DNA from: an uncultured Roseibacillus sp.
GTDB lineage: Bacteria; Verrucomicrobiota; Verrucomicrobiia; Verrucomicrobiales; Akkermansiaceae
Assembly (NCBI GenBank): GCA_937949965.1
Contig: CALFBF010000003.1
Span: 1 to 44,922 of the forward strand
Length of the DNA stretch: 44,922 nucleotides
Direction of reading: 5' to 3'
In this document: positions 1 through 44,922 of the stretch, in pieces
How the letters are laid out: each line of letters begins with the position of its first letter
How positions within the stretch are numbered: position 1 is the first letter of the stretch
Notes under the pieces: generated by a model
Databases searched by the model: none
Seen by the model: the letters and a program-made list of their open reading frames with translations, nothing else
Told to the model about the DNA's origin: nothing
Position numbers and translations under genes: made by a program

Positions 1-264
1 GCCGCTATCGGTGCTGCAGGCGGGGCGATCTTAGGAGGAATCGTCGGGAACAACGTTGGGGATCGCAATGCCACTAGAGGAGCATTGATCGGAGGTATCC
101 TAGGCGGTGCTGGAGGAGCGGCGATTGGAAACAACAAGGACCTACAGCAAGGCCGTGGTTACACCGTCCAACAACAGAACCCCCAAGGCGCACCTCAGCA
201 AGTCTTCCCGCGCCAGCAACAAGGCTTCCCTCAACAGCAGCAGCAACCTTTCTTTGGTCGATAA
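1..264 (+). CDS. Glycine-zipper protein, C-terminal part (5' end outside window)
   Basis: The reading frame is open from base 1 and ends at TAA 262-264, so only the last 87 residues are visible. The first ~45 residues are a Gly/Ala-rich glycine-zipper pattern (AAIGAAGGAILGGIVGNN, then GALIGGILGGAGGAAIGNN), as in glycine-zipper 2TM / 17-kDa-antigen-like envelope proteins. It ends in a Gln-rich tail (QQQGFPQQQQQPFFGR). Glycine zippers usually form a helical hairpin in the outer or inner membrane; the exact role is unknown. The N-terminus, probably a signal or lipoprotein peptide, is off the window. A strong intrinsic terminator follows about 30 bases after the stop. Family-level call only. Confidence 0.75.
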   Translation, partial: AAIGAAGGAILGGIVGNNVGDRNATRGALIGGILGGAGGAAIGNNKDLQQGRGYTVQQQNPQGAPQQVFPRQQQGFPQQQQQPFFGR

Positions 265-293
265 GACAACTCTCGCTTCCCACACTCAGTTTT

Positions 294-328
294 TAAAAAG
301 CCTCGTTTATCACGAGGCTTTTTTTTCC
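294..328 (+). terminator. Rho-independent terminator after the glycine-zipper gene
   Basis: A GCCTCG stem, short TTTATCA loop and CGAGGC stem are followed by eight T residues and flanked by A-rich sequence on the 5' side. This is a textbook intrinsic terminator, about 30 nt after the stop codon at 264. Confidence 0.88.
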
Positions 329-456
329 CAGCAATCACCCATAGCAAGTTCTACATTGATGAAAATTTTTCCAAAAAAGAAGATTTTCCCTTGATGATCG
401 AAAAATCTGGGAATGAAACCATCTGCAAGGCATCCTAGTAGACAACTACACAAGAC

Positions 457-2622
457 ATGAAATTAATTCCTTATTTACTCACCATCTTCCTCTCCCTCAC
501 GGGTTACGCCCTCGGAGAAGAAGTCGATCCCTTTAGTCTGCCGAGTGCAAAGACTATTGCGAAGAAGAAAGACGACAACAAAACGCAAACTTCTCTCATC
601 TCCGAAGTTTCTAGTATCAAAGCAGGCGAACCCTTTACAGTTGCCTTAAAACTCGAACACGCCGAAGGCCACCACAGCTACTATGTGAACACCGGACTCA
701 TTGGCGATGTCCTCACAACTGAGTGGACTCTACCGGAAGGATTCACTGCCGAATATATCGGATGGCCCACTCCTCATCTCAGCCAATCCTTTGGTTATAA
801 CACCATCGGATATGAAGGAACGATTCATCACCTTTATGAAATTACTCCTTCCAAAAGCATAAATATAGGAGAAAAAGTTCAACTCGCCCTGCAAGCAAAG
901 TGGCAGATTTGTGACAACAAAGGTTGTATCTCCGAAAAGGCAAGCGAGACCTTGACCCTTAACGTTGCAGAATCTGCTAAAAAAGATTCTGCGCAAGCTG
1001 ATGAGTTCAAAAAAGCGCGCGCTCATTATCCCAAAAAAGATCATAACTTAGAGATTACGGCTCACGAAGTGAGTGACGTTATTACCATTCAATTCTCTCC
1101 TGCCGCAAACCTTAAAACTGAGAGCCTTCAGTTCTTTGATAATGACGAACAGGTCAGCGTGCAAGCAGACCATGTCGCGACTCAAGATGGCGATACTATC
1201 ACTCTCAAAGTTCCTCGTAACAAAGGAAACGACTTTGCCGAAGCTGGTCCTGTCCTCGATAAAGTAAGCGGCATTCTTTCCGATGGGAAAAACGCTTACT
1301 ACATCTCTGCTCCCTTCAGCAAAGCTCCCGAAGAGAAAACTCCCGTCACGCTCTCAGGCATCCTCCCCATCTTAGGCGGCATGTTCATCGGCGGACTCAT
1401 CCTCAACCTCATGCCTTGTGTCTTCCCCGTTATCGGAATCAAGATCATGGGCTTTGTTGATCAAGCTGGTCACGATCGTAAGAAGGTCATGATGCACGGT
1501 CTCGCCTTCGCTGGCGGTGTCTTCGCTAGCTTCTGGTTGCTCTGCATCATCATGCTGTTAGGCGGCATTAAGAACTGGGGTGGTCAGTTAGAGAGCCCCA
1601 TGGTCATGCTCACTCTCATCATCGTCATGCTCCTCCTCGCCATGAACATGTATGGCGTCTTCGAAATCGGTGCGAGTGCCACTGGTGTCGGTTCCAAGCT
1701 CAGCAGCAAGGACGGACTTGGTGGTTCATTCTTCTCCGGAGTCCTCGCCACCGTTGTTGCTACTCCTTGTTCGGCCCCCTTCTTGGGAGCTGCCCTTGGT
1801 GCCGCGGTTGCTCTTCCTACCTTCTGGTTCTTCCTCTCCTTCACCGTAATGGCGGCCGGACTCTCTCTCCCTTACCTCACCCTCTCGGCCTTCCCGAACT
1901 TGGTAAAGAAGCTTCCTCGCCCTGGTGCATGGATGGAGTCCTTCAAGCAGGGAATGTCCTTCCTCCTCTTCGCAACTGTCGGTTACTTGCTCTGGGTTTA
2001 CTCTGCTCAGGTTTTCGACCAAGACTACGGTCAGAAAGGTCTCTTCGTTATGATTGGCCTTTCCCTCATCGGAGCAGCTGGTTGGGTCTGGGGTCGTTGG
2101 ACCACTCCTATCCGTAAGAACAGAACCAAGTGGATTGCACGTGGCACAACTGTAGCACTCTTCGCGGCTGGTTTCATTCTTGCCAAACCAAGCAACGAAG
2201 CTGCTACTGATAACCTCATAACAATCGAGTGGGAAAAGTGGACCAAGGAAAAAGAGCAAGCCCTCCTCGCGGAAGGACGCCCCGTCTTTGTCGACTTCAC
2301 CGCCAAGTGGTGCCTCACTTGCCAGGTCAACAAAAAGAATGCTTACACCAAAGAAGTGATCGACTTGATGAACCAGCACGACATCGTTTTCCTCAAGGCA
2401 GACAAGACCACGACAAACGAAAAAATTGATAGCGAAATCAGCCGCCTTGGTCGCTCTGCTATCCCAGTGAACGTGCTCTACACACCCGAGGAAAAAACTC
2501 CTAACATCACTCCTGAACTTCTCACTCCAGGATATCTCATCGACTTGGTGGGCGACAAGTTAGGAGACGCACCTGCACAAACCGTAGACCATTCCAGCAG
2601 TAGCGAAGTCGCCGTTCGCTAG
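457..2622 (+). CDS. dsbD: Thiol:disulfide interchange protein DsbD
   Basis: This inner-membrane reductase passes electrons from cytoplasmic thioredoxin to periplasmic thiol proteins. The 721 residues show all three DsbD parts. There is a signal peptide (1-20) and an alpha domain with a Cys pair at C152 and C157 (ICDNKGC, spaced like the family). A multi-pass beta domain carries the two membrane cysteines in LMPCVFP (C321) and TPCSAPF (C438). A C-terminal thioredoxin domain carries the CxxC motif WCLTC (C619/C622). The protein is longer than E. coli DsbD (~565 aa) because the N-terminal and linker regions are larger. It stands between two terminators, so it is probably monocistronic. No Shine-Dalgarno is visible before the ATG. 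Confidence 0.93.
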   Translation: MKLIPYLLTIFLSLTGYALGEEVDPFSLPSAKTIAKKKDDNKTQTSLISEVSSIKAGEPFTVALKLEHAEGHHSYYVNTGLIGDVLTTEWTLPEGFTAEYIGWPTPHLSQSFGYNTIGYEGTIHHLYEITPSKSINIGEKVQLALQAKWQICDNKGCISEKASETLTLNVAESAKKDSAQADEFKKARAHYPKKDHNLEITAHEVSDVITIQFSPAANLKTESLQFFDNDEQVSVQADHVATQDGDTITLKVPRNKGNDFAEAGPVLDKVSGILSDGKNAYYISAPFSKAPEEKTPVTLSGILPILGGMFIGGLILNLMPCVFPVIGIKIMGFVDQAGHDRKKVMMHGLAFAGGVFASFWLLCIIMLLGGIKNWGGQLESPMVMLTLIIVMLLLAMNMYGVFEIGASATGVGSKLSSKDGLGGSFFSGVLATVVATPCSAPFLGAALGAAVALPTFWFFLSFTVMAAGLSLPYLTLSAFPNLVKKLPRPGAWMESFKQGMSFLLFATVGYLLWVYSAQVFDQDYGQKGLFVMIGLSLIGAAGWVWGRWTTPIRKNRTKWIARGTTVALFAAGFILAKPSNEAATDNLITIEWEKWTKEKEQALLAEGRPVFVDFTAKWCLTCQVNKKNAYTKEVIDLMNQHDIVFLKADKTTTNEKIDSEISRLGRSAIPVNVLYTPEEKTPNITPELLTPGYLIDLVGDKLGDAPAQTVDHSSSSEVAVR

Positions 2623-2640
2623 TCAGACTCTCATTTATTT

Positions 2641-2686
2641 CCGCCTGATTAGTCGCGCTCTTGCGATTAATCAGGCGTTTTTTTTA
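2641..2686 (+). terminator. Rho-independent terminator after dsbD
   Basis: A long stem (CGCCTGATTA ... TTAATCAGGCG, with an inner GTCGC/GCGA pairing) is followed by eight T residues and sits 20-60 nt after the dsbD stop. It is a strong intrinsic terminator. Confidence 0.9.
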
Positions 2687-2728
2687 AACTCTTCTTTCAA
2701 TTTATTACTCTGCTATGCTTTTAAAGTC

Positions 2729-3223
2729 ATGTCTCGGTCATTATATTTCTCTTTTTTCGCTATCCTCACCAGCTGTGTCGGACACAGTCAAACTGATACT
2801 GCGACCCCTCCCCTTATTACCCCACCACAGCCACCTGTGACAGACGCTGAACCAGCGCTTAAACCTAAACTAATTGCAGGACAGTATACCGTGCAGCGGA
2901 CCGAACACGGGAAAATGTCGTGGTACTCAGTAAAAACGAATGGTGGAACCAAAACCGCTTCCGGCAAACCTTTTTCTAACAACGGAGCCACTGCCGCTCA
3001 TAAAAAAATTAACTTCGGAACTAAAGTGCGAGTCACCAATCTCCGTAACGGTCGTTCTGAGATTGTCACCATCACTGATCGAGGTCCCTTCATCAAAGGT
3101 CGTATTATCGATGTTTCTATCGGAACTGCTCGCAAACTCGATTTCATTAACGACGGAGTCGTTCCCTGCAAGGTCGAGATTCTCACCAAACCTTCCGAGA
3201 AACCATCATTCCTGCCTAATTAA
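2729..3223 (+). CDS. rlpA: RlpA-like septal-ring lytic transglycosylase lipoprotein
   Basis: A 164-aa protein with a lipoprotein signal (hydrophobic 4-14, lipobox AILTSC, acylated Cys16), then a Pro/Thr-rich linker and a double-psi beta-barrel from about residue 60. Hallmarks of RlpA/DPBB are visible in order: MSWYS, TASGKPF, TAAHKKINFGTKVRVTNLRNG, and TDRGPFIKGRIIDVS with the expected catalytic Asp. RlpA proteins cleave denuded peptidoglycan glycans at the division site and are anchored in the outer membrane. No SPOR domain is present, so septal targeting is uncertain. The 3' end overlaps the convergent GIY-YIG gene by 18 nt. A TGCTATGCT extended -10-like element lies only about 10-18 nt before the ATG. 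Confidence 0.88.
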   Translation: MSRSLYFSFFAILTSCVGHSQTDTATPPLITPPQPPVTDAEPALKPKLIAGQYTVQRTEHGKMSWYSVKTNGGTKTASGKPFSNNGATAAHKKINFGTKVRVTNLRNGRSEIVTITDRGPFIKGRIIDVSIGTARKLDFINDGVVPCKVEILTKPSEKPSFLPN

Positions 3224-3499
3224 GGCTAGTTTCTGAGCTCGGCTCAACGCCTTAATGCGAAACTCTTCCTTACTAGCCTCTGAGCGTGTTCCAATCTCCT
3301 GCTGGTAGACTAGCTTCAAAGGCAACCGTCCACGCACGTATTTAGCAGCCCTTGGCCCTTGAAGTTGATGTTCTCTGAAACGACGCCCAACGTCAGTAGC
3401 GATTCCCGTATAGAGGCTGCCGTCACCGCAAGCAATGAGGTATACCCACCAACCAACCTGCGAACTTCCAGAGTTCTTACTCATCGCATTTTTTGGCAA
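3206..3499 (-). CDS. GIY-YIG nuclease-superfamily protein (YhbQ/UPF0213-like)
   Basis: A 97-aa single-domain GIY-YIG protein. The motif appears as VYLI...LYTGIA, followed by DVGRRFREH and a downstream Glu-containing helix (SKEEFRIKALSRAQK), closely following the YhbQ/UPF0213 pattern (YLI...LYTGIT...RR...H...). Members are predicted single-strand or repair-type nucleases of poorly defined function. The start could be the first ATG or Met6. It is transcribed with the CotH gene lying upstream on the same strand only in the sense that both are on the minus strand. The 3' end overlaps the rlpA 3' end by 18 nt. Confidence 0.85.
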   Translation of the reverse strand: MPKNAMSKNSGSSQVGWWVYLIACGDGSLYTGIATDVGRRFREHQLQGPRAAKYVRGRLPLKLVYQQEIGTRSEASKEEFRIKALSRAQKLALIRQE

Positions 3500-3520
3500 G
3501 GATGACTTAAGTTCGTAAAA

Positions 3521-6500
3521 TTACTCTTCGATGATTCTCTCCGCACGTAAGCGGTAGAAGCGTCGAGCTCCGACGCTTCCTGTCATATCCCGGTAAGTTA
3601 AAGTCTCAATATCATCGGCAGCAGTGGAAACGTCAGCTACTTCAGAAATCACTTCAGTAATACTTTCTAAATTTTCTCCAGCGAGCAGGAAATAGTTCAC
3701 ATCAATCGCATGAGCAGGGCGAGCACTCGTTACTGCAGAACGTCGATTATTACTCGCATCTTGCCACCAAACTAGGGAAATTCTGTTTTGATCAGAAGTA
3801 CGCGGATCGGTTCCGAATGCGTATTCCTCGAAGTTATTCCTACCATCTCCGTCTGGGTCAGCGGCAGGACCTGAAAGTAATTCGTCGTCACGTTCGACAG
3901 AGGTGAAGTGAAAATTATCCCAGCCAAAGTAAGCTTGTGCCACCTGATTGTCGGCAACCCCAGGGCTACCTTGAGCGGCAAGACTCAGTCCCCAAACTCT
4001 CGAGGAACCGTAGGCACTGTGAGCTTGATTTTCGAGTTCACGAACTACCAAGGACCGGCCATCACCATCACTATCAGGATACCAGCCGTCACGATAATCA
4101 AAATCCAGAATAACCTCCCCTACTCGGTCTAAAAGTTGGAGGCGCTCACCTCCATTAGCTAGCTCTCCTAAATAAGGTCCTACTACTGGAACAGTAACTC
4201 CAGAATAACGAAGTGCGAAAGCTGTTGGACGGCGTGCCAGAATCAAACGCTCACCAGCAGGCAAACTTATGGCAGGAAAGACAAACTCGATGCCATCACC
4301 AAAATAAGCTCCCTCTAGATCAATGGCTCCATCTGAGATATTACTAAGTTCGAGGTATTCGAAATCACTTTCATTAACTCCCAAAAGAGCAACCGATTCT
4401 GCTGCGGTTGGTTCAGCAGGATGATACTGAAGTTCTGAGATACGGAGTCCCTTTTGCGCTAAAGTCGGATCAGCTTCGTAAGTCAAACTTGCAATCAACT
4501 GCCCAGAACGGTCGCGGAGATTAACGGTCTCTCCACGTGCTGATAACTGACCTCGGTAGCCACCTTGAATCAGGCGACGTTGTCCTCCCCGAGGTCCCTC
4601 TGTGCGGTTACGAAAACTAAAGACATTCTTCACTACGTGAAGCAAACCTCGATAGCCCTCTGCAGCAGAACCAGAACCTGCCGGGATAACAGCTCCGCCT
4701 TGGAAAGTGTAATCAATTGCGCCATCTAAGGTCCACCCCGAGATATCGACTGCGGTAGAGAGCGTGTTTCTTAGAATGAGATATTCGGCATCTTGGGTGC
4801 CATTCGAGGGCAGAAAGTCAACCTCTTCAAAGACAATCGAATTAGGACCTACACTCTGAGGAAGATCAGGAAGTGGAGTGCCTCCCGACAACCCGGCACG
4901 CTGTAGAAGAGGGCGATCGGCTCCTTGATTAAACAAGAAATCTCTTCTTCCCGGTAAATACTCCCCAAGCACGCGGTCAACCTCCTGACGAGGGCGATTG
5001 TCGGCAAAATCCTCGTGATTACTCCAGCGAGCATGATCCCGGTCACCATCAGTCAGTGGCGAAGGATCAGCTACTTCAGGATCAACCAAGCTTACCAACT
5101 GGCGCATCCTCAGCTCTAAAGGACTATCAAGAGCACCTGGGGCTCCCAAAATCTCGTCCATTGCAGTACGCATCCGACGAACAAACATGTCTCGGAACTC
5201 GGGAGTACTGAAAATGAGATTATAGAGTCGATTATTACTATTCTGTCCTCTCAAGCGAACATCAGTGACGAGAGCGTCGTTGAAATACCTACCCATGCGA
5301 AGGTTCCCTCCGTTCCAAACATGGCCCTGACTAAGATCAACATCCCATACAATTGGCCGCCACAATCCACTTTCATTCGTATCACGGTATAAGTAGTAGT
5401 TCTTGTGTCCGTGGTCTGAATCTGAATTCAAAATGCGGGTTACCAAGTAATTGATCGTCGCAGGGATATCGACATTGTCGTAGGCGTATGTCAATCGAGC
5501 ATCAAAAGGGCGAGACTCATCAAGCTGGGCAGAAAAAAAGATGAGATCATTATTCGGCTCTTCCTTACGGGTCTTCTTATCTGGAAACTCACTTGGATCC
5601 GAATTATCGATTTTGTAGAACGAACCCTCGGGGTCGAGACCATTACGTTCTAACATTCGGTCGTCGCCATCTTCCATTAAGTCCATGACGCCATGAAAAT
5701 TACTATTAAGATGAACTCGAATGGGTTGACAAAAATGGTAAGGAGTTCCCATCCAACTCCCAATCTCATGCGAGAGCGTATTCCGGGTTTTAGTCTTATC
5801 GGCGTAGTTGGTTAGAAGGTTCAAATCCTTGACCTTCCGCTCACCATCAGCCCAGTCGAATCGATGGCCATCATTGGAGTCAAAATCGTAACTCTTCTTT
5901 GGAAAAGCTCGCGACGACTGGCCATGAATCTTGTGACCAATATTATCATAAAAATAGCCTCGGTAATACATCGATCCTCGGAAAGGTTCGATCACAGGTC
6001 CGGTCTCAGGAGCGCCTTCGACAAACCAATCCATGATTGGCAATTGACTCTGGGATTCATCACTCCGAGCAGCAACAGTTCCGAAGTACTCGGGAGAATC
6101 TTCTGGGTCTCGGAAGGCTGGCCATCGAGTGACGGTTCCCCGATTATCCTCAACCTCAAATCGCCAACGCAACATCTGGCCTCCACTAACGTTATTAGTC
6201 GGGAGCAACCCAGTGTAGACCCCGTCGCCAGCAGTCACATCGGCACCAAGTCCATTATCAGATAACGTGACTCCCGAAAGTTCGCTCTGATAGTCAACTC
6301 GTGGAATCACCCTGACTTCATCGACATCAAACCCAGTCTCTAACACCTCAATGGAAACCGTGAGCGGAGGACTTCCCGCATTGCCTGTTGGCCGCGGAAT
6401 ATTAGGATCTTCGGGGGCGGCATTAGAGATTAACGCGCCGAGGGTGACACGTTGTTCAAGAGAATTTGGACTCGGATTCCGGAGGTAACCGTATTCATCT

Positions 6501-7576
6501 GAATCCTCAAATGCGATCCCTACTACTTCGGGAAGCACCAAGAAATCACTACTACTTGCTGTCCGGTTGAGCCCTTGAATTGCTAATAAGTTATCACCTG
6601 CAACTAACGCTTTAGGATCGAGAGAAGTCTCGGTCCACTGTTGCCACTCTGCAAACTTTGCTAAGGAGTTTGCCCGTGAATTGTAAGCTAGAGTATTGGG
6701 CGCCCGAAAAGCCGCTACGGGTAAACTTGAGCCATTGAAGAAAACAGCTGCCCCATCCTCGTATCTGATCCGTAAAGTCAAAGAGGTGAACTGAGAAGGA
6801 TTTGGCACTTCAAACTTCATCCGCAGAAGAACAGAAGAATTCACATTCCTCATTTCGGCACGGATATCCGTTCCCACCAAAGAATTAAGCCGTCCATTGG
6901 TGTCGTATCCAATCCCAGTAATTGCCTGAGTCCAAGATGAGTCATCGAAGTTTAAATTCCGATTCCAACCACCACTACTGCCATGACCCAACTGACCAGC
7001 ACCCAAATTGAGCCCTAAGTATTGAGTTTGCGAAGTAGGGATGAGATAGCGACCTGCACTCCCGGTAGCGAGTAAAGTGGTCTCGCTAGCGACAATATCC
7101 CGACCATAGGAGACATCGCTAACCTGAGGAGGATACTCGGGAGAAAACTCCTGCACAACGGAAGGCAAACCGGAATTTGTGTCTGGTTGATAAATTCCTA
7201 AATACTCTCCTCCTCTCGAAAGCTTGAAATTCGTATGCAGAGGTTGTCCTGGCACTTGACGGTTCTTCCCAGAAGCCCAAATAAGAAGAGTATCGCCTTC
7301 TGCGAGGACGATCTCAGGGAAGGTCCACTTCGCCGGATTGGAATCGCTATCCGACAACCACCATCCAGTCAGATCAACACTTTCGGAACCAGAATTAAAA
7401 ATCTCAATCCAATCCTCTCGGTCACCATCTTCATCTCGAAGCCCAACGTCATTATCCGTTAAAAATTCGGAAATCACGATTTCACCGAAAAGCGGAGTCA
7501 CAAGTAAGGGAAAGAGAGAGAAGAGGGACGATTTCATGGTAAAAGATGGCAGTTTACTGAAAATCTTCATTATCAA
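3521..7576 (-). CDS. Secreted CotH-kinase / lamin-tail-domain giant protein
   Basis: A 1,351-residue secreted protein. After a signal peptide (either from the first Met or from Met14, ATG at 7537, MKSSLFSLFPLLVTPLFG), an N-terminal lamin-tail domain is evident (VISEFLTDNDVG...DWIEIFNSG...DLTGWWLSD). A jelly-roll-like region follows, then a CotH-type spore-coat kinase domain (SSRAFPKKSYDFDSNDG..., LLTNYADKTKTRNTLSHEIG, GVMDLMEDGDDRML, WRPIVWDVDLSQGHVW). A second lamin-tail domain (ISELQYHPAEPT...EYLELSNIS) comes next, and a DPDGDGRNNFEEYAFGTDP calcium-type repeat lies near the C-terminus. CotH domains are atypical kinases that phosphorylate secreted proteins; this architecture is common and expanded in Planctomycetes/Verrucomicrobia. 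The substrate is unknown. Confidence 0.9.
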   Translation of the reverse strand: MIMKIFSKLPSFTMKSSLFSLFPLLVTPLFGEIVISEFLTDNDVGLRDEDGDREDWIEIFNSGSESVDLTGWWLSDSDSNPAKWTFPEIVLAEGDTLLIWASGKNRQVPGQPLHTNFKLSRGGEYLGIYQPDTNSGLPSVVQEFSPEYPPQVSDVSYGRDIVASETTLLATGSAGRYLIPTSQTQYLGLNLGAGQLGHGSSGGWNRNLNFDDSSWTQAITGIGYDTNGRLNSLVGTDIRAEMRNVNSSVLLRMKFEVPNPSQFTSLTLRIRYEDGAAVFFNGSSLPVAAFRAPNTLAYNSRANSLAKFAEWQQWTETSLDPKALVAGDNLLAIQGLNRTASSSDFLVLPEVVGIAFEDSDEYGYLRNPSPNSLEQRVTLGALISNAAPEDPNIPRPTGNAGSPPLTVSIEVLETGFDVDEVRVIPRVDYQSELSGVTLSDNGLGADVTAGDGVYTGLLPTNNVSGGQMLRWRFEVEDNRGTVTRWPAFRDPEDSPEYFGTVAARSDESQSQLPIMDWFVEGAPETGPVIEPFRGSMYYRGYFYDNIGHKIHGQSSRAFPKKSYDFDSNDGHRFDWADGERKVKDLNLLTNYADKTKTRNTLSHEIGSWMGTPYHFCQPIRVHLNSNFHGVMDLMEDGDDRMLERNGLDPEGSFYKIDNSDPSEFPDKKTRKEEPNNDLIFFSAQLDESRPFDARLTYAYDNVDIPATINYLVTRILNSDSDHGHKNYYLYRDTNESGLWRPIVWDVDLSQGHVWNGGNLRMGRYFNDALVTDVRLRGQNSNNRLYNLIFSTPEFRDMFVRRMRTAMDEILGAPGALDSPLELRMRQLVSLVDPEVADPSPLTDGDRDHARWSNHEDFADNRPRQEVDRVLGEYLPGRRDFLFNQGADRPLLQRAGLSGGTPLPDLPQSVGPNSIVFEEVDFLPSNGTQDAEYLILRNTLSTAVDISGWTLDGAIDYTFQGGAVIPAGSGSAAEGYRGLLHVVKNVFSFRNRTEGPRGGQRRLIQGGYRGQLSARGETVNLRDRSGQLIASLTYEADPTLAQKGLRISELQYHPAEPTAAESVALLGVNESDFEYLELSNISDGAIDLEGAYFGDGIEFVFPAISLPAGERLILARRPTAFALRYSGVTVPVVGPYLGELANGGERLQLLDRVGEVILDFDYRDGWYPDSDGDGRSLVVRELENQAHSAYGSSRVWGLSLAAQGSPGVADNQVAQAYFGWDNFHFTSVERDDELLSGPAADPDGDGRNNFEEYAFGTDPRTSDQNRISLVWWQDASNNRRSAVTSARPAHAIDVNYFLLAGENLESITEVISEVADVSTAADDIETLTYRDMTGSVGARRFYRLRAERIIEE

Positions 7577-8046
7577 CGCGACCCCCCAATTCGCTTAGTC
7601 AATAAAGTAAAACTTAAGAAAAAGCATTTCCAGTAACTGACTTTCGAGAAAAATGATTCAAATTTTCTTAAACCAACAAAGAGTTGCAGAAATTGGGGAG
7701 CATTTTCTTGAAATGAGGCTATCGGAGGTGCTCTTAATAACAACTCAAGTCGCTTATAGAAGCGTAACCTCTTGAGCACAAACAGAAAAAAGATTTTGAT
7801 ACCGTTTTCGTCATGCCGAGGAGAAGTCAAAATAGCCGTTCTTACCCACAACCATCTCTCCCCGCAAAGACTTGCTCTGCTTGCATCTGGGGTAATATCA
7901 CTCGATAGTAACGAGAGATCCTACTTCCATATATTAACCTGTGTTCCCCCGAACTATCTTTGCTTTCAAAAATTCTTTTTCTATATTTTCTTTCCAACCC
8001 ACAACAATCGCTCTCTTTTTTATAAATATCACAACCTAATTAGGGC
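7577..8046. other. 470-bp AT-rich intergenic region
   Basis: This region separates the CotH gene from the small Cys-rich ORF. It is clearly AT-richer than its flanks, with runs of T/A. It holds only poor ORFs on both strands (low-complexity, Phe/Leu-rich or unconvincing composition) and I see no tRNA, strong hairpin or terminator. It must contain the promoter of the CotH gene, but I could not pick a convincing -35/-10 pair. Confidence 0.5.
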
Positions 8047-8277
8047 TCAAATTTGCGCCTTGAGCTGAGCGTGCTTGGCTTCGGTAGCTTTGCAAGGACT
8101 GGCTAAAGGCTTTCTCGAAAGACAAATGTTACGATCTTCACAGTAGTTCCGATTCGCGCAATTATTGCAGATGCTATCCGCAACATTGATTATGGAGTCG
8201 ACCGGTGAGAGATTTCGGTCTTTCACTTCGCCTAACAGCTCAAGACCTGTCAGGCAGGTGATAACACTCTCCGACAA
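8047..8277 (-). CDS. Small Cys-rich hypothetical protein
   Basis: A possible 76-aa protein that starts with TTG; no ATG exists in frame before the upstream stop. The N-terminal half looks like a normal soluble helix (TCLTGLELLGEVKDRN). The second half has four close cysteines in CNNCANRNYCEDRNIC plus one further Cys (SPCK), a spacing compatible with a metal site. Composition is protein-like and unlike a random frame, but the TTG start, a GAG-only ribosome site and the isolated position leave doubt. I do not recognise the family. It could also be a remnant whose 5' end has been lost. Confidence 0.4.
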   Translation of the reverse strand: MSESVITCLTGLELLGEVKDRNLSPVDSIINVADSICNNCANRNYCEDRNICLSRKPLASPCKATEAKHAQLKAQI

Positions 8278-8370
8278 GCTCTCAAACCATGGTGGCCGTT
8301 AACTTGACTCATAACCGCACTGTTTTTCGGGCAGATTCCGACGGAGGGTGTTCTTATTACAAAACAGTTC

Positions 8371-9489
8371 CTACCAATCCCTACCCACGCCATGAGCATC
8401 GGCGAGTTCTAACAACTCGTCTCTCATAGGCCATTCGTCGGGACGTTCGCAGGGACCGTCGTGGCGCTGGCTGGCGCCTTTCAAGGCCATGCAACCTGTA
8501 TTGTCTCCGATCTGACGAATGCTCTCGATCTCTTCAGGAGTGAAGGTGACGTCTGGTACGGCGGCGAGGTCTTCAATCTTACGCTCTACAGGCACCGCAT
8601 CTTCGCCTGCTTCTTGGATGAAGGTAGGGACGACACTCTCAACGGGCTTTTGGGACAGATTCCAGATGGAAGCAAACTGTAGCATGGAGAGATCATACTT
8701 CTCTGCGAGAGGACGCATCTTCTCGATGCGTTCACAGCCGCGTTCCACCCATCCGTCGGGACGATAGGCACGGTGGTCACCGGGTCGGAAAACGTGACCG
8801 GGCTTCATATCATCATGAAAGACACCTCCGTAATCCACCACCCGAGTGAGGAGCTTGATGTCATTCTTAGCCGCCGCATCGAGAACGTGCTGACCGGGCC
8901 AAGGTTCGAGCGGATTGAGAATAATCATGGTCCAATCCAGCACTTCGCCAAAGCGTTCGAAGGAGTGCAACATATCGAGAGTAAATCCATTAGCTGGTCC
9001 CGGGGCAAGACCGAGACGCTCGGTAAGTCCATCATCGCGAAGCCGGCGGAGCCCCTCCCAGACCGAATCCTTGGTGTAACCCGCTTCGTCAGGATTGTGG
9101 AGCATGAGCAGGTCGAAATGATCAGTACCACAACGCTGCAGGGACTTTTCGCAAGCCATTTGAAGATAGGAGTGGTAATCCTTTTCGCTTCTCAAATCGG
9201 GATGAGTGAAACGAGGGTAACCCGCGCTTCCTTGCCGCTCGCCATTATAAAAATCATGCCCGAGAGCACCCACGAGACAGTAACTATCGCGTGGGTAATC
9301 AGCGAGAGCTTGTCCGAGTAATTCATCTGCCTTTCCTGCCCCATAGACGTCGGCAGTGAGGAAGGTGCGAATCCCCTTTTCGTAAGCATGCCGTATCATA
9401 CTGAGGTAGCGCTCTTCAGTCACCATCTCACCAAAATGCATGAAGCGGCCTCCGCTCCAGTTTCCATAACAGGTTTTCGTTAAATCCAT
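8371..9489 (-). CDS. Aldo/keto reductase-superfamily protein with a substituted catalytic Lys
   Basis: A 372-aa TIM-barrel protein of the aldo/keto reductase superfamily. Visible are YEKGIRTFLTADVYGAGKADELLGQAL (Asp47 and Tyr49 of the catalytic tetrad), DHFDLLMLHNP (His131), LGLAPGPANG and a C-terminal VVPTFIQ...PEEIESIRQIG segment resembling the cofactor-binding end. Where the tetrad Lys normally sits (pattern TKxG) the sequence reads LVGALGHD, so the Lys appears to be lost. The enzyme may therefore have altered chemistry. It is transcribed divergently from the small peptide-lactonase-LarA group. An AAAGGG ribosome site precedes the ATG. Confidence 0.82.
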   Translation of the reverse strand: MDLTKTCYGNWSGGRFMHFGEMVTEERYLSMIRHAYEKGIRTFLTADVYGAGKADELLGQALADYPRDSYCLVGALGHDFYNGERQGSAGYPRFTHPDLRSEKDYHSYLQMACEKSLQRCGTDHFDLLMLHNPDEAGYTKDSVWEGLRRLRDDGLTERLGLAPGPANGFTLDMLHSFERFGEVLDWTMIILNPLEPWPGQHVLDAAAKNDIKLLTRVVDYGGVFHDDMKPGHVFRPGDHRAYRPDGWVERGCERIEKMRPLAEKYDLSMLQFASIWNLSQKPVESVVPTFIQEAGEDAVPVERKIEDLAAVPDVTFTPEEIESIRQIGDNTGCMALKGASQRHDGPCERPDEWPMRDELLELADAHGVGRDW

Positions 9490-9595
9490 CTGGCCCTTTA
9501 TCTAAACTACCTCGCCAAACAGTCAACCCCACGACATTGCAAAGAACGAAACCGATAGTTGCGAGCTGCGAGGCGGTTTGATAACGATCTGAGCC

Positions 9596-9742
9596 ATGCA
9601 ACCGGGTTGTTTTCTTTTTTCGCTCTTCCTACTCATCCCTCTTCTGGCTTTACCAATGTTCTTTCTACTAGAGCCGAAGGAAACACCAGTCCCCTTACAG
9701 GATCAGCCCTCTTCCTCATCCCCTGAAATGTCTGCTTCCTAA
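9596..9742 (+). CDS. Small single-pass membrane peptide (hypothetical)
   Basis: A 48-residue ORF with a strongly hydrophobic stretch at residues 5-24 (CFLFSLFLLIPLLALPMFFLL) followed by a polar Pro/Ser-rich tail. It ends 16 nt before the lactonase ATG, so it may be the first cistron of that operon. It could be a real small membrane protein or part of the leader. The ribosome site is weak, as for most genes here. The hydrophobic segment is consistent with a signal anchor and the composition is not random-like, but no family is recognised. Confidence 0.42.
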   Translation: MQPGCFLFSLFLLIPLLALPMFFLLEPKETPVPLQDQPSSSSPEMSAS

Positions 9743-9758
9743 CGCAAGTAACTCTCTC

Positions 9759-10805
9759 ATGAAATTTCTTCTCCTTTGCTTCCTCCTAAGTCTTCCTCTC
9801 TCCGCTCGTTCCCTCGTGGTTCTTTCCTTCGGAAAAGATAACGCACTCAAGACCTTTGAGCTCGATGAAGAGAACGCCGAGCTCACGCCCCTGCAGACAA
9901 TTGCAATTGAAGGCAGTCCGGGAGCGCTCTGCCTCTCTCCAGACCAGAACCACCTCTATCTCTCACTGAAAAAATCGGGAGAAATCGCCACCTTCCAACT
10001 CGATGAAAAAGGACAGTTCACCCTCCTCGGAAAAACTCCAGTTGGTGGTGGGGCCGCTTACCTCCAAGTCCATCCCAGCGGGGACTATTTATTGAGCGCA
10101 TACTACCGCGAAGGAAAGATAGCCGTGCATCGTATCGGAGAAAACGGTGAACTAGAGAAGACTCCTCTCTACTTTGAAGAAACTGACGAACGAGCGCACG
10201 CCATCATCTCAGACCCCAGTGGAGCCTTCGTCTACGTGCCCCACACGAGCCCAAACTCTATTCACCAATTTAAATTCGACCCCACTGGTGGGCTGACAGC
10301 GAACGAACCAGCCGTGCTGCAACGGGAAGAAAAAAGCGGTCCGCGGCATCTCTGGTTCCATCCGAACGGACGCTTCGTCTACGGGAGCGACGAACAAGGT
10401 CGCAGCGCAACGGTCTATCAATTCCAGGTAGAAAAAGGAACGCTTACTCCAGTGCAAACAGTGGCCAGCCCCGCTCCAGAAGGTTTTGAAGGAAAGCACA
10501 ACACCTCCGATATCGAGGTCCACCCTTCGGGTAAATTTGCTTACTTAGCGAACCGAGGTTACGACGTGCTCGCCAGCTTCGCCATCGATGCCGAGACGGG
10601 GCATCTCACCCCCCTCGCCCACACTCCCTCCGAATCGGTGACTCGCTCATTCAACATCTCCTCCGATGGGCGTTTTCTCATTGCTGCCGGTCAAAACACG
10701 GGCAAAGTCGCGGTTTTCACCATTAATGAAAAGGGCGCACTCACCCGCGAGAGCACCCTCCAAGTAGGAGAAAACCCATGGTGGCTCGAAATAGTAACTC
10801 TCTAA
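9759..10805 (+). CDS. Lactonase family protein (YbhE-type beta-propeller), exported
   Basis: A 348-aa protein with a signal peptide (MKFLLLCFLLSLPLSARS) followed by a seven-bladed-propeller lactonase fold. It shows repeated blade motifs of the YbhE/6-phosphogluconolactonase family (GSPGALCLSPDQNHLYLSLK, YLQVHPSGDYLLSAYYREG, PRHLWFHPNGRFVYGSDEQ, SDIEVHPSGKFAYLANRG, SFNISSDGRFLIAAGQ). Cytosolic YbhE hydrolyses 6-phosphogluconolactone; an exported member more likely opens an unphosphorylated sugar lactone. Only 21 nt separate it from the LarA-family gene downstream, which supports a shared sugar-acid role. Substrate is inference. Confidence 0.85.
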   Translation: MKFLLLCFLLSLPLSARSLVVLSFGKDNALKTFELDEENAELTPLQTIAIEGSPGALCLSPDQNHLYLSLKKSGEIATFQLDEKGQFTLLGKTPVGGGAAYLQVHPSGDYLLSAYYREGKIAVHRIGENGELEKTPLYFEETDERAHAIISDPSGAFVYVPHTSPNSIHQFKFDPTGGLTANEPAVLQREEKSGPRHLWFHPNGRFVYGSDEQGRSATVYQFQVEKGTLTPVQTVASPAPEGFEGKHNTSDIEVHPSGKFAYLANRGYDVLASFAIDAETGHLTPLAHTPSESVTRSFNISSDGRFLIAAGQNTGKVAVFTINEKGALTRESTLQVGENPWWLEIVTL

Positions 10806-10826
10806 CACGTTACCATTAAGAGAAAG

Positions 10827-12107
10827 ATGCTCCTTCATTCCCAAGGTTCACCAACAACCGACCTCTCGGATGACGATCTTCGCGCCGCCTTACGAGACGC
10901 GCTCACGCAGCTAGGTCCTCGCAAAAAAGTCCTCGCCATTCCTCCGGACTTCACCCGCTTCCACTCGCGAGCAGGACTCCTCACTTCCGAAATCTACTCC
11001 TACTATGGTGATAGTTTAGCGGATGTCTTACCCGCCCTCGGCACCCATGTCCCCATGCCCGCGCATCAGCTCGACGAGATGTTCCCCGGGCTCCCGCATG
11101 ACCTCGTCCGCCCCCATCGCTGGCGCGAGGATGTCGTCACCATTGGCGAAGTCCCCGCTGACTACGTGAGCGAAGTGACCGACGGCATCTGGACGAAGGC
11201 TTGGCCCGCACAACTCAATGAACTGGTCTGGTCTGGAGAACACGACCTCATCATCTCCGTCGGCCAAGTCGTTCCTCACGAAGTGATCGGAATGGCGAAT
11301 GGGAATAAGAATCTTTTCGTCGGCACCGGTGGGGTCACTGGTATCAACGAGTCCCACTTCATCGGTGCTGCTTATGGAATGGAGCGCATGATGGGCCGCG
11401 CCGACACTCCGCTACGACGCATCCTCAATAAGGCGGAAGAACTCTTCTGCCAAAAATTACCCACCATCTACGTCCAGACCGTGGTGGGCCCTCGCCCAGA
11501 TGGAAGTCTCGCCACCCGAGGCATCTACATTGGCGAAGGACAAGAACCCTTCGAGGCCGCTGCAGAGCTGGCAGCACAAGTCAACTTCACCCAACTCGAA
11601 GAAGAACCCGAGCGCATCGTCTGCTTCCTCGACCCGACCGAATTCCACTCCACTTGGCTCGGCAATAAGGCCATCTACCGCACCCGGATGGCAATCGCTA
11701 CCGGCGGGCACCTCACTGTTCTGGCTCCTGCGGTGAAAGAATTTGGAGAAGACGGTGAGATCGACCGCCTCATCCGCAAGTATGGCTACCGCACTTCGCC
11801 GGAGGTGATGGACTTTGTGGATAAGAATGAAGACCTCGCTCAAAATCTCTCGGCTGCCGCACACCTCATCCACGGTTCTTCCGAAAATCGTTTCAAAATC
11901 ACCTACTGCCCGGGACACCTCACCCAAGAAGAAGTGGAGGGCGTAGGCTACCAATATAGCGACCTACAAGAAGCACTCGACTACTACCAGCCTGATACCC
12001 TGAAAGAAGGCTGGAATACTGACCGGGACGGCAGACGATTCTACTACATCCCCAACCCCGCCCTCGGTCTCTGGGCCGCAAAATCACGCCTGAGTTCGCG
12101 TGATTAA
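10827..12107 (+). CDS. LarA-family nickel-dependent 2-hydroxyacid racemase/epimerase homologue
   Basis: A 426-aa protein with the LarA (DUF2088) N-terminal domain. IPPDFTRFH corresponds to the family's DDxTRP-type loop. LGTHVPM supplies His74, VVPHEVIG His151, NGNKNLF Lys161 and INESH His177. The His151-Lys161 and Lys161-His177 spacings (10 and 16) equal those of L. plantarum LarA H174-K184-H200, where the Lys carries the nickel-pincer cofactor. Family members racemise lactate, malate and other hydroxyacids or epimerise gluconate at C2. No larB/C/E cofactor genes are in the window. It lies 21 nt after a lactonase gene, suggesting an aldonate substrate (inference). Confidence 0.85.
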   Translation: MLLHSQGSPTTDLSDDDLRAALRDALTQLGPRKKVLAIPPDFTRFHSRAGLLTSEIYSYYGDSLADVLPALGTHVPMPAHQLDEMFPGLPHDLVRPHRWREDVVTIGEVPADYVSEVTDGIWTKAWPAQLNELVWSGEHDLIISVGQVVPHEVIGMANGNKNLFVGTGGVTGINESHFIGAAYGMERMMGRADTPLRRILNKAEELFCQKLPTIYVQTVVGPRPDGSLATRGIYIGEGQEPFEAAAELAAQVNFTQLEEEPERIVCFLDPTEFHSTWLGNKAIYRTRMAIATGGHLTVLAPAVKEFGEDGEIDRLIRKYGYRTSPEVMDFVDKNEDLAQNLSAAAHLIHGSSENRFKITYCPGHLTQEEVEGVGYQYSDLQEALDYYQPDTLKEGWNTDRDGRRFYYIPNPALGLWAAKSRLSSRD

Positions 12108-12122
12108 GGACTCTTAAAGTTG

Positions 12123-12467
12123 TTAGGAACTGATAGGCACTGGTATCGCTTCGCAGTAGCTCTTCCAGCCCTTGAAGTTCCACTCATTGGGAAACCCTGC
12201 ACATTGCTTGGGTTTCACCGTCTGGAGCGAGCAATTGTTCCCCTCTAACCAGACACAAGAGTGATCCTCGTTTTCATTGAGTGACAGATGCTTCCGGTTC
12301 GCGCTCAGATGAGTGTGTTCTTGGATAAAATCATGGAGTTCCATCTTGAGAAAAGCGGCGATTTTCTCAGCTTCTCCTTCTTCAAGAATCACGTCTCCCG
12401 GCCACCGACAGCACGCAGTGCATCTTTGGCAGACATAACGAATGCCCTTATGAGTGGCTGCTGCCAT
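12123..12467 (-). CDS. YkgJ-family cysteine-cluster protein
   Basis: A Cys-rich protein with CQRCTACCRWPGD near the start, EDHSCVWLEGNNCSLQTVKPKQCAGFP in the middle and a C-terminal KSYCEA, the pattern of YkgJ/UPF0153 proteins that bind zinc or an Fe-S cluster. Function is unknown. A longer frame reaches an ATG at 12563 but would overlap the amidase gene by 76 nt and add residues unlike the family. I chose the ATG at 12467 (MAAATHKGIRYVCQRC), 20 nt after the amidase stop, giving 114 residues. It is probably co-transcribed with the amidase. Confidence 0.8.
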   Translation of the reverse strand: MAAATHKGIRYVCQRCTACCRWPGDVILEEGEAEKIAAFLKMELHDFIQEHTHLSANRKHLSLNENEDHSCVWLEGNNCSLQTVKPKQCAGFPNEWNFKGWKSYCEAIPVPISS

Positions 12468-12487
12468 GTCTCGGTTCGAGAAATGAA

Positions 12488-13228
12488 CTAGCGACGCGCG
12501 TAGGTCGCACGACTGCTCACCTGTTGGTGATAACGATTCACCTTCGCGAGGAAGGCCTGCCACTTGGCTCCAGGCTTACCATTCGTCATCAGGAAGTGAG
12601 GGCAGTTCTTATTGGGAGGATTTTTGCCCCAACGTGGCCAGTGATAATGAGGAACGACACGAGAGAGAGGAATGTCGTGCTTCACCATCAGATACGCTGC
12701 CAACTTGGCCGACCGATCCATAGTGAGGGTCTTGCTACAACCTGGGTGCTCGCACATCTCGATGCCGATGCTAAACTTATTACCCGGTCCATTATGATCG
12801 GCGTGGTTGCCTTGCTCACTCGTCGGCAAATGCTGCACTGCCTGCTTATCATCGGTGGTGTAGTGCCAAGAAATCCGACCCAGCTTGCTATTCTTAAGCG
12901 CGAGAGCATGGCGGTTAGAATCTGCACCAGGTGACCAATTCTGCGTACTATGAATAGTGATGTAACGCGGAGTCATGTGACGTCCAGTGCGGCCCCGAGC
13001 ACTGCGGGAAATGATGCTCTGCTTGAGCCGGACTTCAGAAAGAAGAGAATTCGCGCTGCGGCGGCCTGAAGATCGAACTCGAGAAACCAAATGATTAGGA
13101 GAACCACCTGCGCTGGGGTAGTAGCTATTGGAGCCGCGATTCGAGGTTACGGAAGACTTATCCCCGCCACAACCAGTGAACGAGAGCCCCAGAAGAGGAG
13201 CGGTTAAAATGAGAAGAAAGCGATTCAT
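12488..13228 (-). CDS. Lipoprotein N-acetylmuramoyl-L-alanine amidase (Amidase_2/PGRP fold)
   Basis: A 246-aa lipoprotein (hydrophobic N-terminus, lipobox SFTGC, Cys20) with a Ser/Arg-rich linker and an Amidase_2 domain from about residue 80. Zinc-ligand signatures are RYITIHSTQN (first His), VVPHYHW (second) and NCPHFL (Cys-Pro-type third ligand). Middle motifs match the AmpD/PGRP family (SWHYTTDD, GNHADHNGPGNKFSIGIEMCEH). It would cleave the bond between muramic acid and the stem peptide in the periplasm, acting in wall turnover or recycling. It is transcribed away from mfd and towards the YkgJ gene. Confidence 0.87.
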   Translation of the reverse strand: MNRFLLILTAPLLGLSFTGCGGDKSSVTSNRGSNSYYPSAGGSPNHLVSRVRSSGRRSANSLLSEVRLKQSIISRSARGRTGRHMTPRYITIHSTQNWSPGADSNRHALALKNSKLGRISWHYTTDDKQAVQHLPTSEQGNHADHNGPGNKFSIGIEMCEHPGCSKTLTMDRSAKLAAYLMVKHDIPLSRVVPHYHWPRWGKNPPNKNCPHFLMTNGKPGAKWQAFLAKVNRYHQQVSSRATYARR

Positions 13229-13327
13229 GAGAGAAAAATTTGCCGTGGTTTTAGAAACTTTAGGCCCATTTTGCTAAAAGTGAAGTTAGGATTGCGTGTT
13301 AATTTTCCTAGTGAATAGTCTTCCACG

Positions 13328-16300
13328 ATGACTGACGGCGACGAATTCGTCTCCCAAACCCTTTCTTCCCTGCTCTCGCAATCAACCCCCGCCGCCAATC
13401 AGGTCTGGGGGCCGATTGAAGAATGTGCTCGTACTGCAGTAGCCGTTAGCCTCGTGCAAGCTCTTGCTAAAGCGAGTCGTCGGACATGGATTGAGGTGGC
13501 AAATCCACGTCAACGTAATCAGCTAGAAGAGGAGTTTTCTTCATTTTGCTGCCCACAGCCCATCGTCATTCCTGCCCCTGAACTCCAAAACGAAACCAAC
13601 ATCGGGCCCGGTGGTGAATGGCAGCTCGCACTCCATCAACTTGCCGCGGACACCACCTCCGCACCTATTCTGCTCTCCCCCAGTGCTTGGCAAGCCTCCG
13701 CACCGCGTGCAGACTCCTTGCGAGAAGCTGCCTTGGAACTTTTCCCCGACCTCACGCTTGAACCCGCCGACCTCGAAAAACAACTTCTTGAGCAGAGCTT
13801 TGAAAAAGTCCCCAAAGTCCACGCGCGACTCCAGTTCGCTCGTCGCGGGGGTATCCTCGACCTCTTTCCCGCCAACACGAGCCACCCGATTCGGTTAGAA
13901 TTCTTCGACGACACGCTCGAATCGTTACGAGAGTTCGACATCCACAGCCAGACGACGATCAAACGTCTCGAACACGTCCGCTTACAGCTAGGCTCACCCG
14001 ACAGCAATACCCACCTGCAAGATTGGTTAGAAAAAGACGATCTCGTCATCACCTTCGAAGACCGAGAAGAAGATGGACCTCCTCACCTCCGTCTCACAGA
14101 CGAACCCGCTGGCAACGATTACGAAGTCCCCGCCCTTGCCCTTCCCTTGGCGTCACTGGACTCAGGCGACTTCGTGATGCACGACTTCCAGCGCGATGCT
14201 GTGCTGCGACAACTTCGGGAGTGGATCGACTCTGGTTGGACTGTCTTGTTAGCATCTTCTAACGAAGGAGAGCATCACCGTTTCCACGAAATCTCGCAGC
14301 AACAATTTTCGAAAGAAGAACGAGTCATCAATTGGCAAAAGTGGCTTCCGAGAGGCTTTATCCTTCCTGAGAAAAAAGTCGTTTTTCTCTCCTTGTCCGA
14401 ACTCTTTGGACGCTTCAACAAACCCGCTCGTCTTTCCGAACTCGATAAGCAACGGGCGCAGTCCACCCGCTTGGAGGTGGAGGAATTACGCGAATCCGAA
14501 CTCGTAATCCACGCCGAATATGGCTTGGGTCAATTCGAGGGCATTCAATACGATGAGGAAGGACGCGAGGAGCTCATCCTCCGCTATCGTGACGAGGCTT
14601 CGGTCGCCGTTCCTCTCTCTCACTCGCATCTCGTCGCTCGCTACATTGGCACGGGAGGAGCCACCCCTGAGCTTTCCAAACTCGGCTCTGGACGCTGGAA
14701 AAAAATGCGGGCGGAAGCGGAGAAAGCGATTCGCGATTACGCCGCTCGTTTGCTCAAAGTGCAGGCTGAACGCGAAACGGTAGCCGGTCACGCCCACCCC
14801 CCAGACTCCAAATGGATGTGGGATTTTGAAAACGCCTTTCCCTACACCGAGACTCCCGATCAACTCTCTGCCATCTCTGCGGCCAAAGCTGACATGGAAT
14901 CCAGCCAACCGATGGATCGGCTCATCTGCGGAGACGTTGGCTTCGGAAAAACAGAAGTCGCCATTCGGGCCGCCTTCAAGGCCGTCACCGGGGGCACGCA
15001 AGTGGCCATACTCTGTCCCACCACCGTGCTGGCTGAGCAGCATCACCGCAACTTCTGCCAGCGGATGTCCGAGTTCCCCATCACCATTCATCTCCTCAAT
15101 CGCTTCCGCTCTACGGCAGAAATCCGAGAAACGCTGAAAGGACTCGAAGAAGGCTCCGTCGATATCGTGATCGGCACACACCGCCTCCTCTCCTCCGATC
15201 TCTCGTATCACAATCTCGGGCTTGTTGTCGTGGATGAGGAGCAACGCTTCGGGGTCAAGCACAAGGAAGCGCTCAAGGAGCGCTTCCGCCAGATCGACGT
15301 TCTCACTCTCTCCGCCACGCCCATCCCCCGCACCCTCTACTTCTCCCTCATGGGGGTGCGCGACATGTCCACTATCGACACCGCCCCCCCAAATCGGAAC
15401 CCCGTCAAAACCGAGATCCATCAATACGATGAACGCCTCATCAAGAAGGCCATCGAGAACGAACTCGCTCGCGGAGGACAGGTCTTCTTTCTCCATAATC
15501 GGGTAGGCACTATTGAGAACTTACGGGACCGAATCCAGAAACTCGTTCCTACCGCTCGCATCGTCATTGGCCACGGTCAGATGGAGAAAGATGAGTTGGA
15601 AATCGTGATGCACAAATTCGTGGGAGGAGAAGCCGACATCCTCCTCGCCACCACCATCATCGAGAGCGGCATTGATATCCCCAATGCGAACACCATCCTC
15701 ATCGACCGCGCCGATCGCTTCGGTCTCGCCGATCTCTATCAGCTCCGAGGCCGAGTGGGTCGTTCTGGCCGTCAGGCTTACGCCTTTCTGTTCCTCCCCC
15801 GCGATGCCGTCACTGGTGGTGATTCTCGCAAACGACTCAATGCCATTCGCCAATACACCGCTCTCGGCAGCGGCTTCCGCATTGCAATGCGTGACCTCGA
15901 GATCCGGGGCGCGGGCTCCCTGTTAGGGACCAAGCAATCCGGTCACATGGCCTCCATTGGCTTCGATCTCTACTGTCAACTTCTCCGCCAATCGGTAGAG
16001 GAACTTCAGGGCAAGAAACACACCCGCCCCGCCGACCTGGTGCTGCGAGCCGACATCCTCAGCTTCACCGAGGGCAGACACGAGAAAGGACAACTCCCGG
16101 CCTTCCTTCCCGCCGCCTACATCCCAGAAGCCAAGGAACGAGTGGCTGCCTACCGAGCCCTCGCCACCCTCGGCAACCCTGCCGAACTCACCGCTCTCGG
16201 AGAGCAATGGCGCGACCGCTATGGCAGACTCCCAAAACCAGCCAAAAATCTCCTCCTCGCCACCAAACTACGACTCGCTGGAGCCGCCATCGGAGCTGAT

Positions 16301-16438
16301 CTGTTAGAGATTAAAGAGAAACGCCTAATCATTCAAAAAAACGGTGGTTACCTCGCTGGAAATACCTTCCCCCGCCTGCACGGCAAATCTCCCGAAAAAC
16401 AAATCGAGGAAGCGATCGGCTTGTTAGAGAGCTTTTAG
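13328..16438 (+). CDS. mfd: Transcription-repair coupling factor Mfd
   Basis: A 1,036-aa ATP-dependent translocase that removes RNA polymerase stalled at DNA damage and recruits UvrA. Domains in order: a degenerate UvrB-like N-terminus with [12 protein letters not shown]; the RNA-polymerase interaction (CarD-type) domain around residue 390 ([17 protein letters not shown]); RecG-like helicase lobes with Walker [24 protein letters not shown] and the motif [24 protein letters not shown]; and the TRCF C-terminus. It is somewhat shorter than E. coli Mfd (1,148 aa), mostly in the N-terminal part. Five GTTAGA/TCTAAC hexamers fall inside it. The start lacks a Shine-Dalgarno. Confidence 0.97.
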
Positions 16439-16535
16439 AACAAACTTAGGAAACGGTAGATTGAATCGGCCAGCACAGGAGTTTATTTCTGTCCCGACAT
16501 GGCATTGACTGCGCCTTAATGACCAGCCATGAGCA

Positions 16536-17231
16536 GTGGCGATGGCACGATCGACAACCCAGAACCCTCTTCGCGAAACCATTCGACTCGGCATCGGGGG
16601 TGCAAAATCGAATCTTGTTCCTGGGGCGGTGCTTTGGCTCATCGGACTGACTTTGGTCATCTCTTATTACCAACTTGAGCCTGTGGCGACGACCTTTGAT
16701 CAAATTGGTCGTTGGAAAGCCCGCTACTCTCCTTGGTTTGCGATGCTTTCGACGGCAACCTTCGGAAGCCTGATTCCATGGCTCGCACAAGTTCTCTTTA
16801 TACCAGCAGAAAAGCAAACACCACGACGGCAAGTGCTTCCTCTCTTTCTCTTTTGGGGAATCCATGGCTGGCAGGTTGATCAATTCTATCAGATTCAATC
16901 CGCACTCTTCGGCACTGCAATCGACTTCCAGACGATTGCCACGAAGACCTTGGTCGATGAGTTTGTCTGGGTTCCTTTCCTCGCCATTCCGCAAGTGGTT
17001 CTCTGTTATCTCTTCATTGAAAATGACCTCTCGCCCAAACGCTTTCGAGCTGCGCTCAAGGAAACTCCTTTTCTTACACGAGCAATTCCCCTCATGATTG
17101 CGAACTGGGTAGTCTGGATTCCTTCGGTCACACTGATTTATCTCTTCCCTCTATCCTTACAGCTTCCGTTACAAAACATCATCCTCGCCCTCTGGTGCCT
17201 CATTATTAGCTTTTTCACCAAGAACGCCTGA
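16536..17231 (+). CDS. Membrane protein, Mpv17/PMP22-like
   Basis: A 231-residue polytopic protein with about four hydrophobic segments. The C-terminal half resembles the eukaryotic Mpv17/PMP22 family: a KTLVDEFVWVPFLAIPQ-type segment, then a cytosolic loop, then ANWVVWIPSVTLIYLFPLSLQLPLQN, which follows the family's W-P...N-F...V-P pattern. Mpv17 proteins are thought to form small channels in organelle membranes; bacterial relatives are uncharacterised. The listed start is GTG; an ATG two codons later (16542) is equally possible. Neither has a ribosome site. Family assignment is by eye and moderate. Confidence 0.65.
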   Translation: MAMARSTTQNPLRETIRLGIGGAKSNLVPGAVLWLIGLTLVISYYQLEPVATTFDQIGRWKARYSPWFAMLSTATFGSLIPWLAQVLFIPAEKQTPRRQVLPLFLFWGIHGWQVDQFYQIQSALFGTAIDFQTIATKTLVDEFVWVPFLAIPQVVLCYLFIENDLSPKRFRAALKETPFLTRAIPLMIANWVVWIPSVTLIYLFPLSLQLPLQNIILALWCLIISFFTKNA

Positions 17232-17326
17232 ACAGAGCCACTATTTCTCTTAGGAATCAGCACACACTTGACCATTCTTTCCTGCTCGGTTCTGCGCTAC
17301 ACCTCTTTTTTAAACTCCTATCATTC

Positions 17327-17974
17327 ATGACTGAACTCTATCTCGTCCGCCACGGAGAAACGGAATGGAACCGGGCCGGACTCTGGCAAGGTCTAGCCGA
17401 CTCTCCCCTGACCGAAAACGGCATCGAACAAGCACGTTCTCTCGGGGCTCGTTTTGCCGAAGAAGACATTCTCTTCGACGCCATCTACACCTCTGACCTT
17501 GGTCGCTGCCAGCACACTTGTAAACTACTAGTTGAACCCTTGGATCAGCTTGATGACATCCAAATTGAAACTGGACTACGAGAACGTGCCTTGGGTCACC
17601 TCCAGGGGCTCACCTTTGAGGAAATTCAAACTCAACATCCCATCGATGCCGAGTTGCACGCCTCGGGTGATCCGCACTTTGCGCCCGCAGGTGGCGAGTC
17701 TTGGGCGGACACCTTTGCTCGCTCCTGCAAGACGCTGCGTGACATCGCTCGCCGCCACGATGGCCAGCGAGTGCTCGCCGTCTCCCATGGTGGCGTAGTC
17801 GGGATGGCGCTACGCGATGCTCTGGGGATCAACCTTCTCCCCCCTCGCCGCTTCCAGCTCCCTAACACTGCGCTGAATATCTTCCGCTACGCTGACCACA
17901 ACTGGTCACTGCAAACGTGGGGAGATACCGCTCATCTCACCAATGTCACCTGCCTCGATGAGGTTGTGAAGTAG
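17327..17974 (+). CDS. Histidine phosphatase family protein (GpmB/GpgP-like)
   Basis: A 215-aa branch-1 histidine phosphatase. LVRHGETEWN carries the catalytic His (RHG), YTSDLGRCQHTCKLL follows, GLRERALGHLQG provides the acid Glu region, and LAVSHGGVVG supplies the second His. Related enzymes include cofactor-dependent mutase-like phosphatases, alpha-ribazole phosphatase and mycobacterial glucosyl-3-phosphoglycerate phosphatase (GpgP). Because this window also encodes GpgS, a GpgP role is worth testing, though the genes are ~13 kb apart and the sequence alone does not decide. A YchJ gene follows after 10 nt, probably in the same operon. Confidence 0.85.
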   Translation: MTELYLVRHGETEWNRAGLWQGLADSPLTENGIEQARSLGARFAEEDILFDAIYTSDLGRCQHTCKLLVEPLDQLDDIQIETGLRERALGHLQGLTFEEIQTQHPIDAELHASGDPHFAPAGGESWADTFARSCKTLRDIARRHDGQRVLAVSHGGVVGMALRDALGINLLPPRRFQLPNTALNIFRYADHNWSLQTWGDTAHLTNVTCLDEVVK

Positions 17975-17984
17975 ACCCTCCCAC

Positions 17985-18413
17985 ATGAGCACCTCAATTG
18001 TCAAAATTCCTCGCGAACGAGAAATCTCACCCTGCCCCTGCAATCGAGAAAAAACCTACGCTGAGTGCTGTCTCCCCTTTCATTATGGGCGTAAACGCCC
18101 CGAAACGGCTGAACAACTGATGCGCTCGCGTTACAGCGCCTACTTCTTTCGACTCGTCGATTACCTCGTGGCCACGACTCATCCAGACAAGCGAGACAAA
18201 AAGCTCGCACACAACATCGACGAAACAATCTGGGAACCAAGTTGGAGAAAATTAGAAATCATCTCCCAGTCCAAAGGAGGTGCCGATGATAAGACGGGGA
18301 AAGTGGAGTTCATCGCTACCTATTCCCTTGGAAAAGAAACTCGCCAACTTCATGAAAAATCCCGCTTCCGTCGCTTCAAAGGTAAATGGATGTATCTAGA
18401 CGGGAAGGGTTAG
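17985..18413 (+). CDS. YchJ family protein (SEC-C metal-binding motif, UPF0225)
   Basis: A 142-aa protein. CPCNREKTYAECCLPFH at residues 18-34 is the SEC-C zinc motif, followed by the YchJ signature AEQLMRSRYSAYFFRLVDYLVATTHP and a NTF2-like core ending in EKSRFRRFKGKWMYLDG. The function of YchJ proteins is not established. It lies 10 nt after the phosphatase stop. The region downstream is degenerate. Confidence 0.87.
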   Translation: MSTSIVKIPREREISPCPCNREKTYAECCLPFHYGRKRPETAEQLMRSRYSAYFFRLVDYLVATTHPDKRDKKLAHNIDETIWEPSWRKLEIISQSKGGADDKTGKVEFIATYSLGKETRQLHEKSRFRRFKGKWMYLDGKG

Positions 18414-18586
18414 CAGTTAATGAAATAGTTCCAGAAAACGAACACAACACTCATCAAAATAATGGCAATTGAGACCTCAAATCGCCAAGCCTTCCCTAAA
18501 CATTCCGAATAAAGATCACAAGACTTACCCCCATCTTCTAAGGAATCTAACAGTGATCGTAGTAGACCAATTCTGGCACTCTGACA
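18410..18586 (-). pseudogene. Possible decayed small membrane-protein gene
   Basis: A minus-strand frame of 58 codons ends at TAA (18410-18412), touching the ychJ stop. It encodes a plausible C-terminal helix (SIAIILMSVVFVFWNYFINC) after a charged segment (SLLDSLEDGGKSCDLYSECLGKAW). No in-frame start exists. A good ATG with an AGGTG ribosome site lies in another frame just upstream, so a frameshift would be needed. It may be a decayed gene or chance. Confidence 0.2.
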
Positions 18587-18865
18587 TCACCTATACCCCA
18601 CTACAGAGCAAGTGATCTAAAATCCATCTCTTACCTAGGATCTGGAATTTCGGTTAGTCCGGAGACAGGCCTTCGAAACTTGACTCAACACGTTATGTCG
18701 ATGCTGACTTCGCTGATGAATTGAAGTTCCTCGTCCATCCCGCGAGGAACACGAGCTCGACCTCGCGATCAACCTCATCGACTCCATCAGTCAACGTGCG
18801 CAATCTCGTCGGGAAGAAGTGATCTTGTGATCAACCTCTTCGGCTATACTCACTATTCATTACAT
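18414..18865. other. 450-bp gap with decayed coding traces
   Basis: Apart from the two candidate remnants listed separately, this interval between ychJ and the 3' end of proA has no convincing gene, terminator or RNA. One TCTAAC hexamer occurs at 18546-18551. The composition remains partly codon-like, which suggests old genes being lost. Confidence 0.5.
18691..18830 (+). pseudogene. Probable remnant of a Ku (DNA end-joining) gene
   Basis: Two short plus-strand frames resemble consecutive parts of the bacterial Ku C-terminal core. RYVDADFADELKFLVHPA is similar to the MRYADEVR region. After a frame change, ELDLAINLIDSIS followed by SRREEVIL is similar to ELDMAxQLIDSM...YREEVLxLI. The spacing is shorter than in intact Ku and no upstream Ku body is found within the gap, so this would be a degraded fragment. 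Similarity was judged by eye. Confidence 0.3.
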
Positions 18866-20140
18866 CTACCGTGCTTTGATCTGACCTTCGCCTCGGAGGC
18901 GATATTGGTAGCTGGTGAGTTCGCGCAGTGCCATGGGGCCGCGAGCGTGGAGCTTGTCAGTTGAGATTCCAATCTCGGCTCCGAAACCGAATTCTTCACC
19001 ATCGCTGAAACGAGTGGAGAGATTGTGGAAGGCGCAGGCAGAGTCCACTCCACGCAGGAAGCGTTCCGCCTCCTCCTTATCTTCGGTCACGATACAATCG
19101 CTGTGCTTGGAGCCGTATCGATTGACGTGTGCCATGGCTTCGGTGACGGTAGAGACCACTTTGATGGCTAGGATGTAGTCGAGATATTCCATCTCCCAAT
19201 CCTCTTCACTCGCGGCTTTCACGCGTTCGCCTAGGATTTGTTGAACAGTCGCATCACCTCGCAGTTCCACGTTCTTCTCTTCTAAAGCAGTCGCTACGAG
19301 AGGTAAAAAATCGGTGGCGACAGCCTCGTCAACGAGCAGAGTCTCGAGCGCATTGCACACACTCGGCTTCTGAGTCTTGGAATCGACAATGACGTCGACG
19401 GCCTTCTTAAAATCGGCTTGAGGTGAGACATAGACGTGACAAATGCCATCGTAATGCTTGATCACGGGCATACGAGCGAGAGAAACCACGGTCTCAATGA
19501 GACCTTTTCCTCCGCGAGGGATAATCAGGTCAAGATACTGGTCCATCCCCGCCATGACCTTAACGCTTTCGCGATCAGTGAAGGGAATGAGCTGGATGGC
19601 ATTGGCGGGAAGTCCTGCCGATTCTCCCCCACTCTGCAAGGCCTGAGCAATAGCGCGGTTGGAATGAATCGCCTCGCTCCCCCCGCGCAGAATGGTGGCA
19701 TTGCCACTTTTCAGACAAAGCACCGCCGCATCACTGGTGACATTGGGTCGGCTCTCGTAGATGATTCCAATCACGCCAATAGGCACCCGGATTTGCTCAA
19801 TATCGAAGCCCTTGGGATGCTGCCACTGAGCTAATTGTTCGCCCACCGGGTCATTGAGTTGAGCCACTTGCTCCACGCCAGCAGCAACCGCTTCGAGACG
19901 AGCATCATCAAGACGCAAACGATCTAACATCGCTGAGCTCAGACCACGTTCCTCACCTGCGGCAATGTCCTTTGCATTTGCGCTTAAAATTTCCGCTGCC
20001 TGTGTCCGTAGTCCTGCGGCCATCGCGCGTAAGATTTCGTTCTTTCTTTCCGGGTCGAGCACGGCGAGTTCGAGAGCTGCGGCACGCGCTTTAACCCCCA
20101 TCTCCAATACCTGTTCTTGCACTTCTTCTGGCGTCATCAC
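18866..20140 (-). CDS. proA: Gamma-glutamyl phosphate reductase
   Basis: A 424-aa NADPH-dependent aldehyde-dehydrogenase-fold enzyme converting glutamyl-5-phosphate to glutamate-5-semialdehyde, the second step of proline synthesis. Signatures include PIGVIGIIYESRPNVTSDAAVLCLKSGNA, LIIPRGGKGLIE, the catalytic Cys262 in KPSVCNALETLLVD, and GFGAEIGISTDKLHARGPMALRELTSY. The length is normal. Two ATGs occur at the start (MMTPEE). It begins 4 nt after the proB stop, as the last gene of the argS-ppaC-proB-proA operon. Confidence 0.97.
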   Translation of the reverse strand: MMTPEEVQEQVLEMGVKARAAALELAVLDPERKNEILRAMAAGLRTQAAEILSANAKDIAAGEERGLSSAMLDRLRLDDARLEAVAAGVEQVAQLNDPVGEQLAQWQHPKGFDIEQIRVPIGVIGIIYESRPNVTSDAAVLCLKSGNATILRGGSEAIHSNRAIAQALQSGGESAGLPANAIQLIPFTDRESVKVMAGMDQYLDLIIPRGGKGLIETVVSLARMPVIKHYDGICHVYVSPQADFKKAVDVIVDSKTQKPSVCNALETLLVDEAVATDFLPLVATALEEKNVELRGDATVQQILGERVKAASEEDWEMEYLDYILAIKVVSTVTEAMAHVNRYGSKHSDCIVTEDKEEAERFLRGVDSACAFHNLSTRFSDGEEFGFGAEIGISTDKLHARGPMALRELTSYQYRLRGEGQIKAR

Positions 20141-20144
20141 TTCT

Positions 20145-20903
20145 TTAATCTACTAAAAATCTCGTACAGACTCCCTCTCCTTTCACAATCTCAGCGAGCC
20201 TTTCAGGGTGGCGACCATTTCCAATCACCACTTGCACACCAGTTGCTAGTGCCAGCTCAACTGCATCGAGCTTAGAACGCATTCCACCGATAGAAAACTT
20301 GCCTGAAACTTCCCCCACTTTCGCCCTGGCAGTCGCAAGGTCAGTCACTTCGGGAATCAAATCTCCTCCCACTCCATCGCAAAGACCATCGGCACTGGTC
20401 AACATCACAAGGCGATCAGCCTCCATGAGCTGAGCTACCCTCACCGAGAGCATGTCATTGTCTCCTTTACTGAGTTCTTCCACCGCTACCGAATCATTCT
20501 GATTAATAATGGGAACAACTGTCTTTTTATCGAGAAGGCAGTCGATCGTTCTGCGAACTCGGGTGCGCACTTGCTCCTTATGAAGATTATCTCCGGCGAG
20601 AAGAATCTGGGCAACGCTGAGGCCGAATTGGGAAAAGAGATTCTCGTAAGTATGCATCAAGCGAGCCTGACCGACTGCGGCAGCCGCTTGCTTCTCCGAG
20701 AGTTCACTCGGGTATTGATCGAGACCTAAGGCTGAGACTCCAGAACCAACTGCTCCGGAGGAAACGAGAATTAATTTTTGGCCCTCATTCACTTGTTCGG
20801 CCAAGGCGGTGACGAGCTTGACGAGAGCCCCCCCGTCAATGCGGCCATCACTTAGACGAGTGAGCACTCCAGTCCCCACCTTCACAATAACTAAGTCTCT
20901 CAT
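20145..20903 (-). CDS. proB: Glutamate 5-kinase, short form without PUA domain
   Basis: A 252-aa amino-acid kinase that phosphorylates glutamate for proline synthesis. Motifs: VIVKVGTGVLT at the start, LVSSGAVGSGVSALG, PIINQNDSVAVEELSKGDNDMLSVRVAQLMEADRLVMLTSADGLC and GGMRSKLDAVELALATGVQVVIGNG. It stops after the kinase domain; E. coli ProB (367 aa) has an added C-terminal PUA domain that modulates regulation. It lies 2 nt after ppaC and 4 nt before proA, so coupling is likely. Confidence 0.96.
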   Translation of the reverse strand: MRDLVIVKVGTGVLTRLSDGRIDGGALVKLVTALAEQVNEGQKLILVSSGAVGSGVSALGLDQYPSELSEKQAAAAVGQARLMHTYENLFSQFGLSVAQILLAGDNLHKEQVRTRVRRTIDCLLDKKTVVPIINQNDSVAVEELSKGDNDMLSVRVAQLMEADRLVMLTSADGLCDGVGGDLIPEVTDLATARAKVGEVSGKFSIGGMRSKLDAVELALATGVQVVIGNGRHPERLAEIVKGEGVCTRFLVD

Positions 20904-20905
20904 CC

Positions 20906-22603
20906 TTAATCTAGGGTTACCATTTTACCCGCCGCAGACCGGCACGCGCCGCACACAGCGGGGAATACTTGTTTCTTACGACTGACTACTCCTTGCGCGA
21001 AATAGACGTCCTCCTTCACTCGATACGGCAAAGCATCTAACAACGCTTGGTCACCACTTGCCAGAATGAGGCTATCGTGTTTCGAAATATCCGTAATCAC
21101 AAGAAGAGCAAGATTACAGCTTTCCTTTTGACGCAGTTCCTCAAGGGCTTTGGTCAGCGTTTTCTTGCGCTTCTCAAAACCAGCAAGACCACGCTCCTCA
21201 ATTTGTGAAATACTAATCTTCACTCCATCTTCGAAAAACTCTTTGCGGTCTGTAGTGAGAATGCCCTCGGGGGTTCCTCCGGCGAGAAGAGAGCCGACCG
21301 CGAAGAATTCGTCGGTAAAGGCTTCCGGCTCGATTCCGGCAATAGGAGCCAACCAGTCTAACATTTCTCGATCCAACTTGGTGGTGGTTGGAGAAGTTAG
21401 CATGAGAGTATCTGAAATGAGACCCGCACAGAGACACATCGCCACTCCTGGCGAAGGCTCCAAATCGCGGTGTAAAAACTTACGCGCTACAAGAGTACTC
21501 GTAGAACCTACCGGCTCGTTCAAAAATCGAATTGGTTCACGTGATGCCAAATCCCCTGCCAGACGGTGGTGATCAATGACCTCATATATCTCAGCCTCGT
21601 CTACCCCAGTCACCGCTTGCGCATATTCATTATGGTCCACGAGGACTAGTCGAGTCCGCCTTGGTTCAACAAGATCGGACTTCGAGAGCACTCCCATCAT
21701 GGTGCAGGTGCCCCGTTTCACGACGGGGAAGAGATCCTGATTCTCTACTGAAAGACGCTTCCGTAAGCGAGAAACTACTTCCCCTTCTTCAACCATGAGA
21801 AAGTCACCTGAGACGACACTACTCACCTTGCGAGAACATTGAATCATCTTAGCCACACTGGCGGTATCCAGACTGGTTAAAATAACCGCTACTCCATTCT
21901 CACGCGCCTTGGCCAACAAATCGGTAGAAACGCCAAAGCCACCAGTTACCACCATGGCACGCACTTTGTAATCGATCGCAAACTCTTGGATACCGGGGCG
22001 ATCACCACAAATGACAAGAAACTTATCCACAATTCCTTCTGACTCGGCATCCTTGAGACGGCGCTTCACAGTGCCTTCACTAGAAGCCCCCACAAGAAGA
22101 TGAATCTCTTCTTCATCACCATCAGCACAAGGAGCACCTACGGAATCAGCCTGAAGAGTGGAGCAAATCTTCTGTAAATTGGCCTGCACCGTTCGCACTG
22201 CAATCCCCTCCATCTGGGCGGGCAAGAGTAATTGCAAGAGGTCAAGATAACGGAGTAACCCCTTCACCTCCCCCTTCTCGTCGAGCACAGGTACGCTTTT
22301 CACCCCGCTCGCTAACATGCGACGATAAACAGTGAGAAAACTATCTTCGGTCGAAACGGAAACCACTTCGCGACGAGCAATTTCTCCGGCATTGACTCGC
22401 ACATCGGTGACTAGCCGAGGAGTCTCCAGCCCCGCTTTTTTCAGAACCCAAGCCGTTCGGGAAGGCACTTCGCCACATCGAATCGCTTCGGCCTCGTGAT
22501 CAGTCATGCGGAGGAGTTCCGCTTGCCCGATGGCCGAACAGATGGCGTCGGTGTCGGGATTCCGGTGACCGACGACCAAAAGTTTAGATTCTGAACTTTT
22601 CAT
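20906..22603 (-). CDS. ppaC: CBS-containing family II (Mn-dependent) inorganic pyrophosphatase
   Basis: A 565-aa DHH-phosphoesterase that hydrolyses pyrophosphate. The DHH domain supplies VVGHRNPDTDAICSAI, VLVDHNEYAQ and VIDHHRLAGD; the DHHA2 domain ends with the SRKKQVFP signature. Between the first two motifs sits a long insert with two CBS motifs (for example VYRRMLASGVKSVPVLDEKGEVKGLLRYLDLL) flanking a DRTGG-type domain, the arrangement of nucleotide-regulated family II enzymes. AMP/ADP inhibition and ATP or diadenosine activation are known for such proteins. It lies between argS and proB in the operon; ArgS releases the pyrophosphate this enzyme removes. Confidence 0.94.
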   Translation of the reverse strand: MKSSESKLLVVGHRNPDTDAICSAIGQAELLRMTDHEAEAIRCGEVPSRTAWVLKKAGLETPRLVTDVRVNAGEIARREVVSVSTEDSFLTVYRRMLASGVKSVPVLDEKGEVKGLLRYLDLLQLLLPAQMEGIAVRTVQANLQKICSTLQADSVGAPCADGDEEEIHLLVGASSEGTVKRRLKDAESEGIVDKFLVICGDRPGIQEFAIDYKVRAMVVTGGFGVSTDLLAKARENGVAVILTSLDTASVAKMIQCSRKVSSVVSGDFLMVEEGEVVSRLRKRLSVENQDLFPVVKRGTCTMMGVLSKSDLVEPRRTRLVLVDHNEYAQAVTGVDEAEIYEVIDHHRLAGDLASREPIRFLNEPVGSTSTLVARKFLHRDLEPSPGVAMCLCAGLISDTLMLTSPTTTKLDREMLDWLAPIAGIEPEAFTDEFFAVGSLLAGGTPEGILTTDRKEFFEDGVKISISQIEERGLAGFEKRKKTLTKALEELRQKESCNLALLVITDISKHDSLILASGDQALLDALPYRVKEDVYFAQGVVSRKKQVFPAVCGACRSAAGKMVTLD

Positions 22604-22633
22604 TATTTTACGATTTCCCGAAGCAACAGAACA

Positions 22634-24394
22634 TCACATTTTCTCTGGAACTCCAATCCCCAAAAGTCCCAGACCCAATTTAAGCACACGGGCAGTGACA
22701 TCGCAAAGGGTGAGACGAGAAGCTTTCGTAACACCCTCGGACTTGAGAACAGGACAACTTTGAAAAAAAGAGTGATAAGCGCGCGCCAATTCTAACAAAT
22801 AACTAGCCAATACATTAGGCCTCAACTCTTCGAGAACTTGCGGAACCACTTCCCCAAAGCGAGCCAACATCCGCGCCAGATGCACTTCCCGAGCATCCTC
22901 TAACACTAAGTCTTCACCACCGAGATTCACCTCCTCCTCTAACTTGCGGAAAATGCTGCGGCAACGCACGTAGCTATATTGGAGGTAAGGCGCGGTATCC
23001 CCCTCTAGCGCGACCATCTTCTCAAGGTCATACATGTAGTCTGATTCGCGACGGTGGGAGAGTTCCATAAACTTGATCGCACTCAGCCCAATGAGTTCGG
23101 CGAGTTCTTCTTTCTCTTGCTCGTCTTCCAAGAAACTCTTTTCCGCCACTGACTTGCGAGCAGCGGCAACCGCATCATTGATGACATCTTGTAACTCCGG
23201 TAAATCTCCAGCACGGGTCTTCAACGGGGTGCCGTCTTTCCCAAGAATAGTTCCAAATTTCACATGTACCAACTCGGCCTCGCAGCCACGGCGTTGGGCT
23301 ACTTCGAAGAGACGGGCAAAGTGCTCCTCCTGACGAAAGTCGACGACATACCAGATGACCTCGGCCTGCCATTCTTGCAGTCGGTAGTCGATAGTCGCGA
23401 TGTCCGTGGTGGCGTAGTTAAAGCCACCGTCACTCTTGCGAATGATGAAGGGGTAATCTTCGATCCCCTCTTTGGTATTCTTGAGGAAAGGATCCTTCTT
23501 GGGAGGCAATTCCCCGTTAGAGAACACACAGATAGCGCCATCACTCTCGCGCGCCATACCACTGGCAACCATCTCATCGACGAGAGGCGCCAAGCGCTCA
23601 TTGTAAAAACTCTCTCCTAACCAATGGTCGAAGCGGACATCAAGACGGTCGTAAATCTCATTGAGACCTTTTTTGGAAAGCTCAATACAGCGTTCCCAGA
23701 TGCTCCGATTCTCGGCATCTCCCTGCTGTAACTTCACTAGCTCCGCTCGACACAAATTCGCGAGGTCTTCATCATTCTTAGAAGAGCTACTCCCGAGGCG
23801 GTAAAGCCGAAGAAGCTCTCGTAGTGGTTCCTTTTCGAGAGCCTCTTCGTCGAGTTCGCTCTTCCAAGCCCAAAGGACCATCCCGAACTGAGTTCCCCAG
23901 TCTCCGATGTGATTATCTCGAATCACTTCGTGACCCAGAAACTCGGTGATACGAGCAAGAGACTCCCCAATTACCGTGGAACGAATGTGTCCCACGTGCA
24001 TGGGTTTGGCGACATTGGGAGCAGAGAAATCGAGAACGATTCGTTTTGGAGCGGGATGCTTGGAAACTCCCAGACGTTCATCATTTAAGATCAGATTAAG
24101 GTGAGCTGCGAAGAAAGCGGGCTCGAGTTTAAAGTTAATAAAACCAGGTCCTGCTAGTGAACAAACGATCTTACCAGCGAGTTCGGACTCTAAGTTAGCG
24201 ACCGCCTCCTCCGCAAGAGTGCGTGGATTCTTCTTCGCCGCCTTAGCCAACATCATAGCGGCATTGGATTGATAATCTCCATGGCGCAGATCAGAGGCGG
24301 CTACCACTGCTACGCGCGTGAGTTCCTCAGGGGCTATCCCCGCCTTCTCAAATGCTGTTACTAAAGACCCTCGTAGGGTTTCCGCCAAAGTCAT
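22634..24394 (-). CDS. argS: Arginyl-tRNA synthetase
   Basis: A 586-aa class I aminoacyl-tRNA synthetase. It shows SAPNVAKPMHVGHIRSTVIGESLARI (HIGH-type motif HVGH), GDWGTQFGMVLWAWK, the KMSKS-equivalent region GTILGKDGTPLKTRAGD, and a C-terminal DALR anticodon-binding domain (RLTLCDVTARVLKLGLGLLGIGVPEKM). An N-terminal Arg-S additional domain is present. It is the first gene of the argS-ppaC-proB-proA operon, with 30 nt to ppaC. No Shine-Dalgarno is seen at the start. Confidence 0.97.
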   Translation of the reverse strand: MTLAETLRGSLVTAFEKAGIAPEELTRVAVVAASDLRHGDYQSNAAMMLAKAAKKNPRTLAEEAVANLESELAGKIVCSLAGPGFINFKLEPAFFAAHLNLILNDERLGVSKHPAPKRIVLDFSAPNVAKPMHVGHIRSTVIGESLARITEFLGHEVIRDNHIGDWGTQFGMVLWAWKSELDEEALEKEPLRELLRLYRLGSSSSKNDEDLANLCRAELVKLQQGDAENRSIWERCIELSKKGLNEIYDRLDVRFDHWLGESFYNERLAPLVDEMVASGMARESDGAICVFSNGELPPKKDPFLKNTKEGIEDYPFIIRKSDGGFNYATTDIATIDYRLQEWQAEVIWYVVDFRQEEHFARLFEVAQRRGCEAELVHVKFGTILGKDGTPLKTRAGDLPELQDVINDAVAAARKSVAEKSFLEDEQEKEELAELIGLSAIKFMELSHRRESDYMYDLEKMVALEGDTAPYLQYSYVRCRSIFRKLEEEVNLGGEDLVLEDAREVHLARMLARFGEVVPQVLEELRPNVLASYLLELARAYHSFFQSCPVLKSEGVTKASRLTLCDVTARVLKLGLGLLGIGVPEKM

Positions 24395-24484
24395 GGCGTT
24401 AAGTGCCTACAAATGGTTACTTTTTTCAAGTCTTACCACAGAAAGACCCACAATCGATCGCTACTTTTGTTTGGGAAGTAATCC

Positions 24485-27400
24485 CTATTCCTCGATAGGG
24501 TGATCTCGTAATAATTCATCCGGAGACCAGAAATCAGTTCGGGTTTTATATTTTTCGCGAACTTCCTTAACTTCTTCAGGTGTTATTACTGAAGCATTAT
24601 TTCCCCAACTCATCCGGACATAATTCAATACTGCAGCGATCTCCTGATCATTGAACATGCCTCCCAAGGGAGACATTGGCGGTGACTTGGGAGGGCCATA
24701 CTTGACACCATTGACTTCGATTTCTCCAAAAAGTCCGTGCAAGGTTAATTTGATCAAACGCTCCTTATCCCCGGTAACCCAGATACTATCGACAAGCGGA
24801 GGGTAGACTTCGGCCACCCCTTTTCCTGTTTCCAGATGACACGTCACGCAGGAACCTTCTTTCATAAAGACATTCCAACCCTCATTATAAAGAGCTCCAG
24901 ACATCTTCTTTTTCGATTGCTTCGTGCGGTAGCTTTTGTGGGTCGCTACTGCGGGCAATCGTCTGGACTTCAACTTTTCGAGTTTAACCGTAAGGGGGTA
25001 ATCTTTCTGAGATAAAAGTGCTTCCACATCTGAGCTCATTAGCTCCATTGCCGAATTCAAAGCGTTATTAATCCATTTTCCCGTTGGCTTTGAAGCAACC
25101 TCTAACAGTAGCTGCGCTCCTTCTTCCCCTCCCAACCAAGACGCTGCCGAGAGAGCTTCGAGACGCACTCGCGGATGCTCATGTTGAGCCGAGCTTGTGA
25201 GTAAACTACTGGCATCTTCGAAGAGATGGAGACTATGCCGTAAAACTCGAGTAGCACCGCTAGCAACTCGAAAATCTTTGGCCTGGAGACATTCTTGGAG
25301 TAATTCACGGTCAGGTTTTCCTTGCCCCCAAGTCGCCCAAAGCGCTTCTAACACTAAGCGCTCATCACTCTCATTTTTTTGCGCAAAAGTTTTTGCCGCA
25401 GCAATGACCTCATCCGAACTTCGTAAGCGGAGTTCTTGATGAGAACGCTTGCGAGCATTGAGCTCGGGTAGCTTTAAGTTCTCAAAAAGATGTTCTAAGC
25501 TAGCTCCTCTAATCTCGGGAGCCTCTACTAGAGGCCGCTTGGGATAGGTTATACGATAGATTCTTCCATACTCACTATTCCGAAGTGGATCACGAGCACT
25601 GTGCTGCATGTGTCCGATCAGAGTATTATGCCAGTCGATAAAGTAGAGCGAGCCGTCGGGGGCAACCTCAAGGTCACAAGGTCGAAAATTACCGTCACTA
25701 GATTGAATCAAGTTCTGGCGATGCTTTCCTTTCATCTCGGGGCCATCGTCCAACACATCATACTGTTTGATACCAAGAAAACCAATCGTATTAGCAACTA
25801 GATAATCCCCTTGCACCTCGTCCGGGAAATGACGCGAATGCAAGAACTCTGAGCCAGAAGTAGGTCTGACTTTATGTTCGTAATTAAAGACCCCTACTTT
25901 CTTCATCTCGCGTGAGTGGGGCATTTTAATTGAATAGCCGGCCATCCAAAGCTGGGTGCCACCGGAAGCATCATTAAGAATATTTTGCCCATATTCATCG
26001 TGAGCCACACCCCAAGGATTGGAGACATCAGTTTGCAGCACCCGTTCCACCTTCCAAGACTTGGGATCAAATCGCCACACGCCTCCATCGGTCATACGCT
26101 GAGGTCCCCACGGAGTTTCGACTTGGGAGTGAAGAAAGCGCCCCTCGGGAAGAAACAATCCTCCCCCATGATCAGTATCAAAAGAGCAAATCGCGTGGTG
26201 AGTATCATGTGAATCGAAACCATCTAACAAGTAATGCTTCTTGTCGGCACGGTCATCACCATCAAGGTCGTAGTGAATCGTTAAAAACGGTTCCTCTGAA
26301 ACGTAAACACCTCCGTCATTTGCAAAATCAAACCCTATTGGAGTATGGAGTTCTTCCGCAAAAATAGTCTCCTTATCAGCACGACCATCACCATTGGTGT
26401 CTTCGTAGATTAATAACTTATCATTCGGCAATGGTCCTCCTGGCTTGTAATGAGGATAGCTGGGAACGGTCGAGACCCAGAGCCGTCCTTTGGTGTCAAA
26501 ACGCATTTGCGCGGGATTGCCCAAGTTCGGGAAATCTGCTTCGGACGCAAACACGGAAACTTCATACCCCTCGGGTAGAGTGAATTTTTCGAGCGCAGTC
26601 TTCTCATCTACGTAGCTAGAAGAATTTGATTCCTCATCCGCTTTGTAATTCGTCGTGATAGGACTGAGCTTACGAGTGATCGAATCATCTACTACGAGAG
26701 AATCCGTCTCACCTTGTGCAATCTCCCAAATTTTCCGATCACGAAGCACAGTCATCTGGCGTATCTTCTCTATCTCCTCTGGGTAATTTACATTCCCAAA
26801 AGGAGCCCAACGTTGACCATAGACGTGGACGCCATTGAGCACGCGATAGTCATTACGCCACATCCAGTTCTTTTGGTAAACTGCCTGCTTCAGCAAAGAA
26901 TCTGAGGAATCATACGAAGATGATTTCTCAAAAAGAGAATTTACTAGAAACGGAGCAAGCGTTCGATAACCCTGTTCATCGAGATGGACTCCGTTAAGAG
27001 TAAGCGGTTCTTCTTGAGCTTGGGCATACCACTCGCGCGAGGGAGTGAACAAATCAATAAAGCCAATCTTCTTCTCACGTGCAACAGCCGCAACTGCATC
27101 CGCGTAGAGAGCAATTACCGCGTTCCTTTCCTCAGCGTCAGGGAGGTGAAAAGCAGGATGCTGTTCCATCGCCACTGGAGTTGCGAGAACAAGCCGTGGC
27201 GCCTCTTTTCCATTATAAGAACGCGAAAGAGTATGATCGGCAAAGGCCGCCAACTCACTTTGAAAATTCTTAACTCTGTCTGGCCCATCAAAAGACTCAT
27301 TAAATCCGAAAAAGGCGACAATAGTATCTGCTTTTAGAATCGTGAGCCATTCGTCCGGTTTAGGGTAATGTCCAATGCCGTGGTGTTTCAAAATTTCAGG

Positions 27401-27805
27401 ACGAAATTTCTTACCACCCTCAAAGGCCCACGGATCGGGATTCCCTGCTTCTGGGCGAAAGGATGGGGTGTGACCAGGAAACCCCATATTACGAAACGCA
27501 ATTTTTTTATCTGGAAAAGATTTATGCAGCAAGGTTTCAAAGTAACCGAAATGTTCCATCCGTTGAGAGAGACTATTTCCCAAGAAAACAATCGTTTCCC
27601 CTTCCTCAATTTGTAGCGGCAAAGTGGTTGGTTGAGCTGGTTCGGCTAACTCCTTAGGTTGCTTATAGCTTGGACGCTCTCGATCATTTTGCTGCGCTTC
27701 GATTGTTGTCAGAGTCGAGACAATTTCCGGCTCCTCAGAGAAGAGAATCGTAGGACTTAAAACAAGAGAAAGACTTATCCAAGGAAGGTTAAATTTAGAA
27801 GACAT
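24485..27805 (-). CDS. PVC-type SGNH hydrolase / beta-propeller / HEAT / cytochrome c fusion protein
   Basis: A 1,106-aa exported protein (signal peptide about 1-23) with four parts. An SGNH/GDSL-type domain carries [18 protein letters not shown] (Ser78) and [11 protein letters not shown] (Asp/His). A PVC membrane-bound-dehydrogenase-like propeller follows from about residue 400 ([77 protein letters not shown]). HEAT-like repeats come at about 790-920. A C-terminal monohaem cytochrome c has CVTCH (C986/C989/H990). The family is abundant in Planctomycetes/Verrucomicrobia and presumed to act on polysaccharides or sugars in the periplasm; the substrate is unknown. Confidence 0.88.
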   Translation of the reverse strand: [1106 protein letters not shown]

Positions 27806-27921
27806 TAATTAATGCGGTTAAGCTCAAAAACGAAAAAACAACTACTCTTAACGAAAGAAGATTCACTGGCCTTACAACAAAGCTCTCATACTCAAGTCCT
27901 AGTCTTAGATTTTCGAAAAAA

Positions 27922-29160
27922 CTAAAAAGTGAAGAGTGCGTTGAGCTTTTTCCGCAATTCTACAAAGCCATAATACTTTTGTCCAAGACGGTAGTTAGTC
28001 TCCGTCATCTCACGACGACGTGGTTCATCTCGCAAGAGAGCTTTCGTCTGCTGCACAAGTTCATCGGTCACGTAGCCATCTATTGTTAGAGTCTCAAAAC
28101 CCTTCGGTTCGATATCGTTCGCGAAGACCGAATAACGATTAACCACCACTGGTTTCCTGAAATAAAAAGCTTCTAACAAGGCATTCCCAAAGCCTTCATA
28201 AACACTCGGAAAAGTCACTATATCAGCATGAGGATAGATATCCCAAAGCGGGTAGACTTTTCGTCCCTGCTTGTCACGCTGCCGGTTCTCGCCAATCCGT
28301 TCGCTGACGAAACGCAGGTCTACCCCCTCCTCATCAGCCAAACGCTTGAGCATCTCCAAATAAGCAAACCCCTCATCACCAGCTTCATGAGAGATCACGA
28401 GCTTACAACGTGAGTCCTTTAACCGAGCTACAAGTGAAATTGCCATTTCAATCCCTTTCCGAGGAATGACACGAGTTGGCTGCAAAACGAAAGTATCGTC
28501 TTCAGCAAGACCGAGCTCACTTCTCACATCGGCATTATAATCATCAATTCCAGGCGACTCCTTCTCGAATTCGAAAACGTTGGGAATGACTTCTGAACTC
28601 ACTCCCTTGCGGCGAGCGAGTTCTTCCCCAGCCTGCCGATTGATCACGCTGTGTCGCAGATTCGGCAGACGAGGGGGAAAAGCCATGTCGAGGAAATCGG
28701 GCACCGCATTAGTGACAAAACGGTCACGCTCCCAGGAAAAATCATGATGATGAGCTACCGCTTTCATATTAGTCTCAGCGAGGAACTCCGTAATCGCAAT
28801 CCCTAGGGGAAGATGCACTGGGATGGCGAGGGTGTTCTCTAACACGAGAACGTCAATTTGGAAACGATCCACAAACCGCCGTAGCATCTCCTTCAAATAG
28901 CCTGCCAGGTCGTGAATGCGTTCGGTCACGATGGGATCGCGTCGAGTAACTCCCCAGATTCGTTGCCCCAACCAGACATTCTCGGGATGACCGAAAAACG
29001 CTTCAGGCACACACATTGAAATCTCATTAGGCCGATCACTCAAACCAGAAAACCAGAAAACCTCGGAACCCAGTTCGGCTAACACCTCAGCCCATTTGCG
29101 AGCTTCTAACGACACTCCATCGGTTCCAGCGAACCGGGTTGAAACGAATCCTAATTTCAT
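27922..29160 (-). CDS. GT4 glycosyltransferase, MggA-like (mannosylglucosyl-3-phosphoglycerate synthase candidate)
   Basis: A 412-aa GT-B retaining glycosyltransferase. It begins MKLGFVSTRFAGTDGVSLEARKW. It has AHHHDFSWERDRFV in the acceptor domain, TRVIPRKGIEMAI in the donor domain, and the E-x7-E-type region FPSVYEGFGNALLEAFYFRKPVVV. As I recall the family, this matches Petrotoga MggA, which adds mannose to glucosyl-3-phosphoglycerate, and a gpgS gene is 1.3 kb away. I prefer this start to an ATG at 29190 (10 residues more). The strong ribosome site at 29191-29198 is only 1 nt from that upstream ATG, whereas it fits a nine-codon ORF whose TGA overlaps this ATG. Confidence 0.72.
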   Translation of the reverse strand: MKLGFVSTRFAGTDGVSLEARKWAEVLAELGSEVFWFSGLSDRPNEISMCVPEAFFGHPENVWLGQRIWGVTRRDPIVTERIHDLAGYLKEMLRRFVDRFQIDVLVLENTLAIPVHLPLGIAITEFLAETNMKAVAHHHDFSWERDRFVTNAVPDFLDMAFPPRLPNLRHSVINRQAGEELARRKGVSSEVIPNVFEFEKESPGIDDYNADVRSELGLAEDDTFVLQPTRVIPRKGIEMAISLVARLKDSRCKLVISHEAGDEGFAYLEMLKRLADEEGVDLRFVSERIGENRQRDKQGRKVYPLWDIYPHADIVTFPSVYEGFGNALLEAFYFRKPVVVNRYSVFANDIEPKGFETLTIDGYVTDELVQQTKALLRDEPRRREMTETNYRLGQKYYGFVELRKKLNALFTF

Positions 29161-29186
29161 ACTGTCACAAAAAGGGCACGCATCAT
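29157..29186 (-). CDS. Candidate nine-codon leader ORF coupled to the MggA-like gene
   Basis: Reading MMRALFVTV then TGA, this mini-ORF lies 4-5 nt after the best Shine-Dalgarno in the window (GGGGAGGA). Its stop overlaps the downstream start as ATGA, the usual geometry for translational coupling. It may simply deliver ribosomes to the glycosyltransferase. No peptide function is claimed. Confidence 0.4.
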   Translation of the reverse strand: MMRALFVTV

Positions 29187-29190
29187 GCAT

Positions 29191-29198
29191 TCCTCCCC
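29191..29198 (-). promoter_or_regulatory. Strong Shine-Dalgarno GGGGAGGA
   Basis: This is the most complete anti-SD complement I saw before any gene here; most other starts have none. It is 5 nt from the ATG of the nine-codon ORF and 1 nt from the alternative glycosyltransferase ATG at 29190, so it decides the start choice. Confidence 0.6.
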
Positions 29199-29313
29199 AA
29201 TGAAATCCAATTCATACTGCACCTTCATTAAAAAAACCTTCACGATTACCCCTTTCCAAACAGTTCTTTCATCGACATTCTCTTAGCAGTCCTTGCGCCA
29301 CTTTAATAAATCC

Positions 29314-30465
29314 ATGCACACCCCGACCGAACTCCGCGACAAACTCCAAGCCCACCAAGAACTGGTCCTGGCTAATGCTCTCCTCCTTGGGGAATTCCCC
29401 TCACCATCAGGAGCGGAAAAAGATCGAATCGATTTCGTAGCGGAACGGTTCTCCTCACTGCAAGACGTCTCCATTGATGAACTGGGTAATCTGCAAGCAA
29501 TCATCCCCGGCAAGAATCCAAATTTCAATATCCTCATCGCAGTACACGCTGACACCTTGCTCACCCAGAAGCCTGAGCAACGAAATACGATCAACGTAGG
29601 ACCTGAGGGAATCACCGGACCAGGGATGGCGGACAACACCATCGGTCTCGCCGCCCTTGCCACCCTGCCAGATCTTCTCGAACGCTTGGGTATCGAACCG
29701 GAAGCAAACATTATCCTCCTCGCCCATACCAAATCTCAGAACAGCCACGATCTAGCAGGCCTGCGCTTTTTTCTCGATAACTTCAAACGTCCCATCCACG
29801 CCGGGTTCGTCCTCGAAGGCATCACCTTGGGTCGCCTCAACCACAGCTGTCTCGGCATGGTGCAAGGCGACATCATCTGCCGAGTTCATCAGGAACCGGG
29901 CACTCGCTGGGAAGCAGCGGAAAACGCGATGATCATCATGCACCGCATCATCAGTCGCATCCTCGCCATCCCCATTCCACAAGAACCTCGCACCTCGGTC
30001 ATTCTCGGTTCCTTACGGGCTGGAAAAACTTTCAATCGTCCTCCTGAGCTTGCGCGCTTAAAACTCGAAATCCGCTCCGAAGAACCGGGTAAGGCTAGGG
30101 AAATTCGCCACCAAATCTCCGATATCCTTGATGAAATTTCCTCCGAGACCGCTTCGGTTTGCGACATCACCTTCCCTGCCCTCAGGAGACCTGGCGGTAT
30201 TCCTTTTAATCATCCCCTTGTCTCGGCAGCGCGAGAGGTCCACCAAGAACTAGGAGTCAAGACCACGACCGGCCCGAGTTACTCCGATCTCTCCATTCTG
30301 ATTGAACACGATATTCCAGCGCTCACGCTCGGGCTCACCACGGCCACTAACCTCAACGAAGCAGACGAGACCGTTGCGCTTGAACCCTTGTTCACGGGCT
30401 TAGCTCAACTCGTGAGTATCCTCCAAAAAGCAGACCAACTGGAGTCCACACTCACTACCCAGTAA
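29314..30465 (+). CDS. M20/M28-fold peptidase-like protein with a degenerate active site
   Basis: A 383-aa protein with the M20-type peptidase fold. It retains AVHADTLL (His78, Asp80) and GPGMADNTIGLAAL (Asp107), as well as a possible third ligand Glu168 (VLEGITLGRLNH). The usual Glu-Glu catalytic/bridging motif is replaced by THTKSQNSHD-like sequence (LLAHTKSQNSHDLAG), and the final His (normally aHxxdE) is replaced by TNLNEADE. It may therefore not be an ordinary peptidase. It lies between two glucosylglycerate-type glycosyltransferases, 32 nt before gpgS, so the two are probably co-transcribed. The ATG start (Met8 of the longest frame, which begins with TTG) is preferred. Confidence 0.72.
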   Translation: MHTPTELRDKLQAHQELVLANALLLGEFPSPSGAEKDRIDFVAERFSSLQDVSIDELGNLQAIIPGKNPNFNILIAVHADTLLTQKPEQRNTINVGPEGITGPGMADNTIGLAALATLPDLLERLGIEPEANIILLAHTKSQNSHDLAGLRFFLDNFKRPIHAGFVLEGITLGRLNHSCLGMVQGDIICRVHQEPGTRWEAAENAMIIMHRIISRILAIPIPQEPRTSVILGSLRAGKTFNRPPELARLKLEIRSEEPGKAREIRHQISDILDEISSETASVCDITFPALRRPGGIPFNHPLVSAAREVHQELGVKTTTGPSYSDLSILIEHDIPALTLGLTTATNLNEADETVALEPLFTGLAQLVSILQKADQLESTLTTQ

Positions 30466-30497
30466 ACAAATCTCTCTCACCTATTTCCCACAAACCT

Positions 30498-31463
30498 ATG
30501 TCTTGGCTCAAATCCAACACCTATCATCACTCCGACTTCGCGGACCTCGAAGCACTTTGTAAAAAGAAGAAAGAGAGTGGTCTCAAAATTTCCCTCTGCA
30601 TCCCTACTCTCAATGAGGAGGCGACCATTGGTAAGGTCGTCGTCATTCTGAAAAGTGAGCTCATGGACCGCTACCCACTCATCGATGAAATCGCGGTGAT
30701 TGATTCTGGTTCTACGGACCGCACGGGAGAAGTGGCCAAATCCTTCGGTGCAGAATTCTACTACTCAGGTGACATCATGCCCTCTACTGGCTTCAAGCGA
30801 GGTAAGGGGGAGAACCTTTGGAAAGCGATTCACCAACTCGAAGGTGACATCATCGCCTACGTGGATGCCGACATCGCCAACATTCACCCCCGCTTTGTCT
30901 ACGGATTGATTGGACCTCTGTTAGAGAAACCAGAAGTGAGCTACGTGAAGGCTTTTTACGAGCGCCCACTCGCCTTCTCACAGGGTATCCGACCAACGGG
31001 TGGAGGACGAGTTACGGAAATTCTAGTAAGACCCCTCTTTAGCCTCTTCTACCCCGACCTCACACAACTCTTCCAGCCTCTCTCAGGTGAGTATGCCGTT
31101 CGTCGTGAGACTTTGGAAAAGATTCCCTTCCCCATTGGCTACGGTGTGGAAACTTCTCATATCCTAGACGTTTACAAAGACGACGGAATGAAGGCTTTTG
31201 CGCAAGTAGACCTCGACCAACGGGTGCACCGCAATCAGGACACCAATGCTCTCGGGAAGATGTCCTTTGGTATTCTCCAAAGCTTCCTTGGCCGCCTGCA
31301 AGATCATGGCAAAGTAACGGACCTCGCCGAACTCTCTTCTGTCTATCGTTCCCTGCAAGCAACCGGAACGGAGTATGAACAAATCGAAAAAGAAATTCTC
31401 GAAGAAGAGCGCCCCCCGATTAACACCATTCCAGAATACTTGGAAAAGTATCCTCGTTCTTAG
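30498..31463 (+). CDS. gpgS: Glucosyl-3-phosphoglycerate synthase (GT81)
   Basis: A 321-aa GT-A glycosyltransferase that transfers glucose from a nucleotide sugar to 3-phosphoglycerate. Signatures are close to mycobacterial GpgS: SLCIPTLNEEATIG, EIAVIDSGSTDRTGEVA, metal-binding YVDADIANIHPRF (Asp123/Asp125), VKAFYERPL, GGGRVTEILVRPLF, LFQPLSGEYAVRRE, YGVETSHILDVY, and VHRNQDTNALGKMS (His244). It lacks the longer N- and C-termini of some actinobacterial members. The product is a precursor of glucosylglycerate, a compatible solute and, in mycobacteria, the primer of methylglucose lipopolysaccharide. It is the second gene after the M20-like gene. No Shine-Dalgarno is visible. Confidence 0.94.
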   Translation: MSWLKSNTYHHSDFADLEALCKKKKESGLKISLCIPTLNEEATIGKVVVILKSELMDRYPLIDEIAVIDSGSTDRTGEVAKSFGAEFYYSGDIMPSTGFKRGKGENLWKAIHQLEGDIIAYVDADIANIHPRFVYGLIGPLLEKPEVSYVKAFYERPLAFSQGIRPTGGGRVTEILVRPLFSLFYPDLTQLFQPLSGEYAVRRETLEKIPFPIGYGVETSHILDVYKDDGMKAFAQVDLDQRVHRNQDTNALGKMSFGILQSFLGRLQDHGKVTDLAELSSVYRSLQATGTEYEQIEKEILEEERPPINTIPEYLEKYPRS

Positions 31464-31644
31464 TCAGGGCGGCAAGACCCTTTGCGAAAGCTCATTACCG
31501 TCATTCAGCCCAAACGCTTTATGATAGCAATGAGCGTTCTCAAAATTTTTTGGCAAAGGATCTCAGAGCATTCCTGCCGTGGTCAACAGTTCAACCTTAG
31601 ACGAATGACCGCATGTCAACTCCGAAGGAACAAATTGATACCAG

Positions 31645-31663
31645 AATAGCCCGCAGGGCTATT
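31645..31663. repeat. Perfect 8-bp hairpin AATAGCCC-GCA-GGGCTATT
   Basis: This is a perfect inverted repeat with a 3-nt loop and no following T-run, so it is not a classical terminator. It resembles the small palindromes found in REP-type elements. Confidence 0.6.
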
Positions 31664-31685
31664 GAATAATCAACGTCAAATAAGA

Positions 31686-31788
31686 GGTTTGAAAGACCGT
31701 GAGATTCTCTGGACCTCAGACACAACGAATCATTTGAATGTGTTATTTTTTCTTCTTTTTGGAGATACATCCAGCGGTCTTTCAGACC
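31686..31788. repeat. 14-bp inverted repeats bounding a ~103-bp segment
   Basis: GGTTTGAAAGACCG (31686-31699) and CGGTCTTTCAGACC (31775-31788) are inverted copies matching at 13 of 14 positions. They could be the arms of a long hairpin RNA or the terminal repeats of a very small non-autonomous element. Flanking target duplications are not obvious. Confidence 0.55.
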
Positions 31789-31897
31789 TTCAATTTTCTA
31801 CTGATAGGGTCATAGCCCTGCGCTACGCTTCGGACTATGCTGGTATCGAGACGCTCCTACGGAGCTATGGAACGATGTGCTTCTGTGGGACTACACC

Positions 31898-32001
31898 GAA
31901 CGAAGCGTTTCTCTGGAACTACTGAACGAAGCGCTTCTCTGGAACTACTGAACGAGGCGCTTCTCTGGAACGACTGAACGAGGCACTTCTCTGGAGCGGC
32001 G
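31898..32001. repeat. Four-copy tandem repeat, 26-bp unit
   Basis: Units start at 31898, 31924, 31950 and 31976. Copies 1-3 differ at only a few positions and copy 4 diverges at its end. A more degenerate copy (28 bp) precedes at about 31870-31897. The unit core is GCGCTTCTCTGGAAC. 26 is not a multiple of three and no frame stays open through the array. Confidence 0.85.
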
Positions 32002-32095
32002 CAACAAATCTAAACTCTTCATCGAAACCTCATTGCGGTCACGGGATCAGCAAGTTGAGTAGTGGCAATTATTTTTGGCAAAGGGGTTAAAAAAC

Positions 32096-33403
32096 CTACT
32101 CTTCGTCGAGTCGGATTTGTAAATCCGAGAGTGCGTTCATGAAGTAAAGGTAGGCATCGTAGGCGCTGGGATAGGGTCGTAAACGCTCATGAAAAGCAGC
32201 TACTTCTCCGTCCTTCGTGCTCATGTAGTAAAAATGTTCTGCAGTCTGCATCTTCCGCCATTGATGAAGCAACTCGGGATTGTTTTTAGTCTTCACCGTA
32301 TCTTCAATCAGTAAGATTTTGCGATGAGCCTCGCCTTGCATCGCATTTCCTCCCCAAGCGGAAAGGTCTTTATCCAAATAAGCCCACGAAGTCGGCTCAT
32401 GACAATCATACTCCCCGGCCACTTCGAGAGCGGCTGCCACTTTACTAACAGTTAGAAAATTTCCAGCTAGCTCTTGCCAAGCTTGAGGCAGAGCACGGAA
32501 GAACTCAAAAATCCCAGTCTCCGCTCCCTGATGCTGACCGAGGCATTCGTAATCCATAAAAAGATTTATCACTTCACCGCCACTCCCTTGGCACCACTGC
32601 ACGAACTTTTGAGCGGTAAGAGGGTGCTCGGTCCAGTCGCGATCCCCAAAGCGAAAGGCGAGGTCGTCAGAGAGAATTCCATTGCGAAGATGAGTCTTAA
32701 GCTCTTTACAATTCGGCGAACGATAAAGACGATTTGCTTCCCGGCCAGCTAGAGGAAAGGCTACTGCTTCCGCAAGCATGGACTCAAACCCTAAATCTTC
32801 CACGCAGGTGGCTAAGGCATTGTAATAAACGCAAGCAGTGTGACGGAAGGCTTTAGGCTGAACTCCAAAAACTTCCTGAATTTTCGCCATCTGCTTCGCG
32901 ACTTGCTCCGAAAACTCGGTCTTACTGCTGCGGAAGTTCATCGAGTGGTAATAGGTCTCCGCCACGATCTCGACCCCACCAGTAGCATGTAACTTCTGAA
33001 AACTCGCCAGCACATCAGGACGGAAGTGCTCTAACTGCTCCAAGAGAACTCCACTCACCGAGAGGGAGAGCTGGAACTGCCCTGCCCCTTCCTCGATAAG
33101 CTCGGTGAAGAGTTGATTAGCGGGGAGGTAACAGGTCTCACAAGCTTCGTCTAACAGACTCTGATTTAACTCATCATCTTCGTAGAAAGGATCGTTCCCA
33201 ATATCAAAAAAGTCATAGGCTTTGAGACGATTAGGCTGGTGAGCCGCAAAAAAGAAACAAATGGGGGGAAGCTGGGGCCTGCTTGCTGATTTTTCTTCAC
33301 TCTGCTTTTGTGGCTCCTTCTTCGACTTTGGTGATTCGGAAACAGAATCCACCTGAGGATCTGGAACGAGAATTTTGCTCAACCGATTAAAAAAACGCTT
33401 CAT
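32096..33403 (-). CDS. GH57 family alpha-glucan hydrolase/transferase
   Basis: A 435-aa GH57 enzyme. After a charged, low-complexity N-terminal linker (about residues 12-45, Lys/Ser/Glu-rich), the catalytic domain begins with ICFFFAAHQPNRLKAYDFFDIG. It has CYLPANQLFTELI, the nucleophile Glu149 in GGVEIVAETYYHS and the acid Asp284 in LFMDYECLGQHQ. GH57 proteins include alpha-amylases, 4-alpha-glucanotransferases and branching enzymes; the compact size and motifs resemble the GH57 amylases that sit beside GT4 glucan synthases. It starts 8 nt after the GT4 stop, so they form an operon. No signal peptide is seen, so it is presumed cytoplasmic. Confidence 0.9.
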   Translation of the reverse strand: MKRFFNRLSKILVPDPQVDSVSESPKSKKEPQKQSEEKSASRPQLPPICFFFAAHQPNRLKAYDFFDIGNDPFYEDDELNQSLLDEACETCYLPANQLFTELIEEGAGQFQLSLSVSGVLLEQLEHFRPDVLASFQKLHATGGVEIVAETYYHSMNFRSSKTEFSEQVAKQMAKIQEVFGVQPKAFRHTACVYYNALATCVEDLGFESMLAEAVAFPLAGREANRLYRSPNCKELKTHLRNGILSDDLAFRFGDRDWTEHPLTAQKFVQWCQGSGGEVINLFMDYECLGQHQGAETGIFEFFRALPQAWQELAGNFLTVSKVAAALEVAGEYDCHEPTSWAYLDKDLSAWGGNAMQGEAHRKILLIEDTVKTKNNPELLHQWRKMQTAEHFYYMSTKDGEVAAFHERLRPYPSAYDAYLYFMNALSDLQIRLDEE

Positions 33404-33411
33404 GCTGGCTG

Positions 33412-34764
33412 TTAGTTATGAATTCCGAGTTGATCGCGGTAGAGTTCAACAATGCGAGCCGAAGCTGCTTCCCAAGTGCAATTTTTTTGATCTTCTAACG
33501 AAAATTTGACGGCTTCCTCATAAGCCTCTTCATCCCCAAGTAACTCGGTGATGTGTTGAGCCATCAAATCGACATCCCAGAAATCAGCTTTGCGAGCATG
33601 GGTCATAACCTCAGAGACACCCGACTGCTTAGAGAGCACCGCCGGGATACCATACTGAGCGGCCTCGATAGCAGAGAGACCAAAGGGTTCGCTCACCGAG
33701 GGCATGCAGTAGACATCGGTCATAGAGAGGAGTTTATTCACCTTCTCTTTGTTCAAAAAACCGGTGAAATGCAGACGATCGCCAACATCTTTGAAGGCAC
33801 CGTATTCAATAAGCTCGACCATCTTTTCCCCCGTTCCTGCCATCACAAAAACAACGTCGGGATTTTTTTCGAGAACTTTGGCCGCAATTTCGAGAAAAAA
33901 GCGTGGCCCTTTTTGACCAGTAAGACGACCAAGAAAGAGAACTAACCCTGCTTTGAAAGGACTCTTACTACGATAGGTTTCCACGGGATCAGCACCGTTG
34001 TGAACGAAATGCACTTTCCCTGCATCAATCCCGTAATGGTCGATACAAATGCTACCAGTGTAACGACTAACCGGAATCACCAAATCGGCAACAGTCATCG
34101 CCTCGCGCTCGATGTCGTAAATCCAGCCCCGCGAATCTGGGCCTCCCCGGTCGTAATTGAGAGAATGGACATGGAGCACGAGAGGCTTTCCGGTGCGCCT
34201 CTTAATCTCCAGTCCCGCGACAAAAGTCATCCAGTCGTGAGCATGAACAATATCAAAGTCCATGTCTTCAGCCAAAGAAGCGGCGACTTGAGCATAGGCC
34301 CAAACTCGTTCTCCCACATCATCGCCATAGAGCGTGCCATCATTGAAAATAGCGAGACGTTCATCGAGACCAACGGCCTTGAGGCGATCGATGATCTTCT
34401 CTCCAGCAAGAGCTTTTTTATCTCTTTCGACACGGTATTGGTCCATCTCTCGATGACCTGGAGCGCGCTCTACTTCTTCACTCTGGTAAGGAAAGAGCCG
34501 TTGCGTGACCTCTCCTTCAATCCACTTCACATTGGTAAAATCGGCGAGACTTTTCTCCACCCCTTCTCGGTCAACAGAACGTTCATTGAGATCGTTCAAG
34601 CCAATCAGTTCCAGCTGCTCAACCAGAAAGGAAGGATCCACTTTGGGTAAAATGAAGCTTAACTCAACCTGCTGAGCCATCGCCCGCCCGAGTCCCAAAC
34701 AAGCAATTCCGAGACCGCCATTAATCAAGGGGGGAAATTCCCAGCCCAGCATCAGTACTTTCAT
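33412..34764 (-). CDS. GT4 alpha-glucan synthase-like glycosyltransferase (glycogen synthase/Rv3032 type)
   Basis: A 450-aa GT-B glycosyltransferase. MKVLMLGWEFPPLINGGLGIACLGLGRAM is the WE(F/Y)PP...GGLG start of glucan synthases; DIVHAHDWMTFVAG, VHNGADP, LFLGRLTGQKGPRFFLE and PSVSEPFGLSAIEAAQYGIPAVLS (E-x7-E) follow. This pattern is shared by bacterial GT4 glycogen synthases and mycobacterial Rv3032. I placed the start at the ATG at 34764 because AAGGGA precedes it at good spacing; an extension to 34815 adds 17 unlikely residues. It pairs with GH57 downstream and is divergent from the GH31 gene. Confidence 0.88.
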   Translation of the reverse strand: MKVLMLGWEFPPLINGGLGIACLGLGRAMAQQVELSFILPKVDPSFLVEQLELIGLNDLNERSVDREGVEKSLADFTNVKWIEGEVTQRLFPYQSEEVERAPGHREMDQYRVERDKKALAGEKIIDRLKAVGLDERLAIFNDGTLYGDDVGERVWAYAQVAASLAEDMDFDIVHAHDWMTFVAGLEIKRRTGKPLVLHVHSLNYDRGGPDSRGWIYDIEREAMTVADLVIPVSRYTGSICIDHYGIDAGKVHFVHNGADPVETYRSKSPFKAGLVLFLGRLTGQKGPRFFLEIAAKVLEKNPDVVFVMAGTGEKMVELIEYGAFKDVGDRLHFTGFLNKEKVNKLLSMTDVYCMPSVSEPFGLSAIEAAQYGIPAVLSKQSGVSEVMTHARKADFWDVDLMAQHITELLGDEEAYEEAVKFSLEDQKNCTWEAASARIVELYRDQLGIHN

Positions 34765-34913
34765 AGTTCCCTTGTCCTCAATGATGTGCAGATTCCACAC
34801 CAGCAGCCTAGTCAAAAGTTATTTTTTGAAAATATCTCTTACGCTAACTGACAAACCCCATGTCTCCTCGACACTGGCTCCCAGCCTGCTAATGCCATAG
34901 GTCTTCCGCTAAA

Positions 34914-37346
34914 ATGAGTGATAATCACGATGCCCAATCCGACGAGTCTAACACCTTCGACAAAGAGAACTACATGGACTCTGCGAAGAAACTGCGTGCA
35001 GAGGATCTTTTTCCTGGAAAGGTCATCAAAACGGAGCAAGAAAACCTTCGGGCAATCCTAACTTGTGACAATCGGGTCAAACTTGCGATTACTGCGCTGA
35101 GTGAGGAAGTGATCCACCTGCAGTACGCGCCTGACGGATATCTCTCTGACAATTTTTCTTATGCGGCTCTCCCCAAAAACTTCCCGAGCCGCAAAGCGCC
35201 AGAGTTCATCGAATCAGAAGAAAGCATTTCCTTTGTAACGGAAGCGTTGCAAGTAGAGATTTCTAACAACGGGCTCGCGCTTAAGATCTCAGACGCGGAC
35301 GGTCAGCTCATGAGCGAAGACGAAAAAGGATTCCATTGGGAGCCCAACGAAATCTTTGGTGGTAATATCGTGCAATACTCGAGGCGCATCCAAAGTGATG
35401 AACTCTTCTATGGCCTCGGGGACAAGTCCTGTCATTCCGAACTGAGCGGTCGTCGCTTCGAGCTCTGGGGCTCGGATACCTATGCCTACGGCTCGGAGAC
35501 CGATCCACTCTATAAGAACATTCCCTTTTTCATCGGGATTCACAACGACCGGGCCTACGGAATCTTCTTTGATAATAGTCATCGATCTTTCTTCGATTTT
35601 GGAAAAGAGCGGAAAACCACCTCTTCCTTTTGGGCGCAAGGAGGACAGATGAATTTCTACTACCTACACGGTCCCAGCGTTGCGGAGGTTGTGCGCCGTT
35701 TTGCTCAACTAACAGGTGTCCCCGAACTCCCGCCCCTCTGGGCCCTTGGTTTTCATCAATGCAAGTGGTCATACCGCACTGAGAAAGAGGTCACCGATCT
35801 TGCAGCGGGCTTCATCGAGCATCAAATTCCTTGTGATGCCCTCTATGTGGACATTGATTATATGGATGGTTTTCGCTGCTTCACTTGGAATCTAACATCC
35901 TTTCCCAAACCCGGAGAAATGATCCGAACGCTAGAGGAAAAAGGGTTCAAGACGGTCGCAATCATCGACCCCGGCATCAAGGTTGACCCCGGATATTCGG
36001 TCTATGACGAAGGGATTGCGGGAGACCACTTCTGTCGCCAGATGGATGGGGATGTTTACACGGGGCAAGTGTGGCCCGGTGACTGTCATTTTCCGGATTT
36101 CACGAAACCTTCGGTCAGAGATTGGTGGGCCGGGTTGTTCGGCGGACTGATCGAAGAGAACGGTATCGCGGGTATCTGGAACGACATGAATGAGCCTGCT
36201 GACTTCAATGACGATAAGACCTTTCCGAATCATATCCGACACGATTACGACGGCCATCCCTGCTCCCACCGGCAAGCGCACAATGTCTATGGCACGCAGA
36301 TGATCCGAGCGACCCGAGACGGGCTCACTCGTTTCAACAATGGTAAACGACCCTTCGCGATCACGCGTTCAGCCTACGCAGGAGCTTGGCGATATGCCTC
36401 CGCTTGGACCGGTGACAACATCTCGTCTTGGGAGCACCTCAAAATCGCGAACACGCAATGCCAACGGCTGAACCTCTCAGGCTATAGCTTCGTGGGATCT
36501 GATATCGGAGGGTTCCTGGAGCAAACAGATGGTGAGCTTTTCACCCGCTGGATTCAACTCGGCGTCTTCCACCCCTTCTGCCGCGTCCACTCCTCGGGCG
36601 AACATGGGGACCAAGAACCGTGGTCCTTTGGCGAGCCCTATACGGGCATTGTTAGAAAATTCCTCGAACTTCGCTACCAACTGCTCCCGTATTTTTACAC
36701 CGTCTTCCGCCAACATATTGAGACGGGCGACCCGATGTTGCGCCCCCTCATCTATCACGATCACACCGATCATGAGACCTTCCACCGCGCGGAGGAATTC
36801 TCTATCGGCGATCACCTCTTCGTCTGCCCTATTTCGGAAAAAGGAAGCACCAGCCGCCAACTCTACCTCACCACCGGACAGTATTACAACTACTGGACTG
36901 AGGAGCTGATAGAGGGAGGAAAAGAGTTCACCTGCGAGGCCTCTCTCGAACAAACTCCCCTCTTCGTTCGCGCTGGGGCCGTGATTCCGATGGACCCCGT
37001 GCGGCAGTATTCTTGGCAAGAAGCGGAAGATCCTCAGGTCTATCATTTCTACCTCCCTACCAAGCAATCGACTCCGATCCACTCACAACTCTACCTCGAT
37101 TCTGGCGATCACTATGATCACCTCGAAGGTCATTACGTTCTCGTCAAATTCGCCGCAGAGAAAGTGGATGAAACTACGATCACTCTCACTATTTCCCGAG
37201 AAGGTAGGCACCCTCTCCCTCCCACTCTCTTGCAAATTCACAGTAGCGAGAACTACCGTGAAGTGAGTATCGATGGCCAAAGCCAAGCCCTCACTGAAGC
37301 GCTTGAAATCGCTCCAGACATGAAAGAGATTCGCATCAAAATCTAA
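34914..37346 (+). CDS. GH31 alpha-glucosidase
   Basis: An 810-aa glycoside hydrolase family 31 enzyme. Motifs: FYGLGDKSCHSELSGRRFELWGSDTYAYG, GFHQCKWSYRTEKEV, ALYVDIDYMDGFRCFTW, nucleophile Asp424 in IWNDMNEPADF, acid/base Asp501 in ASAWTGDNISSWEHLK, and FVGSDIGGF...FTRWIQLGVFHPFCRVHSS. It hydrolyses terminal alpha-glucosidic bonds of oligosaccharides. No signal peptide is visible, so it is probably cytoplasmic. Met21 (MDSAKKLRAEDLFPG) is an alternative start. It is divergent from the GT4/GH57 pair, across 149 bp. Its TAA lies inside a TCTAAC hexamer and overlaps the stop of the convergent giant gene. Confidence 0.95.
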   Translation: MSDNHDAQSDESNTFDKENYMDSAKKLRAEDLFPGKVIKTEQENLRAILTCDNRVKLAITALSEEVIHLQYAPDGYLSDNFSYAALPKNFPSRKAPEFIESEESISFVTEALQVEISNNGLALKISDADGQLMSEDEKGFHWEPNEIFGGNIVQYSRRIQSDELFYGLGDKSCHSELSGRRFELWGSDTYAYGSETDPLYKNIPFFIGIHNDRAYGIFFDNSHRSFFDFGKERKTTSSFWAQGGQMNFYYLHGPSVAEVVRRFAQLTGVPELPPLWALGFHQCKWSYRTEKEVTDLAAGFIEHQIPCDALYVDIDYMDGFRCFTWNLTSFPKPGEMIRTLEEKGFKTVAIIDPGIKVDPGYSVYDEGIAGDHFCRQMDGDVYTGQVWPGDCHFPDFTKPSVRDWWAGLFGGLIEENGIAGIWNDMNEPADFNDDKTFPNHIRHDYDGHPCSHRQAHNVYGTQMIRATRDGLTRFNNGKRPFAITRSAYAGAWRYASAWTGDNISSWEHLKIANTQCQRLNLSGYSFVGSDIGGFLEQTDGELFTRWIQLGVFHPFCRVHSSGEHGDQEPWSFGEPYTGIVRKFLELRYQLLPYFYTVFRQHIETGDPMLRPLIYHDHTDHETFHRAEEFSIGDHLFVCPISEKGSTSRQLYLTTGQYYNYWTEELIEGGKEFTCEASLEQTPLFVRAGAVIPMDPVRQYSWQEAEDPQVYHFYLPTKQSTPIHSQLYLDSGDHYDHLEGHYVLVKFAAEKVDETTITLTISREGRHPLPPTLLQIHSSENYREVSIDGQSQALTEALEIAPDMKEIRIKI

Positions 37347-40300
37347 CGAGAACGCTCTCTCCGAATCCCGAACGCAAAGCTCCCGGCAAGAATCGCTAAC
37401 AGGCTGAGAGCAATTACTACCTCGACGATAGCCCATTCGTTAGCTTCTTGAAGCACCATCCCCAAGACCAAAGGCTTGTCCTCATCTACCCGCACTGTTC
37501 TGCGAAATACGAATTCTCGTCCCTCTTCTGGAATCGGTACCGAGATCGCTTGCGGAGCAGGCTCGGTTGCCTTTTGGTGACGAACTAAGCGATCTGCAAT
37601 GCGACGCAAAAATTCGTTTTCTTCCACCGAGTTTCCAACCAAAAGAGCATCTAACTCATCAGGACGAAAGTTGACTTCTCCCAGCAAAATCGTGTTGGAA
37701 GAAGCAGCGAGCTCTAACTGACTATTCCGAAACCCGACGGCTTCCTCGATCTGGTTCTCCAGATAGACCCGTTGGCGTCGTGAATTGAGGCCCGCCACCA
37801 CTTGCTCGGTCTGCACCCGATTCAACTTCACGCGAGCATCCTCATTAGTCGCTTCATCAAGATTGTAGTTATTAGCCACATTTTGATAAAGTTGTAAGGC
37901 TTCTGCTTGCAGCCCTTGGCTCAAAAATTCATCTGCTTTCTCGAAGGTTTCTTGCGCCTTCTCCTTCTCTAACAAGGCCCGCGTCTCAATGCTTTTGACA
38001 TAAGACATTTTCCCGAAACTCTTGCCACGAATACTTTCCTCCAAGTCCAGGTCGCCAGTAACATCTGTGATACCGTATCTCTCTGGGACAATCACGCGCC
38101 ACTCAATATTCTCAAGAGGCACTGAAATCTCAGGACTCTGCAGAGAGAGCTTATGCCCTGGTTGACCATCCACTGCGTAGGCGAACTCGACCTCGGCGGT
38201 GTCGCCTCCAATACCGGGCACGACATAGAATTGATAGTTCGCGCCATCCCGCACCACGTTCACACTTTCCCCATTCACAAAGACATTGAAAAGCTCGCCT
38301 GTTTCCTCGAAGGCAATCCTTAACGGACTGCGTTGAATCACTTCTAACTGTAACTTGACCGCAGTGAACAAATCACCCTTCGGGGAAACAACCGTTGTTA
38401 GAGAGCCCTCGGAAACACGCAACTTGAGAGCCTCGGCAACAGCATGACGTGCAACCTGAACTCCGAAGACCCCTTCCCCGGAACGCAAGGTTAAGGCTGG
38501 GATTCCGCCCTGACTAACATCACGAAGTTCCATCGGCACTGCACTCCAATCCAGACGATACCAGCCCTCGGACAAGCCCCCTGCCTCGACCTCTAACTGC
38601 GCTCCCGCCCAGAGAGCAAGATAGGAGGATACCTGGCGAAGCTCAGGAAACTGAGGAGTGACTATCTGCTCCTTGCCTTCATCCCGTTCACCCGTTCGTT
38701 CCCACTCGATACGGAGATCTTGTCTCCCAATCACTCGGCGCTTAAAGCTAACTTCCCAAAGCTCATCCTCCCCAGCTACCGGCGAGATTCCACTCACCGC
38801 TGAGCCACTTGCTCGCAGCGTCTTAGCAACCTCTTCACCGAGACCAGGAATGCGAACGCTCACGCGACGCACGGCTGCATTCTCAATCTGCAAAGTGACT
38901 AACAGCACATGCCGAGTCTGCCCTTCTCGCAAGGTGAGTTCCTGCAACAGCTGACCAGTAATCCATGGTTCTAACTCCTCAATCCCGAACCGCAGTCTCC
39001 AATCCTTTTGTAAGAGACGATAAGCCAAGGCTGGACTATTTTTGTTAGAAGTTGCCAATGCCTGCGGATCAACTTCGGAGACCCCTTGTCTAGCCAGTGT
39101 ACGCAAGCGAATCCCTTGCTCAGTGCGAATGATTAATCGACCCGACTGGCGAGCCGCTTCCTGCACGGCAAAACGAGGGGCGGTCCAGTCGTCGCCTTCG
39201 CTCGTGACTAGCTCTGTGCTCGCTTTCACAAACACTAAGAAAAAATCATGCTGCCCTATCGTCTGCCCATTGAGATGCACGGTGACTTCACCTTGTTCAC
39301 CTTCCCCGCTCTCGTCCCAATGGCTGACTTCGGCACCACTGAGGGACTCGACTTCAAAGCCGGCAGGAATGGGAAAACGGAAATTAAAAATACCGGCCCG
39401 AGCGACATCAAGACGAGCATTTACGCTATAGAGAGTTCGCTCCGCCCCCAGAGAAAGAGTCTCTTCGGTCACCACTCGCACTTCTGGTTCCACCGCGACG
39501 AGCTGGAGAGCCAACTCGGCGGGCTGCTCACGGTAACGATAGGCTCGATGCAGAACCGCGGAGCGGTCCTTTATAAGTTCGCTCTGAAAGTCAGCCAAAT
39601 TCACTTCCAAAAGCCCCTCGGCAGTCAATCCTTCCGCTTGAGTCTTCCCCCGAAAGGCAATCCCCATCGTTCCTACTTCTCGCTCACCGCCCAAGACTCT
39701 CACTGGCTCAACTGCCAAATCGAGAGGCAGTGCGCCGAGACTTTTCTGAGTGATCACCTGAAAGGAGAAAGGTTGCCAAGGAGCATCCTGCAGCTCCACG
39801 GTGAGTTCGCTCAGTTCGGCACTGAAACGCCAGTTCGCCACCGGACCATCTTCTACTGTCGTCACTGCCAATCCTTCAGGAATGGTTAATTTGAGTTCTC
39901 TAACAACTCCTTGGGAAGGGTTCACTTCCACACGATGATAACCTTCTAACAAGCCCAAACCCGGCAGGTAGGCATTACTCACTTCTACGAAAAATGCGGT
40001 CTCTTCTTGTAAAGGATCTCGCTCACGCGGCTTCATGACCACTCGGGCATCACTACGAGGTAGCAGAATGATCTCGGCTGCACTGCCATCTGCCCGTTCC
40101 TCCTGCGTCACTTGTGCCGCCGTCTCACAATCAATTGCCCAATTCGCTTGGTCGAGTGTGACTTGTAAAGTGTTAACTGCCGCCGGCGCAGTCGGCACCG
40201 AGACCGCGCTTTCCGGCACCTGCATTTGATAAGAGAAGGTAAAAGTTCGCCGTTTGTTCTCCGGTTGCCGTTTTCCTACATTCACACTCTCTGATGCATT

Positions 40301-43300
40301 CTCAGCTTCCTCTTCTTGGGGCGGCAGAGTGATAAAGGTCACCAGGTATCCGCCATCGTCCTTCGAGAGACGAAGTCCGCGGCCTTCGAAATTCTCGAGC
40401 GTCACGGAATCCTTTAAGAAGTAGAATTGGTCTCCTATTTCTCCACGACAAACCATCTCTCCCTCTGCCACTAGGCGCTCCTCGGTGATCGTCCATTGCT
40501 GGCGAAGACTGTCGCCACTGGTGATAACTTCTCCCAAAATCGATTGCGACGAGAATAAGAGGAAAGCGAGGGCGAGTAAGACGGTCGCGGCAGCAGCAGA
40601 ATGGCCTCCACTAGAATCCTCGTCCTCAGAAGAAGAACCGCCCCCGCCCCGACGCAGCATCTGATAAGCCATCCCAACCAGCAAGACAGCGAACAAGGCG
40701 AAGAACCAAAAAGCGCCCCCAGGCATCCACAGACAGGTACCTCCAGCTACAAGGAGTCCCAGAAAGCGTAAAAAAGCGGTTTTGAGAAAAAGTCCTACCC
40801 CAAATACTACAACCCCAAGGGCAAGAAACGCGAAGCCTGGCAAACTCCATCTCATCTCATTAGTAGCCAAGTTAGAAACCTCGGCGGCGACCGTCTCGCC
40901 TGCGGAAAGGACTGGCACCCCAATCTCCAAGGAAGATCTTCCTAGCGAAGGAGCATAGGCAGAAGTAACTAACAGAATAGCCAAGATGGCAAAAGCGACC
41001 ACTGCCAAGAGAACTCCAAATACTCGGCTACGACGGCCGAAGGTTGCCATCAGAATGACTAACAACACTAGGCACCCAACAGATCCCAAGGCGCGAGAAA
41101 CAATCCAACTCGCGCCACCCCAGCCTGACTGCCAAGGCGATTTCCCCTTTTCACGGAGAAGGAGTCTGCGACGTTCATCTCCTTGGAGACGCCATTCAGT
41201 CTTCAGCACTGGAGCGGCCACCACAGGCAAAGTCAGCTTGGGATAGCGGGGATCACCGGCACTTTGTCCGTAACGCACCTTTACCTCCAAGGTCTTGTTA
41301 GCATCGGCATCAGCAGGTAACGGCACCAGAGTGGAACTGCCATCGGCCCGGGCATTCACGGCCTCTCCGGCAACCCGCACTTCCCACAGACGAGTCTCCG
41401 CAGGGAGGTCGAGGCGTAGAATACGTTCTCCTCGAGTTTTGACCTGATAGATGGCATCAGTGACCACTTCGCCATCACGCGAAATACGGCTCTCGGCCTC
41501 TGCAAACTCGACAACCTGTGCCACCGTTTCGCCAGGAGCAAACCACTCCACATCCATCGTCAGCGCGAAAGGACGCTTTGTATATTGGAAGGATGCTAAT
41601 GAAGGCGCAGAACTGGCGAGACGAAACTCGGCAGGGAGTTCGAGCGCATCAAGCTTCAGCAAATTCTCGGAAGCGTTGGTAAGCTGAGAGTTCACCTGCG
41701 CAGAACTCACAATCTGAAGATAGCCCCGTTCGCCACGAGTACCGAGAGGTTGCACACGACCAGGTTGCACCGTGCCCTGCTGGGAGCCCACCGGCTCTTC
41801 ACAAGTCAATAACAGCGTATACAAACCAATGACAGGCTGCTGTAAGGTGACGATCACAAGGTCTTCCTCGCGACGCCAGCTGCGCACATTTTGGCCATCA
41901 ATAGCGACGTTGCCAGCCTCGGGAGGAACGCTCAGTCGCCACTCATCTACGGGACTTCCCGTAACGAAATAATTAACCACCACACTGCCAAAAGCGGTGC
42001 CATCCTTGAGGGCATAGAGGTGGAAGACATCGGCTTCAATACTACGAGGAAGACGCTCAACCTGCAACTTAGCAGACCAGCTACGCTCGCGAATCCGGAA
42101 GGCTAACTGCAGCCCTTTAGTCTGTTTGGGAAAGATCGAAAGAGGCTTCTCCACAACATCCTGCAAGGAAGTAATCGCAAGGCGAATTCCAGGTTCTGCG
42201 ACTACTCCGATCGTTCCTCGCACGGCCTTGGCATCTTGATAGATAAGCGACGGGAGAGACCATTCTTCGGGCGCGAGAGAATCACTTTTCTCCAGATCAA
42301 TCTTCACTAACTGTCGCCCTATCAACTCTTTCGCAAAGATAACACGCAGAGGGCGCAGTCCCTCGACAGCCTCGCTCGCGACCACATAGTCGGCCACCTG
42401 GGCACCACTCACCGAAACCACGGAATACTCCGCCGGGACTTGCAGCTGCCATTCACGAAGGCCTGCCTCTCGAATGTCTAGCTCGATATCAGCTCGAATA
42501 CGGCGTTCGCTTTCACCCAACTCATAGACAAGAGTCTCGGTCACGGAGACTTCTGGTGAGATCTGATCAACTGCAATCGTTAGATTATAATCAGCAGTCG
42601 GAAATCGATAAACGAACTGTTGCCGGGCGGACACCGCTTCGTTGGGAAACTCCTCAGGAGCCAGCTGCAGCAGTCCGGTCGCCTGCTCCAGAGACAATCG
42701 CACCGAACCTTCATTACGAAGCCGCAGGAATCCCGCATGGCGAACCGCATTCGCCGGGCTCAACCGCAAAGCAGTGCTCATAGTGGGCAGTCCTTCTAAC
42801 GGAACCTGACTGCGCACCAACAATTGCAATTCTTTCTCCTCCGCTTCCCGTAGACGCACGCGAAGACCTCCCTCTTCTCGATCCCAAGAGAGCACCTTGA
42901 CTCCCTCGACCGAGAGAATTTCGCCCGCTCCTGCGGTCTCGAAAAAGATCTCCTCTAACTGCCCCTGAAGGACCTGCACCTTCAGGCTCGTATCTTGGCG
43001 CAAAAGCCCGGCTCCCACTCGAATATCGACTACGGATTCACTGGAGAAAAAGAGTGAATCCGCCTTTTCGACATCCTCACTTTTCCAGGCCAGTGAAACC
43101 TCCCCCGAAGCAGGAACAAAGCCCTGCCAAATCCCGTCTTTCAGGACCGGCCGCACCGATCGAGCCTCCGAAAAAGTCACTTCCTGAAGTCCCGCTATAT
43201 CAAGAGGCAATACGGTGGTCGAAGGGGTTATAAAATCGAGTGCGCGGTAGTCAGACCCGCGAGTAACCTTAGCCACAAAAGGCAGTGAGAGGAGATAGCG

Positions 43301-44209
43301 CCCTTTTTCTAAAGCCTCCACATAATAGGAATCATTCTTCACGTAAAAGCGGAGTCCTGCCACACGCGGCAAGTCGGTGACTGCCGCATTTCCGCTCAAT
43401 AGAGGCAATTCCACACCACCACGGTATGCGACCAACTCACCACGAAGGACGAAGGCCGCGGCATCATTCGCTTCATCGATTCCACCTGTTAGAGAAGCGC
43501 TTAAGAGCTCAATCTGAGCAGAAGGAACGCCGGCAGGGCGAACTGCGAGAGAGATCCGGCCTCCAGTAGTAGAAACTAACTTGCGAGAAACCGGGCCCGC
43601 CCCAAGAAGATGCTCCCATCCACTTTGCTCCTTCTCCTGGCGCTCGGGAGTATGGCCTAGTAATTTCTCAAACTCCGCCGTCGTTCCAGCTGCTACTTTG
43701 ATCACGAGAGAGGAATCGAAAGCAATGGCCTCACCTGTTCCCAAGTTCCAAAGCCAAATCTCTTGAGGGAGGTCTGCCAGTTCTTGTTCTGCCCGAACTT
43801 GGAAACGCAGCTCGGGAGCGTCCGCTTTCACCGCTAGATCGAGAAAAACTCCCTGTTCACCCTGTCGAGTGGCCCAGCTCTTAAGATAAGAGGAGTCTTC
43901 ACCCAGGGCGTTCACTTCAATGATTTTTCCGCCGCCGAGAACTTCGAAAGAAAAGGTTTCGGCCTCTCCTTGGATCACCTTGAGTGAAAGCTCGGCAGTG
44001 TGAGAGATGAGTTCTGAACCGACTTCTGTTCTCTGCGCGACGACTGCGGAATAATATACCGGCACGGGCGCGGACTCCTTGACGTCGATTTTCACCGAAG
44101 CCTCTTCCACTGCCACTAAGGAAGAACCGAACAAGCCGGTGAAACCTAAAACCGCTTGGCCTACTGTTCTCCACGAAGCAGCTCCCCTCTTAAACACATT
44201 TTTCATCAT
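37343..44209 (-). CDS. Giant (2,288-aa) exported/membrane protein with internal duplication
   Basis: I do not recognise a named family. Visible: an N-terminal signal-like stretch (about residues 18-33); a long beta-rich region; several membrane helices around residues 1035-1230 (for example GCLVLLVILMATF, FGVLLAVVAFAILAILLVT, FWFFALFAVLLVGMAYQML); a Gly/Ser/Asp-rich linker; and another hydrophobic helix (AAAATVLLALAFLLFSSQSILGEV) that resembles a second export signal. A second beta-rich half then ends in a C-terminal helix (VEVVIALSLLAILAGSFAFG) and RRERSR. Both halves share phrases such as YRF...SPEVSVTETLVYELGE and YRY...EPEVRVVTEETLSLGA. Its ATG overlaps the upstream YfbK-type stop (ATGA). 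Confidence 0.85.
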   Translation of the reverse strand: MMKNVFKRGAASWRTVGQAVLGFTGLFGSSLVAVEEASVKIDVKESAPVPVYYSAVVAQRTEVGSELISHTAELSLKVIQGEAETFSFEVLGGGKIIEVNALGEDSSYLKSWATRQGEQGVFLDLAVKADAPELRFQVRAEQELADLPQEIWLWNLGTGEAIAFDSSLVIKVAAGTTAEFEKLLGHTPERQEKEQSGWEHLLGAGPVSRKLVSTTGGRISLAVRPAGVPSAQIELLSASLTGGIDEANDAAAFVLRGELVAYRGGVELPLLSGNAAVTDLPRVAGLRFYVKNDSYYVEALEKGRYLLSLPFVAKVTRGSDYRALDFITPSTTVLPLDIAGLQEVTFSEARSVRPVLKDGIWQGFVPASGEVSLAWKSEDVEKADSLFFSSESVVDIRVGAGLLRQDTSLKVQVLQGQLEEIFFETAGAGEILSVEGVKVLSWDREEGGLRVRLREAEEKELQLLVRSQVPLEGLPTMSTALRLSPANAVRHAGFLRLRNEGSVRLSLEQATGLLQLAPEEFPNEAVSARQQFVYRFPTADYNLTIAVDQISPEVSVTETLVYELGESERRIRADIELDIREAGLREWQLQVPAEYSVVSVSGAQVADYVVASEAVEGLRPLRVIFAKELIGRQLVKIDLEKSDSLAPEEWSLPSLIYQDAKAVRGTIGVVAEPGIRLAITSLQDVVEKPLSIFPKQTKGLQLAFRIRERSWSAKLQVERLPRSIEADVFHLYALKDGTAFGSVVVNYFVTGSPVDEWRLSVPPEAGNVAIDGQNVRSWRREEDLVIVTLQQPVIGLYTLLLTCEEPVGSQQGTVQPGRVQPLGTRGERGYLQIVSSAQVNSQLTNASENLLKLDALELPAEFRLASSAPSLASFQYTKRPFALTMDVEWFAPGETVAQVVEFAEAESRISRDGEVVTDAIYQVKTRGERILRLDLPAETRLWEVRVAGEAVNARADGSSTLVPLPADADANKTLEVKVRYGQSAGDPRYPKLTLPVVAAPVLKTEWRLQGDERRRLLLREKGKSPWQSGWGGASWIVSRALGSVGCLVLLVILMATFGRRSRVFGVLLAVVAFAILAILLVTSAYAPSLGRSSLEIGVPVLSAGETVAAEVSNLATNEMRWSLPGFAFLALGVVVFGVGLFLKTAFLRFLGLLVAGGTCLWMPGGAFWFFALFAVLLVGMAYQMLRRGGGGSSSEDEDSSGGHSAAAATVLLALAFLLFSSQSILGEVITSGDSLRQQWTITEERLVAEGEMVCRGEIGDQFYFLKDSVTLENFEGRGLRLSKDDGGYLVTFITLPPQEEEAENASESVNVGKRQPENKRRTFTFSYQMQVPESAVSVPTAPAAVNTLQVTLDQANWAIDCETAAQVTQEERADGSAAEIILLPRSDARVVMKPRERDPLQEETAFFVEVSNAYLPGLGLLEGYHRVEVNPSQGVVRELKLTIPEGLAVTTVEDGPVANWRFSAELSELTVELQDAPWQPFSFQVITQKSLGALPLDLAVEPVRVLGGEREVGTMGIAFRGKTQAEGLTAEGLLEVNLADFQSELIKDRSAVLHRAYRYREQPAELALQLVAVEPEVRVVTEETLSLGAERTLYSVNARLDVARAGIFNFRFPIPAGFEVESLSGAEVSHWDESGEGEQGEVTVHLNGQTIGQHDFFLVFVKASTELVTSEGDDWTAPRFAVQEAARQSGRLIIRTEQGIRLRTLARQGVSEVDPQALATSNKNSPALAYRLLQKDWRLRFGIEELEPWITGQLLQELTLREGQTRHVLLVTLQIENAAVRRVSVRIPGLGEEVAKTLRASGSAVSGISPVAGEDELWEVSFKRRVIGRQDLRIEWERTGERDEGKEQIVTPQFPELRQVSSYLALWAGAQLEVEAGGLSEGWYRLDWSAVPMELRDVSQGGIPALTLRSGEGVFGVQVARHAVAEALKLRVSEGSLTTVVSPKGDLFTAVKLQLEVIQRSPLRIAFEETGELFNVFVNGESVNVVRDGANYQFYVVPGIGGDTAEVEFAYAVDGQPGHKLSLQSPEISVPLENIEWRVIVPERYGITDVTGDLDLEESIRGKSFGKMSYVKSIETRALLEKEKAQETFEKADEFLSQGLQAEALQLYQNVANNYNLDEATNEDARVKLNRVQTEQVVAGLNSRRQRVYLENQIEEAVGFRNSQLELAASSNTILLGEVNFRPDELDALLVGNSVEENEFLRRIADRLVRHQKATEPAPQAISVPIPEEGREFVFRRTVRVDEDKPLVLGMVLQEANEWAIVEVVIALSLLAILAGSFAFGIRRERSR

Positions 44210-44922
44210 TCCAAATTCTTTGCTTGTTCAATCATCACTTCCAAATCTTGCACTCGTTCTTCGCGCGGAAAATGGATGCGCAGTTGGCGAGTCACTTCTA
44301 ACAAATCTTCCCACGCGGTCTGGGAGCCCACCGCACTGCGTGCTAACTTCTCAGCAGTGAGTCCCGCTACCGTAGCAAGGCGCAGCTTGGCATCGGCCTC
44401 CGAGAATGGGCTTGCCTCCCCCTTGTAATCGATCCGCCATGAGCGCTCTACCATCTCCCCTTGAGCGACATCATAGAAACGAGTCCGGACTACGCCGATA
44501 GGGCCTTCCCCATCGGGCTTCACCTCCACGTGGTAAAGGGCGACCCCGGCCTCAGCAGCAGCGAGTTCAGCAGCATCGACCTGATCATTTCGGAAATCTT
44601 CTTTCTGGAGCTTATGATTCTCGAAGCCATAAAGCCGCCACTTCCCCACTCGATCTGGATTCCACTCGATCTGGACCTTTACGTTTTTGGCGGCAGGACG
44701 GAGAGCCCCGGCCACATTTTTGGCAAAAGCTGCGCTATTTTCTTCGGCATTTCCAAGGAGGTAGTAGCGACCATCACCCTTACGAGTAAGGGCCTCGAGG
44801 ATGGCGTCGTTCACTCCCTGCACTCCCACCCCACAGGCATCGAAGGCGATTTCTTCTTCTCTCATCTGCTCAATGAGCGTCATCAAATTCTCGGGCACCG
44901 CTTGGCCCAAATTGGCAATACC
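44206..44922 (-). CDS. YfbK-type von Willebrand factor A protein, C-terminal part (5' end outside window)
   Basis: The last ~238 residues of a VWA-domain protein whose start lies beyond the window edge. Visible are the end of a VWA domain (FDACGVGVQGVNDAILEALTRKGDGRYYLLGN) and the YfbK C-terminal domain (VKVQIEWNPDRVGKWRLYGFENHKLQKEDFRNDQVDAAELAAAEAGVALYHVEV). The MIDAS motif is off the window. VWA/YfbK proteins bind metal-dependent partners at the cell surface. It overlaps the giant gene by ATGA, implying stoichiometric production and a likely physical complex. Confidence 0.85.
   Translation of the reverse strand, partial: GIANLGQAVPENLMTLIEQMREEEIAFDACGVGVQGVNDAILEALTRKGDGRYYLLGNAEENSAAFAKNVAGALRPAAKNVKVQIEWNPDRVGKWRLYGFENHKLQKEDFRNDQVDAAELAAAEAGVALYHVEVKPDGEGPIGVVRTRFYDVAQGEMVERSWRIDYKGEASPFSEADAKLRLATVAGLTAEKLARSAVGSQTAWEDLLEVTRQLRIHFPREERVQDLEVMIEQAKNLE

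Follow-up and report, generated by a model that had tools for sequence, protein, structure and literature searches.

A Putative M20 Pseudo-Hydrolase Encoded Directly Upstream of gpgS in Verrucomicrobiota

Introduction

Why should a protein with the fold of an M20 hydrolase, but with much of the M20 active site replaced, be encoded directly ahead of the gene for glucosyl-3-phosphoglycerate synthase (GpgS)? The question is raised by the window, as we call the whole stretch of DNA analysed here (44,922 nucleotides). It is contig C3 in the 2.7 Mb genome of an uncultured Roseibacillus sp.; among named species, Roseibacillus persicicus (87% identity) and R. ishigakijimensis (82%) come closest. Three of its genes are central to what follows:

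29314..30465 (stop codon included), + strand: M20L, a putative M20-fold pseudo-hydrolase of 383 aa (translation, Pfam, profile match)
30498..31463, + strand: gpgS, glucosyl-3-phosphoglycerate synthase, following M20L after 32 nt (PRK13915)
27922..29190, - strand: divergent GT4 glycosyltransferase, mannosylglucosylglycerate (MGG) synthase-like (NF041101)

A sequence-only reading had described M20L as lying between two glucosylglycerate-type enzymes and co-oriented with gpgS, and this setting holds, with the MGG-synthase-like GT4 gene on the left and gpgS on the right. The GpgS assignment is firm (381 bits against PRK13915, over the cut-off of 262). The GT4 product scores 234.8 bits against NF041101, below the cut-off of 640, and is thus named here as a relative, its identity as the same enzyme not being established.

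Results and Discussion

Fold and Homologues of M20L

The M20L frame is uninterrupted over its 383 codons, and its product passes the Pfam cut-offs of Peptidase_M20, M20_dimer and Peptidase_M28 (30.4 bits against PF01546, cut-off 24.6; 26.8 bits against PF07687, cut-off 21), so that both the catalytic and the lid-domain profiles place it in the M20 family. By sequence, its best solved relative is 7ljh (E 2.7e-18 alone, 1.6e-48 with a family profile). A single-chain model built from only three close sequences was poor (mean pLDDT 50.4), and the 50 Foldseek matches listed for it resemble M20-type entries. Within the genus M20L evidently evolves under purifying selection, with dN/dS of 0.035-0.092 at dS values of 1.2-2.7, i.e. 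near saturation.

Whole-genome searches covered Verrucomicrobiota. In overlapping draws of 145 family, 288 order, 335 class and 337 phylum genomes, matches occurred in 7, 42, 19 and 53 genomes, respectively, and 90 close homologues were detected across the phylum. Counting identical sequences once, we read 81 distinct homologues, leaving out those of G171, G231, G224, G228, G298, G211, G315, G296 and G300 (fragment). Ten distant M20 proteins, scoring 39-71 bits, served as the comparison set; no sequence among those read fell between 158 and 71 bits. Beyond these searches, a genome-contig scan with narrow patterns returned two Roseibacillus loci, scans of viral contigs led nowhere, and a plasmid scan gave 18 records, with 22.9-26.0% identity among the 10 matches listed.

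Active-Site Residues in the Window Protein

The EE site was placed by the family-profile alignment to 7ljh, which is gap-free there (VGEEG in 7ljh), and Glu168 was recognised as the third zinc-1 ligand by comparison with DapE. The positions concerned are as follows:

29545..29547, + strand: His78 codon, zinc-1 ligand position, kept (69/81 homologues)
29551..29553, + strand: Asp80 codon, kept (81/81)
29632..29634, + strand: Asp107 codon, bridging ligand position, kept (Asp in 76/81, Glu in 4, Asn in 1)
29734..29739, + strand: Ser141-Gln142, where the catalytic-base Glu and zinc-2 Glu would stand (alignment)
29815..29817, + strand: Glu168 codon (LEG), zinc-1 ligand position, kept (Glu in 72/81, Asp in 1)
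30355..30357, + strand: Asn348 codon, at the zinc-2 His position (41/81 have His)

We take the first Glu of the EE pair to be the catalytic base, and Asp80 is presumably not a zinc ligand itself. Because His78, Asp107 and Glu168 are all kept, the zinc-1 triad is complete and zinc site 1 is intact in the window protein. The catalytic base is missing, and of zinc site 2 only the shared Asp is left. Measured against a dizinc hydrolase, M20L has the zinc-1 ligands and lacks the Glu-Glu pair, the zinc-2 His and the lid-domain His that binds substrate. In DapE, the accessible text of PMC4012986 gives H68, D101 and E164 as ligands of Zn1 and E136 and H239 as those of Zn2, with D101 bridging. From the residues present in M20L, we strongly infer that it has lost the M20 mechanism of hydrolysis.

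The sequence-only reading had also reported an M20 fold without the Glu-Glu motif, which the alignment bears out. It had rightly listed His78, Asp80 and Asp107 as kept, but its description of all three as metal ligands presumably fails for Asp80, and it missed Glu168. The loss of the last His that it noted is real in the window and yet not universal among homologues.

Conservation and Order of Losses

An acid (Asp or Glu) stands at either EE position in none of the 81 clade members, against an intact EE in all ten distant relatives; homologues with EE, which the earlier reading had named as evidence that would count against it, are thus not found among the 81, and the loss of EE is shared by 81/81, that of the last His by 40/81. 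Residue 141 is Ser in 67, Gly in 5, Tyr in 4, Met in 3, Phe in 1 and Ala in 1; residue 142 is mostly Leu (43) or Phe (21). Eight residues are invariant (E35, R45, D55, D80, G149, P335, G340 and G362). The most constrained clade-specific ones are R45 (81 of 81), Q365 (80), P301 (79) and H300 (78), each common to at most two of the ten relatives and none of them a metal ligand.

In a tree of the 81 sequences with four distant EE-bearing ones, a branch with 100% SH-aLRT support sets the 81 apart, although this was a quick tree with several long branches. A single early loss of EE would be the simplest account. The zinc ligands were lost later and piecemeal: the zinc-1 triad is complete in 63/81 and incomplete in 18/81 (four changes at the fewest), and the last His, kept in 41/81, requires at least five changes. 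It looks as if the fold has been retained for a purpose other than metal hydrolysis. Counter-evidence to such a non-metal role is the intact zinc-1 site of the 63 homologues, which counts against a mere scaffold, since a scaffold would not need the triad.

Pairing with gpgS

A same-strand gpgS lies downstream of M20L in 54/54 wide loci and 27/27 short loci (81/81 in total); at L010 the gene caller places a small ORF in the gap. With start sites chosen by script, the two frames overlap in 37/54 loci, the distance from stop to start being -17 to -4 nt there as compared to 32 nt in the window. Near the distant EE relatives, gpgS was found in 0/9 flanks of 4-20 kb, the tenth (L055) being left out.

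The M20L and GpgS phylum draws were treated as one because they share handles and genome number. Among these 337 genomes, GpgS exceeded its cut-off in 60 and M20L was present in 46, and all 46 fall within the 60, with 14-314 nt from match to match in 46/46. Throughout Verrucomicrobiota the pairing of M20L with gpgS holds without a break. We give no simple probability for this co-occurrence, which would be meaningless given the relatedness of the genomes. Distance correlations were ambiguous as to the partner, at 0.62 for M20L and GpgS given GT4, and 0.48 for M20L and GT4 given GpgS. One genome of the window's own genus (G011, 97% completeness) is without M20L and without GpgS, which is consistent with joint gain or loss.

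GpgS Lineages With and Without M20L

In the GpgS tree, M20L-linked sequences fall in one clade (98/97 support) made up of 54 linked sequences and one unlinked sequence, L138. The end branch of L138 measures 0.82 against a median of 0.16, around five times the median, as if released from a constraint.

M20L is absent from 14 of the 60 GpgS-bearing genomes, so it is not required for GpgS chemistry. The GpgS of these genomes lies mostly outside the linked clade, and M20L accordingly accompanies one GpgS lineage. A search of the 14 gpgS loci with the M20 profile gave no match; a GT480-type gene occurs in 9/14 and a HAD-type gene in 6/14.

Trp3 of GpgS is present in 54/54 linked and 1/14 unlinked sequences. 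We rejected it as proof of docking because the M20L label changes only twice on the tree and the solved 3f1y enzyme also has Trp3.

Six of the 14 loci that lack M20L share a homologous gene upstream of gpgS, whose product has an Hsp33 C-terminal domain (3-12 nt at L133, L134, L135 and L137; 112 nt at L143; 861 nt at L146). The domain, PF01430, scored 28.6 bits and was tested on L143 only; the gene is absent from the M20L loci searched. Its product is possibly a chaperone in place of M20L.

Neighbourhood and Pathway Setting

An MGG-synthase-like GT4 gene lies near M20L-gpgS in 41/54 loci, five of these being weak and co-directional. In the typical cluster elsewhere, GH13 and MGG-synthase-like GT4 genes stand beside M20L-gpgS, followed by a GT4-type gene (about 430-490 aa) and, in 28/54 loci, by a HAD-type protein. 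The window genome carries the GT4-type gene unlinked, on contig C160, and a HAD query gave no match in this genome and two congeners, in a search run without a positive control. Since the HAD-type protein shares the cluster in those 28 loci, we rejected M20L as the missing pathway phosphatase. A GH13 protein resembling sucrose phosphorylase, about 578 aa long, was also observed near the cluster in 20/54 loci (L013, 8740-10521; L098, 6212-7939; and 18 others); it is perhaps a glucosylglycerate phosphorylase.

Most likely, these genes belong to the synthesis of the osmolytes glucosylglycerate or MGG, a pathway whose enzymes are GpgS, MggA/MggS and a phosphatase. Those for MGG in Rhodopirellula baltica, phosphatase included, have reportedly been studied. 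MGG accumulation in R. baltica is documented in the accessible text of PMC3694870.

Two further features of the window were noted. Genes for a GH57 protein, a glycogen-synthase-like GT4 and a GH31 protein lie together beside gpgS at 32096-37346. Of the loci searched with GH57, GT4 and GH31 queries, the window alone gave matches, and a link of M20L with these glucan genes was rejected. Together with GpgS they presumably resemble the mycobacterial methylglucose lipopolysaccharide genes. At 24485-27805, a 1106-aa protein combines a GDSL-lipase-like domain, a DUF7133/PVC-type haem-binding domain, HEAT repeats and cytochrome c.

Possible Roles of M20L

A zinc-peptidase-like protein that lacks the cleaving residues stands directly before gpgS phylum-wide, and it therefore probably helps or controls GpgS. 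We give an even chance to the view that M20L is an ancient M20 pseudo-hydrolase, fixed early, that acts, without catalysis of its own, as an obligate partner of one GpgS clade, whether as a regulatory, stabilising or assembly subunit. The gene order is such that M20L may be made just ahead of GpgS in a coupled manner. M20L presumably no longer hydrolyses anything, would bind GpgS and, more speculatively, might stabilise or tune it, perhaps in response to a small carboxylate, such as 3-phosphoglycerate or glucosylglycerate, that it senses in the former substrate cleft. Only tentatively do we go further and suggest that GpgS of the linked clade could be a two-component enzyme, in which the M20L subunit senses a carboxylate metabolite in its dead cleft and switches osmolyte synthesis.

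The sequence-only reading had proposed that the fold was repurposed, and the clade-wide fixation of EE loss together with the constant gpgS neighbour supports a repurposing tied to gpgS. It left the choice between a binding protein, which is possible, and a hydrolase or transferase with different chemistry for sugar-acid esters or amides, which finds no support; a binding or regulatory partner is more likely than new hydrolytic chemistry. An enzymatic alternative would have M20L work on a glucosylglycerate intermediate or derivative with a single zinc-1 site and new residues, a parallel being the glutaminyl cyclases, in which the related M28 fold is reused with one zinc. The widely kept triad, Ser at the base position in 67/81, the invariant Asp80 and Asn108 (76/81, with Asp there in all ten relatives) would all suit such an enzyme. 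However, the triad breaks down in 18/81 through at least four changes without gpgS synteny ever breaking, Ser141 is lost in 14/81 through seven changes, and the phosphatase step has a HAD-type candidate in 28/54 loci. The substrate-binding lid His (GHS), present in 10/10 relatives, is also gone from all 81 clade members, although the loop alignment is loose, and Asn241, likewise in 10/10 relatives, is found in only 46/81. We therefore consider such an enzyme unlikely.

The state of the lid His and of Asn241 also weighs on the idea that M20L is a free-standing ligand binder or metabolite sensor, for instance of 3-phosphoglycerate or glucosylglycerate, without contact to GpgS. M20 lid domains hold substrate carboxylates, and Arg254 of this domain is kept in 74/81. 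Nevertheless, a free sensor would have no need to adjoin gpgS, as M20L does at every one of the 81 loci, and we regard this idea as more doubtful still.

Overall M20 homology is good, as the profile match to 7ljh indicates, and Glu352 is kept in 74/81, so one may ask whether M20L still works as a hydrolase, with acids from another part of the chain standing in for the missing ones, the outcome that the earlier reading had recognised as fatal to its own proposal. The alignment offers no acid nearby to replace the EE pair: Asp146 is Asp or Asn in the clade and in EE-bearing relatives alike, and the only clade-specific conserved acid, Asp374, lies near the C-terminus. A working hydrolase of this kind is very improbable. 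Finally, the lost catalytic residues might be expected of a decaying or mis-called gene, but the open frame in all 81 homologues, the low (if near-saturated) dN/dS in the genus and the phylum-wide invariant residues make this almost certainly wrong.

Significance and Comparison With Known Systems

M20L genes probably carry M20 hydrolase or peptidase annotations, and reconstructions of peptide or osmolyte metabolism in Verrucomicrobiota would be misled by them. If M20L is indeed a GpgS partner, a control component would be added to the synthesis of glucosylglycerate, a solute tied to salt and nitrogen stress in other bacteria, and M20L would represent a bacterial pseudoenzyme with a traceable order of loss (base first, metal ligands later). 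Searches by text terms in the accessible literature on GpgS, MGG and M20 pseudoenzymes (including PMC11009771, PMC2674218, PMC12057145 and PMC11266112) found neither an M20 member of the glucosylglycerate/MGG pathway nor an M20L-GpgS pair.

The closest solved systems are 7ljh and 7lji, structures of an M20-family poly(aspartic acid) hydrolase, which have the catalytic and lid-domain layout and the zinc-1 ligand positions in common with M20L. By alignment, 7ljh retains both Glu residues of the pair as well as the last His, whereas M20L lacks them and is tied to gpgS. The M20 dizinc hydrolases DapE, ArgE and carboxypeptidase G2 are weaker sequence relatives, and M20L falls far under the NCBIfam cut-offs of dizinc enzymes (dapE, 36.6 against 304 bits). 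H68, D101 and E164 of DapE, as given in the accessible text of PMC4012986, correspond to H78, D107 and E168 of M20L; unlike the DapE-type enzymes, however, M20L is missing the zinc-2 ligands and the base.

A further parallel comes from the inactive metallopeptidase homologues, which in the accessible text of a 2024 pseudopeptidase review (PMC11266112) keep the fold, have lost catalytic residues and are presumed to act in protein-protein contacts. The M20 family as such did not turn up in that text, its two "M20" strings being fragments of reference numbers in the bibliography. M20L is like these pseudopeptidases in having kept the fold with catalytic residues gone. With the MGG/glucosylglycerate osmolyte pathway it has its neighbours in common, namely gpgS and an MGG-synthase-like GT4.
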